Positions 1 through 64,000 of a DNA stretch of 64,000 nt are shown piece after piece. A program made the translations under genes and the position numbers. The notes under the pieces were generated by a model. That model was given only the letters and a program-made list of their open reading frames with translations, did not search any database and had not been told where the DNA came from. This stretch comes from Archaeoglobus sp. JdFR-27 (lineage in GTDB: Archaea > Halobacteriota > Archaeoglobi > Archaeoglobales > Archaeoglobaceae), in contig MTMO01000008.1 in NCBI GenBank assembly GCA_002011235.1, positions 1-64,000 on the forward strand, written 5' to 3'. The first letter of the stretch is position 1; every line of letters begins with the position of its first letter.

Positions 1-282
1 CCTCGAAACCTTCTCCAGCTTCACATCTCCAGCAATGCCGAGCTTTTCCAGCAGAAGCTTAGCCTTTTTGATAGCTTCCTCATCCGAAGGCAGGTTCTCT
101 CCGAATCAAACCCAGATCGACGAGAGTTTTAAGATGAGAGGAAAGTGTTTGTTTCGCCTTTCCTAAAGTCTCTGAGATCTCAGAGAGACCTTTTCATTCT
201 TGGATTCATTCAACAACTCCGGTAATTTCAGCTTGGAGTCTGAATAAGATAGCGTTTTTAAAATATCAATTCTTTTCTCCAC
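1..282 (-). pseudogene. Decayed ArsR-type winged-helix regulator (cut by window edge)
   Basis: Read on the minus strand, three consecutive frames together give one ArsR-like protein. It begins at a GTG with VEKRIDILKTLSYSDSKLKL, continues in a second frame as LSEISETLGKAKQTLSSHLK (a typical recognition helix region) and VDLGLIRRE, and ends in a third frame with a charged helical segment containing AIKKAKLLLEKLGIAGDV. At least two indels separate the frames, one near 190 and one near 100, so no full protein can be made. The wing and helix pattern fits archaeal ArsR or HTH_20 regulators that control a neighbouring gene lying outside the window. A target cannot be named. The C-terminal end may run past the left edge. 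Confidence 0.7.
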
Positions 283-664
283 AGTTTATCTTTGATGCCT
301 TTTACTTAATTCTTTCGTAAATATTAATTGATGATACATTCATAATGTTTTTTACATTTGGTTTTTGTGTTTATGTGTTTATGCTGTTTTTATCTTGTGA
401 TCACTCAACACTCATTTTATGTGGCGAGTCGACTTTTCAGGTTCGAAAAAACCAAGATCAACTGTTAATATGTAGATGTTCAAATATTCAAAGAGAGTAT
501 ACAAATTACCCCAAAATCATGAGAAATTTGTGTAATTCTCAAACTAAAGGGTTTGAGGAGATCTCAGTAAATTTCACCAACTTCATCAATTTCATCAAAA
601 TATCTAAAAAAATCGGGCAAAGGTATTTATATACTTTTTATAATGCCCTATTGGGTGAATTAAA
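283..664. other. Intergenic stretch upstream of tbp
   Basis: About 380 bases without a convincing gene. An open frame of 107 codons from 345 has no recognisable domain, an odd composition for this genome and no ribosome binding site, so I treat it as chance. The right end carries the tbp promoter. I see no hairpin or repeat in the rest. Confidence 0.6.
624..633 (+). promoter_or_regulatory. TATA box of tbp
   Basis: TATTTATATA lies about 30 to 40 bases ahead of the tbp start. That leaves room for a transcription start near 655 and a short leader with GGTGA before the ATG. TBP would therefore be made from a promoter it binds itself, which is common in archaea. Confidence 0.65.
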
Positions 665-1216
665 ATGAGAGATTTTAAGATAAAAATTGAAAATGTTGTG
701 GCTTCTACTCAAATTGGTGAGAATATCGACTTAAATAAGATAGCCAGAGAGATTAAGGATGCTGAATACAAGCCAAAGCAGTTTCCTGGGCTTGTTTTGC
801 GAACTAAGGATCCAAAAGCTGCAGCCCTGATATTCAGAAGTGGTAAGGTTGTTTGCACAGGCTCGAAGAGCGTTGAGGATGCAAATCGAGCCGTTAGACA
901 GGTTGTCAAGATCATAAACAAGCTTGGAATCGATGTTATCCTCGAGCCTGAGGTTAAGGTTCAGAATATCGTCGCTTCAGCCGATTTAGGTGTTGATTTG
1001 AATTTGAACGCTATCGCAATAGGTCTCGGACTGGAAAATATCGAGTATGAACCTGAACAGTTTCCCGGGCTTGTTTACCGACTGAACAGACCCAGAGTTG
1101 TAGTCCTGATTTTTGGATCGGGGAAAATGGTTGTCACAGGTGGGAAAGGGCCTGAGGATGCAAGAGTTGCTGTAGAAAAAATTGCAGACGAGCTTTCCGC
1201 TTTAGGCCTGATGTAG
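665..1216 (+). CDS. tbp: TATA-box binding protein (TBP)
   Basis: General transcription factor that binds the TATA box and, with TFB, recruits the archaeal RNA polymerase. The 183 residues are two imperfect copies of the TBP saddle half: about 1-90 and 95-183. Each copy shows the conserved core, with FPGLVLR at about 40-46 and FPGLVYR at about 133-139, and a matching GSGK/RSGK-VV-TG strand (59-65 and 151-159). The length equals that of other archaeal TBPs. The ATG is preceded by GGTGA at a normal distance and by a TATA box. It stands alone, with no co-directional partner close downstream. Confidence 0.98.
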
Positions 1217-1339
1217 ATTGGGTGACTTTTTACTTTTTTACTGTTTAACCAACTTTAAGTTTTACCTTGGTCTTTCTTTTAGGTCTTTTAAGTTTACTAA
1301 GTTTACGGATTTAGATATAGGTTGGTGATAACAGATTGG

Positions 1340-2800
1340 TCAGATTTTTTTGCACTTCTCGAATAGGTCCATATAATAACCAGGTCTTATCTCATATCTG
1401 CCCTCAAACTTGCAGCTTTTGAAGAGGGGAGCATTAATCTCTGAAGTAACATAGTAATCGAATTTTCCATAAAGTCTACTTGAAAATGCAACGTTAATGT
1501 GCCTTAAATACCAAGGCAAAGGCCAGTAGTCGTTGTGAGTTTCAAATATCAATCCGTGAATGCCTGACTTTTCCCTTTCAATTATTTTGTTAGCCAGTTC
1601 AACTGCAGATGGTTGAATTTGGATGTAAATAAGGCCTTCAGAAGCATCATTGTAGTTAACATATGTTATGTGAAGGGAAGCTGCCAGATACACCACAGCC
1701 AGAAGAACGAGTGCAGCTCTGAAGCTTCTGTTTTTCCAAGAAGTTATTATGTCTCTAAGCATCAAAGAAGAAAAGAGAGCCATAGGGGCGACAAGGTGTA
1801 CAAGAAGCCATGGAACCTTATGAGAAAGAACCTGATATGCGATGAGCGTCATGCCGAGCCAATAGGCGGAAAAGAGTTCAAGCTTTGTAACTTCTTTCCT
1901 TCTGAACCTTTGGTAAAAGAGGGGGATTGATGCGATTGAGAGGGCTACAGGAAGAAACTCATACCTCAGGAGCAAACCAGCGTAATACAAAGCTGGTTTA
2001 GCGTGGTCTTTGCTTGCATGCATCGTAAACCAGTGCTCAACCGCTCCTATAGTGGCTCTTCTTAGTCCATCGATGTCTGAGAATCCAGCCGTATACAGGG
2101 TTGAGAATAACGAAAAGAAGATGATGAAGGAGAGAACAATCATTCTGACCTTCTGGGCATTCCAATTAAGAAACTTGGCTCTTATGTAATTAAATCTCTC
2201 ATTGTAAAAACCATAAAAGAGGACAAACGAGACAAGAATTCCGACGTAGATGTACGAATTTTCTTTGGAACAGATCATAATGGCTAAGAAAAGAGAAGCA
2301 AGATAAGCATAGAGTTCCTTTCTTGATTCAGTACCCTTTGATTCAACATTCTTTGGTTCAACACCCTCACTCTCACAATATCTGAAGTAACAGTAGACTA
2401 CAACCAGAAATGATGCAAGAACCGTTATATCATTTCTCAAATATCGTGAATAGTAAAGAATCGAGGGTGAAAAAAGGAGAATGAATAGGAAAATGTAAAC
2501 ACCATCACCCAGCCATCTTTTATATTTTATTGCAAAATAAACCCCTGTAAAGCTGAAAAAAACGGGTAAAAACCTCGATGTTAGATCTAAATCTCCGAAA
2601 ATCCAGAATATCCCCGCAGTGAAGAAGTAGAGAAACGGACCATGAAAAGCCGGATCGTAAGTGTAGCGATGGTTTTCCAGCAAATCGTATGCCAGCCATG
2701 CATGAACACTTTCATCATGATCCATTGGCCTTGCATCCAAGAACGCCAATCTTGTGACCGCCGTTATGATGAGAACCAATATTATCACTTTTTTATCCAT
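1340..2800 (-). CDS. Agl23-like multi-spanning membrane protein (GT-C fold)
   Basis: Polytopic membrane protein with about ten hydrophobic segments. An acidic motif, DHDESVHAW, lies in the first outside loop after TM1, the position where GT-C glycosyltransferases such as PMT and ArnT keep their catalytic acid. The length and motif match the archaeal family annotated as flippase activity-associated protein Agl23 (TIGR03663 as I recall it). That family is linked to lipid-linked glycan transfer for N-glycosylation. I start it at the ATG of MDKKVII just before TM1. A longer frame begins 26 codons upstream at 2878 but adds a Ser/Asn-rich tail with no hydrophobic signal. It is divergent from taw1. 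The exact substrate is unknown. Confidence 0.8.
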   Translation of the reverse strand: MDKKVIILVLIITAVTRLAFLDARPMDHDESVHAWLAYDLLENHRYTYDPAFHGPFLYFFTAGIFWIFGDLDLTSRFLPVFFSFTGVYFAIKYKRWLGDGVYIFLFILLFSPSILYYSRYLRNDITVLASFLVVVYCYFRYCESEGVEPKNVESKGTESRKELYAYLASLFLAIMICSKENSYIYVGILVSFVLFYGFYNERFNYIRAKFLNWNAQKVRMIVLSFIIFFSLFSTLYTAGFSDIDGLRRATIGAVEHWFTMHASKDHAKPALYYAGLLLRYEFLPVALSIASIPLFYQRFRRKEVTKLELFSAYWLGMTLIAYQVLSHKVPWLLVHLVAPMALFSSLMLRDIITSWKNRSFRAALVLLAVVYLAASLHITYVNYNDASEGLIYIQIQPSAVELANKIIEREKSGIHGLIFETHNDYWPLPWYLRHINVAFSSRLYGKFDYYVTSEINAPLFKSCKFEGRYEIRPGYYMDLFEKCKKI

Positions 2801-2971
2801 TGATGAAGGAGATGGAGAGCTATTGAAAAAATTTTTGGAGGTTTTCCTGTGAAGGTTTTGATTCAATTTCCCATTCAATCTTCCGTGGAACTTAGCTTTT
2901 TAAAAATTTACCAATTTACAATTTAATATATGCCCAATAAGAATTAAGTACCCTCCAACAAATTTTATTTG

Positions 2972-3871
2972 ATGCGAACCAAACTCACAAAGACCTCCAA
3001 AACCCTCAGAGATCTCAAAGGATACCAGATAGTTGGTAACCATTCAGCTGTAAAAACGTGTTTGTGGCTCAAAAAATCATTGAAAGACGAGGGATTCTGC
3101 TATAAACAGAAGTTTTATGGTATCTCAAGCCATCGATGCCTGCAAATGACTCCAGCTTTAAAATGTAATCTCGGCTGTATTCATTGCTGGCGACCCCTTG
3201 GTTTGCTTCCCGAGATGAGAGAGTGGGATGAACCGAGTTTTATTGTTGAGGAGAGTATAAAAGCTCAGAGGAGACTTCTGAGTGGATTTTTTGGGACGAA
3301 AGGTGTTAACAGGGAGAAACTAAAGGAAGCTCAGGAGCCAAATCAGGTTGCCATAAGCCTGATCGGTGAGCCGACACTCTATCCAAGAATTGATGAACTT
3401 GTTGATGAATTCAACAGGCGAGATATGACAACCTTCTTGGTAACAAATGGAACTAATCCAAGAGCAGTTGAGAAAGCAGAACCGTATCAGCTGTATATCA
3501 GCCTAACAGCCTACAGTGAGGAGAGCCATAAGACCTTAAATATACCTAAGGGGAATTTGTGGGATAAGATAATTGAGTCCCTTAAAATTATGTCTGAAAA
3601 AGATGGCAGAACGGTTTTGAGGTTAACTCTCATCAAAGGGTTAAATATGAAGCCAGAGAAGTTTGCTCAGTTAATTGAGAAAGCATCTCCAGAATTTGTT
3701 GAGGCTAAAGCTTACATGCACCTCGGCCATTCAAGATATAGGCTTGACAGAGATGCCATGCCGAATCATGAAGAGATCAAGAAATTTGTAGAGGTGCTGG
3801 AAAAAATCTCAGATTACAGGATAACAGACGAGTCCCCGATAAGTAGAGTCGTGCTTCTGGAAAGGAGATGA
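2972..3871 (+). CDS. taw1: tRNA 4-demethylwyosine synthase Taw1 (radical SAM)
   Basis: Condenses N1-methylguanosine at position 37 of tRNA-Phe with pyruvate to give the tricyclic imG-14 base, the first dedicated step to wyosine. The radical SAM cluster cysteines are in CNLGCIHCW (about residues 65-73 from the ATG). Three further cysteines upstream (about 30, 43 and 56) have the even 13-residue spacing seen for the second Fe-S cluster of archaeal TYW1 (Cys26, 39 and 52 in the M. jannaschii enzyme). About 300 residues is the standard archaeal length, without the flavodoxin domain of eukaryotic TYW1. A TTG lies directly before the ATG I chose. Monocistronic. Confidence 0.95.
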   Translation: MRTKLTKTSKTLRDLKGYQIVGNHSAVKTCLWLKKSLKDEGFCYKQKFYGISSHRCLQMTPALKCNLGCIHCWRPLGLLPEMREWDEPSFIVEESIKAQRRLLSGFFGTKGVNREKLKEAQEPNQVAISLIGEPTLYPRIDELVDEFNRRDMTTFLVTNGTNPRAVEKAEPYQLYISLTAYSEESHKTLNIPKGNLWDKIIESLKIMSEKDGRTVLRLTLIKGLNMKPEKFAQLIEKASPEFVEAKAYMHLGHSRYRLDRDAMPNHEEIKKFVEVLEKISDYRITDESPISRVVLLERR

Positions 3872-3994
3872 GTTTGAGTCATATGTTTATAAAGGACCAT
3901 TACTTTTTTCTTAACTCTTTAACTCTCTTACTCCAATTTACAACTTCAATCCCTGAATCCCAAGAATTATATTGTCGAAGAAGAAATTTTTACT

Positions 3995-4600
3995 ATGAAA
4001 AATACTAGCTCTGAGTTTGAAAAACAACTTGAGATTATCAGGAAAAAGCTCGATGAGATCGACAATGCAAGAGAGGAGCTTTTAAGACTCTCCAGGGAGT
4101 TAAGACGAAAAGCAACCTTGGCGATATCAAACGTTCATGCCAGAAACATAGAGGGGGCAAAAAATTTGCTTGAAGAGGCAAAGAGAATACTTCAAAAAGT
4201 TGAAGCTTACAAGCAATCCGAGATCTATTACCCCATTACAAGGGATCCCATACAGGAACTTGTGGAGGCTGTCGTTTTTCTTGAGATAGTAAGTGAGAGT
4301 AGGCTTGAGATTCCACATTTTGCTGTTGAAATCCATCCTTCCCCCGTCTTAACTGGAATAGCAGATGTTGTCGGAGAACTGAGGCGATATATCCTTGATT
4401 TGTTAAGAAAGTCTGAGATCGAGGAGGCTGAGAGATTGATAAAAATTATGGAGAAGATATACTTCAGCTTAGTTTCCTTCAATTATCCAGACAAAATCGT
4501 CCCTGGATTAAGAGGCAAGATCGATATGATGAGGCTTTCCCTTGAAAGAACCAAATCCGATCTTATCTCAGCCATGATCATAACCAAATTCAAGCAATAG
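3995..4600 (+). CDS. Translin-family protein (COG2178 type)
   Basis: All-helical protein of 201 residues belonging to the archaeal translin-like family, predicted to bind single-stranded RNA or DNA. It shows the expected long N-terminal helices (FEKQLEIIRKKLDEIDNARE, residues 8-27), a central YYPITRDPIQELVEAVVFLE segment (78-97) and the DVVGELRRYILDLLRKSEIEEA helix region. The acidic residues that make up the catalytic site of the TRAX subunit are not obvious, so nuclease activity should not be assumed. It stands alone between taw1 and an acyl-CoA dehydrogenase. There is no clear ribosome binding site before the ATG, which suggests a leaderless mRNA. Confidence 0.85.
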   Translation: MKNTSSEFEKQLEIIRKKLDEIDNAREELLRLSRELRRKATLAISNVHARNIEGAKNLLEEAKRILQKVEAYKQSEIYYPITRDPIQELVEAVVFLEIVSESRLEIPHFAVEIHPSPVLTGIADVVGELRRYILDLLRKSEIEEAERLIKIMEKIYFSLVSFNYPDKIVPGLRGKIDMMRLSLERTKSDLISAMIITKFKQ

Positions 4601-4687
4601 TTTACAGGTTACTGAAATAATAAAATTGTAACCAAATACAAAATGTTAAAGCAAAATGTTAAGTAGACTATTTTATAATTAAAAATT

Positions 4688-5830
4688 ATGATTGAACTCG
4701 GTGAAGAGAGGTTAGACATAAAAAAGGCGGCAAAAGAATTTGCAGAAAATGAAATTCCAAAATATTCTAAAGAATGTGATGAAAAAGAGGAGTTTCCCTG
4801 GAAATTATGGAAAGATTCATGCAAGCAAGGTTTTGTTGGAGTTTTTATCGATGAAGCTTATGGCGGACAGGGATACGGCTATCTTGAAAATGCACTGATA
4901 TGGGAGGAGTTCCATAAGGTAGATCCGGGCTGTGCCTTCGCAGCCCTCGGAACGACAATTGGGGCTGAAACTTTGCTTGTTAATGGGAACGAGGAGCAGA
5001 AGGAAAATTTTCTGCCTCCGCTCGTTAAAGGGAAAGCTATAATGGCGATAATGATTACGGAACCCCAAGCTGGGAGTGATGTTGCAGGAATAAAAACTAA
5101 GGCTGAAAAGAGCGGGAATGACTGGGTAATAAACGGGACAAAGACGTTTTCCACCAACGGCTCGATCGCAGACTATGCAATTGTATTGTGCAGAACCGAG
5201 GAGTCTGGCGAGAGGCACAGAAGGTTCAGCACATTTATCGTTGATTTAAAAGAGGATGGAGTTAAAAGGAGAAAACTTAGTGGAAAGTTGGGGATGAGGG
5301 CTAGCGATACAGCAGAGATTAGCTTCGATAACGTCCATGTGCCTAAGGAGAATCTGATGGGGATCCAAGGCAGAGGTTTTTACCACATAATGGACTTTTT
5401 CAATAGAAGTAGAACTTGGGTTGCTGCCCAGGCTGTAGGAGCAACGCAGGGAGCTTTGGATTTTGCCATCAATTACTCGCGGGAAAGGGTGGCTTTTGGT
5501 AATAAAATCGCATCCTTCCAAGCAATCCAATTCAAGATTGCTGAGATGGCAACCAAGCTGGAGGCAGCAAGATGTCTAACATATAAGGCTTCTTACATGC
5601 TGGATAGAGGGAAGATAGACCCTGTTTTTTCCGCGATGGCCAAATGGTATTCAGCAAAAGTTGCTGTTGAGGTCGTGGATGAGGCTTTGCAGATCCATGG
5701 AGGTATCGGTTATTTTAGCGATCATCCGATTTCAAGGTTTTACAGAGATGTTAAGGCGATCGAAATATATGAGGGAACGAAGGAGATAGAGAAATGGTTG
5801 ATAGGGAGGAAGATTCTTGGTGTGAGATGA
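4688..5830 (+). CDS. Acyl-CoA dehydrogenase
   Basis: FAD enzyme that oxidises an acyl-CoA to the 2,3-enoyl-CoA and passes electrons to electron transfer flavoprotein. The 380 residues show the N-terminal helical domain, the middle beta domain (ITEPQAGSDVAGIKT, about 126-140) and the C-terminal helical domain. The latter has the FAD/CoA signature QIHGGIGYFSDHPISRFYRD and the catalytic glutamate in IEIYEGTKEIEKW near the C-terminus. Position of the glutamate fits short- and branched-chain dehydrogenases. Archaeoglobales encode many paralogues for fatty acid and amino acid degradation, and the chain-length preference cannot be read here. No ETF or thiolase gene is adjacent. Confidence 0.93.
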   Translation: MIELGEERLDIKKAAKEFAENEIPKYSKECDEKEEFPWKLWKDSCKQGFVGVFIDEAYGGQGYGYLENALIWEEFHKVDPGCAFAALGTTIGAETLLVNGNEEQKENFLPPLVKGKAIMAIMITEPQAGSDVAGIKTKAEKSGNDWVINGTKTFSTNGSIADYAIVLCRTEESGERHRRFSTFIVDLKEDGVKRRKLSGKLGMRASDTAEISFDNVHVPKENLMGIQGRGFYHIMDFFNRSRTWVAAQAVGATQGALDFAINYSRERVAFGNKIASFQAIQFKIAEMATKLEAARCLTYKASYMLDRGKIDPVFSAMAKWYSAKVAVEVVDEALQIHGGIGYFSDHPISRFYRDVKAIEIYEGTKEIEKWLIGRKILGVR

Positions 5831-5960
5831 CGGTGTAGGATGATATACTGGGTTTAGTTTGGAGGTTGTAGAGTTTTAGTTTGGATATGGTTGTAGAATT
5901 ATAAATCTGAGAAAATTCTGCGAACTATTGTTTAATCAATTTCCAGATCCGAAACAAAAA

Positions 5961-6033
5961 CGCTCCCGCCGGGAATTGAACCCGGGTCTGAGGTTCCGGA
6001 GACCCCAAGGATGTCCCACTACCCCACGGGAGC
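5961..6033 (-). tRNA. tRNA, most likely Arg with anticodon CCG
   Basis: On the minus strand the segment folds as a full cloverleaf. The 7 bp acceptor stem is GCTCCCG with CGGGAGC, and the T arm is CCGGG-TTCAATT-CCCGG. The D arm begins TGGGGTAGTGG. The anticodon stem is GGGGT/ACCTC around the loop CTCCGGA, where T33 is followed by CCG. The 3' base after the acceptor stem is G, and a run of T follows on the same strand as a likely terminator. CCA is not encoded. No intron is needed. Amino acid identity rests on my hand folding; the D stem has a G-T pair and one mismatch, so a scan with tRNAscan-SE could shift it. Confidence 0.85.
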
Positions 6034-6132
6034 CTTAATTATTTACTTCTTACTTAATTTACTTAATTTTGTTTATTATTGCTTTTTGCCCTTTGTTTTT
6101 ACCAGGTTTAGGTCTTACCCGACTTTACTTTT

Positions 6133-7131
6133 TTATTTTTCTTTGCCTTCTTCCCTAATTTCCCCCAACTTTAGCTCCCCTATCTTCCTTATTTCGGATC
6201 TCAAAGCGATTAACTCCCTTCTGATTTCTGAATTACCTCTAAAAACGAAGTCACTTATAACTCCAAAAATTATGATCTGCATCCCTGTGATGATAAGCAA
6301 AGCAGTTAAGATTGCAAGCAGTTGGTGAGTTATGTGTTTAAACCACTCATAAACCGTATATACTCCTGTAAAGAATCCCAGCAGGATCAGAAACGCTCCA
6401 AAAAAGTAGAGATATCTTCCAGGACTGTATCTTGCAAGTAAATTGTAGATCGTAGAAGCTATTCTCACTCCATCTCTAATCGGGCTAAGCTTTGTAACTC
6501 CTCCTCTCTTCCTATAGCTCACTGGCACTTCCATAATCCTGAATCCCTTCGCGATCGTCTCAACTGTCAGCTCAGTCTCAACCTCGAAACCCTTCTTCCT
6601 CAAATCAACGCCCTTATAGAGATCCTTTGTCAAAGCTCTGTAGCCCGACAAGATATCGTAAAGTTCAACCCCATAAGTCACTCTGAAGACGAAATTTAGA
6701 AGTTTGTTTCCAAGAAGGTTCAGCTTTGTAAATGCTCCCTTCTCATAACCCGAGAACCTATTTCCAACAACATGATCTGCTATTCCTTTTGCGATTGGCT
6801 CCAGAAGTTTCACAGCGTCCTTCGCAGAATAAGTTCCATCTCCATCCACAAGAATTACAATATCATCATCAACAATCTCAAACGCTTCAGCCACAGCCTG
6901 ACCCTTTCCCTTACCCGTCTGGATTTCAACTCTTGCTCCTTTCGATCTCGCTATCTCCACAGTTCTATCAGTACTCCCACCATCAATCACGAAAATCTTT
7001 TCAAATCCCTCTTGCCTGAACTCGTCAATTGTGCCCCCTATGTTTCTTTCCTCATTTAAAGTTGGTATGACAACACATACCTTGTTTTTTACTTCTTTAA
7101 AGTCCTCCAGCATTCTATGCATCCCGTGCAT
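6133..7131 (-). CDS. Family 2 glycosyltransferase, AglJ/dolichyl-phosphate type
   Basis: Transfers a sugar from a nucleotide sugar to a polyprenyl phosphate at the inner face of the membrane, an early step in archaeal N-glycan assembly. The GT-A domain occupies about residues 17-235, with CVVIPTLNEERNIG, the nucleotide-binding DGGSTDRT and the metal-binding ILVDGDGTY, and the later SGYRAL and RKKGFEVETE motifs of the DPM1/AglJ group. Two hydrophobic segments follow (about 243-265 and 270-292) and then a charged tail. Several ATG codons near the start (7131, 7122, 7113) leave the N-terminus uncertain. It follows gfcR by 22 bases and is probably cotranscribed. A fit to the AglJ family (TIGR04182) is likely but not proven. 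Confidence 0.87.
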   Translation of the reverse strand: MHGMHRMLEDFKEVKNKVCVVIPTLNEERNIGGTIDEFRQEGFEKIFVIDGGSTDRTVEIARSKGARVEIQTGKGKGQAVAEAFEIVDDDIVILVDGDGTYSAKDAVKLLEPIAKGIADHVVGNRFSGYEKGAFTKLNLLGNKLLNFVFRVTYGVELYDILSGYRALTKDLYKGVDLRKKGFEVETELTVETIAKGFRIMEVPVSYRKRGGVTKLSPIRDGVRIASTIYNLLARYSPGRYLYFFGAFLILLGFFTGVYTVYEWFKHITHQLLAILTALLIITGMQIIIFGVISDFVFRGNSEIRRELIALRSEIRKIGELKLGEIREEGKEK

Positions 7132-7153
7132 CCTTTGCCTCGCAAGCTTACAA

Positions 7154-7753
7154 TTATATTCTAACTATCCGGAAAAGGCTCAAAACAGGGGTCCCGTCAA
7201 CCTCTTCAAGACCTTTCTTGTCTATTATGACTGAAGCACAAAGCAACTTACCTTCTCTCCTCTTTACATATTCGGAAACCTCTCTTATGGTTGATCCCGT
7301 TGAAATTATGTCATCTACAGCCACACATTTCTTTCCCTCGACTTTAGCAAAGTTTTCACTCATAGCTCCAACAACCTGCTGTTTATCCTTTTCCCACTTC
7401 AGCTTCCTGGGATAATATATGCCAAGCTCGGAGTCAAGTTCTTCAGCCACCATTGTGGCAACTGGAATACCACTCGTTGCAATTCCAATAACAACATCTG
7501 GAGTTTCGTCTATTTCTTCAATAATCATGTCTGCAAGGGACTTTGCAACATTTCTGACCCTGTAGGGAGAGCTTGAAAGGGTCTTCAACTCAATATAAAT
7601 ATCTGAGGGAGGAGTAATATCTCCTCTTGCTTTAGTAAGCAGCCAAAGTGCGGTCTCTCTGGAAACATTCAACTCATCCGCAATTTCCCCTGTTGTAAGC
7701 CCCCTTTCCTTCATTTTCTTGGCTTTTTCAATAAGGCCTTCAATCCGGCTCAT
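7154..7753 (-). CDS. gfcR: GfcR-type PRTase-fold transcriptional regulator
   Basis: Orotate phosphoribosyltransferase-like protein with an N-terminal helix-turn-helix (LTTGEIADELNVSRETALWL, about 19-38) fused to a PRTase domain. The phosphoribosyl-binding loop is KCVAVDDIISTGST (about 140-153). In haloarchaea the homologue GfcR/PyrE2-like acts as a DNA-binding activator of sugar-metabolism genes, and the family (COG0856) is usually misannotated as PyrE. The HTH and the 199-residue length place this gene there rather than with true PyrE. A clear GGAGG lies just before the ATG. It is first in a two-gene unit with the glycosyltransferase. Confidence 0.88.
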   Translation of the reverse strand: MSRIEGLIEKAKKMKERGLTTGEIADELNVSRETALWLLTKARGDITPPSDIYIELKTLSSSPYRVRNVAKSLADMIIEEIDETPDVVIGIATSGIPVATMVAEELDSELGIYYPRKLKWEKDKQQVVGAMSENFAKVEGKKCVAVDDIISTGSTIREVSEYVKRREGKLLCASVIIDKKGLEEVDGTPVLSLFRIVRI

Positions 7754-7830
7754 TCACAAACCTCCTCAGTTGTAACCTTCATAACTCAAATAAATTTTAG
7801 ATTGTCCAATAATTTATTTTTTCATAGTTA

Positions 7831-8310
7831 TTAAATTTTATCTCTCACCCTGACTAGATAGACTTCGCTTCCGCAAACGGGGCAGATCTTGCCCTCATCC
7901 ACCCTCCTCTTACAACCCTTGCAAATTCTCACCCATTTAAATTTCTCCGATATTCCTTTCTGTACAACAGAATCGGTCTTTATTCCTAAGGATCTTGCCA
8001 TGTTCTGAATTGAGTAATCATCCGTTACTATGATTGGTTCATTCCCTTCTTTTTTAATTTTAAAAGCAAGAGCAAGTAAATCTATATCCGTCTCAGATAA
8101 TTTGTAAATGTCCCCTGTTTTTCTCGCTACCTTTTTCACTTCTTCAATGTCACTACTATCCGGATCTTTGACCTCCAAATCAATAAGAGAAAGATAACTG
8201 ACCGATTCTCTATCCTTAATCTCTTTTAAAACCCTTGAAACCGTCAGCATAGACGGATACAACCCCTTTTTCAAAAATATCGCACTTGAATCCAAGATGT
8301 ACACTTGCAC
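7831..8310 (-). CDS. nob1: Nob1 ribosome-maturation endonuclease
   Basis: PIN-domain nuclease that trims the 3' end of 16S rRNA. Residues 1-115 form the PIN domain, starting with YILDSSAIF (first catalytic Asp) and including ETDIDLLALA and PIIVTDDYSIQNMA (further acidic residues). The C-terminus is a zinc ribbon, CKGCKRR followed by CPVCGSE about 15 residues on. PIN plus zinc ribbon at about 160 residues is the archaeal Nob1 layout and distinguishes it from VapC toxins. Start is a GTG; a second GTG lies two codons further on. It diverges from the DUF123 gene. Confidence 0.93.
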   Translation of the reverse strand: MQVYILDSSAIFLKKGLYPSMLTVSRVLKEIKDRESVSYLSLIDLEVKDPDSSDIEEVKKVARKTGDIYKLSETDIDLLALAFKIKKEGNEPIIVTDDYSIQNMARSLGIKTDSVVQKGISEKFKWVRICKGCKRRVDEGKICPVCGSEVYLVRVRDKI

Positions 8311-8369
8311 GTGGGAATTTCTCTGTAAAACTTAAAATAGTTTATGAAGTTCGTTAATGTGGTGATAAG

Positions 8370-8804
8370 ATTAAGGGCGCATACTTTCTTCTTCTTAAAA
8401 ATGATAGAGGTCAACGGATCAGGGTTGGAAAAAGGGAACTCTACTTCACCAAGGGATATTACATATACTGCGGAAGTGCAATGAGCAATCTCGAGAAGAG
8501 GATTTCAAGGCATTTTTCAAGCGAAAAGAAATTAAGATGGCATATCGACTACATTTCAGTCAAAATGCAACCATCAGCGGCTTTTGCCATAAGTTCAGAT
8601 AGCAAGCTCGAGTGTATGCTCTCGGATCTACTTGAGAACTTATTCAAGGGTTTTGATGAAATCGGGGCTTCAGACTGTAAATGCAAAACCCATCTTTTTT
8701 ATTCTTCTTCCGATCCATCCAACCAACTGGAAAATTTGTTAAAAGAGAGAGGGTTTGAGTTTCAAAAAATTTTCATAAAATCAAAAAATCAAAAAATCAT
8801 CTAA
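8370..8804 (+). CDS. DUF123/GIY-YIG-like protein with probable ATT start
   Basis: Small protein of about 144 residues of the DUF123 family, related to GIY-YIG nuclease domains and found fused to endonuclease III in some archaea. The reading frame runs AYFLLLKNDRGQRIRVGKRE, then FTKGYYIYCGSAMSNLEKRI and LRWHIDYIS, which is the complete family core. The first ATG in frame (8481) would remove the first third of that core. Upstream the frame stays open to a TAA with no ATG, GTG or TTG. An ATT sits exactly where a start is expected, after GGTGATAAG, the same leader used by neighbouring genes with ATG. I therefore place the start at the ATT. Confidence 0.72.
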   Translation: MKGAYFLLLKNDRGQRIRVGKRELYFTKGYYIYCGSAMSNLEKRISRHFSSEKKLRWHIDYISVKMQPSAAFAISSDSKLECMLSDLLENLFKGFDEIGASDCKCKTHLFYSSSDPSNQLENLLKERGFEFQKIFIKSKNQKII

Positions 8805-8859
8805 GCTAAGAAAAAAGGTTATTTAATTTGAGGTATAATCGTTTTCAGGAGGTGCTAAG

Positions 8860-9267
8860 TTGAAAAGCTACAAAGAGCTACTTGAGAAAGCTTATGCCGA
8901 GATGCCTGAAGAGGTGACAAGGAGAGAGAGATTCGAGATACCTAGGGTAAAGGTTCAAAGAGAGGGGAATAGGACGGTAATCAAAAATCTGGGTCAGATC
9001 GCAAAAACATTGAATAGGTCAGAAGATCACCTTTACAAGTATATGGTGAAGTCTCTCGGAACGGCCGGCATCCTAGAGGGTGGAAGGGTGATACTTCAAG
9101 GAAAATTCACCGAGGACGAAGTTCAAAGCGAGTTGGATGGATACGTAAAGGGGTACGTTCTTTGCAGAGAATGCCAATCCCCTGATACAGAATTCAGAAA
9201 GGAAGAGAGAGTTCTTTTCGTGAAATGCCTAGCCTGCGGAGCTAAACATCCCGTAAGGAGTATCTGA
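8860..9267 (+). CDS. eif2b: Translation initiation factor aIF2 subunit beta
   Basis: Beta subunit of the heterotrimeric factor that brings initiator Met-tRNA to the small ribosomal subunit. The 135 residues contain the N-terminal helix contacting the gamma subunit, the central alpha/beta domain (RTVIKNLGQIAKTLNRSEDH, about 43-62) and a C-terminal zinc ribbon with CREC and CLAC pairs. The start is TTG, supported by a strong AGGAGGTG a few bases before it. The following gene is DUF424, whose linkage to aIF2-beta is common in Archaea. Function is secure. Confidence 0.97.
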   Translation: MKSYKELLEKAYAEMPEEVTRRERFEIPRVKVQREGNRTVIKNLGQIAKTLNRSEDHLYKYMVKSLGTAGILEGGRVILQGKFTEDEVQSELDGYVKGYVLCRECQSPDTEFRKEERVLFVKCLACGAKHPVRSI

Positions 9268-9314
9268 GCTAAACTGAATCCCGATAACCCTCCCGGTGAG
9301 GAGAATTGTTCAGA

Positions 9315-9599
9315 ATGAGGATATACCGGATCGAGAAAGAAGTGTTGGTTGCAGTTTGCGATTCTGAGTTAGTTGGAAACACCTACTCTTCAGGAGAGTA
9401 CAGGATTGAGGTGAAGGAGGACTTCTACGGAAATGAAGAGGTCGGAGAGGAGGAAGTTGTTGGAGCCCTAAAGAATGCTACAATAGCCAACATAACAGGT
9501 GAGAAAGCTGTAAAGCTTGCAATAAAAATAGGTATAATTGAAAAGGAAAACGTGCTCAAAATAGGAAACTGCTGGCATGCACAGATGGTTACCCTCTAG
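9315..9599 (+). CDS. DUF424 family protein
   Basis: Protein of about 94 residues, conserved in Archaea and usually next to aIF2-beta. It contains the family pattern LVAVCDSELVGNTY near the N-terminus, the EEVVGALKNATIANITGEKAV helix region and a C-terminal GNCWHAQMV. The biochemical role is not known, though the neighbourhood suggests translation. I choose the ATG that aligns with the family start. A TTG at 9306, three codons earlier and closer to GGTGAGG, is also possible. It is cotranscribed with aIF2-beta, 47 bases downstream of it. Confidence 0.85.
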   Translation: MRIYRIEKEVLVAVCDSELVGNTYSSGEYRIEVKEDFYGNEEVGEEEVVGALKNATIANITGEKAVKLAIKIGIIEKENVLKIGNCWHAQMVTL

Positions 9600-9687
9600 T
9601 TTTCCCTCAAAATTTCTTATTTAATATCCTAACTATCTAGACAAAATCAAACACATAATACTTAAATTTTCAAATTCTATTTTCGGT

Positions 9688-10500
9688 ATGGGCAGAATAA
9701 CCGAGGAGGACTTCCTTGAGGAGATTGACAAAGCCGTTTCACGACTCCCAGGAAAGAAATTCATAAACATCGATTTTAAGAATGCCGTTGTGGTAGGTGA
9801 CACCCACGGAGACCTCCATTCTTTAAAGGCAATCATTAAAGGGATTTCTAAAGAGGGAATAATCTTTCTTGGAGACTACGGGGACAGAGGCTATTACGGG
9901 GTTCCAACTTATTATGAGATACTCAGGCTTTTTAATGAGAGAGAGGATGTGGTTCTGCTTCGTGGAAACCATGAAAGCGATGCTGTGATACCACATGAGC
10001 TGCCAGAGCAGTTCAGGACCTATTTTGATGGCGAAGAACCTCTAAAAAGGCTTAGAGATTTTTGGGAGAAGTTGCCAATCTCAGCGGGAAACGAGGATTA
10101 CTGGTTCGTCCATGGAGGCGTTCCCACTGGTGGTAAGAAATATAGGACTGACTTCAGTGAAAAGGATATCTTAAAACCTTTAGATGAGGATGTTGTCGAG
10201 ATGCTCTGGAACGATCCTTGGGAGAGGGAGGAGAACGGTCATAACTATATGAGGGGGGTTATGTACTTTTTCGGAAAAAGAACCACCAAAGCCTTCCTGA
10301 AAAATCTGGGTTTTAAGGTAATAATCCGCTCTCACCAACCAAATAAGGTTCTAATGGCTGAGCAGGATGGAATGGTTGTAACGGTAGGCTCATGCATACA
10401 GCCCTATGGGCTGAGCCAAGCAGCCTTCCTAAGAATTGATCTCACAGAAAGGATTAAAAATGGCCACGATGTAGTGAAAAAGTTTGGAAATTTCGTTTAA
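9688..10500 (+). CDS. PPP-family serine/threonine protein phosphatase
   Basis: Metallophosphatase of the PPP family, hydrolysing phosphoserine or phosphothreonine with a two-metal site. All signature motifs are present: GDTHGD (about 37-42), GDYGDRG (about 63-69) and RGNHES (about 93-98), then FVHGGVP (about 140) and a late histidine in IIRSHQP. At 270 residues it matches archaeal PP1-like enzymes that lack regulatory extensions. It stands alone with a possibly leaderless start; there is no good Shine-Dalgarno before the ATG. Substrates cannot be inferred. Confidence 0.93.
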   Translation: MGRITEEDFLEEIDKAVSRLPGKKFINIDFKNAVVVGDTHGDLHSLKAIIKGISKEGIIFLGDYGDRGYYGVPTYYEILRLFNEREDVVLLRGNHESDAVIPHELPEQFRTYFDGEEPLKRLRDFWEKLPISAGNEDYWFVHGGVPTGGKKYRTDFSEKDILKPLDEDVVEMLWNDPWEREENGHNYMRGVMYFFGKRTTKAFLKNLGFKVIIRSHQPNKVLMAEQDGMVVTVGSCIQPYGLSQAAFLRIDLTERIKNGHDVVKKFGNFV

Positions 10501-10635
10501 GGTTATTCATTTTTAAATTTATATTGATAAATCAACCAGCCTGAAGGATATTTTAAACTAGGATATGGAATTAACACGTATATAAGAATCAACAAGCTTA
10601 AATTCAAGGACGGAGAAGTGGGATTAGGTGATAAA

Positions 10636-11847
10636 ATGCGTGTGACTGTTTTGGGTTGTGGTACGGTTGGTACTACAGCTACCGTGATGCTCGACGCATA
10701 CGGTGTTGATGAGATAAAAATAGGTGATATGAATGTTGAATTCGCTGAAAAGATTGCAAGCAAACTTACTTGCGATGCTAGAGCTATAAAATGCAATGCA
10801 AGAAATCCAGATGAATTGAGAAAGGTAATAAGAGGTTCTGACGTTGTTTTAAACTGTATTGGCCCATTTTACGAGTTTGGGCCACCCATCCTTAAAGCAT
10901 CGATCGAGGAGGGGGTGAACTACGTTGACATTTGCGACGACCTCGATGCAACAATAGAGCAACTCAAGCTTTCAGACCTTGCACAAGAAAAAGGCGTGAG
11001 TGCTTTGATTGGCATGGGGAGCTCTCCTGGTTTGGCTAATTTGCTCGCAAAGTTCTGCGAGAATTTTATGGAGGTTGAGAGCGTGGACATCTACCATGCC
11101 CATGGCGGGGAGGAGACAGAGGGTGCTGCTGTCGTTAAGCACAGGATCCATTCAATGAAGATGGATATTCCTGTTTTTATAGATGGTGAATTTAAAAACG
11201 TTAGACTCTTTGAGGAGAGTGGAAAAGCTTTAGAGGAGGAAATAGAGTTTCCAGAGATAGGAACCTTCAAGGTTTATGCCTATCCTCACCCCGAGACAAT
11301 AACACTGCCTAAATATATGAAAAATGTTAAAAGGGTCACCAATCTTGGCTTGGTTTTGCCTCCCGAGTATGCTGAGCTGATTAAGACGATTGTAAGAATT
11401 GGAATGGCTGAAGAAAAACCAATAAAAGTAGGAGATTTGGAAGTTGCTGCAATCGATTTTGCAGTTGCATTCATCCTATCAAAGAGGGATGAGCTAATTG
11501 AGAAAGCGGGAATGACAGAGCCTGTGGGAAGTTTAATGGTTGTGGTTGGCGGAAAAATGAACGGAAAATCTGAGAAGCTCTCCTTCGCCTTAAGCTCACG
11601 AGGCCAGGGAATGGGAGAGGGAACGGGAATTCCTGCTGCAATAGGTGCGATTCTCATGGGAGAGGGCAAGATAACTGAGAAGGGAGTTTTGCCTCCCGAG
11701 GCATGTGTAAACCCGATGGATGCCTTCATACTCGCCCAGAAGATGCTCAAATCTACTGGAAAGGGAGATCTGCCCCTAATCATTGAAAGGATTAAAGAAG
11801 ATGGTACGAAAGAGAGAATCGATTATAAGAAGATCCTACCACTATGA
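10636..11847 (+). CDS. Saccharopine dehydrogenase-like NAD(P) oxidoreductase
   Basis: Rossmann-fold oxidoreductase of the saccharopine dehydrogenase/homospermidine synthase-like group. The N-terminus is a nucleotide-binding strand-turn-helix (VTVLGCGTVGTTAT), followed by VLNCIGPFYEFGPPILKASI and YVDICDD, which are typical of the family, and a GMGSSPGLANLLA loop. The reaction is not evident because the family includes lysine, polyamine and other imine-forming or imine-reducing enzymes. The ATG has GGTGATAAA directly before it; a GTG six codons upstream is less likely. It lies only 57 bases before the RuBisCO-like gene and may share its transcript. Confidence 0.82.
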   Translation: MRVTVLGCGTVGTTATVMLDAYGVDEIKIGDMNVEFAEKIASKLTCDARAIKCNARNPDELRKVIRGSDVVLNCIGPFYEFGPPILKASIEEGVNYVDICDDLDATIEQLKLSDLAQEKGVSALIGMGSSPGLANLLAKFCENFMEVESVDIYHAHGGEETEGAAVVKHRIHSMKMDIPVFIDGEFKNVRLFEESGKALEEEIEFPEIGTFKVYAYPHPETITLPKYMKNVKRVTNLGLVLPPEYAELIKTIVRIGMAEEKPIKVGDLEVAAIDFAVAFILSKRDELIEKAGMTEPVGSLMVVVGGKMNGKSEKLSFALSSRGQGMGEGTGIPAAIGAILMGEGKITEKGVLPPEACVNPMDAFILAQKMLKSTGKGDLPLIIERIKEDGTKERIDYKKILPL

Positions 11848-11904
11848 AGTTATAAAGAGTATGGAAGTAATGGAAGTAAGAAACAAGAAAATGGAGGTAA
11901 GAAA

Positions 11905-13218
11905 ATGGAAATTCCGAAGGTTACTTACAGAAGATTCGAGGATCCGGAAGCGAATCCCGATGCTTTGCCTGAGGGGATAGATGAGAACTACATCATCGCA
12001 ACCTACTACATGTCCTTTCCTAAGATGCTGAACATCTCAGACATCTCCCAGATAATGGCGATCGAGCAAAGTACTGGCACATGGATTCCCGTGCCTGGCG
12101 AGTCGCCGGAAGTGAGAAAGAAGCATGTTGCAAAGGTTATTGGAATCTACGAAACCCCTGACTATGAATTTTTAATTCCAGATGAAGTCAGGTGGAGAAA
12201 CTATATCGTGCAGATTGCCTTTCCCTACGATAACATAGGCAGCACGCTTTCGATGCTATTCACAGCAGTAATAGGGAACATTTCGATGGCGGGAAAGGTT
12301 AAACTTCTCGATCTGAGATTTCCAAAGAAGTACGTTGATGGGTTTAAAGGACCAAAGTTCGGGATTGAAGGAATAAGGAAGATTCTTGGAGTTAAGGATC
12401 GCCCCCTTCTGAACAACATGATCAAGCCATGCACAGGCTTTCCTCCAGAACTTGGAGCCAAGCTCACTTATGAAGTTGCCAGAGGTGGAGTCGACATCGT
12501 TAAGGACGATGAGCTCCTCGGAAATAGGCCTTTCAATCTAGTTGAAGAGAGAGTCGTGAAGTATATGGAGGCCATAGACAGGGCAAATGAGGAGAAAGGA
12601 GAGAAGACGCTTTATGCTGTAAGCATATCCGATGATATTCCACAGGTTTTTGAGAATGCCGATAAGGCCATAGAGCTTGGGGCAAACTGCATCCTTGTAA
12701 ACTATCTTGCCACCGGCCTGCCCGTTCTAAGAAAGCTTGCCGAAGACCCGAGCATCAAGGTTCCAATAATGGCCCATATGGACTGTGCTGGAATTTACTA
12801 CGAATCCCACTACTCGGGTGTAAGATCAGACCTCATCCTTGGGAAACTTCCAAGACTTGCAGGAGCAGACATAGTCGTTTATCCCGCTCCCTACGGAAAA
12901 GCTTTCTTCCCAGAGGAGAAGTATCTTGCAGTTGCAAAGGCATTAACCTATCCATTCTACGACATCAAGCCAATCTTCCCTATGCCTTCAGGAGGTATAG
13001 TCCCATCGATAGTTCCAAAGCTTTACAAAACCCTAGGAAAAGACTTCGTTGTTGCAGCAGGCGGAGGAATCCATGCACATCCCGATGGTCCTGCAGCTGG
13101 AGCAAGAGCCTTCAGGGCTGCAATTGAGGCTGCGATGGAAGGGATAGACTTGAGAACCTACGCTGAAACAAAGAATGTTCCCGAACTCGAGAAGGCTTTG
13201 AAAATGGAAGTTAGATGA
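11905..13218 (+). CDS. RuBisCO-like protein (form IV type), not a typical carboxylase
   Basis: Large-subunit fold of 437 residues with many conserved RuBisCO residues: E54, T59 and W60 (spinach E60, T65, W66), N125, K174, the carbamylation loop GGVDIVKDDE with K200-D202-E203, H291, K332, SGG at 362-364 and GGG at 386-388. Three substrate or catalytic positions differ: spinach K177 is C176, R295 is M292 and H327 is V325. The carbamate site is kept while bisphosphate binding and proton transfer are altered, which is the pattern of form IV proteins that catalyse other enolisations. Automatic annotation may call it rbcL. The leader contains repeated ATGGAAGTA-like units. Neighbours are an oxidoreductase upstream and CooT and GAPDH genes downstream. 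Confidence 0.88.
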   Translation: MEIPKVTYRRFEDPEANPDALPEGIDENYIIATYYMSFPKMLNISDISQIMAIEQSTGTWIPVPGESPEVRKKHVAKVIGIYETPDYEFLIPDEVRWRNYIVQIAFPYDNIGSTLSMLFTAVIGNISMAGKVKLLDLRFPKKYVDGFKGPKFGIEGIRKILGVKDRPLLNNMIKPCTGFPPELGAKLTYEVARGGVDIVKDDELLGNRPFNLVEERVVKYMEAIDRANEEKGEKTLYAVSISDDIPQVFENADKAIELGANCILVNYLATGLPVLRKLAEDPSIKVPIMAHMDCAGIYYESHYSGVRSDLILGKLPRLAGADIVVYPAPYGKAFFPEEKYLAVAKALTYPFYDIKPIFPMPSGGIVPSIVPKLYKTLGKDFVVAAGGGIHAHPDGPAAGARAFRAAIEAAMEGIDLRTYAETKNVPELEKALKMEVR

Positions 13219-13293
13219 ATAATGATCATGATTAAAAATTAAGTTAATCGAAAGGTTTTTTACTTTTCAGATAAAGGCAAAATTGGTGATAAG

Positions 13294-13479
13294 ATGTGTG
13301 AGTCAAAGGTGGTGACGATAAGGAATGGTGAAGAAGTTGTTCTGATGGAGGATGTTGTTAAAATCGTGGTTGAAGGAGATAAACTCAAGTTATTTGGGTT
13401 GCTTGGAGAAAGTTCTGAGATTAAAGGTAGAATCTCCCTTATGGATATGAAAAATCACAAAATATTGGTGGAGGAATGA
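13294..13479 (+). CDS. CooT-type small nickel-binding family protein
   Basis: Protein of 61 residues starting MCESKVV, with MEDVVKIVVEGDKLKLFGLL and a final GRISLMDMKNHKILVEE. This matches the CooT family. In Rhodospirillum rubrum CooT is a dimeric nickel-binding accessory protein of CO dehydrogenase maturation, and Cys2 is the proposed metal ligand. That cysteine is present here. The archaeal members are uncharacterised, so a nickel role is an inference from the family. GGTGATAAG precedes the ATG. The stop overlaps the first ATG of the gap gene (ATGA), which suggests translational coupling. Confidence 0.8.
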   Translation: MCESKVVTIRNGEEVVLMEDVVKIVVEGDKLKLFGLLGESSEIKGRISLMDMKNHKILVEE

Positions 13480-13481
13480 AA

Positions 13482-14498
13482 ATGGCGAAGGTAAAGATAG
13501 CCATAAATGGGTATGGAACGATAGGGAAGAGAGTTGCTGATGCGATAAACATGCAGCCCGACATGGAGGTTGTAGGGGTTACAAAAACAAAACCCGATTT
13601 CGATGCAAAGATGGCAGTAAAAAAGGGATACAAGCTTTATGCAGCAATTCCTGAGAGAGTAAAGGTTTTTGAGGAGGCTGGGATTCCAGTAGAGGGTACA
13701 ATCGAGGATTTGCTCCAAGACGTTGACCTTGTCGTTGATGCTTCGCCAAACAAGGTTGGGGCGCAGAATAAACCCCTTTACGAAAAACTTGGAGTGAAAG
13801 CTATTTTCCAAGGAGGAGAGAAAAAGGATGTGGCTGAGGTTTCCTTCAATGCGATAGCAAACTTTGAAAAAGCAATTGGAAAGCAGTTTGTCAGGGTTGT
13901 AAGCTGCAATACAACAGGACTGACTAGGCTGATTTACACGATCAAAAAGAACTATCCGATCAAAAAGGTAAGAGCCACAATGATAAGAAGGGTTGTGGAT
14001 CCTAAAGAGGATAAAAAGGGTCTTGTCAATGGAATCGAGCCCAATCCGATAAAACTGCCATCCCACCATGGCCCAGATGTGCAATCCGTACTGCCTGATG
14101 TAAACATAGTCACAACAGCATTTAAGGTTCCGACTACACTTATGCATGTCCATTCCGTTTCAATAGAACTCCAAGATCCCGTTAGTGAAGATGACGTATT
14201 GAAAGCGTTATCAGAGGAGCCCAGAATCATGCTGATTAATTCAGCCGACGGATTCACATCAACTACAAGGATAGTCGAATTTTCAAGGGAGCTTAGACTT
14301 CGCTATGACCTCTACGAGAATGCTGTATGGGCAGATTCAATTGGCATTGTCGACGGAGAGCTCTACGTAACGCAGGCGATAAATCAGGAATCAATAGTGG
14401 TTCCCGAGAACATCGACGCTATTAGGGCGATGCTTGAACTAAAAGATAAGGAAGAGAGTATAAAGGAGACGAATAAAAACCTAAAGATTGGTATATGA
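13482..14498 (+). CDS. gap: Type II glyceraldehyde-3-phosphate dehydrogenase
   Basis: Phosphorylating GAPDH of the archaeal type, using NAD(P) and mainly acting in gluconeogenesis and central carbon flow. It begins VKIAINGYGTIGKRVADAI (Rossmann loop), has DASPNKVG, and carries the catalytic cysteine in SCNTTGLTR at about residue 142. The LPSHHGPDVQSVLP segment and C-terminal helices are also conserved. Full length at about 338 residues. The frame has two close ATGs (13476 and 13482). I prefer the second, which gives the usual N-terminus, while the first overlaps the cooT-like stop codon. It is the last gene of this cluster. Confidence 0.96.
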   Translation: MAKVKIAINGYGTIGKRVADAINMQPDMEVVGVTKTKPDFDAKMAVKKGYKLYAAIPERVKVFEEAGIPVEGTIEDLLQDVDLVVDASPNKVGAQNKPLYEKLGVKAIFQGGEKKDVAEVSFNAIANFEKAIGKQFVRVVSCNTTGLTRLIYTIKKNYPIKKVRATMIRRVVDPKEDKKGLVNGIEPNPIKLPSHHGPDVQSVLPDVNIVTTAFKVPTTLMHVHSVSIELQDPVSEDDVLKALSEEPRIMLINSADGFTSTTRIVEFSRELRLRYDLYENAVWADSIGIVDGELYVTQAINQESIVVPENIDAIRAMLELKDKEESIKETNKNLKIGI

Positions 14499-14643
14499 GT
14501 CTTTTTATATTTTTAATATCTAAATTTAAAAATGCCAAATCAATGAAAAGGATAGGGTTCCCGAAATTGTTTTGTGTAAATTCTTTGAGACAGATGTTTC
14601 CGACACCTGGTAAACCTTTTAATCTCAATACAGTTGCACTACT

Positions 14644-15453
14644 ATGGATAAAACGGACAAACTGGAAAAACTAGTAGAGTTCATAAGAAGTTTTAAAGAT
14701 GAGGGAGTGGTTGTGGCTTTTAGCGGGGGGGTTGATAGCTCTACTTTAGCAGCTCTATCTCACAAAGTATTGGATAGGGTTATTGCCGTTACGGCAATTT
14801 CTCCAACAACCCCTAAAAGGGAGGTATATGAGGCAGAGAGGATAGCCAAGGAGATAGGCGTTAATCATATTTTTATAGAGATAAACGAACTTGAAGATCA
14901 GAATTTTGTAGAGAATACATCTGAACGATGCTTCTTTTGTAAGAAAAATTTGCTCAGAGCCTTGCTGAGCTTCGCCAATGAAAAAGGATATTCGGTTGTT
15001 TTTGAGGGGACGAATGCAAGCGAACTAGAGGGGCATAGACCGGGCTACAAAGCCGTTAAAAGCTTTAAAAATGTCTACAGCCCCTGGGCAGAATTTGAGA
15101 TTACAAAAGATGAGATAAGAGAAATTGCAAGAGAGATGGGGTATTCGTTTTACAATAAACCATCCGTAGCCTGTCTTGCTTCTCGAATACCTTTCGGCAT
15201 CCCAATAAACGAGACAAGACTGAAAATGGTTGATGAAGCTGAAGATGTGGTTTTAGATATGATGGGAGTTAAGCAGGTTAGGGTTAGAAATTTCGATGGG
15301 ATAGCTGTTATAGAAGTCGAAAAGGAGGCTATTAAAAGATTTTTGAAAGACAGTAATGTGATTGTTGAAAAACTAAAAGAATTAGGATTTAAGCGAGTGC
15401 TGCTTGATCTGGAAGGATATGCAACTGGCAAGCTCTCTTCTCTCTATCTTTGA
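14644..15453 (+). CDS. larE: LarE-type ATP-dependent sulfur transferase with extra Fe-S cysteines
   Basis: PP-loop enzyme that adenylates and sulfurates pyridinium biscarboxylic acid mononucleotide on the way to the nickel-pincer nucleotide cofactor. The ATP loop is FSGGVDSS (26-33). There are three notable cysteines: C96 and C99 in RCFFCKK, and C177 in ACLASR. C177 aligns with the sacrificial Cys176 of Lactobacillus plantarum LarE. A CxxC plus that third cysteine is the arrangement reported for the Thermotoga-type enzyme, which holds a [4Fe-4S] cluster and uses non-sacrificial sulfur transfer. No larB or larC is nearby. The ATG probably starts a leaderless mRNA. The 3' end overlaps the convergent RND gene by 10 bases. 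Confidence 0.86.
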   Translation: MDKTDKLEKLVEFIRSFKDEGVVVAFSGGVDSSTLAALSHKVLDRVIAVTAISPTTPKREVYEAERIAKEIGVNHIFIEINELEDQNFVENTSERCFFCKKNLLRALLSFANEKGYSVVFEGTNASELEGHRPGYKAVKSFKNVYSPWAEFEITKDEIREIAREMGYSFYNKPSVACLASRIPFGIPINETRLKMVDEAEDVVLDMMGVKQVRVRNFDGIAVIEVEKEAIKRFLKDSNVIVEKLKELGFKRVLLDLEGYATGKLSSLYL

Positions 15454-17783
15454 TGACTTACAGAAGTTTTAGGAGTCAAGCTTTGACCGATTGAAGTCTT
15501 TGCATTCTTAAAATTCAGATTAAAATTGACCTTTTCGGTTAGCATTAAAAATGCTGGGACAACAGTAAGAGCAGAAATAAGAGCAAATACAATCGCAACC
15601 AAAGCTATTAATCCAAAATCACTTAAAGCTGGAAAATCAGAGAACACAACTGCTCCAAAGCCACCAGCCATTGTAAATGCAGATGTAACTACAGCTTTCC
15701 CCGTTTTCTCGATCGCCCTCTTTACAGCCCCAACAGGAGGTAATCTTTCTCTTTCTTCATAATACCTTTCAGAAACCATTATGGAGAAGTCTATCCCAAG
15801 TCCAAGAATTATAGCATTTAAGGTTATTGAGATCATAGTCTGTTTTATCCCTAAGAAAAACATAAACGTATTAGTAGCACCTATAACCGTCGATATCGCA
15901 AGTAAAGGGATTATGGCTCTTTTCAAAGACCTGTAAACACCCAAGAGAAGAACTATTATCAATATGTAGGCTGAAACAGTCATTGTAAATTGACTCCCAT
16001 ACATTATTTCCCCGAGATGAGCCATTATTACAGGAGAACCAGTAATGTAATACTTCCCATCCCAGCCAAAGTACTGGATGTCCCTTTTAAGGTTGTCCAT
16101 CAGATCGAGTCTCTTCTCATGGGTATTTGCATCCGTATAAAGCTGAAGTGTCATCATTTTTCCTGAAATGTATCTTTTCAACTGGCTTTCTGGGAACATA
16201 TCCATTAAAACAGATAGTTTACTGTCGTCCTCAGGAAGTTCGCCGGCAAATTCCTTTAAAACAGAGGATAAAGACGCGTAATCATAAACCATGCCTTCCT
16301 TTTTTACAATATACCTGGCAAGTTCATCGGACTTTTTAAGCGTTTCAGAGTTAATCTCATCCGATGTTAGAACTAGAGTGAATATATACTGCCCCCCCAT
16401 GACCCTTTCGAGTTCTTTAAATCTGACCAAAGCAGGCAGATCCTGAGGAAACCACTTTTTAGTGTCCGTTTCAAGCTTTATCTGGGTGTTAGCATAAGCG
16501 CCAAAAATTATGAGAATAACTGCCAAGGTTATTATTTTACGTGGGTTCGAAACCGTTACACCTGAAACAACCATCAAACCCCTTTCAAGAATCCCTAACC
16601 CTTTTTCTTCGTTTTTCACATTTCTTTTATCGCTTTTCTTATCCCTTATTTTAACATCTATCTTTCCACCGCCCACCACATCTTTTCTTTCAGCCCTTCT
16701 ATTTCTGTCTAGGATTATGAGAACCGATGGGAGGAATGTTATGGCAAGAATGTAGGCGAATATCAGTCCAAGAGACATTATTAAACCAAACTTTGTGAGC
16801 ATGGGCATTCCTGGGATGGTCATTGACATGAAGCCAATAATCGTGGTAAGCATCGCTAGAACAACTGCTAACCCAGTCTTAGATACAGACAAAACAACGC
16901 CCTCATCCTTTCCTTTGCCTTCTCTTCTCTCTTCTTCAAATCTGTTCTGAACCTGTGCAGCATATTCGATTGAGAGACCTATGAGAATCGGAAGTGTTGC
17001 TGAGATATCCATTGTAAGCTTTATGCCGAAAATTGGTAATAAGCCAAGAATTATCATGACGGAGAAGACGGAGATAATCAAGGGCATAAAGGCCATGTAC
17101 TTTTTCCTGACGACCCCGCTGAATGTAAGGACGAGGATTACAACCATCAATACGATCGATATCCCTGTCATTCTACTCGTGTTCTTTTTCGTTGTTTCCA
17201 CTATCTGGTATCCAAGCAATGGCGTTCCTGTTGCTTGGGCTATAACCCCAATTGGCTTAGGGGTAAACTGTATCACTTTTTCGATCTCTTCTGCAAGCCT
17301 GTTGGTCTTTTCAGAAGAAGTGGTTGTGATTTCCACTGTGATGAGAGCCATTGTCGGCTTTGGAAGTAGATCTTTAGCGTAGATGTCAAGGAGTCGTTTT
17401 AATAGTGCTTCATCTTGTGGTAGGCTTCCATAAACATCTACAACAATCGATGCAGGAGAGGCAGTTGAGCCGATTCCATCAAGTTTTTTAAGATTGTTTT
17501 CGAGGTCGAGCATGTACTCCAAGACTTCCCTATCTGTTACATCTTCAGTCTTGATATAAATGAAGGCTGAATCAGCTCTTACACCAAAATCCTTCTCGTA
17601 AAGTTGAGATTGAGCAAAAAATTTGTCTCCAGGAGGAAAGTACTCTTTATATTCAGTTGAAGTAAACCTAACGTTTGAAGCTGAGATCGCAGAAAGGATT
17701 AAAATGATGGCTATTGCCGAGACAACTATTCCCGGTTTTTTAGCAATGAAACGGGATATTTTGACAAGTAAATCTTCAAACAT
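15444..17783 (-). CDS. RND-superfamily transporter (MMPL/HpnN-like)
   Basis: Proton-driven membrane exporter of 779 residues with two related halves. Each half is one TM, a large outside domain and a block of five or six TM segments with the GLGIDFSI- or GLSIEYAAQ-type motif in the second or third helix of the block. The first block lies about 205-355 and the second about 605-755. Between them is a charged cytoplasmic linker rich in Lys and Arg. Members move lipids, hopanoids or hydrophobic compounds. The gene abuts the surface-protein gene upstream with no gap, so the two form an operon, divergent from a TrmB-type regulator. Confidence 0.9.
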   Translation of the reverse strand: MFEDLLVKISRFIAKKPGIVVSAIAIILILSAISASNVRFTSTEYKEYFPPGDKFFAQSQLYEKDFGVRADSAFIYIKTEDVTDREVLEYMLDLENNLKKLDGIGSTASPASIVVDVYGSLPQDEALLKRLLDIYAKDLLPKPTMALITVEITTTSSEKTNRLAEEIEKVIQFTPKPIGVIAQATGTPLLGYQIVETTKKNTSRMTGISIVLMVVILVLTFSGVVRKKYMAFMPLIISVFSVMIILGLLPIFGIKLTMDISATLPILIGLSIEYAAQVQNRFEEERREGKGKDEGVVLSVSKTGLAVVLAMLTTIIGFMSMTIPGMPMLTKFGLIMSLGLIFAYILAITFLPSVLIILDRNRRAERKDVVGGGKIDVKIRDKKSDKRNVKNEEKGLGILERGLMVVSGVTVSNPRKIITLAVILIIFGAYANTQIKLETDTKKWFPQDLPALVRFKELERVMGGQYIFTLVLTSDEINSETLKKSDELARYIVKKEGMVYDYASLSSVLKEFAGELPEDDSKLSVLMDMFPESQLKRYISGKMMTLQLYTDANTHEKRLDLMDNLKRDIQYFGWDGKYYITGSPVIMAHLGEIMYGSQFTMTVSAYILIIVLLLGVYRSLKRAIIPLLAISTVIGATNTFMFFLGIKQTMISITLNAIILGLGIDFSIMVSERYYEERERLPPVGAVKRAIEKTGKAVVTSAFTMAGGFGAVVFSDFPALSDFGLIALVAIVFALISALTVVPAFLMLTEKVNFNLNFKNAKTSIGQSLTPKTSVSHQR

Positions 17784-19640
17784 TTACTTTCTGAGCCTCC
17801 TATAGGCCAAAGCAGCTATTATCACCAAAATAATTATCCCAGCAACAGCCATAGGCACATATGATGTTGATCTGGGCGTAACATCTATTGTAGCTTTAAT
17901 TGGTTCGCTGATGACCCACTCCCCTTCTGGATCCTTGTATTTAACCTCAAGATTCAGGGCATAGAGTTTTGGAGTTGCTACGGTTTCAGCTTTAAGTTTG
18001 AACTTTATTACCTTGCTCTCACCTGGCTTCAGATCTCCTATGAATGCGGTGTCATCTGTGGAAGAGAAGGGATCTACAACTGTTAGTCGAGCGGTTGCGT
18101 CCTTAACCTCGTAGTTTCCAACATTTTTGATTGTGAATTCAACTATTTTTTCAGCACCGGCACTTATCAAAGGCTTTCCTTCCACTTCAAATTCCAATTT
18201 TGGACTCACAAGGATACCAATTTCAACAGGATTCGTTTCAAAATACTCATCCATCATTCTGTATTTCAGAGTTAATTTAGCCGGATATGGTACTGCCTTT
18301 GCCTCGCTTGAGGCTTTAACTTTGAATACCGCTGTCTTTTCCTCCCCTTGCTTGATCTCACCCAAGTAATACTCAGAACTCAAGACTGATATCGGTGGAT
18401 TTGCCCTCAGCATAATACTCGCACCATGAAGGTCTTCTGTAGCGCTTACAGTTACCTTCACCTCTCCTTTTGCATTGGCAAAGACCTTGCTTTCAACGTT
18501 TTTTACAACTATTTTGGGGGCTGATTTTACCGTTATTCCGAAAGGAGTTGCTTCACTCTCCCTTAACGATCCAGATTCGTCAACATAGATTGCTTTGATT
18601 TTTAGCGGATAATTTCCCCCATCCTTTACATTTACCTTGATATAGAACACAGCCTCAGCCCTTTCTCCAGGCTTCAGGTCTCCTATGTAGTATGCAGCCT
18701 GGGCTTGGGAGAGAGAAGTTGTGGTACTAGGCACACTGGGCATAGTTGGGACACCTGACATGGGCAACACTCCTGTTGGCCTTCCCATTCCTGGAATTTG
18801 TGTCCCTGTTGGGATAGAAGTAGCAGATGGTTGAGATATGCCCAAAGCGGATGCTTCAAATCCTGATGGTGTTTCGAGAGTCACATAAGCATCTCTAGCA
18901 GTTTTCTCTCCAGAATTCATAAATTCAACCACTATCTTCCCTTTCCCTCCCCCGATAAGGTTATCTGCTGTAACATTAAGGACTTTAAGCTTTACATCCT
19001 CTTCCTTCACGCTGAACTTCAAAGGGATTTCCTTTGTTTCCTCAACGTATTCAAGTTTGTATTCTTTTGTCATCATTTCGTACTCGTAAATCGTGGTGTT
19101 TGTTATGGTTGCATTGGTCATGAAAATGTCGCTGAGCTGTCTAGAAAGGCTGGTTCTAAACTCTTTTGGAAGACTCTGTAACGGAAATGCCTCAAGTCTT
19201 TTCAGTTTTTCAATCCTCTCATAACTGATTTTTAAAACAAGATCATAATCGCCTGGAGTAACATTGTCAGCAACCTTTAAAACGTATTGCAGCGTCACGG
19301 GTTTCATCGATGGTAATGCTGGCAATTTCTGAACTGGGGTTTCAACTCTGATTTTTTCATTCCCTATCAGCTCAAAGGTGAGATTGTAGGCTGTGAAGAG
19401 CATCTCCTCATTTTTGAAGAACATTGCCTCTTTTTCATCCCTGTACTTCACTTTGACCCTTTTAGCATCATTGAAAATTGTCAAAATTAGGGTTCTTTCT
19501 TCACCCTTACTTAGCTGGTTTGAGCCAACCATTGAAACCGATATATGCGGTTTTTCCTCATACTCCAAGGCTTGAACATTAATAATCGTGGTAATTAGAG
19601 CTATAAAGGCTATTAAAGCTATAATACCTGTTCTCCTCAT
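17784..19640 (-). CDS. Secreted membrane-anchored surface protein (COG1361-like)
   Basis: Exported protein of about 618 residues. It has an N-terminal signal segment (IIALIAFIALITTIINVQA), several Ig-like beta domains of the CARDB/COG1361 type, each with a GDLKPGE-like turn (for example YIGDLKPGERAEAVFYI and FIGDLKPGESKVIKFKL), and a C-terminal membrane helix followed by RRLRK. A Thr/Ser/Pro-rich stretch in the middle looks like a flexible linker. I start at the ATG with GGTGATAAA before it; a 39-codon extension from 19757 would run into the divergent gene. Proteins of this kind often accompany RND exporters in archaea and may act as the outside partner. Confidence 0.8.
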   Translation of the reverse strand: MRRTGIIALIAFIALITTIINVQALEYEEKPHISVSMVGSNQLSKGEERTLILTIFNDAKRVKVKYRDEKEAMFFKNEEMLFTAYNLTFELIGNEKIRVETPVQKLPALPSMKPVTLQYVLKVADNVTPGDYDLVLKISYERIEKLKRLEAFPLQSLPKEFRTSLSRQLSDIFMTNATITNTTIYEYEMMTKEYKLEYVEETKEIPLKFSVKEEDVKLKVLNVTADNLIGGGKGKIVVEFMNSGEKTARDAYVTLETPSGFEASALGISQPSATSIPTGTQIPGMGRPTGVLPMSGVPTMPSVPSTTTSLSQAQAAYYIGDLKPGERAEAVFYIKVNVKDGGNYPLKIKAIYVDESGSLRESEATPFGITVKSAPKIVVKNVESKVFANAKGEVKVTVSATEDLHGASIMLRANPPISVLSSEYYLGEIKQGEEKTAVFKVKASSEAKAVPYPAKLTLKYRMMDEYFETNPVEIGILVSPKLEFEVEGKPLISAGAEKIVEFTIKNVGNYEVKDATARLTVVDPFSSTDDTAFIGDLKPGESKVIKFKLKAETVATPKLYALNLEVKYKDPEGEWVISEPIKATIDVTPRSTSYVPMAVAGIIILVIIAALAYRRLRK

Positions 19641-19704
19641 TTTATCACCTGTTGTTGCTCTCCCGACGAAAAAGTATAAAAACATTGCGTTTAAAAACTT
19701 CATC
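19641..19704. promoter_or_regulatory. Shared divergent promoter region
   Basis: Only 64 bases separate the two start codons. The stretch contains AT-rich elements (AAGTATAAAAAC and TTTAAAAAC) that can serve as TATA boxes for one or both directions, with GGTGATAAA as ribosome binding site on the minus strand. The regulator is placed to control itself and the exporter operon. Confidence 0.55.
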
Positions 19705-20397
19705 ATGAAAATAATAAATGTCCTGAAATCATTCGGTTTCAGTGAGTACGAGGCCAAAGCGATTCTTGCACTACTTTCAAGGGGGGCTCTTTCGGCAAAG
19801 GAAGTTGCTGAAATAAGTGGTATTCCAAGAACCTCCGTTTATGATGTCATGAATTCTTTGGTTTCAAAGGGATTCGTTGAGGCTTTTGATAGACCCAAGA
19901 AATTCAGGGCGCTTAGAACAACTGAGATACTTTCAATTCTTTCAAAAAGAGTTGGAGAGGGGATTGAGTACTTAAAAAGGGAGCTGCCAAGATTTGAGGA
20001 GGTAGAGGTAGAAGAAGTTAAAATTTACAGAGGAGAACTCGTTCTGGATAAGCTTAAAGAGATGGTTTCAAATGCAAGGGATAACATTATTGGAATATTC
20101 TCTTACATTTCAAATGAGGTTAAGGAAATTCTTGAAACTACCAAATGTCGACTTATTCTGATATCCCTTAATGCAAAAGAAGTGAAGAATGCTGAGGCCT
20201 ATGAATTTAAAAGAAAAGAGGAGGTGATAGATACTTTTCGAGATAATTGTCATGGCTTTCTGATAATTGATGATAAAAGCTCCATCTTTTTGTTCATGAG
20301 CCACGCAGCATTAGCCCTTGTGAGCGAAAGTCCTACGATCGCAAGCTTTTCAAAGATGATGCTTTTGCCGTTGCTTGAGGTTCTAAGAGATGATTAA
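19705..20397 (+). CDS. TrmB-family transcriptional regulator
   Basis: DNA-binding regulator of 230 residues. Residues 1-75 hold a winged helix-turn-helix of the TrmB type (FGFSEYEAKAILALLSRGAL, then ISGIPRTSVYDVMNSLVSKG), followed by a short coiled region and a C-terminal effector domain of PLD-like type. It lacks the long sugar-binding extension of TrmB itself. I start at the ATG that gives the standard N-terminus. The longer frame from 19588 encodes hydrophobic sequence overlapping the divergent gene and is not credible. The position predicts control of the adjacent RND and surface-protein operon, which is an inference. Confidence 0.87.
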   Translation: MKIINVLKSFGFSEYEAKAILALLSRGALSAKEVAEISGIPRTSVYDVMNSLVSKGFVEAFDRPKKFRALRTTEILSILSKRVGEGIEYLKRELPRFEEVEVEEVKIYRGELVLDKLKEMVSNARDNIIGIFSYISNEVKEILETTKCRLILISLNAKEVKNAEAYEFKRKEEVIDTFRDNCHGFLIIDDKSSIFLFMSHAALALVSESPTIASFSKMMLLPLLEVLRDD

Positions 20398-20662
20398 AAT
20401 ATCAAATTAAAATATCAAAATGATTAGAAGATATATTACAAACTTATTACAAACAACCAAACTTCATCATAGAGCTAACAATCGATTGTCCAGAGGTTGG
20501 GTTAATTTTAATTAATGTTTAATAATTCAAAAAACCGAAAACTTAATATACAATCATTATAAAACAAAGAATGGAGTCCCCCTCCCTCACTATTTTAATT
20601 TATTCCCGATTAATAACCCAGTTGGCCTTTAAGAAGTTTTAAGAAGTGACATCATGGACTCT

Positions 20663-20953
20663 TCACCTATCTTGTTCTGTTTTAACCGTTTCAATTAGCT
20701 TTTTACCGGCAACAATCTCGTCAATGCTGTGGATAACTGCCCCTAACTCCTCTATCACCATCTTGATGTCTTCAAAACTCATATCGTTTCCAACAATCGT
20801 TATTTTAACATTCTCCGTATTTTGGTCAATCTCATAAAGGCTTACGTTAACACCCTCGATGTTGTCGAGTTCACTAAGCCTTTTTGCCAGAACAAGGTTG
20901 CTTGGCTCATGGGGCTTCAGAACATCCAGAACGAGTCTTCTGAATCCAGACAC
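20663..20953 (-). CDS. DUF211 family protein
   Basis: Small conserved archaeal protein of 96 residues with a ferredoxin-like alpha/beta pattern: [20 protein letters not shown] at the start, then [38 protein letters not shown] and a closing [15 protein letters not shown]. This matches DUF211 (the MTH889 type), for which structures exist but no firm function is known. It lies alone, divergent from the PHP gene, with only about 40 bases between their starts. Confidence 0.87.
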
Positions 20954-20991
20954 AAGGAAAAGTTTTTCAGGCCTTTATTTAAACATTTTGT

Positions 20992-21639
20992 ATGATCGAT
21001 CTCCACACACATTCGGTTTTCAGTGATGGTGAACTTTTACCTTCCGAACTCATAAGAAGGATGGCAGAACTTGGGAACAAAGGGCTGGCGATAACAGATC
21101 ATGCGGATTTCTCAAATATTCCCGACATATTGGCAGGATTTAGTAGATTGAAGGAATATAGAGACGATTACGAGATAAAAGTGCTCTTTGGAGTTGAAAT
21201 AACTCATGTGCCCCCCAAACTCATAGGTAGAGCTGTTGATCTTTCAATTAAAGAGGGAGCTGAAATTATTGTCGTGCATGGGGAGACCGTTGCCGAACCA
21301 GTCAAATCGGGAACGAATCTTGCTGCATTGAACGAGGAGATAGACATATTGGCCCATCCAGGGCTTATCGATGAAGAATCCCTTCAGCTAGCTTTGGAAA
21401 ATGATATTTTTTTAGAGATTACATCAAGAAAAGGCCACTGTTTGACAAACGGCTATGTAGCAAGGAAGGCTGAGGAATTTGGATGCAAACTCATCATAAA
21501 CACGGATGCACATTCTCCTTCAGATTTAATTTCCCATAAAGAGGCTGAGACAGTTTGTAAAGGGGCAGGTATAAAGGATTGCTCGTTATTGTTTGAAAAC
21601 TCAAAAAAACTCATGGAAAAAAAGCTAAAGAGGGTTTAG
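20992..21639 (+). CDS. PHP-domain phosphoesterase (histidinol-phosphatase-like)
   Basis: Metal-dependent phosphoesterase of 215 residues. Metal ligands are visible in DLHTHSVFSDG (3-13), AITDHADFS (about 35-43), GVEITH (about 66-71), DILAHPG (about 115-121) and NTDAHSP (about 178-184), the full PHP set. The family includes histidinol phosphatases and nucleases. No histidine-biosynthesis gene is adjacent, so the substrate is open. The mRNA is probably leaderless, with TTTATTTAAACA about 20 to 30 bases before the ATG. It ends in a 4-base overlap with the convergent prenyl synthase gene. Confidence 0.88.
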   Translation: MIDLHTHSVFSDGELLPSELIRRMAELGNKGLAITDHADFSNIPDILAGFSRLKEYRDDYEIKVLFGVEITHVPPKLIGRAVDLSIKEGAEIIVVHGETVAEPVKSGTNLAALNEEIDILAHPGLIDEESLQLALENDIFLEITSRKGHCLTNGYVARKAEEFGCKLIINTDAHSPSDLISHKEAETVCKGAGIKDCSLLFENSKKLMEKKLKRV

Positions 21640-22541
21640 CTATCAAGATAAACTTCAAGAATGCTATCCTCTTTTCTTTTCCTCAGGTAACTTTTGATTT
21701 GACTTGCAGTCATGTAATCGATGAGGTAAAGGAGCTTTTCTTTCCCTTCAGATTGATCAAAGTATTCAAGAGATTTTTCGCTTTGATTTGCGTGTTTTCT
21801 TATCAAAGACAGCACTTTCACCATCGCCTCATCGAAACCGTACTTTTCCGCATAGATCATTGGTAAAGTTCTGGATTCAACCTCAGAGCTTTTGTCATCA
21901 TAGATCTCCAAGTACTCTATAAGGTCATCAACGAGCTGATAAGCCATTCCTAGGTTTTTGCCATAACTAAAAAGCTTCTCTGCTGCTTTTCTATCATTCG
22001 ATACAACCCTACAAGCATTTTTCGCGGCATATGCAAAAAGGGCAGCGGTTTTACCCTCAATACACTTGAAGTAGCTGTCTTCATCAAAATACTCTTTAGT
22101 GCTATAAACATCCAGTAACTCCCCTTCAGACATTATTTTGCCAACATTTGCAAATTCCTTGATGACTTCCTCTCCATATACGGATGTTAACTCCACAGAC
22201 TTCGAGATCAGCCAGTCTCCAGCGAGAATTGCAACTGAAAGATCGTATTCGACATGAAGCGTTTTAACGTTCCTCCTGAGAGTTCCCCTATCTATAACAT
22301 CATCATGGGCAAGAGAGGCTGTATGGATGAGCTCTACAGCCATCGCAAGATTGAGGACATCTTTGTAACTTCCACCACACATCTTACCGGCTAGCAAAAC
22401 GATTAAGGGTCTTGTCCTTTTCCCACCTGCTGAGATAATATACCTTAAAGCCTTTTTTATTTTAGGAATTGACCTTGAATTTTCAACAAGCTCGTTCAAT
22501 GCCTTGTTGATTATCTCGTATTCTTTCCATCCCTCAATCAT
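21636..22541 (-). CDS. Polyprenyl (geranylgeranyl-type) diphosphate synthase
   Basis: Condenses isopentenyl diphosphate with allylic diphosphates to build the C20 or longer chains of archaeal lipids or quinones. The first aspartate-rich motif is AHDDVIDRGTLRRN (about 80-93) and the second is YQLVDDLIEY (about 203-212, DDxxE form). SAGGKRTRPLIVLLAG marks the N-terminal substrate site. It is 301 residues, a little shorter than typical. Bulky residues just before the first motif set product length, but I cannot call it safely. Three 11-base direct repeats lie about 215 bases upstream. Confidence 0.92.
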   Translation of the reverse strand: MIEGWKEYEIINKALNELVENSRSIPKIKKALRYIISAGGKRTRPLIVLLAGKMCGGSYKDVLNLAMAVELIHTASLAHDDVIDRGTLRRNVKTLHVEYDLSVAILAGDWLISKSVELTSVYGEEVIKEFANVGKIMSEGELLDVYSTKEYFDEDSYFKCIEGKTAALFAYAAKNACRVVSNDRKAAEKLFSYGKNLGMAYQLVDDLIEYLEIYDDKSSEVESRTLPMIYAEKYGFDEAMVKVLSLIRKHANQSEKSLEYFDQSEGKEKLLYLIDYMTASQIKSYLRKRKEDSILEVYLDS

Positions 22542-22756
22542 TTTAACCCAATCCTTCCTACTTCAATCCACTATTAAAATTTTCCCGAAATTTTTGAGTT
22601 TCCTATGGAATTTATTGAAAGTTGAACATCTGCACTTAAATTGATTATCAATTAAAAATTTTCTGAATTGAATAACCAGTCAATATAATTCTCCGATCGA
22701 GTTTTATTCTGTTTTTTATCTGGTTTTAACAAAGATATAAGAGGTACAAAGTCGTC

Positions 22757-22788
22757 ACATATTCGCTACATATTCGCCAGATATTCGC
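22757..22788. repeat. Three 11-base tandem repeats
   Basis: ACATATTCGCT, ACATATTCGCC and AGATATTCGC follow each other at an exact 11-base period. They lie between the stop of the DUF2103 gene and the prenyl synthase gene. One helical turn of spacing would suit cooperative protein binding. Confidence 0.6.
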
Positions 22789-22797
22789 ATTACTTTC

Positions 22798-23106
22798 TCA
22801 ACTTTTGTATACTCTGAACAGTAATTTTTCCAGCTCTTTCACAATCTCCAAACCCTCTGAATGTGTAGAGGCTTTTGTAACTATAAAGATCTCCTGAACT
22901 GTGGAGCCCTCTCTCAGCAAAAGTCTGAGATTTCCCCTACTATCAGGCCTAAGAAACTTGGCTTTAAAACCTCCAGGAGACATACCAACCTTGATTATGC
23001 CTGGAATTACTTTTTTGACAAGTTTACTCCTACCTATCTCCATCACAATCTTCCTACCCTTCCTTCCTCCGATGATGGTTGTATGATTACCTCCAAATTT
23101 TCCCAC
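22798..23106 (-). CDS. DUF2103-like conserved archaeal protein
   Basis: Basic protein of 102 residues opening MGKFGGNHTTIIGGRKGRKI, then a Lys-rich strand and IIKVGMSPGGFKAKFLRPD, and a closing LLLREGSTVQEIFIVTKAST. It resembles the DUF2103 family of archaeal small proteins annotated as predicted metal-binding. I see no Cys or His cluster that would support metal binding here. The many basic residues would fit nucleic-acid contact, but that is conjecture. Start is GTG. It is alone between the deoxyhypusine synthase and prenyl synthase genes. Confidence 0.7.
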   Translation of the reverse strand: MGKFGGNHTTIIGGRKGRKIVMEIGRSKLVKKVIPGIIKVGMSPGGFKAKFLRPDSRGNLRLLLREGSTVQEIFIVTKASTHSEGLEIVKELEKLLFRVYKS

Positions 23107-23175
23107 AACTGGAATTTATATGGATTTAAAAAAAATTTATGATAGTAAGAGAAAAAATAAGAACATAATCAAAGT

Positions 23176-24090
23176 TCAGAGACTATCAAGCAAGTATGCA
23201 TACAAAAACGGCAAAGCTATTGTAGCATCACAGTAAACCGTTACCTCCTTCGCCTCCTCTTTCAGCTTACACCAGCTCTTCGCCTCGCTCAGGGTTGCAC
23301 CGCTTAGTCCACCCCATTGAGGTGAGTCGGTTGTTATCTGGATTGCTGCATCGAAGCCCTCTGCAAGCAGCATTGCTTGTAATGTAAAATTCTTTGGGAC
23401 TCCTCCTCCAACGATAACAACTCCCAGAGGGATTTTTTGGAAACAAAGATCGAGAATTTGATTTATATCCTTCAAAAAATCGAGGTAAAAAGTCTTCTTT
23501 CTATAGATTGAGAGGTGTAATCCAAAAATCGAGTCATGGAGGGTGGGGCTGAAAACAGGAATTTCCTTTTCGTAAGCCACCCTCAGAAAGGAGTTCTTAT
23601 CCTTTATTCTCTTCCCAACCTCCCTCATTAATTCAGGAGTCGATAAATTTCCATCAAGCTGGGAAATAATAGGTGAAAGAAAATTCTCGACTTCCTCAAA
23701 AGCATGCTGATCTACAAAAACATCATAAATCCTGTTTTTGTTCTCCCCAGCTAGTTTTACATCATCAGCATAATCTTTTCCAATCTCATGTCCTATTCCT
23801 AACGCATCGATTATCTCATGAACAACATTTGCCCCCGTTGTGACGAGGCAACTGATGAATCCCTTTTCCATCATTCCCGCTACGATGTTTCTCATCCCTG
23901 CTGGAATCATTGCACCAGCCAAAGTGAGGAAAATAAAATAATTCCCTGTGACCATCTCCCGATATAATTCCGCTGCATAAGCAAGTCTTCTCGCGTTAAA
24001 GGCTGTTGCTTTCATACTATTAATGATGTGTGAAACGTTCAGTTTTGAGAAATCGATGTTCCCAACTTTCAGGTTTTCTTCTTCATTCAT
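23176..24090 (-). CDS. dys: Deoxyhypusine synthase
   Basis: Transfers the aminobutyl group of spermidine to a lysine of aIF5A. The protein of about 304 residues has the NAD-binding core with FLTLAGAMIPAGMRNIVAG and LVTTGANVVHEIIDALG, and GVVIVGGGVPKNF further on. The active-site lysine is in the C-terminal SEAKSWCKLK, aligning with Lys329 of human DHS (WGK there, WCK here). I start at the ATG of MNEEENL; a TTG two codons earlier is less likely. Archaeoglobi often have two DHS-like genes, and the conserved lysine and glycine motifs argue that this one is active. Confidence 0.92.
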   Translation of the reverse strand: MNEEENLKVGNIDFSKLNVSHIINSMKATAFNARRLAYAAELYREMVTGNYFIFLTLAGAMIPAGMRNIVAGMMEKGFISCLVTTGANVVHEIIDALGIGHEIGKDYADDVKLAGENKNRIYDVFVDQHAFEEVENFLSPIISQLDGNLSTPELMREVGKRIKDKNSFLRVAYEKEIPVFSPTLHDSIFGLHLSIYRKKTFYLDFLKDINQILDLCFQKIPLGVVIVGGGVPKNFTLQAMLLAEGFDAAIQITTDSPQWGGLSGATLSEAKSWCKLKEEAKEVTVYCDATIALPFLYAYLLDSL

Positions 24091-24143
24091 GACCAAAAAA
24101 AAGTTGCAGAGACTTTAAAATTCTTCGCCAATTAACTTAGACT

Positions 24144-26255
24144 TCAATAAGAGTGGACTATTCTGTAGTAGTTTGGTCTTGGAGAGTATATCTCTCCCTT
24201 CTCCCTCATTTTGTAAAGTACTTCCTTCGCCTTCGCCCTTTCAATTCCTTTCTCCTCGGCGCTATGAAGAATCACTTCCTCTGGCACTCCTTTCGTATAC
24301 TGTGGATCCTTCTCCAAGTTCTCAATTATCCTCTTTATTGTGAGTATTCTATCCCTTTGAGTTTTTGATGTGCCAGATAACCCATAATCTATGTCTATCT
24401 CCCCAGTTTCTGGATTTAAAGCGATTTGCTCCAAGCTCTTCCTGAAGATGCCAATCACCCTATCTATGTCCTGAGATGTGATTCTGTCAGAGAGTCTGAG
24501 CCTCGCAGACGCTTCTGCCAGTCTAACCAAAGCTTCAAGTTGTCTTGCTGTAACCGTAACTGATGAGTCCTTCGCCGAATCCCTAAGCGAGACGTAGAAC
24601 TCAATTATTCTATTCTTCGCCTCTTCAGTCAATACCGGGAAGACCGTTCTTTTAGCATAGGCTATGTACTTCCTCAGCAGCTCAGGATCGATCTGAGGTT
24701 CTATCTTTTTCGCTTCAATATCAAGCTTCTCCCTTTTGATTTCCGAAGATGATAGATTCCTGAGCATTTCCAGCTTTTCACCAAGCTCGTGAGTGTTAAG
24801 GATATGAGTTGCAAGCAATCTATCCTTCTCAGCATCGGGCTCATCCGTCATAACGAAGATCAGATCGAATCTTGAGAGCAATGTTGGAGAGAGATCTATC
24901 TGCTCAACTATCGGGGCAAAAAGATCGAATCGGCCATATTTGGGGTTCGCGGCTCCAAGCAAAGCACATCTCGAGCGAAGCATTGCATTTATTCCAGCTT
25001 TGGCAACGCTTATCGTTTGCTGCTCCATCGCTTCATGCAACGCAGATCTGTCTTCAGGTCTCATCTTGTCTATCTCATCAACCAAAGCTATACCTTTATC
25101 CGCAAGAACCAGTGCCCCCGCTTCAAGTGTCCATCTTCCGTCGACTTCATCCCTTGTTGCTGTAGCGGTTAATCCGGCAGAGGTTGTCCCTTTCCCTGTG
25201 GTGTAAACACTTCTTGGGGCAACTCTGTGGACGTATCTAAGCATCTGAGATTTTGCCACTCCAGGATCACCGACGAGCAGAATATGAATGTCTCCTCTAA
25301 TTTCGCTTCCATCAGGAAGCTTCTTCGGTACTCCGCCGAAGAGTTGAAGGGCTATAGCAAGCTTAATCATTTCATAACCATATATTATCGGCGCTATTGA
25401 GTTTGCTACCCTCTCGTAGAGCATTGGATCTTCACTAAGTTCAAGGATTTTCTTTACATCTTCCTCGGTTATTTCAAACTCCTCATACTCCTGCTGAAGG
25501 ATCTCAAGGGAGTTGCCCTCGATATGGATGTCCATGTGCAGGAGCTTCTTACTTCCATAAGCTCTCGGCCTGGCTTTAACGATTCCATTCACAACAACTC
25601 TATCTCCAGGATTGATCCTGCCGGTAAGATCTCCTTCAAGGTAGACGTCTATTGTCTGCGGTTGTTCACCACCCCTCAGATTCTCTGGATACTCCTGAAT
25701 TCGAATCCTCTGGCTATCCACCTTCTCGCTCTTCTCAGGCAGCAGAATGAATCTCCCCCTTGACTGACAATTCCTGCATTCATATGGCTGCTTTAGAACC
25801 GCGTCATCTTGTTCAACCATTACCTCATTCCCGCAAGCTCCGCAAAGAAAAGCTGCCTTCACAATCTTAGGCCTTACCTCAGTAACCTTCCTTACGATTC
25901 CCTCAATAGAGATGAACTTCGATACATGCTCACTCCTCAGATCCCTTATCAGAATTCTCCTTGTCAGCGGCAGATTCATGAATCGGGCAATGCAGTTCTC
26001 TAGCCTTACGTCATGGATGTTGAAGGATAACTCTATTCCTCTGGATGCGTCTTCGATTACCTTTTCTGGATATTCAAGAAGTTCTTCAGCAAGCTTTCCT
26101 TCCCTGAAAATTGCCAAATCTCTAAGAAAATCAACATAAATAGATCGACCGGTTCCATCAAGAGATATAATCGCATCAGCAAGCCTGTTTAGTTCATTCT
26201 GATAATATGATTCGAAAAACTCCCGCCATACTTCGGGGCTGCTATGCATAACCAT
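24144..26255 (-). CDS. mcm: MCM replicative DNA helicase
   Basis: Hexameric replicative helicase. Of 703 residues, about 1-260 form the N-terminal DNA-binding part with a zinc site (CGACGNEV and CRNCQSRG, about 138-165). About 280-520 form the AAA+ module with Walker A GDPGVAKSQ, Walker B ALVDEIDKM, sensor AANPKYGRF and arginine finger LLSRFDLIF. The C-terminus has a winged-helix domain. No intein interrupts the motifs. It lies alone, not next to GINS or primase. Two ATG codons two positions apart compete for the start. Confidence 0.97.
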   Translation of the reverse strand: MVMHSSPEVWREFFESYYQNELNRLADAIISLDGTGRSIYVDFLRDLAIFREGKLAEELLEYPEKVIEDASRGIELSFNIHDVRLENCIARFMNLPLTRRILIRDLRSEHVSKFISIEGIVRKVTEVRPKIVKAAFLCGACGNEVMVEQDDAVLKQPYECRNCQSRGRFILLPEKSEKVDSQRIRIQEYPENLRGGEQPQTIDVYLEGDLTGRINPGDRVVVNGIVKARPRAYGSKKLLHMDIHIEGNSLEILQQEYEEFEITEEDVKKILELSEDPMLYERVANSIAPIIYGYEMIKLAIALQLFGGVPKKLPDGSEIRGDIHILLVGDPGVAKSQMLRYVHRVAPRSVYTTGKGTTSAGLTATATRDEVDGRWTLEAGALVLADKGIALVDEIDKMRPEDRSALHEAMEQQTISVAKAGINAMLRSRCALLGAANPKYGRFDLFAPIVEQIDLSPTLLSRFDLIFVMTDEPDAEKDRLLATHILNTHELGEKLEMLRNLSSSEIKREKLDIEAKKIEPQIDPELLRKYIAYAKRTVFPVLTEEAKNRIIEFYVSLRDSAKDSSVTVTARQLEALVRLAEASARLRLSDRITSQDIDRVIGIFRKSLEQIALNPETGEIDIDYGLSGTSKTQRDRILTIKRIIENLEKDPQYTKGVPEEVILHSAEEKGIERAKAKEVLYKMREKGEIYSPRPNYYRIVHSY

Positions 26256-26387
26256 GAGTGGAAAGGAAAATTGAAAACAATTTTGGTTGGTTTGAAAGTT
26301 TTAATCGGTTTGAAATATAAAGAAATGTAAAGAATGTAAAGAAATGGTAAAAAAGCAAAAAGTTGGACGCTTAGAATTTACTAGATT

Positions 26388-27902
26388 TTAAAGAATTTTA
26401 TCTCTGATAAGCAATGCCACAAGCGTTGCAATCACTATCAAGGCTCCAATTCCGAAGAGGAATTCAAAGCTATAGAAGTCAATCATGCTTTCTTCGACTT
26501 TTTGTTCCGGAGACGGCAAAGGAGTGTTCGTCTCCTTAATTTCCTTCTTTGATGTTTCCTTCTCTTCTTTTATAACTTCTTTTTTCTCCGCAGAGATCGG
26601 GCTCATCGATGGGTAGATGTCTTTTACATTTTTCGGCGGGATTATGTAATCCTGATCTCCAATTCCATCCCCATATGCATCACTTCCCTTGTAATCGGAG
26701 TAGTAATTGCCTTTTTTAAGCTCAGGGGAGAACCAGAGATTTTCTTTTCCTTCATCGTAAGCATTTCTATCGGCGAAAATGCTGTTCAAATAAATGAGGT
26801 TTCTCTGGCTCTCTCTCACAAGAAATATTCCTCTCTCAGCATTTTCAATCCAGTTACCTGTTATGGTGCTTGAGGACGTATCTTGGAAGGAAATTGCAGC
26901 TCCTCCAGCGATTCTATTGCTATTAAAAAGGTTGTAGGAGGACGATGTTGAAACTATTCCCTTTTTATTATTCAAGAGTTCATTAGAGGTAAAATAGTTA
27001 TCCTTTGAATTAGAAACAAAAATTCCATTTTCGGAATTTGAAATTGTGTTATCAATCACCTTGCTTTCTCTTGTATTCTCAAAAAATATCCCGTTCCTGT
27101 TTCCTTCAAAGTTACTTCCATAGATTTTGCAGTTCTTAGAGCTGTAAACTTTGATTCCATCAAATTTATTTTGCAAAGCTTCAAGTCCTGAGACCCTCAC
27201 ATTTTCAGAATTGTATACATATAGGCCAAATTTCTCGTTTAGAGCCGATTTGCATTTGTTGATTGTGATGTCTTTGGAGTTTTTCAGATAAATTCCAAAA
27301 CCATTATCTTCAAAAACTGAATTATAGATCAATATTCTTTCCGAATTTGAGAGCAAAATCCCATTCTCTGTATTACTTTTCCCTTCTAAATTGCTTAGTT
27401 CAGCGTCATCAACCCCCTCAAGCCCAAATCCTGTTTTTTTAACATCATAAACTCTACAATTTCTGAGTGTAAGATCCTTTACATTTGAGAAGTATATACC
27501 GAAAAATCCAGCCTTGGTTTTAATATTATAAACCGAAGCTTTACTAACATCCCTCAGAAGAACACCATAAACCCAGTTCTCAAACGAGAGGTTTTTGATT
27601 GTTATGTTCTTCAATCCGGCCTGGTGATAAATGAGAACACCATACGTCCCTCCAAATAATCCCGCAGTAATCTTGTGATTTTCACCATCCAAAGTTACAT
27701 CGCTGCTTCTTATTTCAATGCATGTGGTCTTGTTCACAACGAAATCAGAATCAAGAACGTAATAACCGGGTTCGTCGATGAGAGTACATGTAGAAATGTG
27801 ATTAACTTGAGCATTTGCTGGCAAAATCAAAGCTAAGACCGATAACATAAAGAAGATTACCAGAAAAAATTCTTTGGTAATTCTGTAACCTTTTATTCGC
27901 AT
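26388..27902 (-). CDS. Secreted NosD-like parallel beta-helix protein, C-terminal anchor
   Basis: Exported protein of 504 residues. It has a basic N-terminus and hydrophobic signal (FFLVIFFMLSVLALILPANA), then about fifteen short repeats typical of right-handed beta-helices of the NosD/PbH1 type (for example SNSENGIFVSNSKDNYFTSN). A DxDGxGDxD-like loop follows (DAYGDGIGDQDYIIPP), then a charged Glu/Lys linker and a C-terminal TM (FLFGIGALIVIATLVALLI). NosD domains bind copper or sugars; neither can be claimed here. No PGF-type sorting motif is visible at the C-terminus, so archaeosortase processing is not evident. It lies alone, divergent from the peptide/radical SAM cassette. Confidence 0.85.
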   Translation of the reverse strand: MRIKGYRITKEFFLVIFFMLSVLALILPANAQVNHISTCTLIDEPGYYVLDSDFVVNKTTCIEIRSSDVTLDGENHKITAGLFGGTYGVLIYHQAGLKNITIKNLSFENWVYGVLLRDVSKASVYNIKTKAGFFGIYFSNVKDLTLRNCRVYDVKKTGFGLEGVDDAELSNLEGKSNTENGILLSNSERILIYNSVFEDNGFGIYLKNSKDITINKCKSALNEKFGLYVYNSENVRVSGLEALQNKFDGIKVYSSKNCKIYGSNFEGNRNGIFFENTRESKVIDNTISNSENGIFVSNSKDNYFTSNELLNNKKGIVSTSSSYNLFNSNRIAGGAAISFQDTSSSTITGNWIENAERGIFLVRESQRNLIYLNSIFADRNAYDEGKENLWFSPELKKGNYYSDYKGSDAYGDGIGDQDYIIPPKNVKDIYPSMSPISAEKKEVIKEEKETSKKEIKETNTPLPSPEQKVEESMIDFYSFEFLFGIGALIVIATLVALLIRDKIL

Positions 27903-28074
27903 GGCTATAATTGTTCCTATCCTAAATTAACCTTTTCTGAATTATATAATTATCATGGGCAAGTATGAAAAGCAAGACTTTTAATATTATTTTGTAGCAA
28001 AAAATTTCTAATTAATGTTTAATTCGGTTTATGCTCTATAAGAATTTTAACAAAAAAGTTTAGAGGGCGAAAAG

Positions 28075-28084
28075 CTTATAAATT
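28075..28084 (+). promoter_or_regulatory. TATA box of the peptide/radical SAM cassette
   Basis: CTTATAAATT, preceded by purines (GAAAAG), lies 29 to 38 bases ahead of the ATG of the 21-codon gene. The ribosome binding site GAGGTGA follows at about 28102. This places a dedicated promoter directly before the small peptide gene, which supports its reality. Confidence 0.65.
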
Positions 28085-28112
28085 CTAAAATTAAGTTGTG
28101 TGAGGTGAGATC

Positions 28113-28178
28113 ATGAAAATTAAAAAGATGAAAAAAGAGGTAGCGGGTATCTGCAAGTGCAACGCTTCATGTGCCTAA
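28113..28178 (+). CDS. Putative 21-residue Cys-rich RiPP precursor peptide
   Basis: A 22-codon frame (with stop) encodes a peptide with a very basic N-terminal half (six Lys in the first eight residues), then EVAGI and a short C-terminal core CKCNASCA with three cysteines. A GAGGTGA site lies five bases before the ATG and a TATA box about 30 bases before it, so it is probably translated. It is followed by a small Cys protein and a radical SAM/SPASM enzyme with a PqqD-like domain, the usual partners of ribosomally made, modified peptides. The likely leader is residues 1-13 and the core 14-21. The modification (thioether or other) is inferred from neighbours only. It is far too short for standard gene callers. 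Confidence 0.7.
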   Translation: MKIKKMKKEVAGICKCNASCA

Positions 28179-28208
28179 TCTATTTTTTAATTTTTAAGAG
28201 GTGGGAAT

Positions 28209-28388
28209 TTGATTTCGAAAAAAGAGCTGATTGGAGTAGTATGTGGAGTTTGTGATTTCTATAAGAAAACGGATGAACAGCTTGAGTGTGGGGCGCTCAA
28301 AATCATCAGAATTTTGATCGAAAAAGGAAAACTGAATATGGAGGATTTGAGCTTTGCAGCTGAAAAAATATCCGCAATTAAAAAATAG
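28209..28388 (+). CDS. Small CxxC protein in the radical SAM cassette
   Basis: A 59-residue protein starting at TTG with GAGGTG five bases before it. The N-terminal half has VVCGVCDFYKKTDEQLECG, with Cys at 12, 15 and 27. The C-terminal half is predicted helical and charged (ALKIIRILIEKGKLNMEDLS). Three cysteines in this spacing could hold zinc or part of an Fe-S cluster, or could be modified. Its last 35 bases overlap the start of the radical SAM gene in another frame, so the two are translationally coupled. I do not recognise the family. It may be a second substrate, a carrier or a partner of the enzyme. Confidence 0.7.
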   Translation: MISKKELIGVVCGVCDFYKKTDEQLECGALKIIRILIEKGKLNMEDLSFAAEKISAIKK

Positions 28389-29541
28389 AGTTATTTTAAG
28401 GAATTTTGAGAGCCCCATCGCTTACAAATCTGCAACGGATGAGCTATACGAGCTTGATCGAGAGTCTTTCAACCTGCTGATTGATTGTGATGGTTCTAGA
28501 TCCATTAAAAGTCTGGTAGAAAAGCATGGGGAGACTTGCCAAGAAATTTTGGATTACGCAAGAAAGGAGGAGCTCATTGATTTTCTTGATGGAAAAGTTG
28601 AAGATGAGTTTTCTAAATTTAAATTTGTTCCTAAATCTCCAATCCCTTCTCTTAGATACATGCTACTTCACGTTACTTATCGATGTAATCTGAGATGTAA
28701 ACACTGTTATCTTGAAAAAAAAGATGTCTGCATGGAATTTGGTATATTCAAGCTCCTAATCGATGAGTTTGAAAAGTTAGGTGGGATAAAGATAATGATT
28801 TCAGGTGGTGAACCACTCCTTCATCCAGAAATTTGGAGAATGATCCAAGAACTAATGCATTACGAATTCAGAAAAGTTCTGATTAGCAATGGAACCATTA
28901 TTGATGAAAGAAATATTGGCAAGCTTGAAGTAGATGAGGTTCAGCTGAGCTTAGATGGACTCCCCTCTAACGATTCGATTAGGGGCCCTGGGGTGTTTGA
29001 GAAAGTAAAGAATGCGATAAGACTCTTGAGAGATGCTGGGATAGATGTCAGCATTGCGACCATGGTTCACAAGCTTAACTTGGGTGAATTTAAGGAAATG
29101 GAGAAATTCCTGAGAAATTACGATGTTAAAGTTTGGATGATTGACTATCCATCGATTGAGGGAGATTTAAAGAGTAATTTGGATTTGCTCGCAGATTTAA
29201 AGGAGGCCGCCAAGATAATGGCCATGTATGGCTTTGGTGATATGAGCCATACGGGAAAAGGAGAATATGGGTGTGGAGTTCATCTTTGTTCTTCCGATCC
29301 TGCAGGAAACATCTCAAGGTGTGGATTTTTTGATCCTGTTGGAAACATTAAAGAGGGATTGCTCGAGTGCTGGAAGAGGTTGAACGAGAAATATCTTTGG
29401 AGAATCGATGATATTGAGACATGCAACCTCTGTGAGCTAAAATATGAGTGTCGAGGTGGATGCAGATTTAGGGCGTTTACCTTTGGCAACCTCTATGGTC
29501 CTGATCCCGTTATGTGTGAGATTTCAAAGCTATCAGGCTAA
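28354..29541 (+). CDS. Radical SAM/SPASM peptide-modifying enzyme with PqqD-like N-terminus
   Basis: A 395-residue enzyme. Residues 1-85 resemble PqqD/RRE peptide-binding domains (SPIAYKSATDELYELDRESF, then IDCDGSRSIKSLVEKHG). The radical SAM core follows with CNLRCKHC (111-118) and the GGEP motif (151-154). The C-terminal SPASM domain binds auxiliary clusters through the CGVHLC and RCGFF cysteines (about 308-325), then C357, C360, C366, C370 and C388. This layout is that of sactipeptide and related RiPP maturases, with heme-pathway NirJ/AhbC/AhbD proteins as the main alternative. The PqqD-like domain and adjacent peptide gene argue for the former. The start is TTG within the preceding gene. 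No transporter or protease gene follows. Confidence 0.85.
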   Translation: MQLKKYPQLKNRVILRNFESPIAYKSATDELYELDRESFNLLIDCDGSRSIKSLVEKHGETCQEILDYARKEELIDFLDGKVEDEFSKFKFVPKSPIPSLRYMLLHVTYRCNLRCKHCYLEKKDVCMEFGIFKLLIDEFEKLGGIKIMISGGEPLLHPEIWRMIQELMHYEFRKVLISNGTIIDERNIGKLEVDEVQLSLDGLPSNDSIRGPGVFEKVKNAIRLLRDAGIDVSIATMVHKLNLGEFKEMEKFLRNYDVKVWMIDYPSIEGDLKSNLDLLADLKEAAKIMAMYGFGDMSHTGKGEYGCGVHLCSSDPAGNISRCGFFDPVGNIKEGLLECWKRLNEKYLWRIDDIETCNLCELKYECRGGCRFRAFTFGNLYGPDPVMCEISKLSG

Positions 29542-29810
29542 AATTTGAATTTTTAGAGATTATTCAGGCAAAGATTTATTAAAATGACCTAATATCATTT
29601 AAAACTTTTTCTGAAACTGGACTGGAAGAAGTGAAGAAAGAAATACAATGTCATTTCTATCATATAAGATTTGAATACTTTCAGTGATTTATATCAAGAA
29701 GTCAAAAGAGTTTCATGCATTCTAAATATGCTACCCTATTCATTAGGGATTTTTATAATTCAAATCATTCAAAATATGTGATTGATAGAGACACATCAAA
29801 AAATACTGTT

Positions 29811-30740
29811 TCACCCCATAACATCCAGATCTTTCAGAAGACTATAATTCCTATCCAGAAGGTCCAACAGGAATTCGGTCGGCCTTCCATGGTAGAATAT
29901 AACATGTTCAGGATCGCAGTGATCGATCATCGTAAGAATTCCAAGGAAATCCAGGTGGTCGCTGATAACTATTCTTGGCCACCTATAAAATCGCTGGGCG
30001 GTGAGGATATATCTCTTTCCTCTGCATTCACTAAGCCTCCTTGGAGAAACGAGGTTAACCTCGCCATCCTCTGAAGTATCAATACCAAATAGCTTGCAAA
30101 GTCTCGAGATTCTTTGGCTCGCATTAACATCGTATCCATTTTCGGTGAGAATTTTCGCAGCCCTCTGCGCTTTGCCAACTGGGTAGACACCAAGAGTCGA
30201 GTTTTCAGCATTCTCTATGAGTTTCTCGATCTCATCTTCAAAAACAAAATCTGGACTTCCATAGGTCGCTTCGGTAATAAGAACATCACATTTCGGGAGG
30301 GAAGAGAAATCCTTAACATCCCCTGTTATCAGGATTTTGTAATCCGATTCGATAAGGAAAGCAGTCGAACCAAAGATGTGCTTCGTACTGTACGTCTTGA
30401 TTTTAAGTCCATCGAGCTCAAATTTATCACCCAATCTGAAAGTTCTGCCTGAGAATCTCTTCCCTGCTATCGCTGAAAGGATCTTTGCTGTTTCAACGGA
30501 AGCTAGTGCATTCATGTTGCTGAGATTGTTCTGTCCATAGTGGTCAGAATGGGCATGGGTAATGAGGTTGTAGAATCTGTAGTCGTCGCTTTGGATCGCT
30601 CCTTTATAGCTATCTACGTGGAAATCAACAATAACATCGGAATTGAATCTGAGGGATAAATGGGGTTTTGTGCCCCTCCCTCTACCTTTGCGGCGAAAAG
30701 GAAGAAAGCCGAAGTTCTCAAGAAAATAAAGGGAGTTCAT
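29811..30740 (-). CDS. Metallo-beta-lactamase fold protein, exonuclease-like (COG1236-related)
   Basis: Zinc hydrolase of about 309 residues. The HxHxDH motif is in ITHAHSDHYGQN, further ligands are in STKHIFGSTAF and LITGDVKDFSS, and a late His is in VISDHLDFLG. EATYGSP is the pattern of the beta-CASP/Ysh1-like nuclease branch and of DNA ligase-associated exonucleases (COG1236). The full beta-CASP insert is short, so a small DNA or RNA exonuclease is more likely than an mRNA 3'-processing factor. The first 18 or so residues (up to FLPFRRKG) may be dispensable. The nearby 269 bases before 29811 hold no gene. Confidence 0.8.
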   Translation of the reverse strand: MNSLYFLENFGFLPFRRKGRGRGTKPHLSLRFNSDVIVDFHVDSYKGAIQSDDYRFYNLITHAHSDHYGQNNLSNMNALASVETAKILSAIAGKRFSGRTFRLGDKFELDGLKIKTYSTKHIFGSTAFLIESDYKILITGDVKDFSSLPKCDVLITEATYGSPDFVFEDEIEKLIENAENSTLGVYPVGKAQRAAKILTENGYDVNASQRISRLCKLFGIDTSEDGEVNLVSPRRLSECRGKRYILTAQRFYRWPRIVISDHLDFLGILTMIDHCDPEHVIFYHGRPTEFLLDLLDRNYSLLKDLDVMG

Positions 30741-30810
30741 TCAATTCATTCAATTTCCCTTATTTTTCATTCTAGTTATTCCACTCTGGGTTACACCGGC
30801 TTATTTTGGG

Positions 30811-31011
30811 TTATTCCACATCAATTTTCTTTATTTCTTTCTTCTCGGGAGCAAGCTTCTCTTCCAGCTTGTCGATCCTTTCAATCTGAAAGTCTATTGC
30901 CTTTTTGAGTGCAAGCAGAAATTCTCTGTATGACTGGAATAGATGCTTTCTGATTTCAGCAGGACAAATCTCATCCACTTCGGGAAGTTTTATTTTTATC
31001 TCCTTTGTCAT
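30811..31011 (-). CDS. Small helical protein coupled to ArsA-like ATPase
   Basis: A 66-residue protein beginning MTKEIKIKLPEVDEICP, then AEIRKHLFQSYREFLLALKK and a heptad-like helix FQIERIDKLEEKLAPEKKEI that could form a coiled coil. I do not recognise a family. The ATG has GGTGAGAAA before it, and it begins five bases downstream of the ArsA-like stop, so they are almost certainly cotranscribed. A partner or cofactor role for the ATPase is plausible but unproven. A longer frame to 31041 would overlap the ArsA gene. Confidence 0.7.
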   Translation of the reverse strand: MTKEIKIKLPEVDEICPAEIRKHLFQSYREFLLALKKAIDFQIERIDKLEEKLAPEKKEIKKIDVE

Positions 31012-31015
31012 TTTC

Positions 31016-32233
31016 TCACCTGAATTTAATTTTAAGCTCACCGCTCATAAACTTTGCTGACACCGGATCCCTCATAGCAAGAGACTGGGGAAGATAGAGA
31101 ATCCTCTTCCATTGGCCAGCTATGATTATGAGTTCTTCACCCCTTTTTAGAACCTTTAATTGGCTTTTATTCACGAAGGGAGCCCTCAACAAAAGAATTA
31201 AGCCCCCATCCTCATCCTTCTCAATCCTCATTGGCTTTGAGATTGTGAAAACCTCTGAAGGATCCTTGTCGCCATATATCTCGTTTGCTATCGAAGCAAG
31301 CTTCTCTCCAACAACCTCTTCCGATTTAAAGGTTAGCATAAACTTTGGAACAGGAAATCTATCATCGATATCTTTTAAGTACTCCCTTTGGATCTCAATC
31401 CACTTTTTGAAGTATTCACCGGCATCGGCGGGAAGTACTTTGTTGATTATTATGCAATCAACTCTATATCCGAAGAGGTTTAGATAAGTGAAAGCCCTTT
31501 CAGATTCCTTGATTACCATCTTTTCCGGGTTCATCACGAGTCTTACTGTCGTTTGTGGACTCTCCAGTATCTCCTTAAGCAGCCCTATCCTCGAATAAAG
31601 ATCCTGAATCTTGTCAAGAACTTCTTCCGACGGGAGAGGCAGGTCAATGAGCGGCTCTGCGATCGGCTTGACTATTTTTAAAAGCCTTTTTTCTATTCCG
31701 AAGAATCTATTCATGTACCATCTAGCTATCTCCGGAACGCTAAGAAGGCGCAAAGTCTCTCCAGTTGGTGCGCAGTCCAAGATTATAAGATCGTACTCCC
31801 TTTTTTGATAGAACTCGAGGAGGTGAAGAAGGCTTGCTAACTCATCAAAGCCTGGAAAGATCGCAAGCTCTTCTGCAACAACGTCGTCGATACCTTGAGA
31901 CTTAAAAAAGAGGGTTAGATAGTCCTTAATTGTTTCCCAATGTCTTTCAAGCTCGTATTCAACGTTGACTTCCATTCCATAAAGTTTCTGCTTTATTTTG
32001 GTCGGCGTAGCCATTAGTTCAACATCAAAAGAATCTGAGAGGCTATGTGCTGGGTCTGTTGATATTATAAGTGTCTTTTTTCCAAGTTCGGAGATTTTTA
32101 TCGCTGTTGCAGCGGCTATAGTAGTCTTCCCAACTCCTCCTTTTCCTGTAAATAGAATGATCCTAGGAAGATCGGATCTCGGAATGTCTTCCTGAACATA
32201 TTCGTTTTCTTTTTTCAGCAGATTTTTTATCAT
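31016..32233 (-). CDS. ArsA/Get3-family ATPase
   Basis: Deviant Walker-A ATPase of 405 residues. GKGGVGKTTIAAATA (about 30-44), then STDPAHSLSDSFD (switch I) and ILDCAPTGETLRLLSVP (switch II) define the ArsA/Get3 family. In archaea such proteins may guide tail-anchored membrane proteins or act with arsenite or other pumps. No ArsB-type pump gene is adjacent. The single (not duplicated) domain and the helical region around 100-230 fit Get3-like members, but the CxxC zinc motif of yeast Get3 is not seen. Confidence 0.9.
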   Translation of the reverse strand: MIKNLLKKENEYVQEDIPRSDLPRIILFTGKGGVGKTTIAAATAIKISELGKKTLIISTDPAHSLSDSFDVELMATPTKIKQKLYGMEVNVEYELERHWETIKDYLTLFFKSQGIDDVVAEELAIFPGFDELASLLHLLEFYQKREYDLIILDCAPTGETLRLLSVPEIARWYMNRFFGIEKRLLKIVKPIAEPLIDLPLPSEEVLDKIQDLYSRIGLLKEILESPQTTVRLVMNPEKMVIKESERAFTYLNLFGYRVDCIIINKVLPADAGEYFKKWIEIQREYLKDIDDRFPVPKFMLTFKSEEVVGEKLASIANEIYGDKDPSEVFTISKPMRIEKDEDGGLILLLRAPFVNKSQLKVLKRGEELIIIAGQWKRILYLPQSLAMRDPVSAKFMSGELKIKFR

Positions 32234-32379
32234 CGGGCATTGTTAGCCCTCTCGGTTAAAAGTTTGGTGGTAAAATTTGGTATTTCATTCGGAGTTTCCA
32301 TGCACGATTTCCATGCACGGTTTCCATCAACACCAAAAATTAGACCAAAACTATTAATTTTGTCCACAAAACTTACTCC

Positions 32380-33906
32380 ATGGAACTCTCGATTCAGATC
32401 TCAGAGTTCATAGGTTTGCTTTTGATCGCAACGGTCGTTGGAGTTATTGTTAAGTATATAAAGCTTCCTTATACAATAGCTCTTGTTGTTGTTGGTCTTT
32501 TCGCAGGGTTATTAAGGGTTTTTCCAGAAATTAAGCTAACTCAAGATCTCATCTTTTTTCTAGTCCTCCCTCCCCTGCTTTTCGAGGGAGCATTGAACAT
32601 GGATCTAGACAATCTGAAAACAAATTTCAGAACGATCTCCGTCCTTGCAATAGCTGGCGTTATAGTTTCGGTAATTGTAACCGGCTATCTTGTTCATTAC
32701 CTTCTGAACATTCCTCTCTTCTTTGCCCTTCTTTTCGGGGCGATGATAACGCCAACAGACCCAGTTTCGGTTCTTGCAACTTTCAGGGAGCTTGGAGCAC
32801 CAAAAAAGCTTACGACCATCATTGAGGGGGAAAGCATTCTTAACGATGGCACCGGCATAGTGATCTTCAGTATCCTGCTGGAGATGATCAGAAACTCCTT
32901 TGATCCGCTTAATGGAATCCTTACATTCTTTTTCGTTGTAATAGGTGGAGCAGCCGTCGGGCTAACGATTGGTTACATTTCCTACAAAATTCTTGGTTTT
33001 ATTGACGACCATCAGATAGAGATAGCTATAACATTGATAGTTGCCTTTTCAACCTTCATTCTTGCAGAATACCTCCATGTGAGTGGAGTCATAGCTGTGG
33101 TTGCTGCCGGGCTTGTAATAGGAAATTATGGGACTTACTTTTCGATGTCACCAACCACGAGGATTGCTTTGGTTACGTTCTGGGGTTTCTTCGTCTTTGT
33201 CATCAACTCCATAATCTTCCTCCTTATCGGGATCGACATCCACTTTGACAAGATTCTTGCTTTTGGCAGCTCAATTCTTCTTGCTATTCCTGCCGTTCTC
33301 GTCGGGAGAGCTGTTGCAACTTATTCCTTGCTCATCTCCCCAATTACTGGAGAAAGAGTATCCATGCTTTGGAGAAATATAATTTTCTGGGGAGGTCTTC
33401 ACGGCACGATTCCGGTTGCTTTGGCTTTGTCTTTGGGAGATATACCATATAGAGATGAGATTGCAAGCATGACCTTTGGCGTTGTCCTATTTTCCTTGGT
33501 TTTTCAGGGGTTAAGTCTTGAATTTGTCGCAAGAAAGTATTTTGGAAGGAAGGATGAGAGCAGGATAAGGTATGAGAGTCTTATAGGGAGGAGAATCGCG
33601 TTAAAAGCCTCCCTTGAAGAAATAGAGAGAATGAGGAGGGAAGGGGAGATACCCGGCGAGATTGCTGAAAGATTGTCGCAGGATATAAAGGCCTTACTTG
33701 AAAATATCTCAGAAGAACTCTCCTCGATACTCACCGAAGACATTAAAAAGGATGTCTGGTTAGCTGCTTGGAGGAAGGTCTTGCTTGCACAAAAAAGTGC
33801 TTTGAGGGATGCAGCCAGAAAAGATCTCATAAGTGATGAAATCGCATCGAATTTAATGCAGGAAGTAGATTCAGAGCTAGAAAAGGAAAAAGAGATGGGG
33901 TGGTAG
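32380..33906 (+). CDS. CPA1-type Na+/H+ antiporter (NhaP-like)
   Basis: Membrane antiporter with twelve or more TM segments over residues 1-390. It contains the family core LLFEGALNMDLDNL (TM3-4), AMITPTDPVSVLATFRELGAP and ILNDGTGIVIFSIL, the last with the ND pair that forms the cation site in NhaP. From about 395 to 508 a soluble, charged helical tail follows, as is usual for regulation in CPA1 members. It is divergent from arsA and probably monocistronic. Ion selectivity (Na+ or K+) cannot be read. Confidence 0.94.
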   Translation: MELSIQISEFIGLLLIATVVGVIVKYIKLPYTIALVVVGLFAGLLRVFPEIKLTQDLIFFLVLPPLLFEGALNMDLDNLKTNFRTISVLAIAGVIVSVIVTGYLVHYLLNIPLFFALLFGAMITPTDPVSVLATFRELGAPKKLTTIIEGESILNDGTGIVIFSILLEMIRNSFDPLNGILTFFFVVIGGAAVGLTIGYISYKILGFIDDHQIEIAITLIVAFSTFILAEYLHVSGVIAVVAAGLVIGNYGTYFSMSPTTRIALVTFWGFFVFVINSIIFLLIGIDIHFDKILAFGSSILLAIPAVLVGRAVATYSLLISPITGERVSMLWRNIIFWGGLHGTIPVALALSLGDIPYRDEIASMTFGVVLFSLVFQGLSLEFVARKYFGRKDESRIRYESLIGRRIALKASLEEIERMRREGEIPGEIAERLSQDIKALLENISEELSSILTEDIKKDVWLAAWRKVLLAQKSALRDAARKDLISDEIASNLMQEVDSELEKEKEMGW

Positions 33907-33962
33907 TTGTATCACTGAGTTATAATTTCAACTTTGCCTGTATTTCAACTGGATCGGGTATT

Positions 33963-34520
33963 TCAACTTGACTTGTGTATCTCTTCATATTCGGATCTCA
34001 GAATCCCATAGAGCAATTCGTTGTGCCATTTGCCAAATTTTAATCGAGTTTCCCTCCTTTTTCCCTCTAGCCTAAAGCCGGTTTTCTCCAAAACTCTTCT
34101 GGAAGCAATATTCTCCTCAAAAAGGGTGGCAGATACTCTGTGAAGCTTTAATTCTTCAAAGGCAAACTTTAAAGTTAGCCTTACAGCTTCGGTCATCAAT
34201 CCCCTGTTCCAGTATCTCCTGCCGAGCCAGTATCCTATCTCTGCACTTTCGTTCTTCCAGTCGATATTGAATATGTCTACAATGCCAATAACTCTGTTGG
34301 TCTCCTTTAGAACGATTCCGAAAGCATAGCCAGTGTTCTTTCTAATTTTATAGTGTGTTCTTTTTATAAATTTCACAGCCTCACTGAAAGGATAGGGGTG
34401 TGGGATATTCAATGTCCATCTGATCACTTCCTCATCTTTTACATTCTCATAGATATCCTCTGCATCGGAAACTTTGAGTTTCCTGAGTTTTACTCTATCT
34501 CCTTCAATTTCCAATTTCAT
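33963..34520 (-). CDS. GNAT N-acetyltransferase (RimJ/RimL-like)
   Basis: Acetyl-CoA dependent acyltransferase of 185 residues. It shows VKLRKLKVSDAEDIYENVKD at the N-terminus and GYWLGRRYWNRGLMTEAVRL, the pyrophosphate-binding motif A with R-x-x-G/W-N-R-G, at about residues 92-111. These are followed by LHRVSATLFEENIASRRVLE and KTGFRLEGKRRE, which mark the RimJ/RimL subgroup. The substrate could be a protein N-terminus or a small amine. No linked gene points to one. Confidence 0.92.
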   Translation of the reverse strand: MKLEIEGDRVKLRKLKVSDAEDIYENVKDEEVIRWTLNIPHPYPFSEAVKFIKRTHYKIRKNTGYAFGIVLKETNRVIGIVDIFNIDWKNESAEIGYWLGRRYWNRGLMTEAVRLTLKFAFEELKLHRVSATLFEENIASRRVLEKTGFRLEGKRRETRLKFGKWHNELLYGILRSEYEEIHKSS

Positions 34521-34571
34521 AAAAAATTTTAAAAATTTTGATAAGAGTTGATTATCTTATAGTCAACTAAT

Positions 34572-35690
34572 TCAACTGTCCAATTTCTCAACAAAGAGCT
34601 TTATCCTGCCCATTGCCTTCTCGAGTTTTTCCATTGATGCTGCATATGAGATCCTAACGTGATTTTCACTACCAAAAGCAATTCCTGGGGTTATCGCAAC
34701 TCCAGTTTCTGCAAGGAGTCTCTCTGTGAATTCAACTGAATCTACGGGGACTCTGGGGAAGATGTAGAAGGCACCTTCAGGTTTCACAACCTTTAGAACA
34801 TTTCTGAGGGATTTGTAGACGTAGTCTCTTCTCTTCTTGAATTCTCTAACCATTCCCTCTGTTATATCTTTAGCAACCCCCTTTGAAAGCACATCTGCAA
34901 CAGCCTTCTGAGCAAAAGCGGGAGCGCAGACACCATTCACCTGATGGATCTTTAGAATGGAGTCCAGCAGCGACTCCTCTGCTATAATGTAGCCGATTCT
35001 CCACCCCGTCATCGCAAGGGATTTGGAGAAAGCATTGATTACAACCACCCCTTCTTCTCCTGCGAGCGTACCGGGTTTTTTGTCGTAATGAATTGAGCTG
35101 TAAACCTCATCGCTTATCAGTACAGAGCCGTTATCCCTTGCGATCTCTGCAATAGCTTTCAAAGTCTTTTGATCAACAACTGTCCCTGTAGGGTTGTTTG
35201 GGTAGTTTAAGAAGATTGCAGAAACGTTTTTGCTCATCTGCTCATTCAATTCATCTGGGTTGAGTTGAAAATCGGTTGGAGTTGTATCTACACTTACAAT
35301 CCTCGCCTCGCATAGCTTTGTGTAAGTAAAGTATGAGAGAAAGTTTGGAATTGGTATCAAAACATCTGAACCCTGCTCTATAAAGGCCAGACTTGTGTTC
35401 ATCAATGCTTCGCTGGCTCCAGCTGTAACCATCACTTCATCAATCGAAACTCCATGCATTTCTGCAATCTGCTCTCTGAGTTCCTCGATTCCGAAGTTAG
35501 AAGTATAGTGGGTGTAACCATTCTTCATAGCCTCATAAGCCTTCTTAAGAATCTCTGGATGGGTGTGAAAGTCTGGCTCTCCTATTGTTAGGCTTATAAC
35601 TTCCTTACCACTCTTCTTTGCTCTCTCAACAATCTCAAACATCTTCCTTATTTGGGATGTTGAAATTTCGGATACCCTTTTCGCCTCCAT
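34572..35690 (-). CDS. Class I/II PLP aminotransferase
   Basis: Fold type I aminotransferase of about 372 residues. Signature parts are ISLTIGEPDFHTHPE near the N-terminus, LNYPNNPTGTV, the PLP-binding aspartate/tyrosine region LISDEVYSSIHYD and the PLP lysine in NAFSKSLAMTGWRIGY, plus a final HVRISYAAS with the carboxylate-binding Arg. The group includes aspartate, aromatic and alanine aminotransferases, and the substrate is not resolved. I start at the ATG with GGGTGATCGA directly before it. A TTG four codons upstream is less likely. Upstream is the RPA operon on the same strand. Confidence 0.92.
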   Translation of the reverse strand: MEAKRVSEISTSQIRKMFEIVERAKKSGKEVISLTIGEPDFHTHPEILKKAYEAMKNGYTHYTSNFGIEELREQIAEMHGVSIDEVMVTAGASEALMNTSLAFIEQGSDVLIPIPNFLSYFTYTKLCEARIVSVDTTPTDFQLNPDELNEQMSKNVSAIFLNYPNNPTGTVVDQKTLKAIAEIARDNGSVLISDEVYSSIHYDKKPGTLAGEEGVVVINAFSKSLAMTGWRIGYIIAEESLLDSILKIHQVNGVCAPAFAQKAVADVLSKGVAKDITEGMVREFKKRRDYVYKSLRNVLKVVKPEGAFYIFPRVPVDSVEFTERLLAETGVAITPGIAFGSENHVRISYAASMEKLEKAMGRIKLFVEKLDS

Positions 35691-35826
35691 TCGATCACCC
35701 AAGGTAGCTAAGCTTGGCTAAAGTCCATAAAAATTTTTCTTATCACCAAGGAAAGTTTAGTACTTGTATTTGTAGTGCTACTTCGGCTTTTTTTAAATTC
35801 ATCTTTTTTAAAATTCTTCAAAGTAG

Positions 35827-36597
35827 TTATTCTTCGTCTAGGATATCACTTAGGTCCCATTCCTCCTCCTCGAATTCGAACTCATCGAATTCAAAGGAGT
35901 CAAGTTTCAACTCTTCTACTTTCTCCTTTTCAACCTTATCTTTCAATTCTTCTTCCGTTTCTTCAGTCTCAACCTCTTCAATTACCCCCACTGGTTCTGC
36001 TTTTGCCTCCACTTCTTCTCCCTTGGCAAAAGCTTCAGCCTCTTCTCTAACAGCTTCAACGGCTTTTCTTACAATTTCAAGGTACTCTTTGGGATTGGGA
36101 TTGTAAATGTCCAATGCAAGTTTAATGTCATCCTCTCCATCTTCTTTCATCCTTTTAACTCTTTCAAGGGTTCTCTTAGCCGTCTCGATCACCCAGAAAT
36201 CTCTGTTTTTCCTGTCGGATATGTTAATTGACTCTGGTCTGATGGAAAGGAAGTTTCTAGTCTCACCTTGGAAAAGATTGAGTTTTGCAACTATGGAAAC
36301 GATTTCTGGCGGTTCAATCTCAAGCAGGCTTTCAAGTGCCTCGGGCTGGTATCTTCCAACAAATCCAGTAATAACGCCTGTAGGATCACTCACTCTAATC
36401 CTCCAGAAATTGGAGTCTGGGCTAACCTCTTCTTTCTCGAGCAAAACTCCAACCATGAAGACTCGATTGCATTTTACTCCAGTAGGTGTCAGGATGTACT
36501 TTGGCGATCGTTCTCCGCTTTCTGCTGTTGCGTAGTTAGATCTTGAAAGCTCGTAAGCGAAAACTCTTCTTGCAATCTCCCTTTTTAGGATGTCCAT
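35827..36597 (-). CDS. RPA-associated OB-fold protein (COG3390 type)
   Basis: Replication protein A partner of 256 residues. The N-terminal part is an OB-fold (CNRVFMVGVLLEKEEVSPDS, then FWRIRVSDPTGVITGFVGRY), followed by a helical linker. A long acidic tail from about 195 is very rich in Glu and Asp and ends EEEWDLSDILDEE. Archaeal genomes often encode this protein directly after RPA, and it co-purifies with RPA in haloarchaea and thermococci. Here its ATG follows the RPA stop with no gap. The acidic tail may contact other replication proteins or mimic DNA. Confidence 0.87.
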   Translation of the reverse strand: MDILKREIARRVFAYELSRSNYATAESGERSPKYILTPTGVKCNRVFMVGVLLEKEEVSPDSNFWRIRVSDPTGVITGFVGRYQPEALESLLEIEPPEIVSIVAKLNLFQGETRNFLSIRPESINISDRKNRDFWVIETAKRTLERVKRMKEDGEDDIKLALDIYNPNPKEYLEIVRKAVEAVREEAEAFAKGEEVEAKAEPVGVIEEVETEETEEELKDKVEKEKVEELKLDSFEFDEFEFEEEEWDLSDILDEE

Positions 36598-37542
36598 TTA
36601 GATCTCCTCCATTAGCTTTTCGGTCTCTGAAAGGATTTTATCGGCATCTTCAACGACGTTGGGTGAAAGAAACTCTATCTCTCTCACCAGAAAGTATCTG
36701 CTCCCCTTTGAACCGGAGATTCTGAAGTAATATCCCAATAGCTTCTTTCTCAGCTCTTCTAGGACAAATTCTCTATCAAGTTTCTCGGAAGCGATTCTCC
36801 TTGCTTCTTCGATTCCTATTCCTGTTAGTTTCTCTATATTCTCCTGATTCAGGATCACTTCATAATAGCTTACCCCATCATCGATGACACCCTTTATCCT
36901 CAGATCATCGTATCCATCAACTTTTCCGTGTACTGCACAAACACCTTTCTTAAGCACGCGGTTACAAAGCTTGCATCGCTGAATAAATCCGCTGTTTTGC
37001 TGGATTGCAACCAAAGCTCCTATAAGCTCCATCTCCCGGGGAGGAAGGCCTATGTCTTCGTCAAGCTCGATAATATCCGAGTTTCTGTTTACGTTAATCT
37101 GCATCCTACCTCTAAAGGAGTCAGTTACAACGTTCTTGAACAGATAGCTTTTTCCTTCTTTTACTTCAGGCTTTCTCGATTTTGCCCATATAACGAATTT
37201 GATTATTCCAGTTGGATCTCCAGCCAATCCAACCTGTGAGAGATTCGGGCTATCTGTATCCCAAAGCTGCATAACTTTTGCTTTAACACTAACCCACTCT
37301 CCTGCCCTATTTATCTCTGAAATGCTCTTTATCGGGCTCTCTGTAACTATCTCTTCCCTTGAAACATCCAGCTCCTTTAAAAGGTAGTTCGTGACCGTTC
37401 TAACAGCTTCTTCTTCTGGAACCTTGAATTCATGTATCAAAAGCTTCAGCCTCTTTGAAACTTCTTTTGGATCGATCTCTCTGCCTTTAAATCGTGAAAG
37501 AACCCTTTCTGTAAGAATATCGATTTTTTCTCTCTCACTCAT
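36598..37542 (-). CDS. rpa: Replication factor A (single-stranded DNA-binding protein)
   Basis: Binds single-stranded DNA in replication and repair. The 314 residues contain an N-terminal helical domain (about 1-60), one OB-fold (VSVKAKVMQLWDTDSPNLSQ through GRMQINVNRNSDI, about 80-165), a zinc-finger-like element with CKLCNRVLKKGVCAVHG (about 190-206) and a second OB-like region. This is the RPA1/RPA41 type of euryarchaea. It is first in a two-gene operon with the RPA-associated protein. A short GGAGG lies before the ATG. Confidence 0.92.
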   Translation of the reverse strand: MSEREKIDILTERVLSRFKGREIDPKEVSKRLKLLIHEFKVPEEEAVRTVTNYLLKELDVSREEIVTESPIKSISEINRAGEWVSVKAKVMQLWDTDSPNLSQVGLAGDPTGIIKFVIWAKSRKPEVKEGKSYLFKNVVTDSFRGRMQINVNRNSDIIELDEDIGLPPREMELIGALVAIQQNSGFIQRCKLCNRVLKKGVCAVHGKVDGYDDLRIKGVIDDGVSYYEVILNQENIEKLTGIGIEEARRIASEKLDREFVLEELRKKLLGYYFRISGSKGSRYFLVREIEFLSPNVVEDADKILSETEKLMEEI

Positions 37543-37753
37543 CTTGAACCTCCTATATGTATCAACAATACGCTATGACTTGAATAAGTTTTTCCATATT
37601 TGTGAAAGTGGAGAAGAAATCTCAATCGTGATGCTCAAAAGTTTCTTTGTTGAAATTATCTATGCTTCAAACTCTTTACTACACATTTAAAATTGGAATT
37701 CAAATCACAATTGGGCTGAAAATTTTTATGCCTGAATCTGGAGTTAGAGAGAA

Positions 37754-38698
37754 GTGAAAGGGAAAGAAAGCAAGAAAATAGAGGTAGGGGAAATAAGAGA
37801 ACTACTAAAATTCCTGGCGGCGAATCGAGTATATCCGTTCTGCACGAAAAATGGACGAATTTATTTCGTCAAGGGAAACACAATTTCTGATAGATTAAAG
37901 CAATATATCATCGAAAAACTGAACTTAAAGACTAAAGAGGATTGTAAAAGAGTAAGAGAAGCTATAAAGGAGGAAATTTTGAAATCAGGGCTTAGATTAA
38001 ATAAGCCTATAAAAGAATGGGTTAAAGACGAGAGACCTAGGGAAATGCTGGTGAAACATGGTGCAGAAAACCTTAGTACCGCAAAGTTGCTGGCAATAAT
38101 TCTCAGAACTGGAAGCGATGGTGTCAGTGCAGAAGATCTTGCCAGAAAGCTGATAAATCATTTTGGGAGTTTAAGAGCGATAGATTCAGCCTCAATCAAC
38201 GAATTATGTGAAATAGAGGGTATAGGGATTGCCAAGGCAGCACAGATAAAAGCGGCGCTGGAAATTGGAAAAAGGCTTATGAGGGAGAAAGCTGAGAAGA
38301 TAAAAAAGATAAAGAATGCTAAGGATGCTATCGGTTACGTGTTCGATTATTACTTTCCTTACTTGAGGGATGCAAAGAAGGAATTCTTTAGCGTTATTTT
38401 ACTGGATAGTGGTAACAAACCCATTAAGAATTTGGAATTGAGTAAAGGAAGCCTCGATGCGAGTACTGTAGATGTACGGGAAATAGTCCGGGAAGCATCA
38501 AGGGAAGGGGCAGCCTCGTTGATTCTGGTTCACAATCATCCAAGTGGAGAAGCAGAGCCATCCAATGAGGATATAAGGGTTACAAAGAGAATAATCGAAG
38601 CCTGCAATCTGATTGGAGTTAAAGTCCTTGATCACATTATAATTGGAAAAAACCAGGAGGATTACGTGAGTTTTCTGGAGAAGGGATTATTAGCTTAA
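37754..38698 (+). CDS. radC: RadC-family JAB-domain protein with N-terminal extension
   Basis: The C-terminal 230 residues are RadC (UPF0758). A helix-hairpin-helix part includes LSTAKLLAIILRTGSDG and ELCEIEGIGIAKAAQIKAAL, then a JAB metalloprotease-like domain with LVHNHPSGEAEPSNED carrying the metal ligands. Bacterial RadC is linked to mobile DNA and natural transformation rather than proven repair. In Archaea RadC is uncommon. About 80 residues precede it (FLAANRVYPFCTKNGRIYFV and following) that I do not recognise and that could bind DNA or a partner. Start is GTG after a purine run. The neighbour downstream is a degraded VapBC locus, which suggests an accessory region. Confidence 0.87.
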   Translation: MKGKESKKIEVGEIRELLKFLAANRVYPFCTKNGRIYFVKGNTISDRLKQYIIEKLNLKTKEDCKRVREAIKEEILKSGLRLNKPIKEWVKDERPREMLVKHGAENLSTAKLLAIILRTGSDGVSAEDLARKLINHFGSLRAIDSASINELCEIEGIGIAKAAQIKAALEIGKRLMREKAEKIKKIKNAKDAIGYVFDYYFPYLRDAKKEFFSVILLDSGNKPIKNLELSKGSLDASTVDVREIVREASREGAASLILVHNHPSGEAEPSNEDIRVTKRIIEACNLIGVKVLDHIIIGKNQEDYVSFLEKGLLA

Positions 38699-38810
38699 TG
38701 GGGCAATTTTTTCCGCTAGAGTTTAGGATTTTGAACAACTTAGTCGGCTTAATCAGATGTATGGAAATTAAAGCATTTAAACGAAGTCTTGAATGTAAAA
38801 TGGTCACTAG

Positions 38811-39074
38811 GTGAAATTACATGGAAAAAAGTGTAAATGGACTAAAACATATTCAAACCGAAATTGTGAGGATTTACATGTGGCTCTCAAAAACATATCA
38901 GAGTATAAAGGAAAGAGCATAAAACATGTAGTTAGGGAGGCGATTGAAGAGCACATCACAAAATATGAGAAAGAAATTGAAGAAGACTCTTTTTTCGAGA
39001 TAATTGGAAGTTTTGAGACAAAAGAAGGCGACTGGAGTGAGAGAGGCGACTGGAGAGACAGCTCAAGGGAGTAG
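38811..39074 (+). pseudogene. Antitoxin-like remnant (VapB type), probably frameshifted
   Basis: The frame reads EDLHVALKNISEYKGKSIKH followed by VVREAIEEHITKYEKEIEED, a clear archaeal antitoxin-like helical pattern. Its N-terminus is not natural: the in-frame GTG lies inside AGGTGA, which looks like a ribosome binding site for an ATG at 38821 in another frame. A single indel near 38845 would join the two. The toxin gene just downstream is destroyed by several indels, so this antitoxin is probably also dead or decaying. Confidence 0.6.
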
Positions 39075-39106
39075 ACTGGAGGAAGTAAAAAGTGAGAGGT
39101 GGATAA

Positions 39107-39517
39107 ATGAAACGCCCACGAATGGAATACATTGACACCAGCGCTTTGATCGCTCTGAGCGACAAAGGAGATATAAGCCACGTTGAAGCTGTAAACATCT
39201 CAGAGAATCGGTGAAGAAAAGGATAAGATTTGTAATTGGAAAACATGTGTTGGTTGAGTATCTGGATGGGGTTACAAAAAAGAATCGGGGAGGAAAAAGC
39301 GGTGTATGAGCTTGATAAAATTCTTAGTAGTAAAATCGTGGTTTTGGAATTGGGAACTAAAAGACTGGATTAAAGCTTTAGAATACTTCAAGAAGTACAA
39401 CGATCAGAAAATAGATCTAACGGTCTTAGCTTTGCAATGATGGGAAGATTGAGGATTGAGTGGATTTTTACTTTCGATTCGGATTTCAGAACTCATGGTT
39501 TTGATGTTTTGCTGTAA
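39107..39517 (+). pseudogene. Broken VapC-type PIN-domain toxin
   Basis: A PIN domain can be read only by joining five pieces in changing frames: MEYIDTSALIALSDKGDISH (first catalytic Asp), VKKRIRFVIGKHVLVEYLDG, EEKAVYELDKILSSKIVVLE, TKDWIKALEYFKKYNDQKID and WIFTFDSDFRTHGFDVLL (final acidic site). At least four indels separate them. The order and motifs fit archaeal VapC ribonucleases. The ATG follows GAGAGGTGGATAA, so the start of the gene is still recognisable. It pairs with the antitoxin-like remnant 32 bases upstream. Confidence 0.8.
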
Positions 39518-39622
39518 ACTCTTTGGTTTTATATTTGAGATATATAATTAAACAAGTAGGATAATCTATTTCTAGTATTATGCAAATATACTAAATATTG
39601 ATTAGGAATCGAGGTGACATCT

Positions 39623-40204
39623 ATGAGAGTTGGTATCTCCTTGTTTAATATCATATTAATTGCAATTCTGCTAGCTTCTGCATTTTCAGGGTGTAGTGAA
39701 ACTAAAATCCAAAAAGAAGGAGGTGGGAAAACGCCTGAAAGTATGCCTAAGGTGATAGTTCAACTAGAATTCTCAACCTTTCCGAAAAAGTACACCTGCG
39801 ATGGAATGGATGTGTCTCCAAGGATAAAGATTAACGGAGTAGCTGAAAATGCAAAATCGATAGCCCTAATCATGGATGACCCCGATGCACCCATGAGAAC
39901 CTTCACCCACTGGATAATCTGGAACATTCCTGCAAGCAAAGAAGTAGTAATCCCCGAAGCATTTCCCACAGATGTGGTGGTTGAGAAACCCTTGAAAGCG
40001 GTTCAGGGGGTTAATGACTTCAAGAAGATAGGTTATGGAGGTCCCTGTCCGCCACCCGGAAAACCCCATAGATACTTCTTTAGAGTTTACGTTCTTGACA
40101 GAGAACTGGATTTAAAACCAGGTTCTAACAGAAACGACCTTGAAAGTGCTATGGAAGGAGGTATCATCCAGTATGGAGAGGCTATAGCTATCTATGGTAA
40201 ATAA
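39623..40204 (+). CDS. YbhB/YbcL-type PEBP lipoprotein
   Basis: Phosphatidylethanolamine-binding protein family member with an N-terminal lipoprotein signal (IILIAILLASAFSGC, lipobox ending at the Cys). The rest is the PEBP fold: FPKKYTCDGMDVSPRIKING, then SIALIMDDPDAPMRTFTHWI, the ligand-pocket segment, and GYGGPCPPPGKPHRYFFRVY. The family is abundant in archaea and bacteria and its function is uncertain. The signal implies that it sits on the outside of the membrane. I start at the ATG preceded by GAGGTGA rather than at the GTG inside that site. Confidence 0.92.
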   Translation: MRVGISLFNIILIAILLASAFSGCSETKIQKEGGGKTPESMPKVIVQLEFSTFPKKYTCDGMDVSPRIKINGVAENAKSIALIMDDPDAPMRTFTHWIIWNIPASKEVVIPEAFPTDVVVEKPLKAVQGVNDFKKIGYGGPCPPPGKPHRYFFRVYVLDRELDLKPGSNRNDLESAMEGGIIQYGEAIAIYGK

Positions 40205-40270
40205 TTAAGTGGTTGTCAATCCATTTTTTCAGTAAATTCATCTTATCTGGGTAGGTGGTTATATCTCAAC

Positions 40271-40609
40271 TCACTCCAATCTCATCAAAGGATACCTTTT
40301 CTCCTCATCCCATTTCAGCACAGCTGAAGCCTTTTCTCCCTTAACTTCAACCTCCACCCTCGCCTCGATCATCTCCATACTAAGCGAAGTATATTCAAAT
40401 TCTGATAGTTTTTCTCCCAGCTTTTCACGGTCAATCTTGACTTCTGCATCGATAACATAGGGCTGCAACCTCATACAGCTCTCCATCGCCTTCTCAAGGA
40501 TTTCGACATTTTCAAAACTCACTGGAGCGCCTATGAACTGGTGAAAAAGGGCACCAAGCTTTATCCCAGCCTCGAAAGCAGCCTTTCTCCTTTCTTCCTC
40601 TCCAACCAT
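40271..40609 (-). CDS. mptD: Archaeal dihydroneopterin aldolase MptD
   Basis: Makes 6-hydroxymethyl-7,8-dihydropterin in the methanopterin branch. The 112 residues open with ERRKAAFEAGIKLGALFHQF and IGAPVSFENVEILEKAMESC, the family signature of COG2098 (MJ1585 type), and the C-terminal strand ends VLKWDEEKRYPLMRLE. Archaeoglobales use tetrahydromethanopterin, so the role fits. Its first 49 bases overlap the end of the phosphatidyltransferase gene in another frame, which suggests coupled translation. Confidence 0.9.
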   Translation of the reverse strand: MVGEEERRKAAFEAGIKLGALFHQFIGAPVSFENVEILEKAMESCMRLQPYVIDAEVKIDREKLGEKLSEFEYTSLSMEMIEARVEVEVKGEKASAVLKWDEEKRYPLMRLE

Positions 40610-41229
40610 CTACTCACCTCTGCTGGAAATGGACTTACTAGATAGACCAAAGTCAAACCCGCAACGATGTATGCGGAATCTTTAATGAAAAAAGCTGAAA
40701 TCAGTACAACTCCCGTGAATGTTAGAAGAATTTTATCCCTTATTTTCTGATAGCGAAGGTTGCTTATCATGAAAAAGGAAAGAACTAAGGCAACGATTGC
40801 GATTATGTAATTTGCGATCTCTAAATAAACGAGCGAGCCGATGAAAAGGGCTGATGCTGTGATAGGGTAACCAACGAACTCATCTTTGATCTTGAGGATA
40901 TTGAACCTAGCAAGCCTGATCATTCCCGTGATTAAAAACAAACCGCCGATTGAATAATAAATCCAGCTATCGGATATCGCTATCAGCATGAGTGATGGCA
41001 GAACTCCAAAAGATATCATGTCGGCAAGTGAATCCAGATCTTCACCAAGCAAACTAAGCTCAATTCTGCTTATCGCACCATCAATTCCATCCATTATTAC
41101 CGACACGAAAAGAAAAAGGGCTGAGAGCTGAAGATCTGAAAAAACAAAGTATATGCCAAGAAAACCAAAAAGCGCATTGAATGCTGTTACTATGTCTGCA
41201 GCACGTATATCGTTCAAAGCTCCGAACAT
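40561..41229 (-). CDS. pssA: CDP-archaeol:serine phosphatidyltransferase (archaetidylserine synthase)
   Basis: CDP-alcohol phosphatidyltransferase of 222 residues with seven or eight hydrophobic segments. The catalytic motif MDGIDGAISRIELSLLGED, with LDSLADMISFG after it, corresponds to D-G-x2-x-A-R-x8-G-x3-D-x3-D with Ser in place of the usual Ala/Arg spacing (AISR). This makes archaetidylserine from CDP-archaeol and serine. The decarboxylase gene lies just upstream on the same strand, so the pair gives archaetidylethanolamine. The ATG follows GGTGATGGG. Confidence 0.9.
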   Translation of the reverse strand: MFGALNDIRAADIVTAFNALFGFLGIYFVFSDLQLSALFLFVSVIMDGIDGAISRIELSLLGEDLDSLADMISFGVLPSLMLIAISDSWIYYSIGGLFLITGMIRLARFNILKIKDEFVGYPITASALFIGSLVYLEIANYIIAIVALVLSFFMISNLRYQKIRDKILLTFTGVVLISAFFIKDSAYIVAGLTLVYLVSPFPAEVSRWLERKKGERLLSRLG

Positions 41230-41322
41230 CCCATCACCATGCCTTTTAAAAATTATCTACAAACTAATTAAAATTTGCCTTGTTTTGGACCTTGTTTTTA
41301 GAATCGATTATTTTTTATCTGC

Positions 41323-41895
41323 CTATTCTTTCTCCAAAGCAATGGTTTCTCCAGCCCTCACCTTTTCTCCAATCTTTCTTGTGATTCTGTACTTCTCTGG
41401 AAGATCAACGCAAACCCTTGAACCAAATTTTATCATCCCTATCTTTTCACCTTTCTCAATCCAGTCGCCCTCTTTCACGTAGCATTTTATCCTCCTGGCA
41501 AAGAACCCGGCTATTTGAGTAACCTTAAAAACCCCCTCGTTGTTTCTTATGTATATCTCATTCCTCTCAGCGAAATCTTCCCTGCGGTAAGCCGGGATGA
41601 ATTTCCCCTTTTTGTAAACGATTCTCTCAACTTTCCCAGCCACGGGAGATCTGTTTATGTGACAGTCAAATGGACTCATAAATATCTCAATTCTCTGATT
41701 TTCGATGAAATCTATTCTTCCATCTGCCGGGGAAACTATTCCATCCTGAATTTCCCTTGGAGGGTCTCTAAAAAAGAAAATCGTAAAGGCCAGTAATAAA
41801 AGAATAAGAAGGGATAGGGGGGTAAAGATAAGTAGAAAGAAGATTAAAATGATCGTTTCGAGTAAAATTATCCTTAAACCACTCTTCTCTATCAT
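41323..41895 (-). CDS. asd: Archaetidylserine decarboxylase (proenzyme)
   Basis: Pyruvoyl-dependent decarboxylase of 190 residues of the short archaeal type. Two TM segments lie near the N-terminus, then GIVSPADGRIDFIENQRIEI, SPFDCHINRSPVAGKVERIV and the self-cleavage site in MIKFGSRVCVDLP, where the Ser becomes the pyruvoyl group. It removes CO2 from archaetidylserine to give archaetidylethanolamine. The ATG overlaps the artA stop by 4 bases. Its genetic link to archaeosortase has a precedent: in Haloferax, PssA and PssD are needed for ArtA-dependent lipid attachment of surface proteins. Confidence 0.92.
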   Translation of the reverse strand: MIEKSGLRIILLETIILIFFLLIFTPLSLLILLLLAFTIFFFRDPPREIQDGIVSPADGRIDFIENQRIEIFMSPFDCHINRSPVAGKVERIVYKKGKFIPAYRREDFAERNEIYIRNNEGVFKVTQIAGFFARRIKCYVKEGDWIEKGEKIGMIKFGSRVCVDLPEKYRITRKIGEKVRAGETIALEKE

Positions 41896-42659
41896 TTTTT
41901 CTGCCCTCGATAACTCTCTTCAAGAACATCTTTCAGACGGTATATCAGGTCTGCCAACTCTGGAAGTATTCTGAATACTGCAAGTGAAATCAGAATCAAT
42001 GCTATCGTGGCTAAAATCTTAGAAATGATGTGATGGGCAATATAGAAGCTATTTTCACCAAACCAGGAATAACCAAAGCTTGCGATGACGAAGACGTTTC
42101 TAAGCAGGTTAAGGATGTAGATTACTGGGACTGAAATAAGAAAGGCCACCACCTTTCTTCTGAAATCCGCTCTAATTCCAAGCGTTGCGCCAGCAAAGAG
42201 GGCCATACTTTCAATACCCGTACAAGCGAGGATTATCTCTATGTAATGATCGTTAAGCACAAGTGTATTCTCGCTGAATCTCTGCACACCAAAACCTAGA
42301 AGGTTGGAAAGCTTTGCCGTAAGATCTGCAGTTATAGCTATTAGAGAGAAGCCAAGATCATTACTGATTGCGAAAGGAAAGTAGATTAGTGATGCAAGGG
42401 CTGAAAAGGCGGTAATGTCAATGAATGTCTGAAGATTTTTCCCTTTATCTTTCAAAATTGTTATTCCTAGTATCGCAAAGAAGATAAAAGCTAAAAAAAC
42501 AACAGTCGAATTGAAATAATCGTTTATCTCAAGGAAATGGGGGAGGCGGGTTATCCACTCCAAAGAAAAAAGAATCCAGCCTATACCTCCTAGAATTTTT
42601 ATTTTTGAAAGGACGAAGATGACCATCAGAGCTATAGAAATGGGGATGAGGAAATCCAT
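41892..42659 (-). CDS. artA: Archaeosortase A
   Basis: Membrane transpeptidase-like enzyme that removes C-terminal sorting helices (PGF-CTERM) and links surface proteins to lipid. About eight TM segments are present. The catalytic residues are visible in order: Cys in ILACTGIESMALFAG, Arg in IYILNLLRNVFVIAS and His in NSFYIAHHIISK. These agree with the exosortase/archaeosortase family. I start at the ATG of MDFLIPIS; a TTG two codons earlier is possible. It is first in the artA-asd-pssA-mptD unit. No protein with an obvious PGF-CTERM tail lies in this window. Confidence 0.93.
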   Translation of the reverse strand: MDFLIPISIALMVIFVLSKIKILGGIGWILFSLEWITRLPHFLEINDYFNSTVVFLAFIFFAILGITILKDKGKNLQTFIDITAFSALASLIYFPFAISNDLGFSLIAITADLTAKLSNLLGFGVQRFSENTLVLNDHYIEIILACTGIESMALFAGATLGIRADFRRKVVAFLISVPVIYILNLLRNVFVIASFGYSWFGENSFYIAHHIISKILATIALILISLAVFRILPELADLIYRLKDVLEESYRGQKK

Positions 42660-42704
42660 GAGCAAAAAACTTAATTTAGGTACTTAAACAATTCGTTAAT
42701 TTGT

Positions 42705-43346
42705 ATGTATGACTTGCACATCCATTCATGCTATTCAGATGGTTCCGGCAGGATAGAGGAAATTATCAGAAAAGCAAAAGAGGCTAAATTAAAAACCATA
42801 GCAATAGTTGATCACTCAATAGAACACAAATTTGGCCTGACGGAAGCTAAGGCTAAAAAAAGGCAGGAAGAAATAGAGAGGTTTTCCTCAAAGTATGATA
42901 TTGAAGTTTTGAGTGGTGTGGAATGTGGAATTCTGGCGGATGGAGAAATCGCTCTCCCGGATTTCAAGTTCGATATTGTGGTTGTATCAGTCCATATCCC
43001 GCTTTCAACGGATGAATACTATCGAAGAATCCTCAAATGCATTAAAAAGAACGAATTTGATGTGCTTGGGCATTTACACTCAAACCTCTTTGGAAGTGTA
43101 GATGAGGATATTGGGAAGGATATGGAGATAATCGACTTGCTTTCCGAAAGGGATATTGCCGTTGAGATAAATACAAGCCATGATGCCCCGCCAACTACCT
43201 TCCTTCAGCTTTGTGGAGATAGAAAGCTGAGATATTCCGTTGGCAGCGATACTCATGTTCTTAGCGGGATTGGAAATGTGAGGAGAGGTTTCGAGCTGGC
43301 TAAGAAGTTTTTACCTGGAGGAAAATTCATCTTGGATGGGAGGTGA
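42705..43346 (+). CDS. PHP-domain phosphoesterase
   Basis: Second PHP protein of the window, 213 residues. Metal-ligand motifs are DLHIHSCYSDGSG (3-15), AIVDHSIEHK (about 33-42), SGVECGI (about 66-72), GHLHSN (about 122-127) and SVGSDTHV (about 179-186). It is similar in layout to histidinol-phosphatase-like proteins, and the substrate is unknown. The start gives a nearly leaderless mRNA and diverges from artA. It is followed by NUDIX and TFS genes at very short spacing, so the three likely form one transcript. Confidence 0.87.
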   Translation: MYDLHIHSCYSDGSGRIEEIIRKAKEAKLKTIAIVDHSIEHKFGLTEAKAKKRQEEIERFSSKYDIEVLSGVECGILADGEIALPDFKFDIVVVSVHIPLSTDEYYRRILKCIKKNEFDVLGHLHSNLFGSVDEDIGKDMEIIDLLSERDIAVEINTSHDAPPTTFLQLCGDRKLRYSVGSDTHVLSGIGNVRRGFELAKKFLPGGKFILDGR

Positions 43347-43349
43347 AGG

Positions 43350-43805
43350 ATGAAGTATAAGCAGATTAAGCACGCTAAGCATATCACGCTGACCGTTGAT
43401 GCTATCGTGGCCTATAAAGGAGGTATTGTACTGATTAAGCGGTTAAATGATCCTTTTAAGGGATACTATGCCCTCCCTGGTGGGATCGTGGAGTATGGGG
43501 AGAGTACTGAAAATGCTGTACTGAGAGAGTTGAAAGAAGAAACTGGCTTGGATGGGAAAATTTATAAGCTCGTCGGAGTATACTCTGAACCTAATCGCGA
43601 TCCGAGGGGTCATTTTGTGTCAGTTTGTTACATCGTCATAGGTGAAGGCGAGCTGAAAGCCGGGAGCGACGCGAAGGAGGCAAAAATATTCCCACTCGAC
43701 AAGCTTCCAAAGCTTGCCTTCGATCATGGGAAAATGATAGAGGATGCAAGGGGTGATTTGATTGGAATTCTGTCCAAAATGCAAGAGCATCATGATCTAC
43801 AATAA
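43350..43805 (+). CDS. NUDIX hydrolase
   Basis: Hydrolase of nucleoside diphosphate derivatives, 151 residues. The NUDIX box is complete: GGIVEYGESTENAVLRELKE followed by ETGL (about 49-72). It is preceded by YYALPGG, and a YSEPNRDPRGHFVSVCYIV segment is typical of ADP-ribose pyrophosphatase-like archaeal members. GGAGGTG lies six bases before the ATG. It begins four bases after the PHP stop, and its last 44 bases overlap the TFS gene. Confidence 0.93.
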   Translation: MKYKQIKHAKHITLTVDAIVAYKGGIVLIKRLNDPFKGYYALPGGIVEYGESTENAVLRELKEETGLDGKIYKLVGVYSEPNRDPRGHFVSVCYIVIGEGELKAGSDAKEAKIFPLDKLPKLAFDHGKMIEDARGDLIGILSKMQEHHDLQ

Positions 43806-44073
43806 AAACAAAGCCATTTGCAGAAAATGTGGTTATGAGAAAGAAATTGATGAAAGCGAGAGCATTGTTGTAGTCTCAAAGGGGAATCGGAATGATGTTC
43901 CTGTTATTGAGGGAGAAGATGTCAAAACTCTTCCTACCACGAATGTTGTGTGTCCTGCTTGTGGTAATAGGGAAGCCTTCTGGTGGTTAAGACAGCTCAG
44001 GGCTGCAGATGAGAGCGAGGTAAGATTTTTCCGTTGCACAAAGTGCGGAAAGACTTGGAGAGAATACGATTAA
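43762..44073 (+). CDS. tfs: Transcription factor S (TFS/RpoM)
   Basis: RNA polymerase cleavage factor that rescues backtracked complexes, the archaeal relative of TFIIS and Rpb9. The 103 residues hold two zinc ribbons: CPKCKSIMIYNKNKAICRKC at the N-terminus and CPACGNREAFWWLRQLRAAD then FRCTKCGKTWRE at the C-terminus. The latter has the acidic hairpin (DE) needed for cleavage. The start is TTG within the NUDIX gene, giving a 44-base overlap. No closer start leaves the first zinc ribbon intact, so the overlap is real. Confidence 0.93.
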   Translation: MEFCPKCKSIMIYNKNKAICRKCGYEKEIDESESIVVVSKGNRNDVPVIEGEDVKTLPTTNVVCPACGNREAFWWLRQLRAADESEVRFFRCTKCGKTWREYD

Positions 44074-44157
44074 CTTTTTTATTCGGTTATTGAGCATAGG
44101 TTTTTAGAAATAAATAAGTTTCAACCCCCTAAACTTTATATAAAATTGTAGTAATTG

Positions 44158-44577
44158 ATGTTTGTGGATGAAAAAAGACTCTCTAGGTATATCGACAAAA
44201 TTGATCACATAAGGGAAAGAATTTCCGACATCAATGAGTGGATCGGAGATGCATCTCGTGAGAAAAAAGCAAGGCTTGCAGTTTATAAGGCAGCTCAGGA
44301 GATGATATAGGCTGTTTGTGACATAATCGCGATGTCCCTAAAAGATGAAAAACGTATCCCAAAGGATGATTACACAAATATTGAATGATGGGGGGAAATT
44401 TTTATGAAATCAGAAACTGCAGACTGCCTTAAAACTGCCAATGGTTTGAGGAACCGATTAGTTCACCAATACAACGGGGTAAATGACAAACTCGCTTTAG
44501 ATTCTCTTTTAGAGGTAATACCCTGTGTTGAAGAGTTCGTTGAGACTGTCAAAAAATGGCTGGGAGAAAAGACATGA
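44158..44577 (+). pseudogene. HepT-like toxin interrupted by two in-frame stops
   Basis: One continuous frame of 140 codons reads as a HepT/DUF86 protein: LSRYIDKIDHIRERISDINE, then AVYKAAQEMI, AVCDIIAMSLKDEKRIPKDD and the catalytic motif LRNRLVHQYNGV (Rx4HxY). There is a TAG after QEMI, where family members usually have Glu, and a TGA after NIE where Arg is usual. Both are one base away from a sense codon (GAG and CGA). No indels are seen, unlike in the partner gene. The most likely reading is loss by point mutation. The nucleotidyltransferase partner starts in the stop region (ATGA). Confidence 0.75.
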
Positions 44578-44986
44578 ATGGGAAAATAGACAACAGAAAT
44601 CTAGATAAGTTAGTCACTCTTAGTCAGGAATTAAACTTTTTGAAGGATAAAGCTCTTGCTGTCCTTGTATTTGGTTCATCTTTAGAAGGAAAAGGAAGGG
44701 ATATTTGATATTTGCGTTGTTAAGGTTAATGAGGATCTAAATCCCAAAGAAATATTTAAAAGAAATTTTCAGGAAAGTAGATGTTTACAAAAAGAAATAT
44801 GATGTCTGGTTTTTTGAAGAACTTCCACTTTACGTGAAAATGGAGGTAATTGAAAATCACAGGGTAGTCTTTTGTAGAGATTTACTGGAGCTCCATGAAT
44901 ATTTCTATCAATTTAGGAAAATTTGGAAAGACCAAGAGAGAAGGAACAAGCTTACCAAAGATGATATATCGGAGATACTGTCTTGA
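44574..44986 (+). pseudogene. MNT-type minimal nucleotidyltransferase antitoxin, frameshifted
   Basis: Partner of the HepT-like gene. The frame starts LDKLVTLSQELNFLKDKALA, with the active-site motif VFGSSLEGKGRD. An indel after GRD moves the frame to IFDICVVKVNEDLNPKEIFK, and a second near 44765 restores EIFRKVDVYKKKYDVWFFEE through HRVVFCRDLLELHEYF. The GSS-x-DxD nucleotidyl-transfer site is thus split across the first shift. MntA proteins AMPylate HepT to neutralise it; that activity is lost here if the breaks are real. Confidence 0.75.
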
Positions 44987-45051
44987 TTTTGGTTAACTCG
45001 CTTATTTAATTTTAAAATTTACAAATAACATCCAGAAAAATTATTTGAGAA

Positions 45052-45630
45052 TTATTTCGTAAAGCCTCCTGAGATGATTACCTTTAACGCATCTTCAACT
45101 TTTAATTTTAAGTATATGACTTCTTCTTCGGGCACAAGGATAACGAATCCGGAGGTTGGGTTGGGTGATGTAGGAACGAATACATTGATGAGATCCTTAC
45201 CTGTTTTTTCCCTAGCTTCCTCGATAATCGCTCCTGTTGTGAAGCCTAAGGTGTAGATCCCTTTTCTTGGATACTCGATTAAAACTACTCCCTTCAACCT
45301 TTCAGTTTCTGAGACGAGAATTGCTTTTGTCGCCTCTTTGACTCCAATATAAATCGTTCTTATGATTGGTATCTTTCTGAGCTGGTTTTCTGTGAACTCA
45401 ATGAGTTTGTTCCCGAGAGTGAAGCGACCAAGGACTCCGAGAGCGAAAATTATGCCAATAATTAAGAGCCAGCCCATTCCGGGGTAGTAATGTCCGTACT
45501 GTGAAAGATAAGGATGCAGAAAATCCTCGATGTATCTGAAAACCCAGAAAATTATGAAGAGGGTCGCAGAAATTGGAATGAAAATGAGAAGGCCTGTGAT
45601 AAATGTGTTTTTAATTTCTCTTTTTACCAT
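45052..45630 (-). CDS. DUF502 membrane protein
   Basis: Membrane protein of 192 residues with two TM segments in the first 75 residues (FITGLLIFIPISATLFIIFW and GWLLIIGIIFALGVLGRFTL), then a soluble part with ENQLRKIPIIRTIYIGVKEA, VLIEYPRKGIYTLGFTTGAI and FVPTSPNPTSGFVILVPEEE. This is the DUF502 family, found in bacteria and archaea, of unknown function. The C-terminus is charged. It is monocistronic. Confidence 0.92.
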   Translation of the reverse strand: MVKREIKNTFITGLLIFIPISATLFIIFWVFRYIEDFLHPYLSQYGHYYPGMGWLLIIGIIFALGVLGRFTLGNKLIEFTENQLRKIPIIRTIYIGVKEATKAILVSETERLKGVVLIEYPRKGIYTLGFTTGAIIEEAREKTGKDLINVFVPTSPNPTSGFVILVPEEEVIYLKLKVEDALKVIISGGFTK

Positions 45631-45674
45631 GGGGAGAATTTGGTTTCATTGATATTATACCTTTCGTGAGGAAT

Positions 45675-45724
45675 GATAAGGCTGATAATAAGGCTGATAA
45701 TAAAGCTGATAAAAAGCTGATAAA
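45675..45724. repeat. Short GCTGATAA tandem repeats
   Basis: Four to five copies of a 9 to 12-base unit (GATAAGGCT, GATAATAAGGCT, GATAATAAAGCT, GATAAAAAGCT) lie between the divergent DUF502 and flavoprotein genes. The drift in unit length suggests replication slippage. A regulatory role is possible because both genes start nearby. Confidence 0.6.
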
Positions 45725-45808
45725 ATGAGAAAAGGAAATTCACAAATAAAAATCTCAAATGAACCATTTACATGAACACTTAAATAAAATCAAGCGTAAT
45801 TGTTCTTG

Positions 45809-46915
45809 ATGTATGATGTCGTGATAATTGGAGGGGGTTACTCAGGTTCTCTTCTTGATTCTCTACTTGATGGTCTTGATACGATTCTGGTAGAAAAGAA
45901 GGAAATAGGCTCAAAAAATGTTAGTGCCGTTACGTTCATGAAAATCGTTGGATTTGAAGATGCAATCGTTAAAACATACGATTCTTACACCTTAATGACT
46001 GTTGATCGGGATTTTGAAGTATACAGATTTGGGGAAGACGTTTTTTGTTTGGTGGATTATGGAAGGCTGTGTAAGAATCTTGTAAGAAGTGACGTAGTCA
46101 GGGAAAAGGTGGTTGGATACGGGCCCGGAAAGGTTGAGCTGGAGGATGAGGTGATTAAAGCAAAAGTTATAGTCGATTGCTCCGGCATTGGGGGAGAAAA
46201 CTTAAGAAGAAAGGCTGGTTTCAAGCTCCCTCCAGTTGTGAATGCTTTAAAATTTGAAAGAGTGAGTTCTGTTGAATGGATTGATCCCTCCTCTTTTTAT
46301 CTGATAGTTGGCTTTGCAAATTTTGGTGGGTGGATTTACCCAATCGATAACAACTTTTTGGAATTTGGGATGGCTGATCGATTCAGAAAGAGGGAAGAGA
46401 TATCATTTCCCAAGATAGAGGAAGCGAGGAAGTTATTCGGGTTTGAAAAAGATTCAGAGTCAAGATCTGCCCTATATCCATACGGATTTGTGAAAAAGGT
46501 TGTAAAAGACAACATGGTAATTTTCGGTGATGCTTCGGGTCTAACCCATCCTGTTTATGGTATGAGCCTTCATTACATCTACAAAATGGCTCCGAAGCTT
46601 GCAGATGTAATCAAAAAAACGGTTCAAGGCAAGAGTAAGCTCAACGAATATCAGAGAATCTGGAGAGAAACTTTAAGAAAAGCATCTAGTCTGATAGCTG
46701 GTGGTTATTCTACTTGGGACCTTCCTTTGGATACTCAGATAAAGCTTACCAAGCTTCAGATGAAGCTTAAAGTCTCTTCTGACTCAATCCTCAGCCAAAT
46801 GTGGGCTCTCGACGAAAAATTTGAGGTTTATGCAAAGCACTCTCCCAAACTTACAGATTATCCTATATCACTTCATTTCAAGAATCTTATTAACAGAATC
46901 AGGATAATACTTTGA
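45809..46915 (+). CDS. FAD-dependent oxidoreductase, geranylgeranyl-reductase-like
   Basis: Flavoprotein of 368 residues from the ATG. The FAD-binding GGGYSGS lies at the N-terminus (VVIIGGGYSG), with KVIVDCSGIGGENLRRKAGF in the middle and NMVIFGDASGLTHPVYGMSL as the second FAD contact at about 240-260. This is the p-hydroxybenzoate hydroxylase/geranylgeranyl reductase superfamily. Archaeal members saturate lipid chains. The family is broad and I would not name the substrate. The mRNA appears leaderless. The UbiA gene further down could be metabolically linked. Confidence 0.8.
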   Translation: MYDVVIIGGGYSGSLLDSLLDGLDTILVEKKEIGSKNVSAVTFMKIVGFEDAIVKTYDSYTLMTVDRDFEVYRFGEDVFCLVDYGRLCKNLVRSDVVREKVVGYGPGKVELEDEVIKAKVIVDCSGIGGENLRRKAGFKLPPVVNALKFERVSSVEWIDPSSFYLIVGFANFGGWIYPIDNNFLEFGMADRFRKREEISFPKIEEARKLFGFEKDSESRSALYPYGFVKKVVKDNMVIFGDASGLTHPVYGMSLHYIYKMAPKLADVIKKTVQGKSKLNEYQRIWRETLRKASSLIAGGYSTWDLPLDTQIKLTKLQMKLKVSSDSILSQMWALDEKFEVYAKHSPKLTDYPISLHFKNLINRIRIIL

Positions 46916-47143
46916 ATGGCCTTCTTAAAGCTTAATCAAAAAATTTGGGGAGAGAACTGAGACATATCATAAACCATATCCAATGCCTGAGGAAAGTAAT
47001 CAGGAAAGTGAACTCACTTTTGAAAGATATGGCTATAAAAACTATGAAAAATAAAATGCAAGGAAGGGAGTAATTTGATAAAAAGGAATAAAACGGCAGA
47101 GGACGCTATGTAGCTGGGACCTAAAAAGTTCGGGAGGAATGAC
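46916..47143 (+). other. Gene-poor spacer with a possible 23-codon frame
   Basis: The only frame with an ATG worth noting is 46983-47054, encoding a 23-residue acidic, Glu- and Tyr-rich peptide (MPEESNQESELTFERYGYKN and three more). It has no ribosome binding site, so I do not call it a gene. It lies at the left boundary of an AT-rich stretch that runs to about 48,890. Confidence 0.4.
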
Positions 47144-47452
47144 ATGCGATCAACCAAAATTGCTCTGGCATACCTCATCCTAAGCTTTCCAATAGTGATA
47201 AAAGGATATATTGGGCCCCTAATTGATTTCGTAATTCGCCTCTCGATAAATTATTTGCCAGTGTATCTGAATAGATTACTATTATACTACTTGGGTAAAT
47301 CTCTCTATTTTCTGTTCAATCCACCGCTTTACATAGCTACCCATTTTAGTTCTCAATTTTCAGAATATCTCTTTATTCTTTTCGCTTTCTCTTTCGTCTA
47401 TCCCTTTCTTTCAGCATTTCTGATCTCACGGTTTTTACGAAGATTTAACTGA
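47144..47452 (+). CDS. Small hypothetical membrane protein
   Basis: A 102-residue protein with a strong ribosome binding site (GGGAGGAATGAC) before the ATG. It has three hydrophobic stretches: IALAYLILSFPIVIKGYIGP, LLLYYLGKSLYFLFNPPLYI and YLFILFAFSFVYPFLSAFLI, the last followed by SRFLRRF. No family is recognised. Three TM helices and a positively charged C-terminus suggest an inner-face basic tail. It is probably the first gene of the accessory island. Confidence 0.6.
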   Translation: MRSTKIALAYLILSFPIVIKGYIGPLIDFVIRLSINYLPVYLNRLLLYYLGKSLYFLFNPPLYIATHFSSQFSEYLFILFAFSFVYPFLSAFLISRFLRRFN

Positions 47453-47500
47453 TGGGTTTTAAATTGCTAATATCAAACTTGTAATAATGAGACTGGTATT

Positions 47501-47833
47501 ATGTATTATTTAGGAAGAAATAAGGAAATGGAACATCATCTAGCTACTTTGATAGTGTCTTTTTATGCCTTTAGCTTATGTAAAATGCATTGTCGGTCAG
47601 ATGCATTAGTTTTTCCAATACTATATGATCATCTCCTCCACCAAACCTCTGTACATAGCTCTAAAAATAAAAAAATTTTAAATATTATAAAATCTCAACA
47701 TCATGTGATGTTCCAAAAACTTTTCAAGTATAAGTTAGATTGGGCAAAAATTCTTTCCTCTATTCTCAGTTGTTCAGAATTAGACTTTTTTTTCAAAAAC
47801 AAAAAGGAGGTATCTATAAGTACTAATTATTAA
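47501..47833 (+). CDS. Doubtful small ORF in AT-rich island
   Basis: A 110-codon frame with Cys, His and Lys scattered through it (FYAFSLCKMHCRSD, LLHQTSVHSSKNKKILNIIK). No domain is recognisable and no good ribosome binding site precedes either the ATG at 47501 or the second ATG at 47528. It may be a real accessory gene or chance in AT-rich DNA. A search against Archaeoglobales proteins would decide. Confidence 0.35.
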   Translation: MYYLGRNKEMEHHLATLIVSFYAFSLCKMHCRSDALVFPILYDHLLHQTSVHSSKNKKILNIIKSQHHVMFQKLFKYKLDWAKILSSILSCSELDFFFKNKKEVSISTNY

Positions 47834-47881
47834 AGTCATTAAGATAATTATAATAATGATGAATCTATATTTATGAAAAAA

Positions 47882-47918
47882 TTTAAATACTGTATTAAAC
47901 TACACTGTTGTGGAGGTG
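47882..47918 (+). promoter_or_regulatory. Promoter and ribosome binding site for the 20-residue ORF
   Basis: TTTAAATA at 47882-47889 is followed by a possible start of transcription near 47910 and a strong GGAGGTG at 47912-47918, eight bases before the ATG. This is the clearest initiation signal of the island, and it belongs to a 20-residue ORF rather than directly to the UbiA gene. Confidence 0.55.
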
Positions 47919-47925
47919 TTTAGAA

Positions 47926-47988
47926 ATGAAGGACAAAAGAAAAGAGGCAGAGGAAACCTTCAAAAAGGTCAAGTTATTCCTCTGGTAA
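47926..47988 (+). CDS. 20-residue peptide ORF ending in Trp, ahead of UbiA
   Basis: The ORF is well initiated (GGAGGTG and TATA-like element) and encodes a charged, probably helical peptide that ends KVKLFLW. The UbiA-type prenyltransferase begins 28 bases later in another frame with no site of its own. Two readings are open: the peptide is a real product (leader or prenylation substrate), or it is the true N-terminus of UbiA cut off by one indel. The UbiA frame stays open back through this ORF as a Lys/Arg/Ser-rich sequence without any start codon. I see no way to decide from one sequence. Confidence 0.45.
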   Translation: MKDKRKEAEETFKKVKLFLW

Positions 47989-48016
47989 ATCATCATTCTT
48001 ATATTTTAAGCTTTTC

Positions 48017-48886
48017 TTGAAGATATTAATATTGTCAGCTAGGCCTATCACAATTGGCTACCCACTACCTCTCATGGCATTACTAGTATTTGCATTGGCA
48101 GGAAGAGAAATAACTTCTTTACTCAAGTATATTGTTATATGCTACACTTTTTTTCCGGCGGTTAACCTTTGGAATCACTTGAATGATATTGAGGAAGACC
48201 TACTTTCAGGTAAAAAGACTATACTTACTATGAATAAAGACTTAAGAAAAATTGTACTAATTCTTGTAATATTTTTATATTCTTTATCAATTTATAGTTA
48301 TATGTATTTCTCCTATAACTTGAATGGCTTTATTTTCTTTGTTATAACTCTCATTTTGACATGGATATACTCAGATAAACTTGTTTTTGGTAGGTATTTT
48401 ACAAGACTTAAAGAGAGGTATTATACTGAAATTCTAACTTATGTTTTAGCATATCCTTTTTTTATTCTCGCTTTGTGGAGCATGTTTCATCCAGTGACTT
48501 ATCGTGCATTAGCACTAGCAGTTTTGATGACTCTCTTAGGTTTATGGGGATTATTTTTGAAAGACATCAAAGACATTTCTGGCGATAATTTAGCTGGATT
48601 GAAAACACTTGCAGTGCGATTTACCCCTCTTAAAATTTTTCAAGTTTCATTTATATTCTTAATTTTATTTTACATATCTATCACTATATTCGCCGTCTTA
48701 GGTTTTTTTCCAACACTCTCGTATCTTTGCACAACTCTCATAATTTTACCAATTTATGTTTTAATTGCTTTGCATAGGAATAATTGGGAAATTAAATCTA
48801 ACTTAGTAACACCGTTGAATATAATGACTTTTGGGAACATTATTGCTTTAGTATTGTTATCGTTTTTTGGACTAATTGAATTCTAG
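48017..48886 (+). CDS. UbiA-family prenyltransferase
   Basis: Membrane prenyltransferase of 289 residues with about eight TM segments. The diphosphate/Mg site is NLWNHLNDIEEDLLSGKKT (about 50-68), an N-x3-D-x3-D form. The second site is KDIKDISGDNLAGLKTLAV (about 187-205). Relatives prenylate quinones, carotenoids or glycerol phosphates. The substrate here is unknown, with menaquinone or isoprenoid lipid as candidates. The start is a TTG with no ribosome binding site. The gene is AT-rich with many Ile, Phe and Tyr codons, unlike the core genes around it. Its end overlaps the convergent FIST gene by 15 bases. Confidence 0.78.
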   Translation: MKILILSARPITIGYPLPLMALLVFALAGREITSLLKYIVICYTFFPAVNLWNHLNDIEEDLLSGKKTILTMNKDLRKIVLILVIFLYSLSIYSYMYFSYNLNGFIFFVITLILTWIYSDKLVFGRYFTRLKERYYTEILTYVLAYPFFILALWSMFHPVTYRALALAVLMTLLGLWGLFLKDIKDISGDNLAGLKTLAVRFTPLKIFQVSFIFLILFYISITIFAVLGFFPTLSYLCTTLIILPIYVLIALHRNNWEIKSNLVTPLNIMTFGNIIALVLLSFFGLIEF

Positions 48887-50230
48887 AAGTGAATTAGAAA
48901 AACCACCTGAGATATACATGTTATCTTCAAATTCTAAGAGGCTCTTTTTTTTTATATGTGGGTGATATGCTGATGGTGGAGTTGTAAAAATTGATAAAGT
49001 ACTTTGTGTTGTTTTTTTAATCTCTTCTATGACTTTATAAACGTCTCCTTTAAAAGCAGGAATTATATCCATATCTAATAAAATTAAGTCAAAGCCATTG
49101 AATTTTTTCTCTTTGACTATTTCAGCATATTTTTTCGGCCCTCCTTTAAAGATTTCGCCCATAAAAACCACCTCATCAAAAAAAATATCTAAGGACATGA
49201 ATGAAGGATAGATGTTTATAGGGGAGTTAACGAGTCCTAATGGAATAGACGAATAATTATGTTTGTTAATGAAGTTTAGGCCGTAAGGTGAAACAGTTTC
49301 AAGTTTGCCGTTATCTAATCTTGAAAGGAATTTCTCCTCATCAAATTCTTCAAAACCTATTTTTTTCTTTTTCAGGAACTCTACTGGTGGGATCCCGTTT
49401 ATTTCACCCAAAGCGATTCCGGATTTAATAACTAATACATCTTCGGTATTAGAAAATAAGTTTTTAACTATCTCTGCAGTTTCTTCATAATTATTCCCTC
49501 GTTCTGGAAGTACATCATAAAAAATGGCATTAATTTTCCCTTTAAAACACATAGCAGCAACTCCTCTCCCAACTTCCTTATAGTTTGCTAGAATAATTGG
49601 AGTCCCAACCTTGGCTTCCATTGGCATTAAATTCATCCCTATTATGGGGGTTTCCCTTCCAGTACTCTCACTCAGATACCTCAACACTTTATCAATTGGA
49701 AAGACGAAATGATCTTCCAAATACCTAGAATAATCCCTCAAAATTTCTTTCTTCTCCTCAATCGTTTCTCTACCTTTGTACCTTCTGTAATACAATTTAT
49801 CATTTATAAACAGCCTGGCAAACTCCAATCTGCTGGGAAAATAAAAAGCAGGAAACATTGCAAGAATGGAATCATACTCATTGCCAATCCTCTCTCCTAA
49901 CCTTTTGCAAACCTCTTCAACCTTATTTCCCCTCTCTAAATATACCTTAACCTCACCCTCAAATTCCCCGAGCAGAGCAACTATTCCTCTGGTCCATATC
50001 TCATCTCCAGCAGCATATCCTTCAATAATGCAGCCAAGCATTTCCACATAAGGAAATCTTTCCCTAAAAAACTCATTATATCTCTTCCAATCTTTAAAGC
50101 TCCCACTTGTAAAAAACAGTAGCATAAAATTGGGCTTGAATGATAGCTCAAGCTCTTCTAGTCTTCTCTCAATATCTTTTATAGCCTCTTTAAACTCATT
50201 CTTTGGAGTGTAAATGATCTCAGCTCTCAT
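48872..50230 (-). CDS. FIST-domain signalling protein
   Basis: A 452-residue soluble protein resembling FIST sensors. The N-terminal half has FMLLFFTSGSFKDWKRYNEF, MLGCIIEGYAAGDEIWTRGI and DSILAMFPAFYF; the second half has GMNLMPMEAKVGTPIILANY, IKSGIALGEINGIPPVEFLK (a typical FIST_C element) and VFMGEIFKGGPKKYAEIVKE. FIST domains are thought to bind small ligands, perhaps amino acids, and act upstream of kinases or cyclases. No kinase lies here; the roadblock and KaiC-like genes on the same strand may be the outlet. Moderate confidence in the family. Confidence 0.68.
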   Translation of the reverse strand: MRAEIIYTPKNEFKEAIKDIERRLEELELSFKPNFMLLFFTSGSFKDWKRYNEFFRERFPYVEMLGCIIEGYAAGDEIWTRGIVALLGEFEGEVKVYLERGNKVEEVCKRLGERIGNEYDSILAMFPAFYFPSRLEFARLFINDKLYYRRYKGRETIEEKKEILRDYSRYLEDHFVFPIDKVLRYLSESTGRETPIIGMNLMPMEAKVGTPIILANYKEVGRGVAAMCFKGKINAIFYDVLPERGNNYEETAEIVKNLFSNTEDVLVIKSGIALGEINGIPPVEFLKKKKIGFEEFDEEKFLSRLDNGKLETVSPYGLNFINKHNYSSIPLGLVNSPINIYPSFMSLDIFFDEVVFMGEIFKGGPKKYAEIVKEKKFNGFDLILLDMDIIPAFKGDVYKVIEEIKKTTQSTLSIFTTPPSAYHPHIKKKSLLEFEDNMYISGGFSNSLLEFN

Positions 50231-50617
50231 TTTTCCCCAATTTCTCTTGATGATTATGAGTAGTTCGGTTTATAAATAGAAAAACTTTTCCTATTTCTCA
50301 TGGTGGAGTAACAAAAAAATTTACTTCGTTTTTTAAATAGCCGGTTGAAAAGCTAATTTTTAGTGACAAAGTAGTCTCAAATCACAAATCAAATTATCAT
50401 TCTGTACAAATTGAATTATCAAATTACTAACACTTTCTGCTCTTATACTCGAACAAGAACTCTAAAGGCCTTTGAGAGACATTTAACTTAGCCGAAAGAA
50501 TGATAGACGAAAGACAATCGATTGAATGTGTTTGATGTTGCATCATAATAATTGCAAGATTGTCTTGAAAATGAGAAGTTATTGCAGTGTCTTGTTCTTG
50601 CCCGGATTGCTCAGTCC
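50231..50617. other. Intergenic stretch upstream of the FIST gene
   Basis: About 390 bases without a supportable gene. It contains AT-rich segments such as GGTTTATAAATAG near 50260, which on either strand could be promoter parts of the FIST gene. There is no tRNA, hairpin or repeat that I can support. Its right end lies just after the stop of the roadblock gene. Confidence 0.5.
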
Positions 50618-50977
50618 TTACTGACCGACAACGATTTCTTCAAGTTGTTTACAAGAGGTTTTTATGTCTATGTCGAGTTTATAGGATGAGGCTTCTTCAT
50701 CGGCCATAATGCCGAGAACAGTCGTTCTCGAAACCGGATATAGCATAATAACAGTTTTCCCAAACTTAAAGCTCGCCTCATCAAGGTTTTGGCTTGAGAT
50801 CTGGTAGAGCATTTCTTTTATCTGCCCCTCAAGCCAGTAAAGTGTTGGGGCTATCTCTCTTTTTGGGACATTCAGCTTAGCACAGAGTGGAACTCCATCT
50901 ATTCTGTAAAGAACAACCATTTTGACTCCTTCTTCCATTGAAAGCGTTTCGAGGATTCTCGATATTGCTGACAACAT
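50618..50977 (-). CDS. Roadblock/LC7-domain protein
   Basis: A 119-residue protein of the roadblock/LC7 (MglB-like) fold. It starts with a helix ISRILETLSMEEGVKMVVLY and continues YRIDGVPLCAKLN, WLEGQIKEMLYQIS and FGKTVIMLYPVSRTTVLGIM. Such proteins regulate small GTPases or act as dimerising scaffolds. It follows the KaiC-like gene by about 25 bases on the same strand, so the two are probably cotranscribed and may interact. Confidence 0.8.
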   Translation of the reverse strand: MLSAISRILETLSMEEGVKMVVLYRIDGVPLCAKLNVPKREIAPTLYWLEGQIKEMLYQISSQNLDEASFKFGKTVIMLYPVSRTTVLGIMADEEASSYKLDIDIKTSCKQLEEIVVGQ

Positions 50978-51000
50978 CTCTGATCACTTTACAATTGGGC

Positions 51001-51861
51001 TTACTTAATATTAATCGAATCTCTCAACACATCGATTATTGCTTTTCTTGCACTTTCACTTGCTGAGGTTGCGACTCTCTCGATTCTCTCCATCACCTTA
51101 GGATCAACATCTTCTCTTGAAATTCCCAGTTCTTCGAGAATTGCATTAACATCGATTTTTTCTTTTACCTCTTTAAGGTAATCGACACTCTCAACGTAAA
51201 TACCTATTCCGTTCAGGATTTTATACGGAAACACACCTTCCGCATGCCAGGAGCTTCTGTGTTTGATAACCCTCAGCGTTCTGCCGAAAGCCTCACCATA
51301 ACCGATGTTCTTGAGATGAATTACACAATCACCAAGGAAAAGGGGTAAAGATATAGAAGCAGCACCTAAATCGCCATTTAGTGGCTCCTCTATTGTTATG
51401 ACAGCAGTTCCTATCTCTCTCAACTTGTTGAAAAACCAATTCACATCATTCCTGGATTCGAAATTGAGAGAAGAGATCATGGGTGTGAAAGAATCTATAA
51501 CTATTCTTGTTTTGGTATTGGATTCGCTCATCAAAAGATTGAGCAAATCATTGTTAACATAAGATACATTCTCCGCGAAGAATTTATTTACGCTCAACTT
51601 TCCTTCGGAGATGTAATCCTCAATTTCATTCCACCCAAGGGATTTTGTAGTCCTCACCAGATCTTTTTCGTCCATATCGAAGGAGACAAAAATACACTTA
51701 TTACCATCTTCTATTCCTTTGAGAAGATACTGGATTGAGAAGATTGTTTTTCCGGCTCCGGCAGATCCAAGGATAACATTCACCGTGTTAGGGATAAACC
51801 CTCCATCAAGAATCTCATCTAATCCAATAATTCCGGTTTTAATCCTTTGGGATTCAATCAT
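51001..51861 (-). CDS. KaiC-like RecA-superfamily ATPase
   Basis: Single-domain KaiC-like ATPase of about 286 residues. The N-terminus is RIKTGIIGLDEILDGGFIPN, Walker A is GSAGAGKTIFS, and Walker B is TRIVIDSFTPM, with CIFVSFDMDEKDLVRTTKSL between. Archaeal members often occur with roadblock or signalling genes and are implicated in motility control or transport. The C-terminal LEELGISREDVDPKVMERIE segment is helical. I start at MIESQR; a frame five codons longer exists. RadA is the next gene upstream, a distant paralogue. Confidence 0.87.
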   Translation of the reverse strand: MIESQRIKTGIIGLDEILDGGFIPNTVNVILGSAGAGKTIFSIQYLLKGIEDGNKCIFVSFDMDEKDLVRTTKSLGWNEIEDYISEGKLSVNKFFAENVSYVNNDLLNLLMSESNTKTRIVIDSFTPMISSLNFESRNDVNWFFNKLREIGTAVITIEEPLNGDLGAASISLPLFLGDCVIHLKNIGYGEAFGRTLRVIKHRSSWHAEGVFPYKILNGIGIYVESVDYLKEVKEKIDVNAILEELGISREDVDPKVMERIERVATSASESARKAIIDVLRDSINIK

Positions 51862-51993
51862 TATGACTATAAACAAGATGGATCAGATATAAAGTTTTTC
51901 CAAATTCTCATGACGCAGAGAAAAGAATATACGAATATGGTGATTTTAGATTTAGTAAAATGTTATTTTTTAATTTAATATCTTTTCTTTTGC

Positions 51994-53049
51994 TTACTTA
52001 TCCTCTATTCCCCTCTCGGTCACCCTGAAAACTGCCTCACTTTCTGGTAAATGAGGCGAATCTATGAGTCTTGCAACCCTCAATTCTCCTTTACTTTTCC
52101 TCAGGTAAATTCTGAATGTGGCAGTATGGGCTACGATATGTCCCCCTACTGGCTTCGTAGGATCGCCAAAGAACGTATCAGGCTTTGCCTGGACCTGATT
52201 TGTTACTACGATTGCAGCATTGAACAGCTCTCCCAGCCTCATAAGGTCGTGAAGATGGCGGTTTAGCTTTTGTTGTCTGTCGGCAAGTGTACCTCTGCCA
52301 ACGTATTCTGCTCTGAAGTGAGACATTAAAGAGTCAACAATGATGAGTTTTACAGGCTTACCACCTTCCTTTTTTATCTTATTTGCTAGTTCCTTAGCAT
52401 TATCAACGAGCAGCATTTGGTGGTTTGAGTTGTATGCCTGGGCAACGTAGATATTTCTTAAAACCTCTTCAGGATCTAAACCCTTCGCCTCGGCCATCTG
52501 CATAATTCTCTCAGGTCTGAACGTGTTCTCAGTATCTATAACAATAACCGATCCATCTAAGCCTCCAAGCTCCTTGGGTAGCTGTACATTTACGCTTAAC
52601 TGGTGGCATATCTGAGTTTTGCCGGATCCAAACTCGCCAAATAACTCCGTAATGGCTTGAGTTTCAACCCCACCACCTAGGAGATCATCTAAGGCTTGAC
52701 TTCCCGTTTTAATCTTTCCTATTCTTCTCCTTCTCTCGAGAATTTTTTCTCCGCTCTCAAATCCACCTATGTCTGCCATTTTTCTTGCGGCAGCTATTAT
52801 TCTCGCAGCAGTCGATTCCCCGATTTCTGCAGCCGAACTTAATTCCGCTGGAGAGGCTACTGCAACAGCCTCGATTGTTGAAAAACCACTACTTCTCAAC
52901 TTCTCCGCTATCGCAGCTCCGACATGCGGTATGTCTTCGAGATCAACTATTCTGTCGTTAATTTCCGCATCAAAAGTATTTACATTGCTTTCTTCTTTGG
53001 CTTCTACAGGGTTCTCTCCTTCTTCTTTATCTGCTTTCTTTTTCACCAT
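51994..53049 (-). CDS. radA: RadA recombinase
   Basis: Strand-exchange protein of homologous recombination, 351 residues. An N-terminal acidic tail is followed by a helix-hairpin-helix domain ([20 protein letters not shown] and [20 protein letters not shown]). The ATPase core has Walker [15 protein letters not shown], Walker [16 protein letters not shown] and the L2 region [15 protein letters not shown]. It is full length with no intein. I start at the ATG of MVKKKAD, which follows GAGGGGTGC; a GTG two codons earlier is possible. Confidence 0.97.
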
Positions 53050-53132
53050 CTGCACCCCTCTCTGATGAGAATCTATGATGGAATCAAAATTAAATTTTTT
53101 GTGGGTATGCTGAAAGTGGCCGAATTTGTAAA

Positions 53133-54347
53133 TTAAGTGATGAATGGAAGAACGGCAAAGACCTTTGCGTCGTTAACTAAATTCTCTATCCTGCAGTATT
53201 CGTTGGGTTGATGGGCGGTGTTGTCGACGGTACTCCAAACAGCTGTCTGAAAACCAGCTTGTCTGAAAAATGCACCACAAGTATTTCCTCCCATCCCGTA
53301 AACTCCAGCGGAAATTCTTCTCGTAATTTCAAGGGATTTCTTAAGCTTTTTCACCACTTCAGCATCGGCAGAAGTTGGAGGGGAAGAATTCTTCTGAACG
53401 ATTTCTAGGTTAATTTTAACGTCTTCTTCCCCCTCAAACTCATTCTTAATGGATTCAACAACATCTATCACATCATCTAAGGAATATTCTGGCAGAACTC
53501 TACAATCCATATAGCTTACATCCAATCCCGGGATTGTGTTAACGTTGTCAACATTTTTCTCTCTTTTTGTCGGCTCAAAAGTAGAATGGGGAGGAGAGAA
53601 AAGATTGTTTTTCGCATTAAATCTCTTTTTCAATTCCTCATCAACATTTAAAATGAACTTCATTGCCATCCTGCTGGCATTCAAGCCTTTATGAGGGGTG
53701 CTAGCATGGGTTTGTCTTCCATAAACGGAGAACTTAAGCCAGAGAATGCTTTTTTCAGCTATCTCTATCATATCTCCCTTAGGTGTTCCACCATCTGGAA
53801 CAACAATTAGGCTATCTTTTTCGAAAATATCTCTTTTTATAAGTTCCTGAATCCCAAACTTACTTCCCATCTCCTCATCGGAAACAAAAGCTAAAGCATA
53901 GGTATATTCAGGCTCCAATCCCAACTCGATAATGGATTTTCCAGCCATCAAAGAAGCTACAAGACTCTGACCATTATCTTCGCTCCCCCTCCCGTAAATC
54001 TTTCCATCCTTCACAACTGCTTTGAATGGGGGAGTATCCCAGAGTTTCTCATCTCCCTCTGGGACCACATCCATGTGAGAAACTATCCAGATTGTTTTCT
54101 TACTCTTTCCTTTAATTCTAGCGATAATATTAGGTCTTACACCCCCAAAAGCCCTCTCATCCTTTGCATCTATTCTCTCAACCTCAAACCCCTCTAGGAA
54201 TTGCATAAGAAATTCTGCCTTTTTTAGCTCTCCTTCCCCACCTGATTCAGGACTTATTGCTTTTATCTCAATAAGTTTGGACAGTAAATCTACACCAAAA
54301 TCTCTGAGCTCTTCAACTTTTCTTTCTAGCCTTTCGACCTCAATCAT
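53133..54347 (-). CDS. M20-family metallohydrolase (ArgE/DapE-like)
   Basis: Zinc amidohydrolase or peptidase of 404 residues. Metal ligands appear in [12 protein letters not shown] (His, Asp; about 88-99), [12 protein letters not shown] (bridging Asp), FVSDEEMGS (catalytic Glu and metal Glu) and VPDGG. The lid dimerisation domain contains [12 protein letters not shown], and the last His is near the C-terminus in [11 protein letters not shown]. Members remove succinyl or acetyl groups from DapE or ArgE substrates, or cleave dipeptides. The flanking genes do not indicate a pathway. Confidence 0.9.
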
Positions 54348-54383
54348 TTTGAGACCCTCTCAAAAACTATTCAGGGACTAACC

Positions 54384-54866
54384 TTACTCCCATTTGATCA
54401 TTTCATCTATCTTCCTTTCAAGGTTCTTTACGAGCTCAATAGTTTCCTTATCATTAGTCTGGTTTTTCAGGATTGTAAGCTCCGTTTTAACAGGGGCAAG
54501 TATTTTAAATGTCTCTTCATCGTTCTTTCCGTCTGCGCTATTGACAACTCCCTCTAGTATATTCAGTTTTTTTCTTGCAACAAAATCTTTTTTTAGCTCT
54601 TTCCTGAGTTTGGAGAATATTTCGGCAATTTTCCTCCCTTCTTGGGTGAATTTAACCCTTCTGACTCTCCCCTTAAATTCACTCTCGATAAGGGCGTTTT
54701 CTTCGAACTCACTTAGAACTTTGGAAATGTAGCTGTAGGGGGAACCGACCTCTTTTGATATCCCTAAAGGATAGGCATCCTCACCCTTTTCCTCAGCCTC
54801 GAGGATTTTCAGCATAATATCAACCGTTTTCTCGTGCAGAAACATTTTTTCGAGACTCACCCTCAC
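54384..54866 (-). CDS. Winged-helix DNA-binding protein
   Basis: A 160-residue protein. Residues 15-75 form a winged helix: DIMLKILEAEEKGEDAYPLG, then ISKEVGSPYSYISKVLSEFE (recognition helix) and GRVRRVKFTQEGRKIAEIFS (wing). The C-terminal half is a long helical region (ILAPVKTELTILKNQTNDKE) that could dimerise. I cannot assign MarR, PadR or ArsR with confidence. The start is a GTG near GGAGGTG; a second GTG two codons on is equally placed. It precedes the M20 gene on the same strand and could regulate it. Confidence 0.7.
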   Translation of the reverse strand: MRVSLEKMFLHEKTVDIMLKILEAEEKGEDAYPLGISKEVGSPYSYISKVLSEFEENALIESEFKGRVRRVKFTQEGRKIAEIFSKLRKELKKDFVARKKLNILEGVVNSADGKNDEETFKILAPVKTELTILKNQTNDKETIELVKNLERKIDEMIKWE

Positions 54867-55125
54867 ACCTCCTTTTTATCAAGGCATATCCATTTGAAAA
54901 ACTTTCTGATCGGGATACTCGGAATTGCCGATCTTTTCTCTGGTAGGATTGAACACTCACCAAAAATCATCAATATACTCTCCATTAGTTATTTTCTAAC
55001 TAGTAAAATTTAGACGGTATTAAAATTTTTGGAATTTTCGCGGGCATGGTTCATTATAGGCAACATTTTTAATACCACAAACTTGAAAGTCTTTCACCTC
55101 AGTTAAGAATTCGGGAGGAATCGTT

Positions 55126-55848
55126 GTGGTAAAAGAAAGTGAAAAAGGGAATGACAAAGATGTGAAAAATAAAGATGACGACCTTTCAGCTGAGGAATGG
55201 TTTGAAAAGGGTCTGAAAAGCGATAATATTCATGAAGAGATAACTTGCTTTCAGAAAAGCTTAGAAAAAAATTCTAAAAATCCATCCGCTTGGAACAATC
55301 TGGGTATAGCACTATATGAACTCGGGAGACACGAAGATGCAATCCAATGCTTTGTTCGAGCAGTTGAGCTGAACACTCATTACGTGGATGGTCTTTTTAA
55401 CTTAGGAATTGCTTTGATGAATGGAAGAAGATTCAATGAGTCGTTACAATGCTTTGAAAGAATACTTAAAATTAATGAAAAAGACTACAATGTCCTTGCA
55501 AACATGGGATATGTCCTGAACAACCTTGGGAGATGCGAAGAAGCTGAGAAGATTATAAAAAAAGCGATAGATCTTGAGCCTGAAAATCCAACAGCATGGT
55601 ACAACCTTGGATTGACGTATTATCATATGGAGAGATTTGAGGATGCCATCAAGTGCTTTGAAAAAGTTCTAGAGGTCAATCCGAAGAACATGCAGGCGAT
55701 GAACAATATCGGAATAATCCTCGGTAGGATGGGCAAATTCGATGAAGCAATAGAGGTTTTTGACAAGGTATTAAGCATTGAGCCCAAAAATGAGGTTGCG
55801 ATGTTCAACAAACAGTTCGTTATACAGAGAAAGGAATCAATTTCCTGA
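55126..55848 (+). CDS. Tetratricopeptide-repeat protein
   Basis: A 240-residue protein made of about six TPR units after a charged, Lys/Asp-rich start. Typical units are NPSAWNNLGIALYELGRHED, KDYNVLANMGYVLNNLGRCE, NPTAWYNLGLTYYHMERFED and NMQAMNNIGIILGRMGKFDE, each 34 residues apart. TPR stacks act as protein-binding scaffolds. There is no signal or membrane segment. The GTG start follows GGGAGGAA. It lies 14 bases before the thioredoxin-HEAT gene, so it is probably cotranscribed with it. Confidence 0.93.
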   Translation: MVKESEKGNDKDVKNKDDDLSAEEWFEKGLKSDNIHEEITCFQKSLEKNSKNPSAWNNLGIALYELGRHEDAIQCFVRAVELNTHYVDGLFNLGIALMNGRRFNESLQCFERILKINEKDYNVLANMGYVLNNLGRCEEAEKIIKKAIDLEPENPTAWYNLGLTYYHMERFEDAIKCFEKVLEVNPKNMQAMNNIGIILGRMGKFDEAIEVFDKVLSIEPKNEVAMFNKQFVIQRKESIS

Positions 55849-55862
55849 ATAAAGGTTAGTTT

Positions 55863-56858
55863 ATGAAAAAATCAATTGAGGTAAAGGCCAATTTGTATTT
55901 CAACAATAAACCCTCGGAAGAGGTAATGAAGTTTTTCAAAGAGCTCAATCTAGACCTTAGACTCGGTGATGCGGGAGATAGTAGAGGTAGTAAGGATGGT
56001 AGGGATAGTAGGAATAGTAAGAATACCTTTGGTGTTTTCCCAATGATCGAGCTGAAGAAGGAGGGTTCGGGGAAAATCAGGTATTATGGATATCCTGAGG
56101 GGCTGGAAAGAAAGGTAATTGTAGAAATTTTGAAGATTTTAAAGAATGAGGAAAGTTTTGAGGAAGATGTTATGGAAAAGGCTGAATTGATTAAAAAAGC
56201 AAGAGGTGCAGAGTTCACAATCTTTGTCGCACCCTTCTGTCCCCACTGCTCGAAAGTTGTTAAAAAACTTCTTCAGTTTGCAATTGTAAATCCCAAGATT
56301 GAGGTGAACGTCGTAGATGTGACGCAATTTAAGGAACTGCAAGAAAAGTTCGGAATAATGTCCGTTCCGGTAATACTGGTAGATCAGAAAATCAGAGTTA
56401 CAGGTGAAAAAAGTCTCAAAGAGTTGTTAGAATTGGCAGAAAAATCCAATGACCCAGACTATATTTCAGAGTACATCGTAGAAATGATAAAGGATGGGAA
56501 AGCCGGGGAACTTTCCTATATGATTCTAAATATGGAATTTGATAGAGTTTTACCGAAGCTTTTCAAAGAGGATGATCTCTTCCTAAGACTTGGTGTAATG
56601 TATCTTCTTGAAGAACTGTCTGAGAAGAATAGAGATTTGGAAGGTTTAAGACTTAAAATTGTGAGTTTGCTGCAGGATGATGATCCCAGGGTTAGAGAGG
56701 ATGCAATAATGGCCCTTGGGAAGATTGGAGGGGAAAATGAGTTAAAAATTCTCGAAGAACTATTAATAGAGGAAAGTGATGAAATCAAAGAAGCGGTAGT
56801 TGAAGCAATCGAGGAAATTAGAGAAAGAATTGGTTCAGGTAAGAAGAGAAGTTACTAA
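55863..56858 (+). CDS. Thioredoxin-fold protein with CPHC motif fused to HEAT repeats
   Basis: A 331-residue fusion. The first 110 residues form a glutaredoxin-like domain of the PDO type lacking a CxxC but with an inserted low-complexity tract (DSRGSKDGRDSRNSKN, about 40-55). Residues 115-200 form the active thioredoxin fold with FVAPFCPHCSKVV and the cis-Pro loop SVPVILV. Residues about 215-320 are HEAT-like helices (LRLGVMYLLEELSEKNRDLE and DDDPRVREDAIMALGKIGGE). Two thioredoxin units in tandem match archaeal protein disulfide oxidoreductases; the HEAT extension is unusual and could provide partner binding. Confidence 0.8.
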   Translation: MKKSIEVKANLYFNNKPSEEVMKFFKELNLDLRLGDAGDSRGSKDGRDSRNSKNTFGVFPMIELKKEGSGKIRYYGYPEGLERKVIVEILKILKNEESFEEDVMEKAELIKKARGAEFTIFVAPFCPHCSKVVKKLLQFAIVNPKIEVNVVDVTQFKELQEKFGIMSVPVILVDQKIRVTGEKSLKELLELAEKSNDPDYISEYIVEMIKDGKAGELSYMILNMEFDRVLPKLFKEDDLFLRLGVMYLLEELSEKNRDLEGLRLKIVSLLQDDDPRVREDAIMALGKIGGENELKILEELLIEESDEIKEAVVEAIEEIRERIGSGKKRSY

Positions 56859-56870
56859 TTTGGTGATAAA

Positions 56871-57431
56871 ATGGCGGAACTGAATATTGATGGAATAAGC
56901 TGTATATATGAAATCAGGGGGGAAAATGCAGTAATGCTCTGTCCACCCCATCCGGAAATGGGGGGTAGCAAATACGATGTTAGGCTTGAAAGGATTGCCG
57001 ATGAACTTAAAAAAGCTGGATATTCAACACTAAGATTTGATTATTCGAGACCCTTCAGAGAGGGACTTGGTGAGGTAGAGGATGCCAGAAAGTGTATTTT
57101 GTATTTAAAGGCTCGACACGAGCTTGTAGGGTTGGTAGGTTATTCATTCGGAAGTGTAATCTCATCAAACATATCTGAATATGCCGATGCGCTTGTGCTT
57201 ATCTCTCCTATGAGGGAGATAAACAAAATCCAGTTGAAAAACAGCAAAATACCAAAATTGATTATATCTGCTAAAAATGATCAATTTGTCTCTTTTGAAG
57301 AGTCAAAAGAGATTTTTAACTGGTTAAATCCTCCAAAGGAATTTTTTGAAGTTGATACGGATCATTTTTATTTCGGGAAATTTGATATCATCTCAAGAAA
57401 GGTGAGGGAATTCATTGAATCTGTTCTTTAA
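56871..57431 (+). CDS. Alpha/beta hydrolase (dienelactone hydrolase-like)
   Basis: Small serine hydrolase of 186 residues. The nucleophile elbow is VGYSFGS (about 92-98), with a downstream Asp in ISAKNDQFVSFEES and a His in VDTDHFYFGK completing the triad. AVMLCPPHPEMGGSKYDVRL near the start is typical of the archaeal/bacterial alpha/beta hydrolase group with COG2945-like members. GGTGATAAA is directly before the ATG. It begins 12 bases after the thioredoxin-HEAT stop and is likely the third gene of that unit. Confidence 0.88.
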   Translation: MAELNIDGISCIYEIRGENAVMLCPPHPEMGGSKYDVRLERIADELKKAGYSTLRFDYSRPFREGLGEVEDARKCILYLKARHELVGLVGYSFGSVISSNISEYADALVLISPMREINKIQLKNSKIPKLIISAKNDQFVSFEESKEIFNWLNPPKEFFEVDTDHFYFGKFDIISRKVREFIESVL

Positions 57432-57606
57432 TTTTTCAGCTCGGCTATTCAATTCGACAAAATTCATCCCGCTTCCAGATTGCAACTTCCAAGAAGTATA
57501 AAATAGAAGTAGAATCCTATTGATTATCATAAACTCAGTAATTTAATCCAACAATCCTGTAATCTGATATAGAAAAGCATATTTAATTAAATATCCTATC
57601 TTTTTT

Positions 57607-58188
57607 GTGGAAAGAGTTGAAGAATATCTTGAAGCCATCTATGATATCCAGGAGAAAAAAAAGAAGGTAGTAAAGACCAACGATCTCGCAAAAAGGCTAG
57701 GAGTTAAACCGTCTAGCGTTACAGAAATGCTTATGAAGCTAAGTGAAAAAGGGTTTGTGGAGTATCAACCGTACTACGGGGTAGTCCTTACAGACGCGGG
57801 TTTAGGTGTTGCAAAAAGGATTAAAAAGTTCCATAAGATATTCGAAACTTTTTTCACAGACTTCCTCGGCCTTAGCAAAGAGGAATCCCACAGGCTTAGT
57901 TGTGAACTTGAACATCATGTTACCGACGAGGTAGCTGAGAGGATTTGCCGGGTTATCTCATCATCTGAATGCATGGCATGTAATGAGTGTGATAGGAGTT
58001 TCTATCTTCTTAAAAATGCCCCCGATGGCTCACATGAAATTGTTGTTGCGCCTCTTATTATAAAAAAGCTTGGATTTCTACCAGGAAAGGTTCTTCAAAA
58101 GATCGGTGATGATGTTTTTCTTGATGGGGAGGGATTTTCGTTTAAGGATGAAATATCTACAAAGATCGTTGTTAGATCGCTGGACTAG
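57607..58188 (+). CDS. DtxR/MntR-type metal-dependent regulator with Cys-rich insert
   Basis: Metalloregulator of 193 residues. The winged helix is EYLEAIYDIQEKKKKVVKTN, then LAKRLGVKPSSVTEMLMKLS (about 26-45). The dimerisation domain contains ESHRLSCELEHHVTDEVAER with the metal His and Glu ligands. A CMACNEC cluster at about 122-128 is not part of standard DtxR or MntR sites. The C-terminus (about 140-190) is a small SH3-like (FeoA) domain. Iron or manganese sensing is expected from the family. The Cys cluster may bind another metal or an Fe-S centre. Start is GTG. Confidence 0.87.
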   Translation: MERVEEYLEAIYDIQEKKKKVVKTNDLAKRLGVKPSSVTEMLMKLSEKGFVEYQPYYGVVLTDAGLGVAKRIKKFHKIFETFFTDFLGLSKEESHRLSCELEHHVTDEVAERICRVISSSECMACNECDRSFYLLKNAPDGSHEIVVAPLIIKKLGFLPGKVLQKIGDDVFLDGEGFSFKDEISTKIVVRSLD

Positions 58189-58228
58189 CGCATTAGCAGC
58201 TATTTTTTAATTTAAACTTTAATTTCGC

Positions 58229-58981
58229 CTATAACTCAAGTGCATCTCCTTTTATTGCAAGGTTTGAGGCAAGAGAAACCACGGATAGGCCAGTTCTTTT
58301 GCAAATCTCTATTGCAGAATTTAAGATTGAGGCCTTTGTGACTATCAGAGGTATTCCAGCCCTCGCAGCTTTTGCAGCGATCCCTCTGCTTATTCTTCCA
58401 GAAATCACGATAAAAACTTTTGAAGGATCGATATCTTTTTTAAAACCCATCCCGATGACTTTATCAACTGCGTTATGCCTTCCCACATCGATTGCCCTTG
58501 CAACCAACCCATTTTTATCGGCAATTGCAGCAATATGATAACCTCTCGTCTCTTTATATTCTTTTACCTCAATAAATCTCAACGCTTTTTTCAACTCATC
58601 TAAGGAATATGTCTTATTTGCAATAACCTTTGGAAGAACCTCACCCTCTTTAAACACCCCAACGCAACCCGAGCTCCTTAGCTCAAGAATGAATGAATTT
58701 GCATCCACGTCGACATAAACTGAATTTCCCTTGACTTCTATAGTGGCTTTTTTCCAATCCTTTCGATCGATTAACCCTTCGGTAACTAGAAAACCAATCG
58801 CAAGCTCCTCGAGATGAGATGGTGTGCACATAAGGTGGGAAGGCAATCCGTTGATGTAGAGTGTAACCTCCTCCTCCCTCGCAAGCTCCATCGGTTCTCC
58901 GAGTGAGATAGTTTTAAGGTCTGTAATATTGTTTGTACGGTTTTTCAGATTACCTGTGTGATTACCCTTCCAGTTATCCAT
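58229..58981 (-). CDS. fdhD: FdhD-type sulfurtransferase for formate dehydrogenase
   Basis: Carries sulfur to the Mo/W-bis-MGD cofactor of formate dehydrogenases. Of 250 residues, the FdhD core shows VTLYINGLPSHLMCTPSHLE, ELAIGFLVTEGLI, the active cysteine in LRSSGCVGVF, and DVGRHNAVDKVIG with VISGRISRGIAAKAARAGI. The E. coli protein has a CxxC in the mobile loop; here a single Cys is seen, as in some archaeal forms. The first eight bases overlap the end of the endonuclease V gene, so translation is coupled. No formate dehydrogenase gene lies in the window. Confidence 0.93.
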   Translation of the reverse strand: MDNWKGNHTGNLKNRTNNITDLKTISLGEPMELAREEEVTLYINGLPSHLMCTPSHLEELAIGFLVTEGLIDRKDWKKATIEVKGNSVYVDVDANSFILELRSSGCVGVFKEGEVLPKVIANKTYSLDELKKALRFIEVKEYKETRGYHIAAIADKNGLVARAIDVGRHNAVDKVIGMGFKKDIDPSKVFIVISGRISRGIAAKAARAGIPLIVTKASILNSAIEICKRTGLSVVSLASNLAIKGDALEL

Positions 58982-59651
58982 TTAAATCCCTCAAAATCTT
59001 CTTTCTCTCTCTGGCCAGTTTATCTGCAAATCTTATGGGTTCTGGGAGTTTGAAACCCTTCATACAGGCTTTTACAATTTCAAGTGATAGTTCAGGGGTT
59101 ATATAGCTTCCGGGGGAAATGAAAATTGGGTTGCATCTTTTACAAGGTTTTAAAACATATCCAACTTTTTCTCCTTCGAAAAACAGTGGCTTTGCCTCAC
59201 CCATCTTCTTGGGCTCCTCATAATTCCCAACCAACCGGTGTTTTGTGATCCCGATGGTTGGGAGCCCAGTTTTTATAGCTATGTAACTTGCAAGGCCGCA
59301 TCTTCTGGGATGGGCAATGCCACTCCCATCCACGAGAACGACAGCTTTTCTCTCACTTACTGTAATCTCTTTTAAAACCCTTATTGCACTCTTACCTTCT
59401 CTAAACATTAGAAATCCAGGGATGTATGGAAAATCAACCTTCTCAATTACACTTTTACTTTCAACAACATGCAATTCTGGGAAGGACATAAGAACTGCGG
59501 CAGAAATAACTCTTGTCTCTTTCCCTTTAAAATCATCAAAAGCCTGATCCACACCGACAACAAATTCTACCTCATCAAAACTCATCTTGTTTTTTATTTG
59601 GATGCGTTTTGCGAGGGATATCTGTTCATCTTTAAGCTTTTCGATGCTCAT
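58974..59651 (-). CDS. nfi: Endonuclease V
   Basis: Deoxyinosine-specific repair nuclease of 225 residues. Its acidic site is in FVVGVDQAFDD, with the family signature VLVDGSGIAHPRRCGLASYI around residues 108-127 and TGLPTIGITKHRLVGNY after it. FISPGSYITPELSLEIV near the C-terminus is also conserved. It sits in the same unit as the tRNA-modifying and amidotransferase genes, 24 bases after sepS. No functional link to them is evident. Confidence 0.94.
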   Translation of the reverse strand: MSIEKLKDEQISLAKRIQIKNKMSFDEVEFVVGVDQAFDDFKGKETRVISAAVLMSFPELHVVESKSVIEKVDFPYIPGFLMFREGKSAIRVLKEITVSERKAVVLVDGSGIAHPRRCGLASYIAIKTGLPTIGITKHRLVGNYEEPKKMGEAKPLFFEGEKVGYVLKPCKRCNPIFISPGSYITPELSLEIVKACMKGFKLPEPIRFADKLARERKKILRDLNG

Positions 59652-59675
59652 TTTTCCTTCCTTATTTTATCTCCT

Positions 59676-61292
59676 TCAATCCTTCAATTCATATTTGACA
59701 GCCACAAACATCGGCCCTCTGACGTCTATTTTCCCACCGCTTGAGATTATGTACTTCCTTATGTTCTCCTGAAGTTGAAGATTGATGTCTGAAAGACCCT
59801 CAACAACCCTTGTGCGAATCTCCGCCTCCCTCAACCCCATCGCGACAGCCTCCTCAACTTTCCTTGCAGCAAGGTAAGCAAATGAATCGATATATCGCAA
59901 GCCGGTTGTAAATCCATGCTCAAAAACATGGTTCCACTTATCCGTTTTTGGAACTCCAAGAATGCTGCCTTGATAAACGATAACCTCATTGGAAAAGGCA
60001 GGCCCACAGAGCTTGACGTTTTCTTCTTTCTCAACTATGCTTACCCTTATCTTTTTACCGTATAGCTCTCCTTCGTATGCCAAAACCTCTATAGGTCCTA
60101 TCAGCTTTGAGTTTTGAGTCGCGGTATCGGCAATGCTTTGAGCGATCCTCAACCCTTCTACGGTATAGGGGACCTCAATTAGCTTAATTGCCCTGGCTAC
60201 ATCCATATCTGAAAGATCAATTCTGCCATAGAGCCATGGGTAGACAAGTTCTCTGATGTCAGAAAAATCATAGAGGATCATCGCAAGTCTCTCAACTCCA
60301 AGACCGAGATTCATTACTGGGTATTCAACATCGTACTGAGCTAGAGCTGTCGGACTGTAAATACCGAAGGTTGCAATCTCGATCCAGCCATCGGCATACT
60401 TCGTGCTCGAGCCGACGATCTTTGGATGGAAGGCAAAGACCTCCATCTGCGTGCCCGGGATGTAGTACTTACTCCTCTTCTCGTCAAGTCTGAATCTGAA
60501 TTTCTTGAATCCGAACTGTCTCAGTAAACCTTCGGCAACGGCTTTCCCCTCATCAATTCCCACGTCTTCATCAACTACAACACAGCTGGCTGAGAAGTAG
60601 GTGTAAAGCCTTGTGGCATCCTCTCCCTGCTCTTTTCTGAAGCATCTATCGATGCTGAAGAGCTTTATCGGAAGAGGAAAGCGATCTGCGATCTTGCTTA
60701 GCGTTATAAACCAGCCGGTCGTCATGTGACTTCTCAGAGTTAGCGATCCAGCTTCGGCTTTAAGCTCTTTAAACTCGGGAAAAACCTTATCAAGGATCTC
60801 AACTGCTTTTGAATCGGTTATTGCTAAAGAGCTCGCAATCTCAAATCCAAGATCGTCTCCGGCAATCTTTCCCTTTTTAAATTCTTGAAAAATCGATTTT
60901 AATTCGTTGATCTCATCTTTACCAAGCTTTTTGCCGGCTACTTTCTCAATTTCAGCAATCCGTTCTGCAGAAATTCCGATGTTCGGTCTTGGAAGGGAAG
61001 CCAAATAAAAACATCTATCGAGAACTGCTAAAGCCTCCTTTCCGAACTGCCTTCTTACATGGCCATCTTCAACGATAACCGGATTAACAACCTCCTTAAA
61101 TCCAAGAGAGATGTAGGATTTTCTCAGATCGTTTATCGTTTTGAAGAGGGGGTGTTCCTCTCCAATGGTGTAGCTGTATCGCGGGAATGTTTTATTCGGA
61201 TCTTTTGGTGTTAGGATCTCAACACCGCTCTGCCAGGCGAACTCAAAGTCTTCTTCAACAAGCTTCCGATATTTCCTTGCATCGAATCTCAT
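59676..61292 (-). CDS. sepS: O-phosphoseryl-tRNA(Cys) synthetase SepRS
   Basis: Class II synthetase that loads phosphoserine onto tRNA-Cys, which SepCysS then converts to Cys-tRNA. The 538 residues start FDARKYRKLVEEDFEFAWQS and show the class II motif 2 in SIDRCFRKEQGEDATRLYTY (about 218-237) and motif 3 in MNLGLGVERLAMILYDFSDI (about 326-345). The C-terminal domain recognises the anticodon. SepRS is restricted to methanogens, Archaeoglobales and a few relatives, which supports the taxonomic placement. It is 24 bases after gatA. Confidence 0.96.
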   Translation of the reverse strand: MRFDARKYRKLVEEDFEFAWQSGVEILTPKDPNKTFPRYSYTIGEEHPLFKTINDLRKSYISLGFKEVVNPVIVEDGHVRRQFGKEALAVLDRCFYLASLPRPNIGISAERIAEIEKVAGKKLGKDEINELKSIFQEFKKGKIAGDDLGFEIASSLAITDSKAVEILDKVFPEFKELKAEAGSLTLRSHMTTGWFITLSKIADRFPLPIKLFSIDRCFRKEQGEDATRLYTYFSASCVVVDEDVGIDEGKAVAEGLLRQFGFKKFRFRLDEKRSKYYIPGTQMEVFAFHPKIVGSSTKYADGWIEIATFGIYSPTALAQYDVEYPVMNLGLGVERLAMILYDFSDIRELVYPWLYGRIDLSDMDVARAIKLIEVPYTVEGLRIAQSIADTATQNSKLIGPIEVLAYEGELYGKKIRVSIVEKEENVKLCGPAFSNEVIVYQGSILGVPKTDKWNHVFEHGFTTGLRYIDSFAYLAARKVEEAVAMGLREAEIRTRVVEGLSDINLQLQENIRKYIISSGGKIDVRGPMFVAVKYELKD

Positions 61293-61315
61293 CTTAACCC
61301 CTTTAACGTTAACGA

Positions 61316-62692
61316 TTAGCTAACCGCCTTTATCTCTTTTTCGAGCCACTTTGCGAATGAAAGTATTGAATTCTCCTCAAAATAGTTTCCAATGATCTGC
61401 ATTCCGACCGGTAAGCCTTTTCTCTCAAATATTGGTAAGGACAGAGATGGAACTCCTGCAAGATTTATTGGTACGGTGTTAACATCTGCTTTGTACATCG
61501 TAAGGGGATCAGCGAGCTCTCCTATTTTGAAAGGTAAGGCAGGCATCGTGGGAGCTATGAGTAAATCGAAATCATCCAAAGCTCTTTTGAAGTCTCTGAC
61601 AACGAGTGTTCTCACCTTTAAAGCTTTTAGATAGTATTTCCCATAGTACCCCGCTGAGAGGGCATAACTTCCAAGCATTATTCTTCGCTTTACCTCATCT
61701 CCAAAGCCTTCAGCCCTCACCTTCGAGAAAAACACGTTCCATGAAGATAGAGTCTCATCGGATAAGCCGTATCTGACACCATCGTATCTTGCAAGGTTGG
61801 AAGAAGCTTCACTCATTGCTATTATGTAGTAAGCGGCCAATGCATACTTAAAGGACGGCATTGAAACCTCGCCAACAGTATGGTGCTTTTTTATTACCTC
61901 GACAACCTCCTCAAAGGAAGACATCACGTAATCGTTCCCGCCCATTTCCTTTATTACTCCAATTCTAAGGTTCTTTCTTTCCTTGGGATTATACTTAAAT
62001 TCTCTTCTTGCGTTTGTCGAATCCCTTTCGTCAGGGCCAGCAATTACCTCTAAAAGTAAAGCCAAGTCATCGACACTCGCAGCAAAAGGACCTATCTGCT
62101 CTAAACTGTTAGCATAGGGAATGAGGCCATACCTTGAAACAAGGCCGTAAGTTGGCTTCAAGCCTACAACACCGCAGAAGCTTGCTGGGCATCTTATGCT
62201 TCCTCCCGTATCGCTTCCGAGTGAGAGAATGCTCTCTTCAGCTGCTATACAAGCTCCGCTTCCTCCACTGCTCCCGCCAGCAACCCTTTCCAGATCGTGG
62301 GGGTTTCTGACTACGCCATAGTAGGAAGTTTCGGTTGTGGTTCCCATCGCGAATTCGTCCATGTTCGTTTTGCCGACTATTATCGCCCCTTCTGCTTTGA
62401 GTCTTTCAACCACATGAGCATCAAATGGGGGGATATAGTCGTGAAGGATCTTTGAGCCACAGGTTGTTAGCAAACCTTCAGTAGTGATACAGTCCTTCAC
62501 AGCAACTGGAATGCCAGCAAGCTTACCTTTAAGCTCACCGTTATCAAATTTTTCCACATCTCTCAGGCAATCCTCATTTATTGTTATGAATGCATTTAGC
62601 TTGCTCTTCTTTATTCTCTCAATCAGTTCATCAATTGAGTCCCTTGCTCCCTCTCTCTCAACTTTCTCCTTCCAATCGCTGATTGTTAGCAT
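61316..62692 (-). CDS. gatA: Asp/Glu-tRNA amidotransferase subunit A (GatA)
   Basis: Amidase subunit of GatCAB, which converts misacylated Asp-tRNA(Asn) or Glu-tRNA(Gln) to the amide. The Ser-cisSer-Lys triad is visible: Lys in IPVAVKDCITTEG (about 67-79), the Gly/Ser loop VAGGSSGGSGACIAAEE, and the nucleophile Ser in GSDTGGSIRCPASFCG. It is 458 residues, full length. The GatC gene lies 29 bases upstream. GatB is not in the window. In archaea GatCAB mostly makes Asn-tRNA, while Gln-tRNA is made by GatDE. Confidence 0.96.
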   Translation of the reverse strand: MLTISDWKEKVEREGARDSIDELIERIKKSKLNAFITINEDCLRDVEKFDNGELKGKLAGIPVAVKDCITTEGLLTTCGSKILHDYIPPFDAHVVERLKAEGAIIVGKTNMDEFAMGTTTETSYYGVVRNPHDLERVAGGSSGGSGACIAAEESILSLGSDTGGSIRCPASFCGVVGLKPTYGLVSRYGLIPYANSLEQIGPFAASVDDLALLLEVIAGPDERDSTNARREFKYNPKERKNLRIGVIKEMGGNDYVMSSFEEVVEVIKKHHTVGEVSMPSFKYALAAYYIIAMSEASSNLARYDGVRYGLSDETLSSWNVFFSKVRAEGFGDEVKRRIMLGSYALSAGYYGKYYLKALKVRTLVVRDFKRALDDFDLLIAPTMPALPFKIGELADPLTMYKADVNTVPINLAGVPSLSLPIFERKGLPVGMQIIGNYFEENSILSFAKWLEKEIKAVS

Positions 62693-62721
62693 CTAACCAC
62701 CTTGCCAATCACTTTTGCTTA

Positions 62722-63003
62722 TCATTCCACGACCCTAGGCCCTTTGAAGTATCCTTCTTCTACATGCTTTGCGTTCATGAGCACTTTCACCTGTTCAAGG
62801 GATTTCTTGGGTTCATCCTCTCTGAAAACGTTCTTGAGGGGCAAAACCTGAAAGGTTGGCTCAACATCCTCCTCAACTTCATCAAGAATGTTAAAGTATT
62901 CGAGGATATTCTGAAAACCCTCCCTGAATTTCTCAATCTCATCCTCCTTGAGTTCAACCTTTGCAAGTTTTGAGATGTGAATAACGTCCTCCCGTGTTAT
63001 CAT
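62722..63003 (-). CDS. gatC: Asp/Glu-tRNA amidotransferase subunit C (GatC)
   Basis: Small subunit of about 93 residues that holds GatA and GatB together. It opens ITREDVIHISKLAKVELKED, then FREGFQNILEYFNILDEVEE and the conserved PTFQVLPLKNVFREDEP, closing with a GYFKGPRVVE tail. I start at the ATG with GGTGATCTC before it, which gives the usual N-terminus; a longer frame adds nine residues. It is first in the gatC-gatA-sepS-nfi-fdhD unit. Confidence 0.93.
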   Translation of the reverse strand: MITREDVIHISKLAKVELKEDEIEKFREGFQNILEYFNILDEVEEDVEPTFQVLPLKNVFREDEPKKSLEQVKVLMNAKHVEEGYFKGPRVVE

Positions 63004-63101
63004 GAGATCACCGGGTTGATGTAAGTGCAAGGTAATAAAACATTTTGGATAGCTTTTTGTTAGATTTAGCTTATTTATAATTCTTCAAATTTTAAGGCCC
63101 T

Positions 63102-63506
63102 TTATTTATAATCGCAGCCGAATTCTTCCAGATAGTAATGCAGATTGAGAAGGAAATCGTTGAAAGATCTAAAGGGCACTATTATGCATCCTTCATACAT
63201 GTACAGTTCATCATCGATTAAGGAGACAATTACCGGAATCACCATAGATTTTACGATTTTTGAAAACCTTGAGCATCTATCCATGTGTTTCTGGGCCTCC
63301 CTTTTTAGCGCACTCCTTCTTTGCCATCCTCTATTGTATCTCTTGGCATCAACAGCTAGAATGAGCCCGAATTTCTCAGCAACAACGTCTATCTCAGCTC
63401 TACCCTCCTCATCTTTGAAAACAACTCTAAAATCGGTTTTGAAATTGTTACTTTCCAAGATAGCCTTTACCTTCTCCTCGAATTCCTGCCAAGAAATATC
63501 ATCCAT
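63102..63506 (-). CDS. Restriction-endonuclease-fold protein (Mrr-like)
   Basis: A 134-residue protein with a PD-(D/E)xK-type core: SWQEFEEKVKAILESNNFKT (helix), then RAEIDVVAEKFGLILAVDAK where the Asp in EIDVV and D-x-K in VDAKRY form the likely metal site. Further on, the RRSALKREAQKHMDRCSRFS helix is basic. The fold fits Mrr-like nucleases or relatives of Holliday junction resolvases. A methyltransferase is not adjacent, so restriction is unlikely; a DNA-processing role is an inference. Its start overlaps the DUF1786 gene by 8 bases. Confidence 0.68.
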   Translation of the reverse strand: MDDISWQEFEEKVKAILESNNFKTDFRVVFKDEEGRAEIDVVAEKFGLILAVDAKRYNRGWQRRSALKREAQKHMDRCSRFSKIVKSMVIPVIVSLIDDELYMYEGCIIVPFRSFNDFLLNLHYYLEEFGCDYK

Positions 63507-64000
63507 CTCTCAACTCACCGTAGGCTTTTACCATCCCGAGATTTCCTGCGATCATCGTATCATAGAGGTTTGCGATTCTGTAAGGACTCAGTTCAGCATT
63601 TGGTCCAATTGAAATGAAATCCTTAGGCTTGACCACCGTTCTCACATAAGCTCCATGCCCCCCATCATCGAAAACGTCCTCGTTACTCACCTCCCCGTTT
63701 AGAAATCTGTTGAGAAATGAAGAAATCCACTCTTGACCTCTTTTTCGTAGTATGGAAGTATGGTGTTCGAACATCGAATAAATTTCTCCATTCTTATTTA
63801 CCACAGCCCCGATCGTGTGGGAATTCCCGAAATTTACTATAAAGGCTGGAAATTCTTTAGCATCAATCATAGCTCCTATCAGGGCAGCAAAAACCGTGTC
63901 TATAACATAAACATCGAATTCAAATCCATTTTCTCTGCCAAAATCATTTATGCTCTCCACAACACTCGTCATTCTATTGAAATAGTCAGGAACCTCATTA
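63499..64000 (-). CDS. DUF1786 family protein (partial, N-terminus beyond window)
   Basis: C-terminal part of a protein whose frame is open to the right edge (the last readable residues upstream are NEVPDYFNRMTSVVES). Visible pieces are VIDTVFAALIGAMIDAKEFP, FIVNFGNSHTIGAVVNKNGE and FDDGGHGAYVRT. These resemble the DUF1786 proteins, an ASKHA-like archaeal family sometimes annotated as pyruvate formate-lyase activating enzyme-like. The DGG and NFGNSHT motifs may form a phosphate or ATP site. The role is unknown. It overlaps the nuclease-fold gene downstream. Confidence 0.72.
   Translation of the reverse strand, partial: NEVPDYFNRMTSVVESINDFGRENGFEFDVYVIDTVFAALIGAMIDAKEFPAFIVNFGNSHTIGAVVNKNGEIYSMFEHHTSILRKRGQEWISSFLNRFLNGEVSNEDVFDDGGHGAYVRTVVKPKDFISIGPNAELSPYRIANLYDTMIAGNLGMVKAYGELRDG

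Follow-up and report, generated by a model that had tools for sequence, protein, structure and literature searches.

The closest described enzymes to the one considered here are SkfB, CteB and SuiB, which act on a small precursor peptide to give a sactipeptide, a ranthipeptide and a Lys-Trp crosslink, respectively, and which share one architecture: an RRE, a radical SAM domain and a SPASM domain. SkfB and CteB form thioethers. SbtM has been shown to convert Cys into thiooxazole (PMC11002830, a review). Thiooxazole peptides made by multinuclear iron enzymes (MNIO) bind copper, and a role in copper detoxification has been proposed for them (captophorins, PMC13097082; bufferins, PMC12452194). Few archaeal RiPP products are known (PMC12144867).

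We analysed positions 1-64,000 (forward strand) of contig MTMO01000008.1 from Archaeoglobus sp. JdFR-27 (GCA_002011235.1); this whole stretch of 64,000 nucleotides is referred to as the window. It carries a three-gene cassette consisting of a 21-residue Cys peptide, a CxxC protein (hereafter B) and a radical SAM/SPASM enzyme:

28075..28084, + strand, TATA-box-like CTTATAAATT, 5′ of the peptide gene, read directly
28102..28108, + strand, ribosome-binding site GAGGTGA of the peptide gene, read directly
28113..28178, + strand, putative precursor peptide MKIKKMKKEVAGICKCNASCA, 21 aa, ATG start and TAA stop, with a short basic leader and the core ICKCNASCA
28198..28204, + strand, ribosome-binding site GAGGTGG of the CxxC protein gene, read directly
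28209..28388, + strand, CxxC protein B, 59 aa, TTG start, containing CGVC and ECG
28354..29541, + strand, predicted radical SAM/SPASM peptide maturase, 395 aa, TTG start, containing CNLRCKHC

The enzyme gene starts inside the B gene, with an overlap of 35 nt. A preliminary description, made from sequence alone, had placed these three genes within 28113-29541, together with the TATA box and the GAGGTGA site, all of which held when read directly. Directly behind the peptide stop lies a T-rich stretch (28179-28197) that might act as a partial terminator, in which case more peptide than enzyme mRNA might be made. The divergent neighbour (26388-27902, - strand) encodes a secreted parallel beta-helix protein whose NosD-like similarity scores 112 bits against a cut-off of 300; it is probably an ordinary surface protein.

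The enzyme is predicted by its structure model to consist of an RRE/PqqD-like domain followed by radical SAM and SPASM domains. Pfam Radical_SAM matches it at 2.5e-20, and both the CxxxCxxC motif and a seven-Cys SPASM pattern (C307..G318-x4-C323, C357-x2-C360-x5-C366-x3-C370, C388) are complete, these Cys being invariant in 50 relatives and also in 17 archaeal members. The preliminary description had counted five Cys in the SPASM end, and this part failed. The AlphaFold2 model (pLDDT 94.2, pTM 0.93) shows an N-terminal domain of topology bbbb-aaa-b at a pLDDT of about 95. The top folds returned by Foldseek were SuiB, CteB and SkfB, aligned over nearly the full length, and the closest PDB chains by profile were SkfB (6.8e-31), PqqE and CteB (3.2e-22), with the CteB alignment beginning at profile residue 15. 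Taken together, the modelled topology, the near-full-length fold matches and the early start of the CteB alignment support the presence of an RRE. The PqqD-like N-terminus claimed earlier therefore held in the model; by sequence it is barely visible, Pfam PqqD giving weak matches in only 4/50 members (best E 0.038).

The enzyme has no specific family in NCBIfam or Pfam. Neither the window enzyme nor five members from other lineages reached any NCBIfam cut-off. TIGR04084 (AF1577-type) fell outside the 25 best NCBIfam models for the window enzyme, none of which was at its cut-off. One rival explanation is that the enzyme is of the heme pathway (AhbC/AhbD/NirJ-like), or acts on some other small molecule, and that the short ORF is incidental. 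In its favour, NirJ2 (92 bits) and AhbD (86 bits) are among the best NCBIfam scores. However, these lie far under the cut-offs (500), the N-terminal domain and fold match RiPP maturases, and the peptide co-occurs perfectly with the enzyme in the archaeal phylum (below), so that this explanation is practically refuted and can be all but excluded. Membership of AhbC/AhbD/NirJ, which the preliminary description had set as a check on its own proposal, was rejected at 66-92 bits against curated cut-offs of 500-650, and a heme-pathway or MoaA-like enzyme was likewise rejected on NCBIfam cut-offs and architecture. Several cassettes from Desulfobacterota and Nitrospirota come with a further SPASM radical SAM gene, a small cupin-like protein, or both (L109 7115-8415, L110 7220-7573, L120 9049-10026 and L117 8427-9458).

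The 21-residue ORF is kept in 16/16 Archaeoglobaceae loci with readable upstream DNA, which satisfies another check of the preliminary description, namely conservation of this ORF beside the enzyme in relatives. In all 16, both the peptide and B genes lie ahead of the enzyme, and the genes surrounding the trio vary between genera. Most relatives carry an AT-rich, TATA-like box at a comparable position 5′ of the peptide gene. Archaeoglobi peptides follow the pattern M[KR][IV]xK[VMI]...G[IV]CKCxx[ST]C(A), with M1, C14, K15, C16 and C20 invariant in 23 copies. Enzyme orthologues occur in 19/57 genomes of the order Archaeoglobales. Moreover, scanning GTDB contigs with the enzyme alignment recovered full-length relatives outside Archaeoglobi, at about 33-57% identity, in Methanoperedens, Mnemosynella, Hydrothermarchaeum, Nitrospirota, Thermodesulfobacteriota, Myxococcota, Actinomycetota and others; the enzyme tree clusters mostly by taxon. 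The same 20-mer adjoins the enzyme in most of these relatives, and peptides sharing the motif M-x-I-x-K-[VI]...CKCxx[ST]C were found in Methanoperedens, Hydrothermarchaeota, Nitrospirota, Thermodesulfobacteriota, Myxococcota and Actinomycetota. The earlier label of an archaeal cassette was thus too narrow, as several bacterial phyla are included. The peptide gene is 5′ of the enzyme in most archaea and Desulfobacterota and 3′ of it in Nitrospirota and Actinomycetota. Among 42 diverse peptides, M1, C14, C16 and C20 remain invariant.

We gathered 93 distinct peptides, most with a clear ribosome-binding site of GGTGA or GGAGG type. Their stop codons fall at the same place and are mixed (TAA 48, TGA 30, TAG 15). 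Selenocysteine read-through at the TGA stops was rejected on the grounds of these mixed stops and the lack of conservation of downstream residues, and the peptides contain no in-frame UGA. The Cys-terminal end is therefore real and without selenocysteine. A chance ORF was also rejected, because the peptide is conserved in relatives and occurs with the enzyme across genomes, in both the archaeal phylum and Nitrospirota. The peptide lacks a signal sequence and matches no NCBIfam or Pfam family, neither a protease nor an exporter was recognised with the cassette, and no published text containing the searched peptide motifs was found in the open-licence literature searched. At one locus (L106) the peptide gene is a tandem duplicate, with MSIKKVEKKMRGTCKCKVSC encoded twice about 1.4 kb apart.

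What most strongly marks the peptide as the substrate is its co-occurrence with the enzyme, including cases where the two are unlinked. A 20-position peptide profile, searched against the 57 genomes of the order, matched exactly the 19 that encode the enzyme. Across the archaeal phylum (394 genomes) the peptide was present in 24/24 enzyme genomes and in 0/370 others. Among a further 50 enzyme genomes, 48 hold it. For Nitrospirota (198 genomes), 58 encode both, 10 the enzyme only, 1 the peptide only and 129 neither (enzyme in 68, peptide in 59; Fisher 2.5e-38, not corrected for kinship). The pairing still holds in several genomes (G055, G056, G336, G342, G363) whose peptides are solely unlinked to the enzyme, and over 592 genomes unlinked peptides come with the enzyme in every case but one. 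Since co-occurrence persists without linkage, the enzyme evidently serves peptides in trans, and substrates may be trans-encoded. The earlier claim that the peptide is the substrate is thereby supported; modification as such, and of the Cys residues in particular, as had also been claimed, remains an inference. No recognised peptide accompanies the enzyme in ten Nitrospirota and two Asgard-type genomes. Those enzyme-only Nitrospirota that were read mostly form a distinct group in which an MBL-fold gene sits directly next to the enzyme. In four lineages, MBL-fold genes (exonuclease or beta-CASP-like) are direct neighbours of the enzyme gene or of a peptide gene unlinked to it (window 29811-30740, - strand; L211 5392-6354; L281 4047-5147; L282-L289), without comparison with chance.

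The distribution also bears on a second rival explanation, that the peptide is an unmodified mini-metallothionein or metallochaperone and that the SPASM enzyme acts elsewhere, for example on B, within a shared metal/redox regulon. CKC and CKCH resemble the metal sites of metallothioneins, which speaks for this idea, as do the many peptide copies far from the enzyme gene. Against it, the unlinked peptides depend strictly on the enzyme, apart from the single exception above; the leader-like N-terminus is conserved in copies with different neighbours; the architecture of the enzyme is that of peptide-core maturases; and a Pfam search of the peptide gave no match, metallothionein included. We therefore regard it as very unlikely, and retain the reading of the peptide as a maturase substrate.

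The third component, B, has no Pfam or NCBIfam family. In its short form, C12, C15, F17, E26 and C27 are invariant in two alignments, one of 17 archaeal members and one of 20 mixed members. Nitrospirota and Thermodesulfobacteriota possess a longer, two-module B with seven invariant Cys, and profile comparison shows the two forms to be homologous (match 96%). The structure model of B has three helices (pLDDT 87.5) and no match in the PDB. A B-like gene lies near 38/64 enzymes and was not noticed near the copper-operon peptides described below, and for this reason B probably belongs to the maturation machinery, although its role is inferred.

A pattern search first showed second, enzyme-free peptide copies bearing CKCHxSC (an example of the CKCH type is MKIKKVSREKVGICKCHSSCN). 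A P1B heavy-metal ATPase lies within 4 kb of 11/29 CKCH peptides, against 0.36 expected from ATPase counts in family searches of the same genomes (Poisson 2.5e-13), and of 0/19 non-His peptides. In a second sample, of extra Nitrospirota peptide copies picked regardless of their neighbours, 6/7 CKCH copies and one CKCY copy were beside CPC-type pumps, as were 0/4 CKCK copies. With both samples combined, His and non-His peptides differ at Fisher 0.0004. Where the neighbouring pump was readable, its motif is CPC or CPH, which marks it as Cu-type; most of the P1B set is of this type. Kinship among the copper-linked loci means that they do not all count as independent, although they span about seven lineages. 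Other neighbours of CKCH copies include YHS proteins, Met-rich exported proteins, HMA domains, a membrane-anchored rhodanese, thioredoxin-like proteins, a Ni/Co-type transporter and c-type cytochrome-like proteins; these names were read from the sequences, and only some were confirmed by profile.

Over half of the distinct peptides are not of the CKCH type (CKCK, CKCN and others, including the window peptide) and copper genes are hardly ever found next to them. The window cassette itself has none adjoining it; the copper signal does not extend to its CKCNASCA copy, and metal binding by the window product is only inferred. The suggestion in the preliminary description of a metal ligand is thus supported for the family, through the linkage of CKCH copies to copper ATPases. 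Several individual arrangements were also observed. Some Nitrospirota (L252, L260, L263, L134, L138, L149) have a CKCK peptide near, and often just upstream of, genes for a TPR lipoprotein and ispE. Two genomes of a sister family, G055 and G056, have unlinked CKCHRSC peptides directly 5′ of an exported protein carrying the heme-c motif CTTCH (L212 5461-5936, L213 3068-3540), and Hydrothermarchaeum has two extra CKCHKSC peptides among thioredoxin-like proteins and a CcmF-like protein (L254 4081-8239).

A third rival explanation holds that the product is a radical SAM-matured RiPP serving as a redox or catalytic cofactor of anaerobic metabolism, like PQQ or mycofactocin, with the copper-operon copies being a side branch, or reflecting thiol/redox stress and not the binding of copper. 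In support, CKCK/CKCN copies are near metal pumps in 0/23 cases, PqqE is among the nearest PDB sequences, and redox genes neighbour other loci (2-oxoacid:ferredoxin oxidoreductase, rubrerythrin, Fe-SOD, flavodiiron protein, cytochrome c-like and CcmF genes). Against it, there is no oxidoreductase that goes with the cassette from lineage to lineage as a dedicated partner, and copper pumps are linked far more often than chance would give, in lineages unrelated to one another. We consider a cofactor role unlikely.

Our preferred reading, to which we assign a probability of roughly 0.62, is that the cassette represents a widespread RiPP family of anaerobes, part of which serves copper handling. 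Conservation, co-occurrence, the predicted enzyme architecture and the copper-gene linkage are shown; there is no experimental evidence of modification or metal binding, and these, together with the chemistry and the role of B, are inferred. We hypothesise that the precursor is the 20-21-residue peptide, whose basic leader M-x-I-x-K-[VI] would be bound by the N-terminal RRE (PqqD-like) domain of the enzyme. The SAM radical and auxiliary Fe-S clusters would then oxidise the core CKCxx[ST]C, most likely at Cys, by chemistry of the thioether or thiooxazole type, which of the two being undetermined, with B as a dedicated partner. Peptides encoded elsewhere in the genome would be matured by the same enzyme, and the CKCH copies next to P1B ATPases may act in the handling of soft metals, above all copper, as Cu(I) ligands, buffers or chaperones. 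Thiooxazole is attractive for a copper ligand, because MNIO-made thiooxazole peptides bind copper and MNIO enzymes use O2, which strict anaerobes lack. A bolder reading, which we do not favour on balance, is that these are copper-ligand RiPPs of anaerobes, forming an old class that spans domains, in which the maturase and B install Cu-binding groups without O2 on several trans-encoded 20-mers in copper-efflux operons, as an anaerobic counterpart of the O2-dependent captophorins.

We found no description of the cassette family in the literature searched, which was open-licence only. The RRE-SPASM maturase type is already known; what appears new is a RiPP family, its modification still inferred, with trans-encoded substrates that is partly tied to copper. 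From Archaeoglobi and Methanoperedens through to Nitrospirota and Actinomycetota, a radical SAM enzyme is conserved together with a partner and a minimal putative substrate of 20 residues, and no specific NCBIfam or Pfam model was found for them. If the copper reading is true, the family could let anaerobes make copper ligands with modified Cys under conditions that rule out the O2-using MNIO enzymes. With so small a substrate, the chemistry can be tested directly in vitro, and an enzyme from relatives of a hyperthermophile is convenient for study.

Compared with SkfB, CteB and SuiB, the cassette differs in its precursor family, in having the partner B, in substrates that are also trans-encoded in copper operons, and in that no NCBIfam equivalog is reached. 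SCIFF (CteA-CteB) likewise pairs a Cys-rich precursor with a SPASM maturase. The SCIFF precursor has six Cys in about 45 residues, whereas the cassette peptide has three in 20-21. SbtA/SbtM (TIGR04081/TIGR04082) is similar in that a radical SAM/SPASM enzyme acts on a short peptide (27-position model), and the SbtA leader faintly resembles the window peptide (12 bits). However, membership was rejected (12 against 30.5 bits and 67.8 against 350 bits, with no UGA or selenocysteine in the peptides), and 21 further peptides gave no match to the SbtA/SbtM models. Methanobactin is a Cys peptide RiPP associated with copper, as is inferred from gene linkage for the CKCH subset, but it is a secreted chalkophore made by MbnBC chemistry, and the cassette has no such enzyme. 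An MNIO (DUF692) system of the captophorin, bufferin or methanobactin kind was rejected, as the conserved enzyme is a radical SAM protein. Captophorins and bufferins (5-thiooxazole products) resemble the cassette in being Cys peptides with a partner protein beside the enzyme, and their roles in copper detoxification match what is inferred for the CKCH subset, but their enzymes are O2-using. The precursors of bufferins have Sec signals and in most cases a greater size, whereas the cassette peptides are 20-21 aa, lack a signal and come from anaerobe-rich lineages. The cassette may possibly be an O2-independent counterpart of the captophorins.
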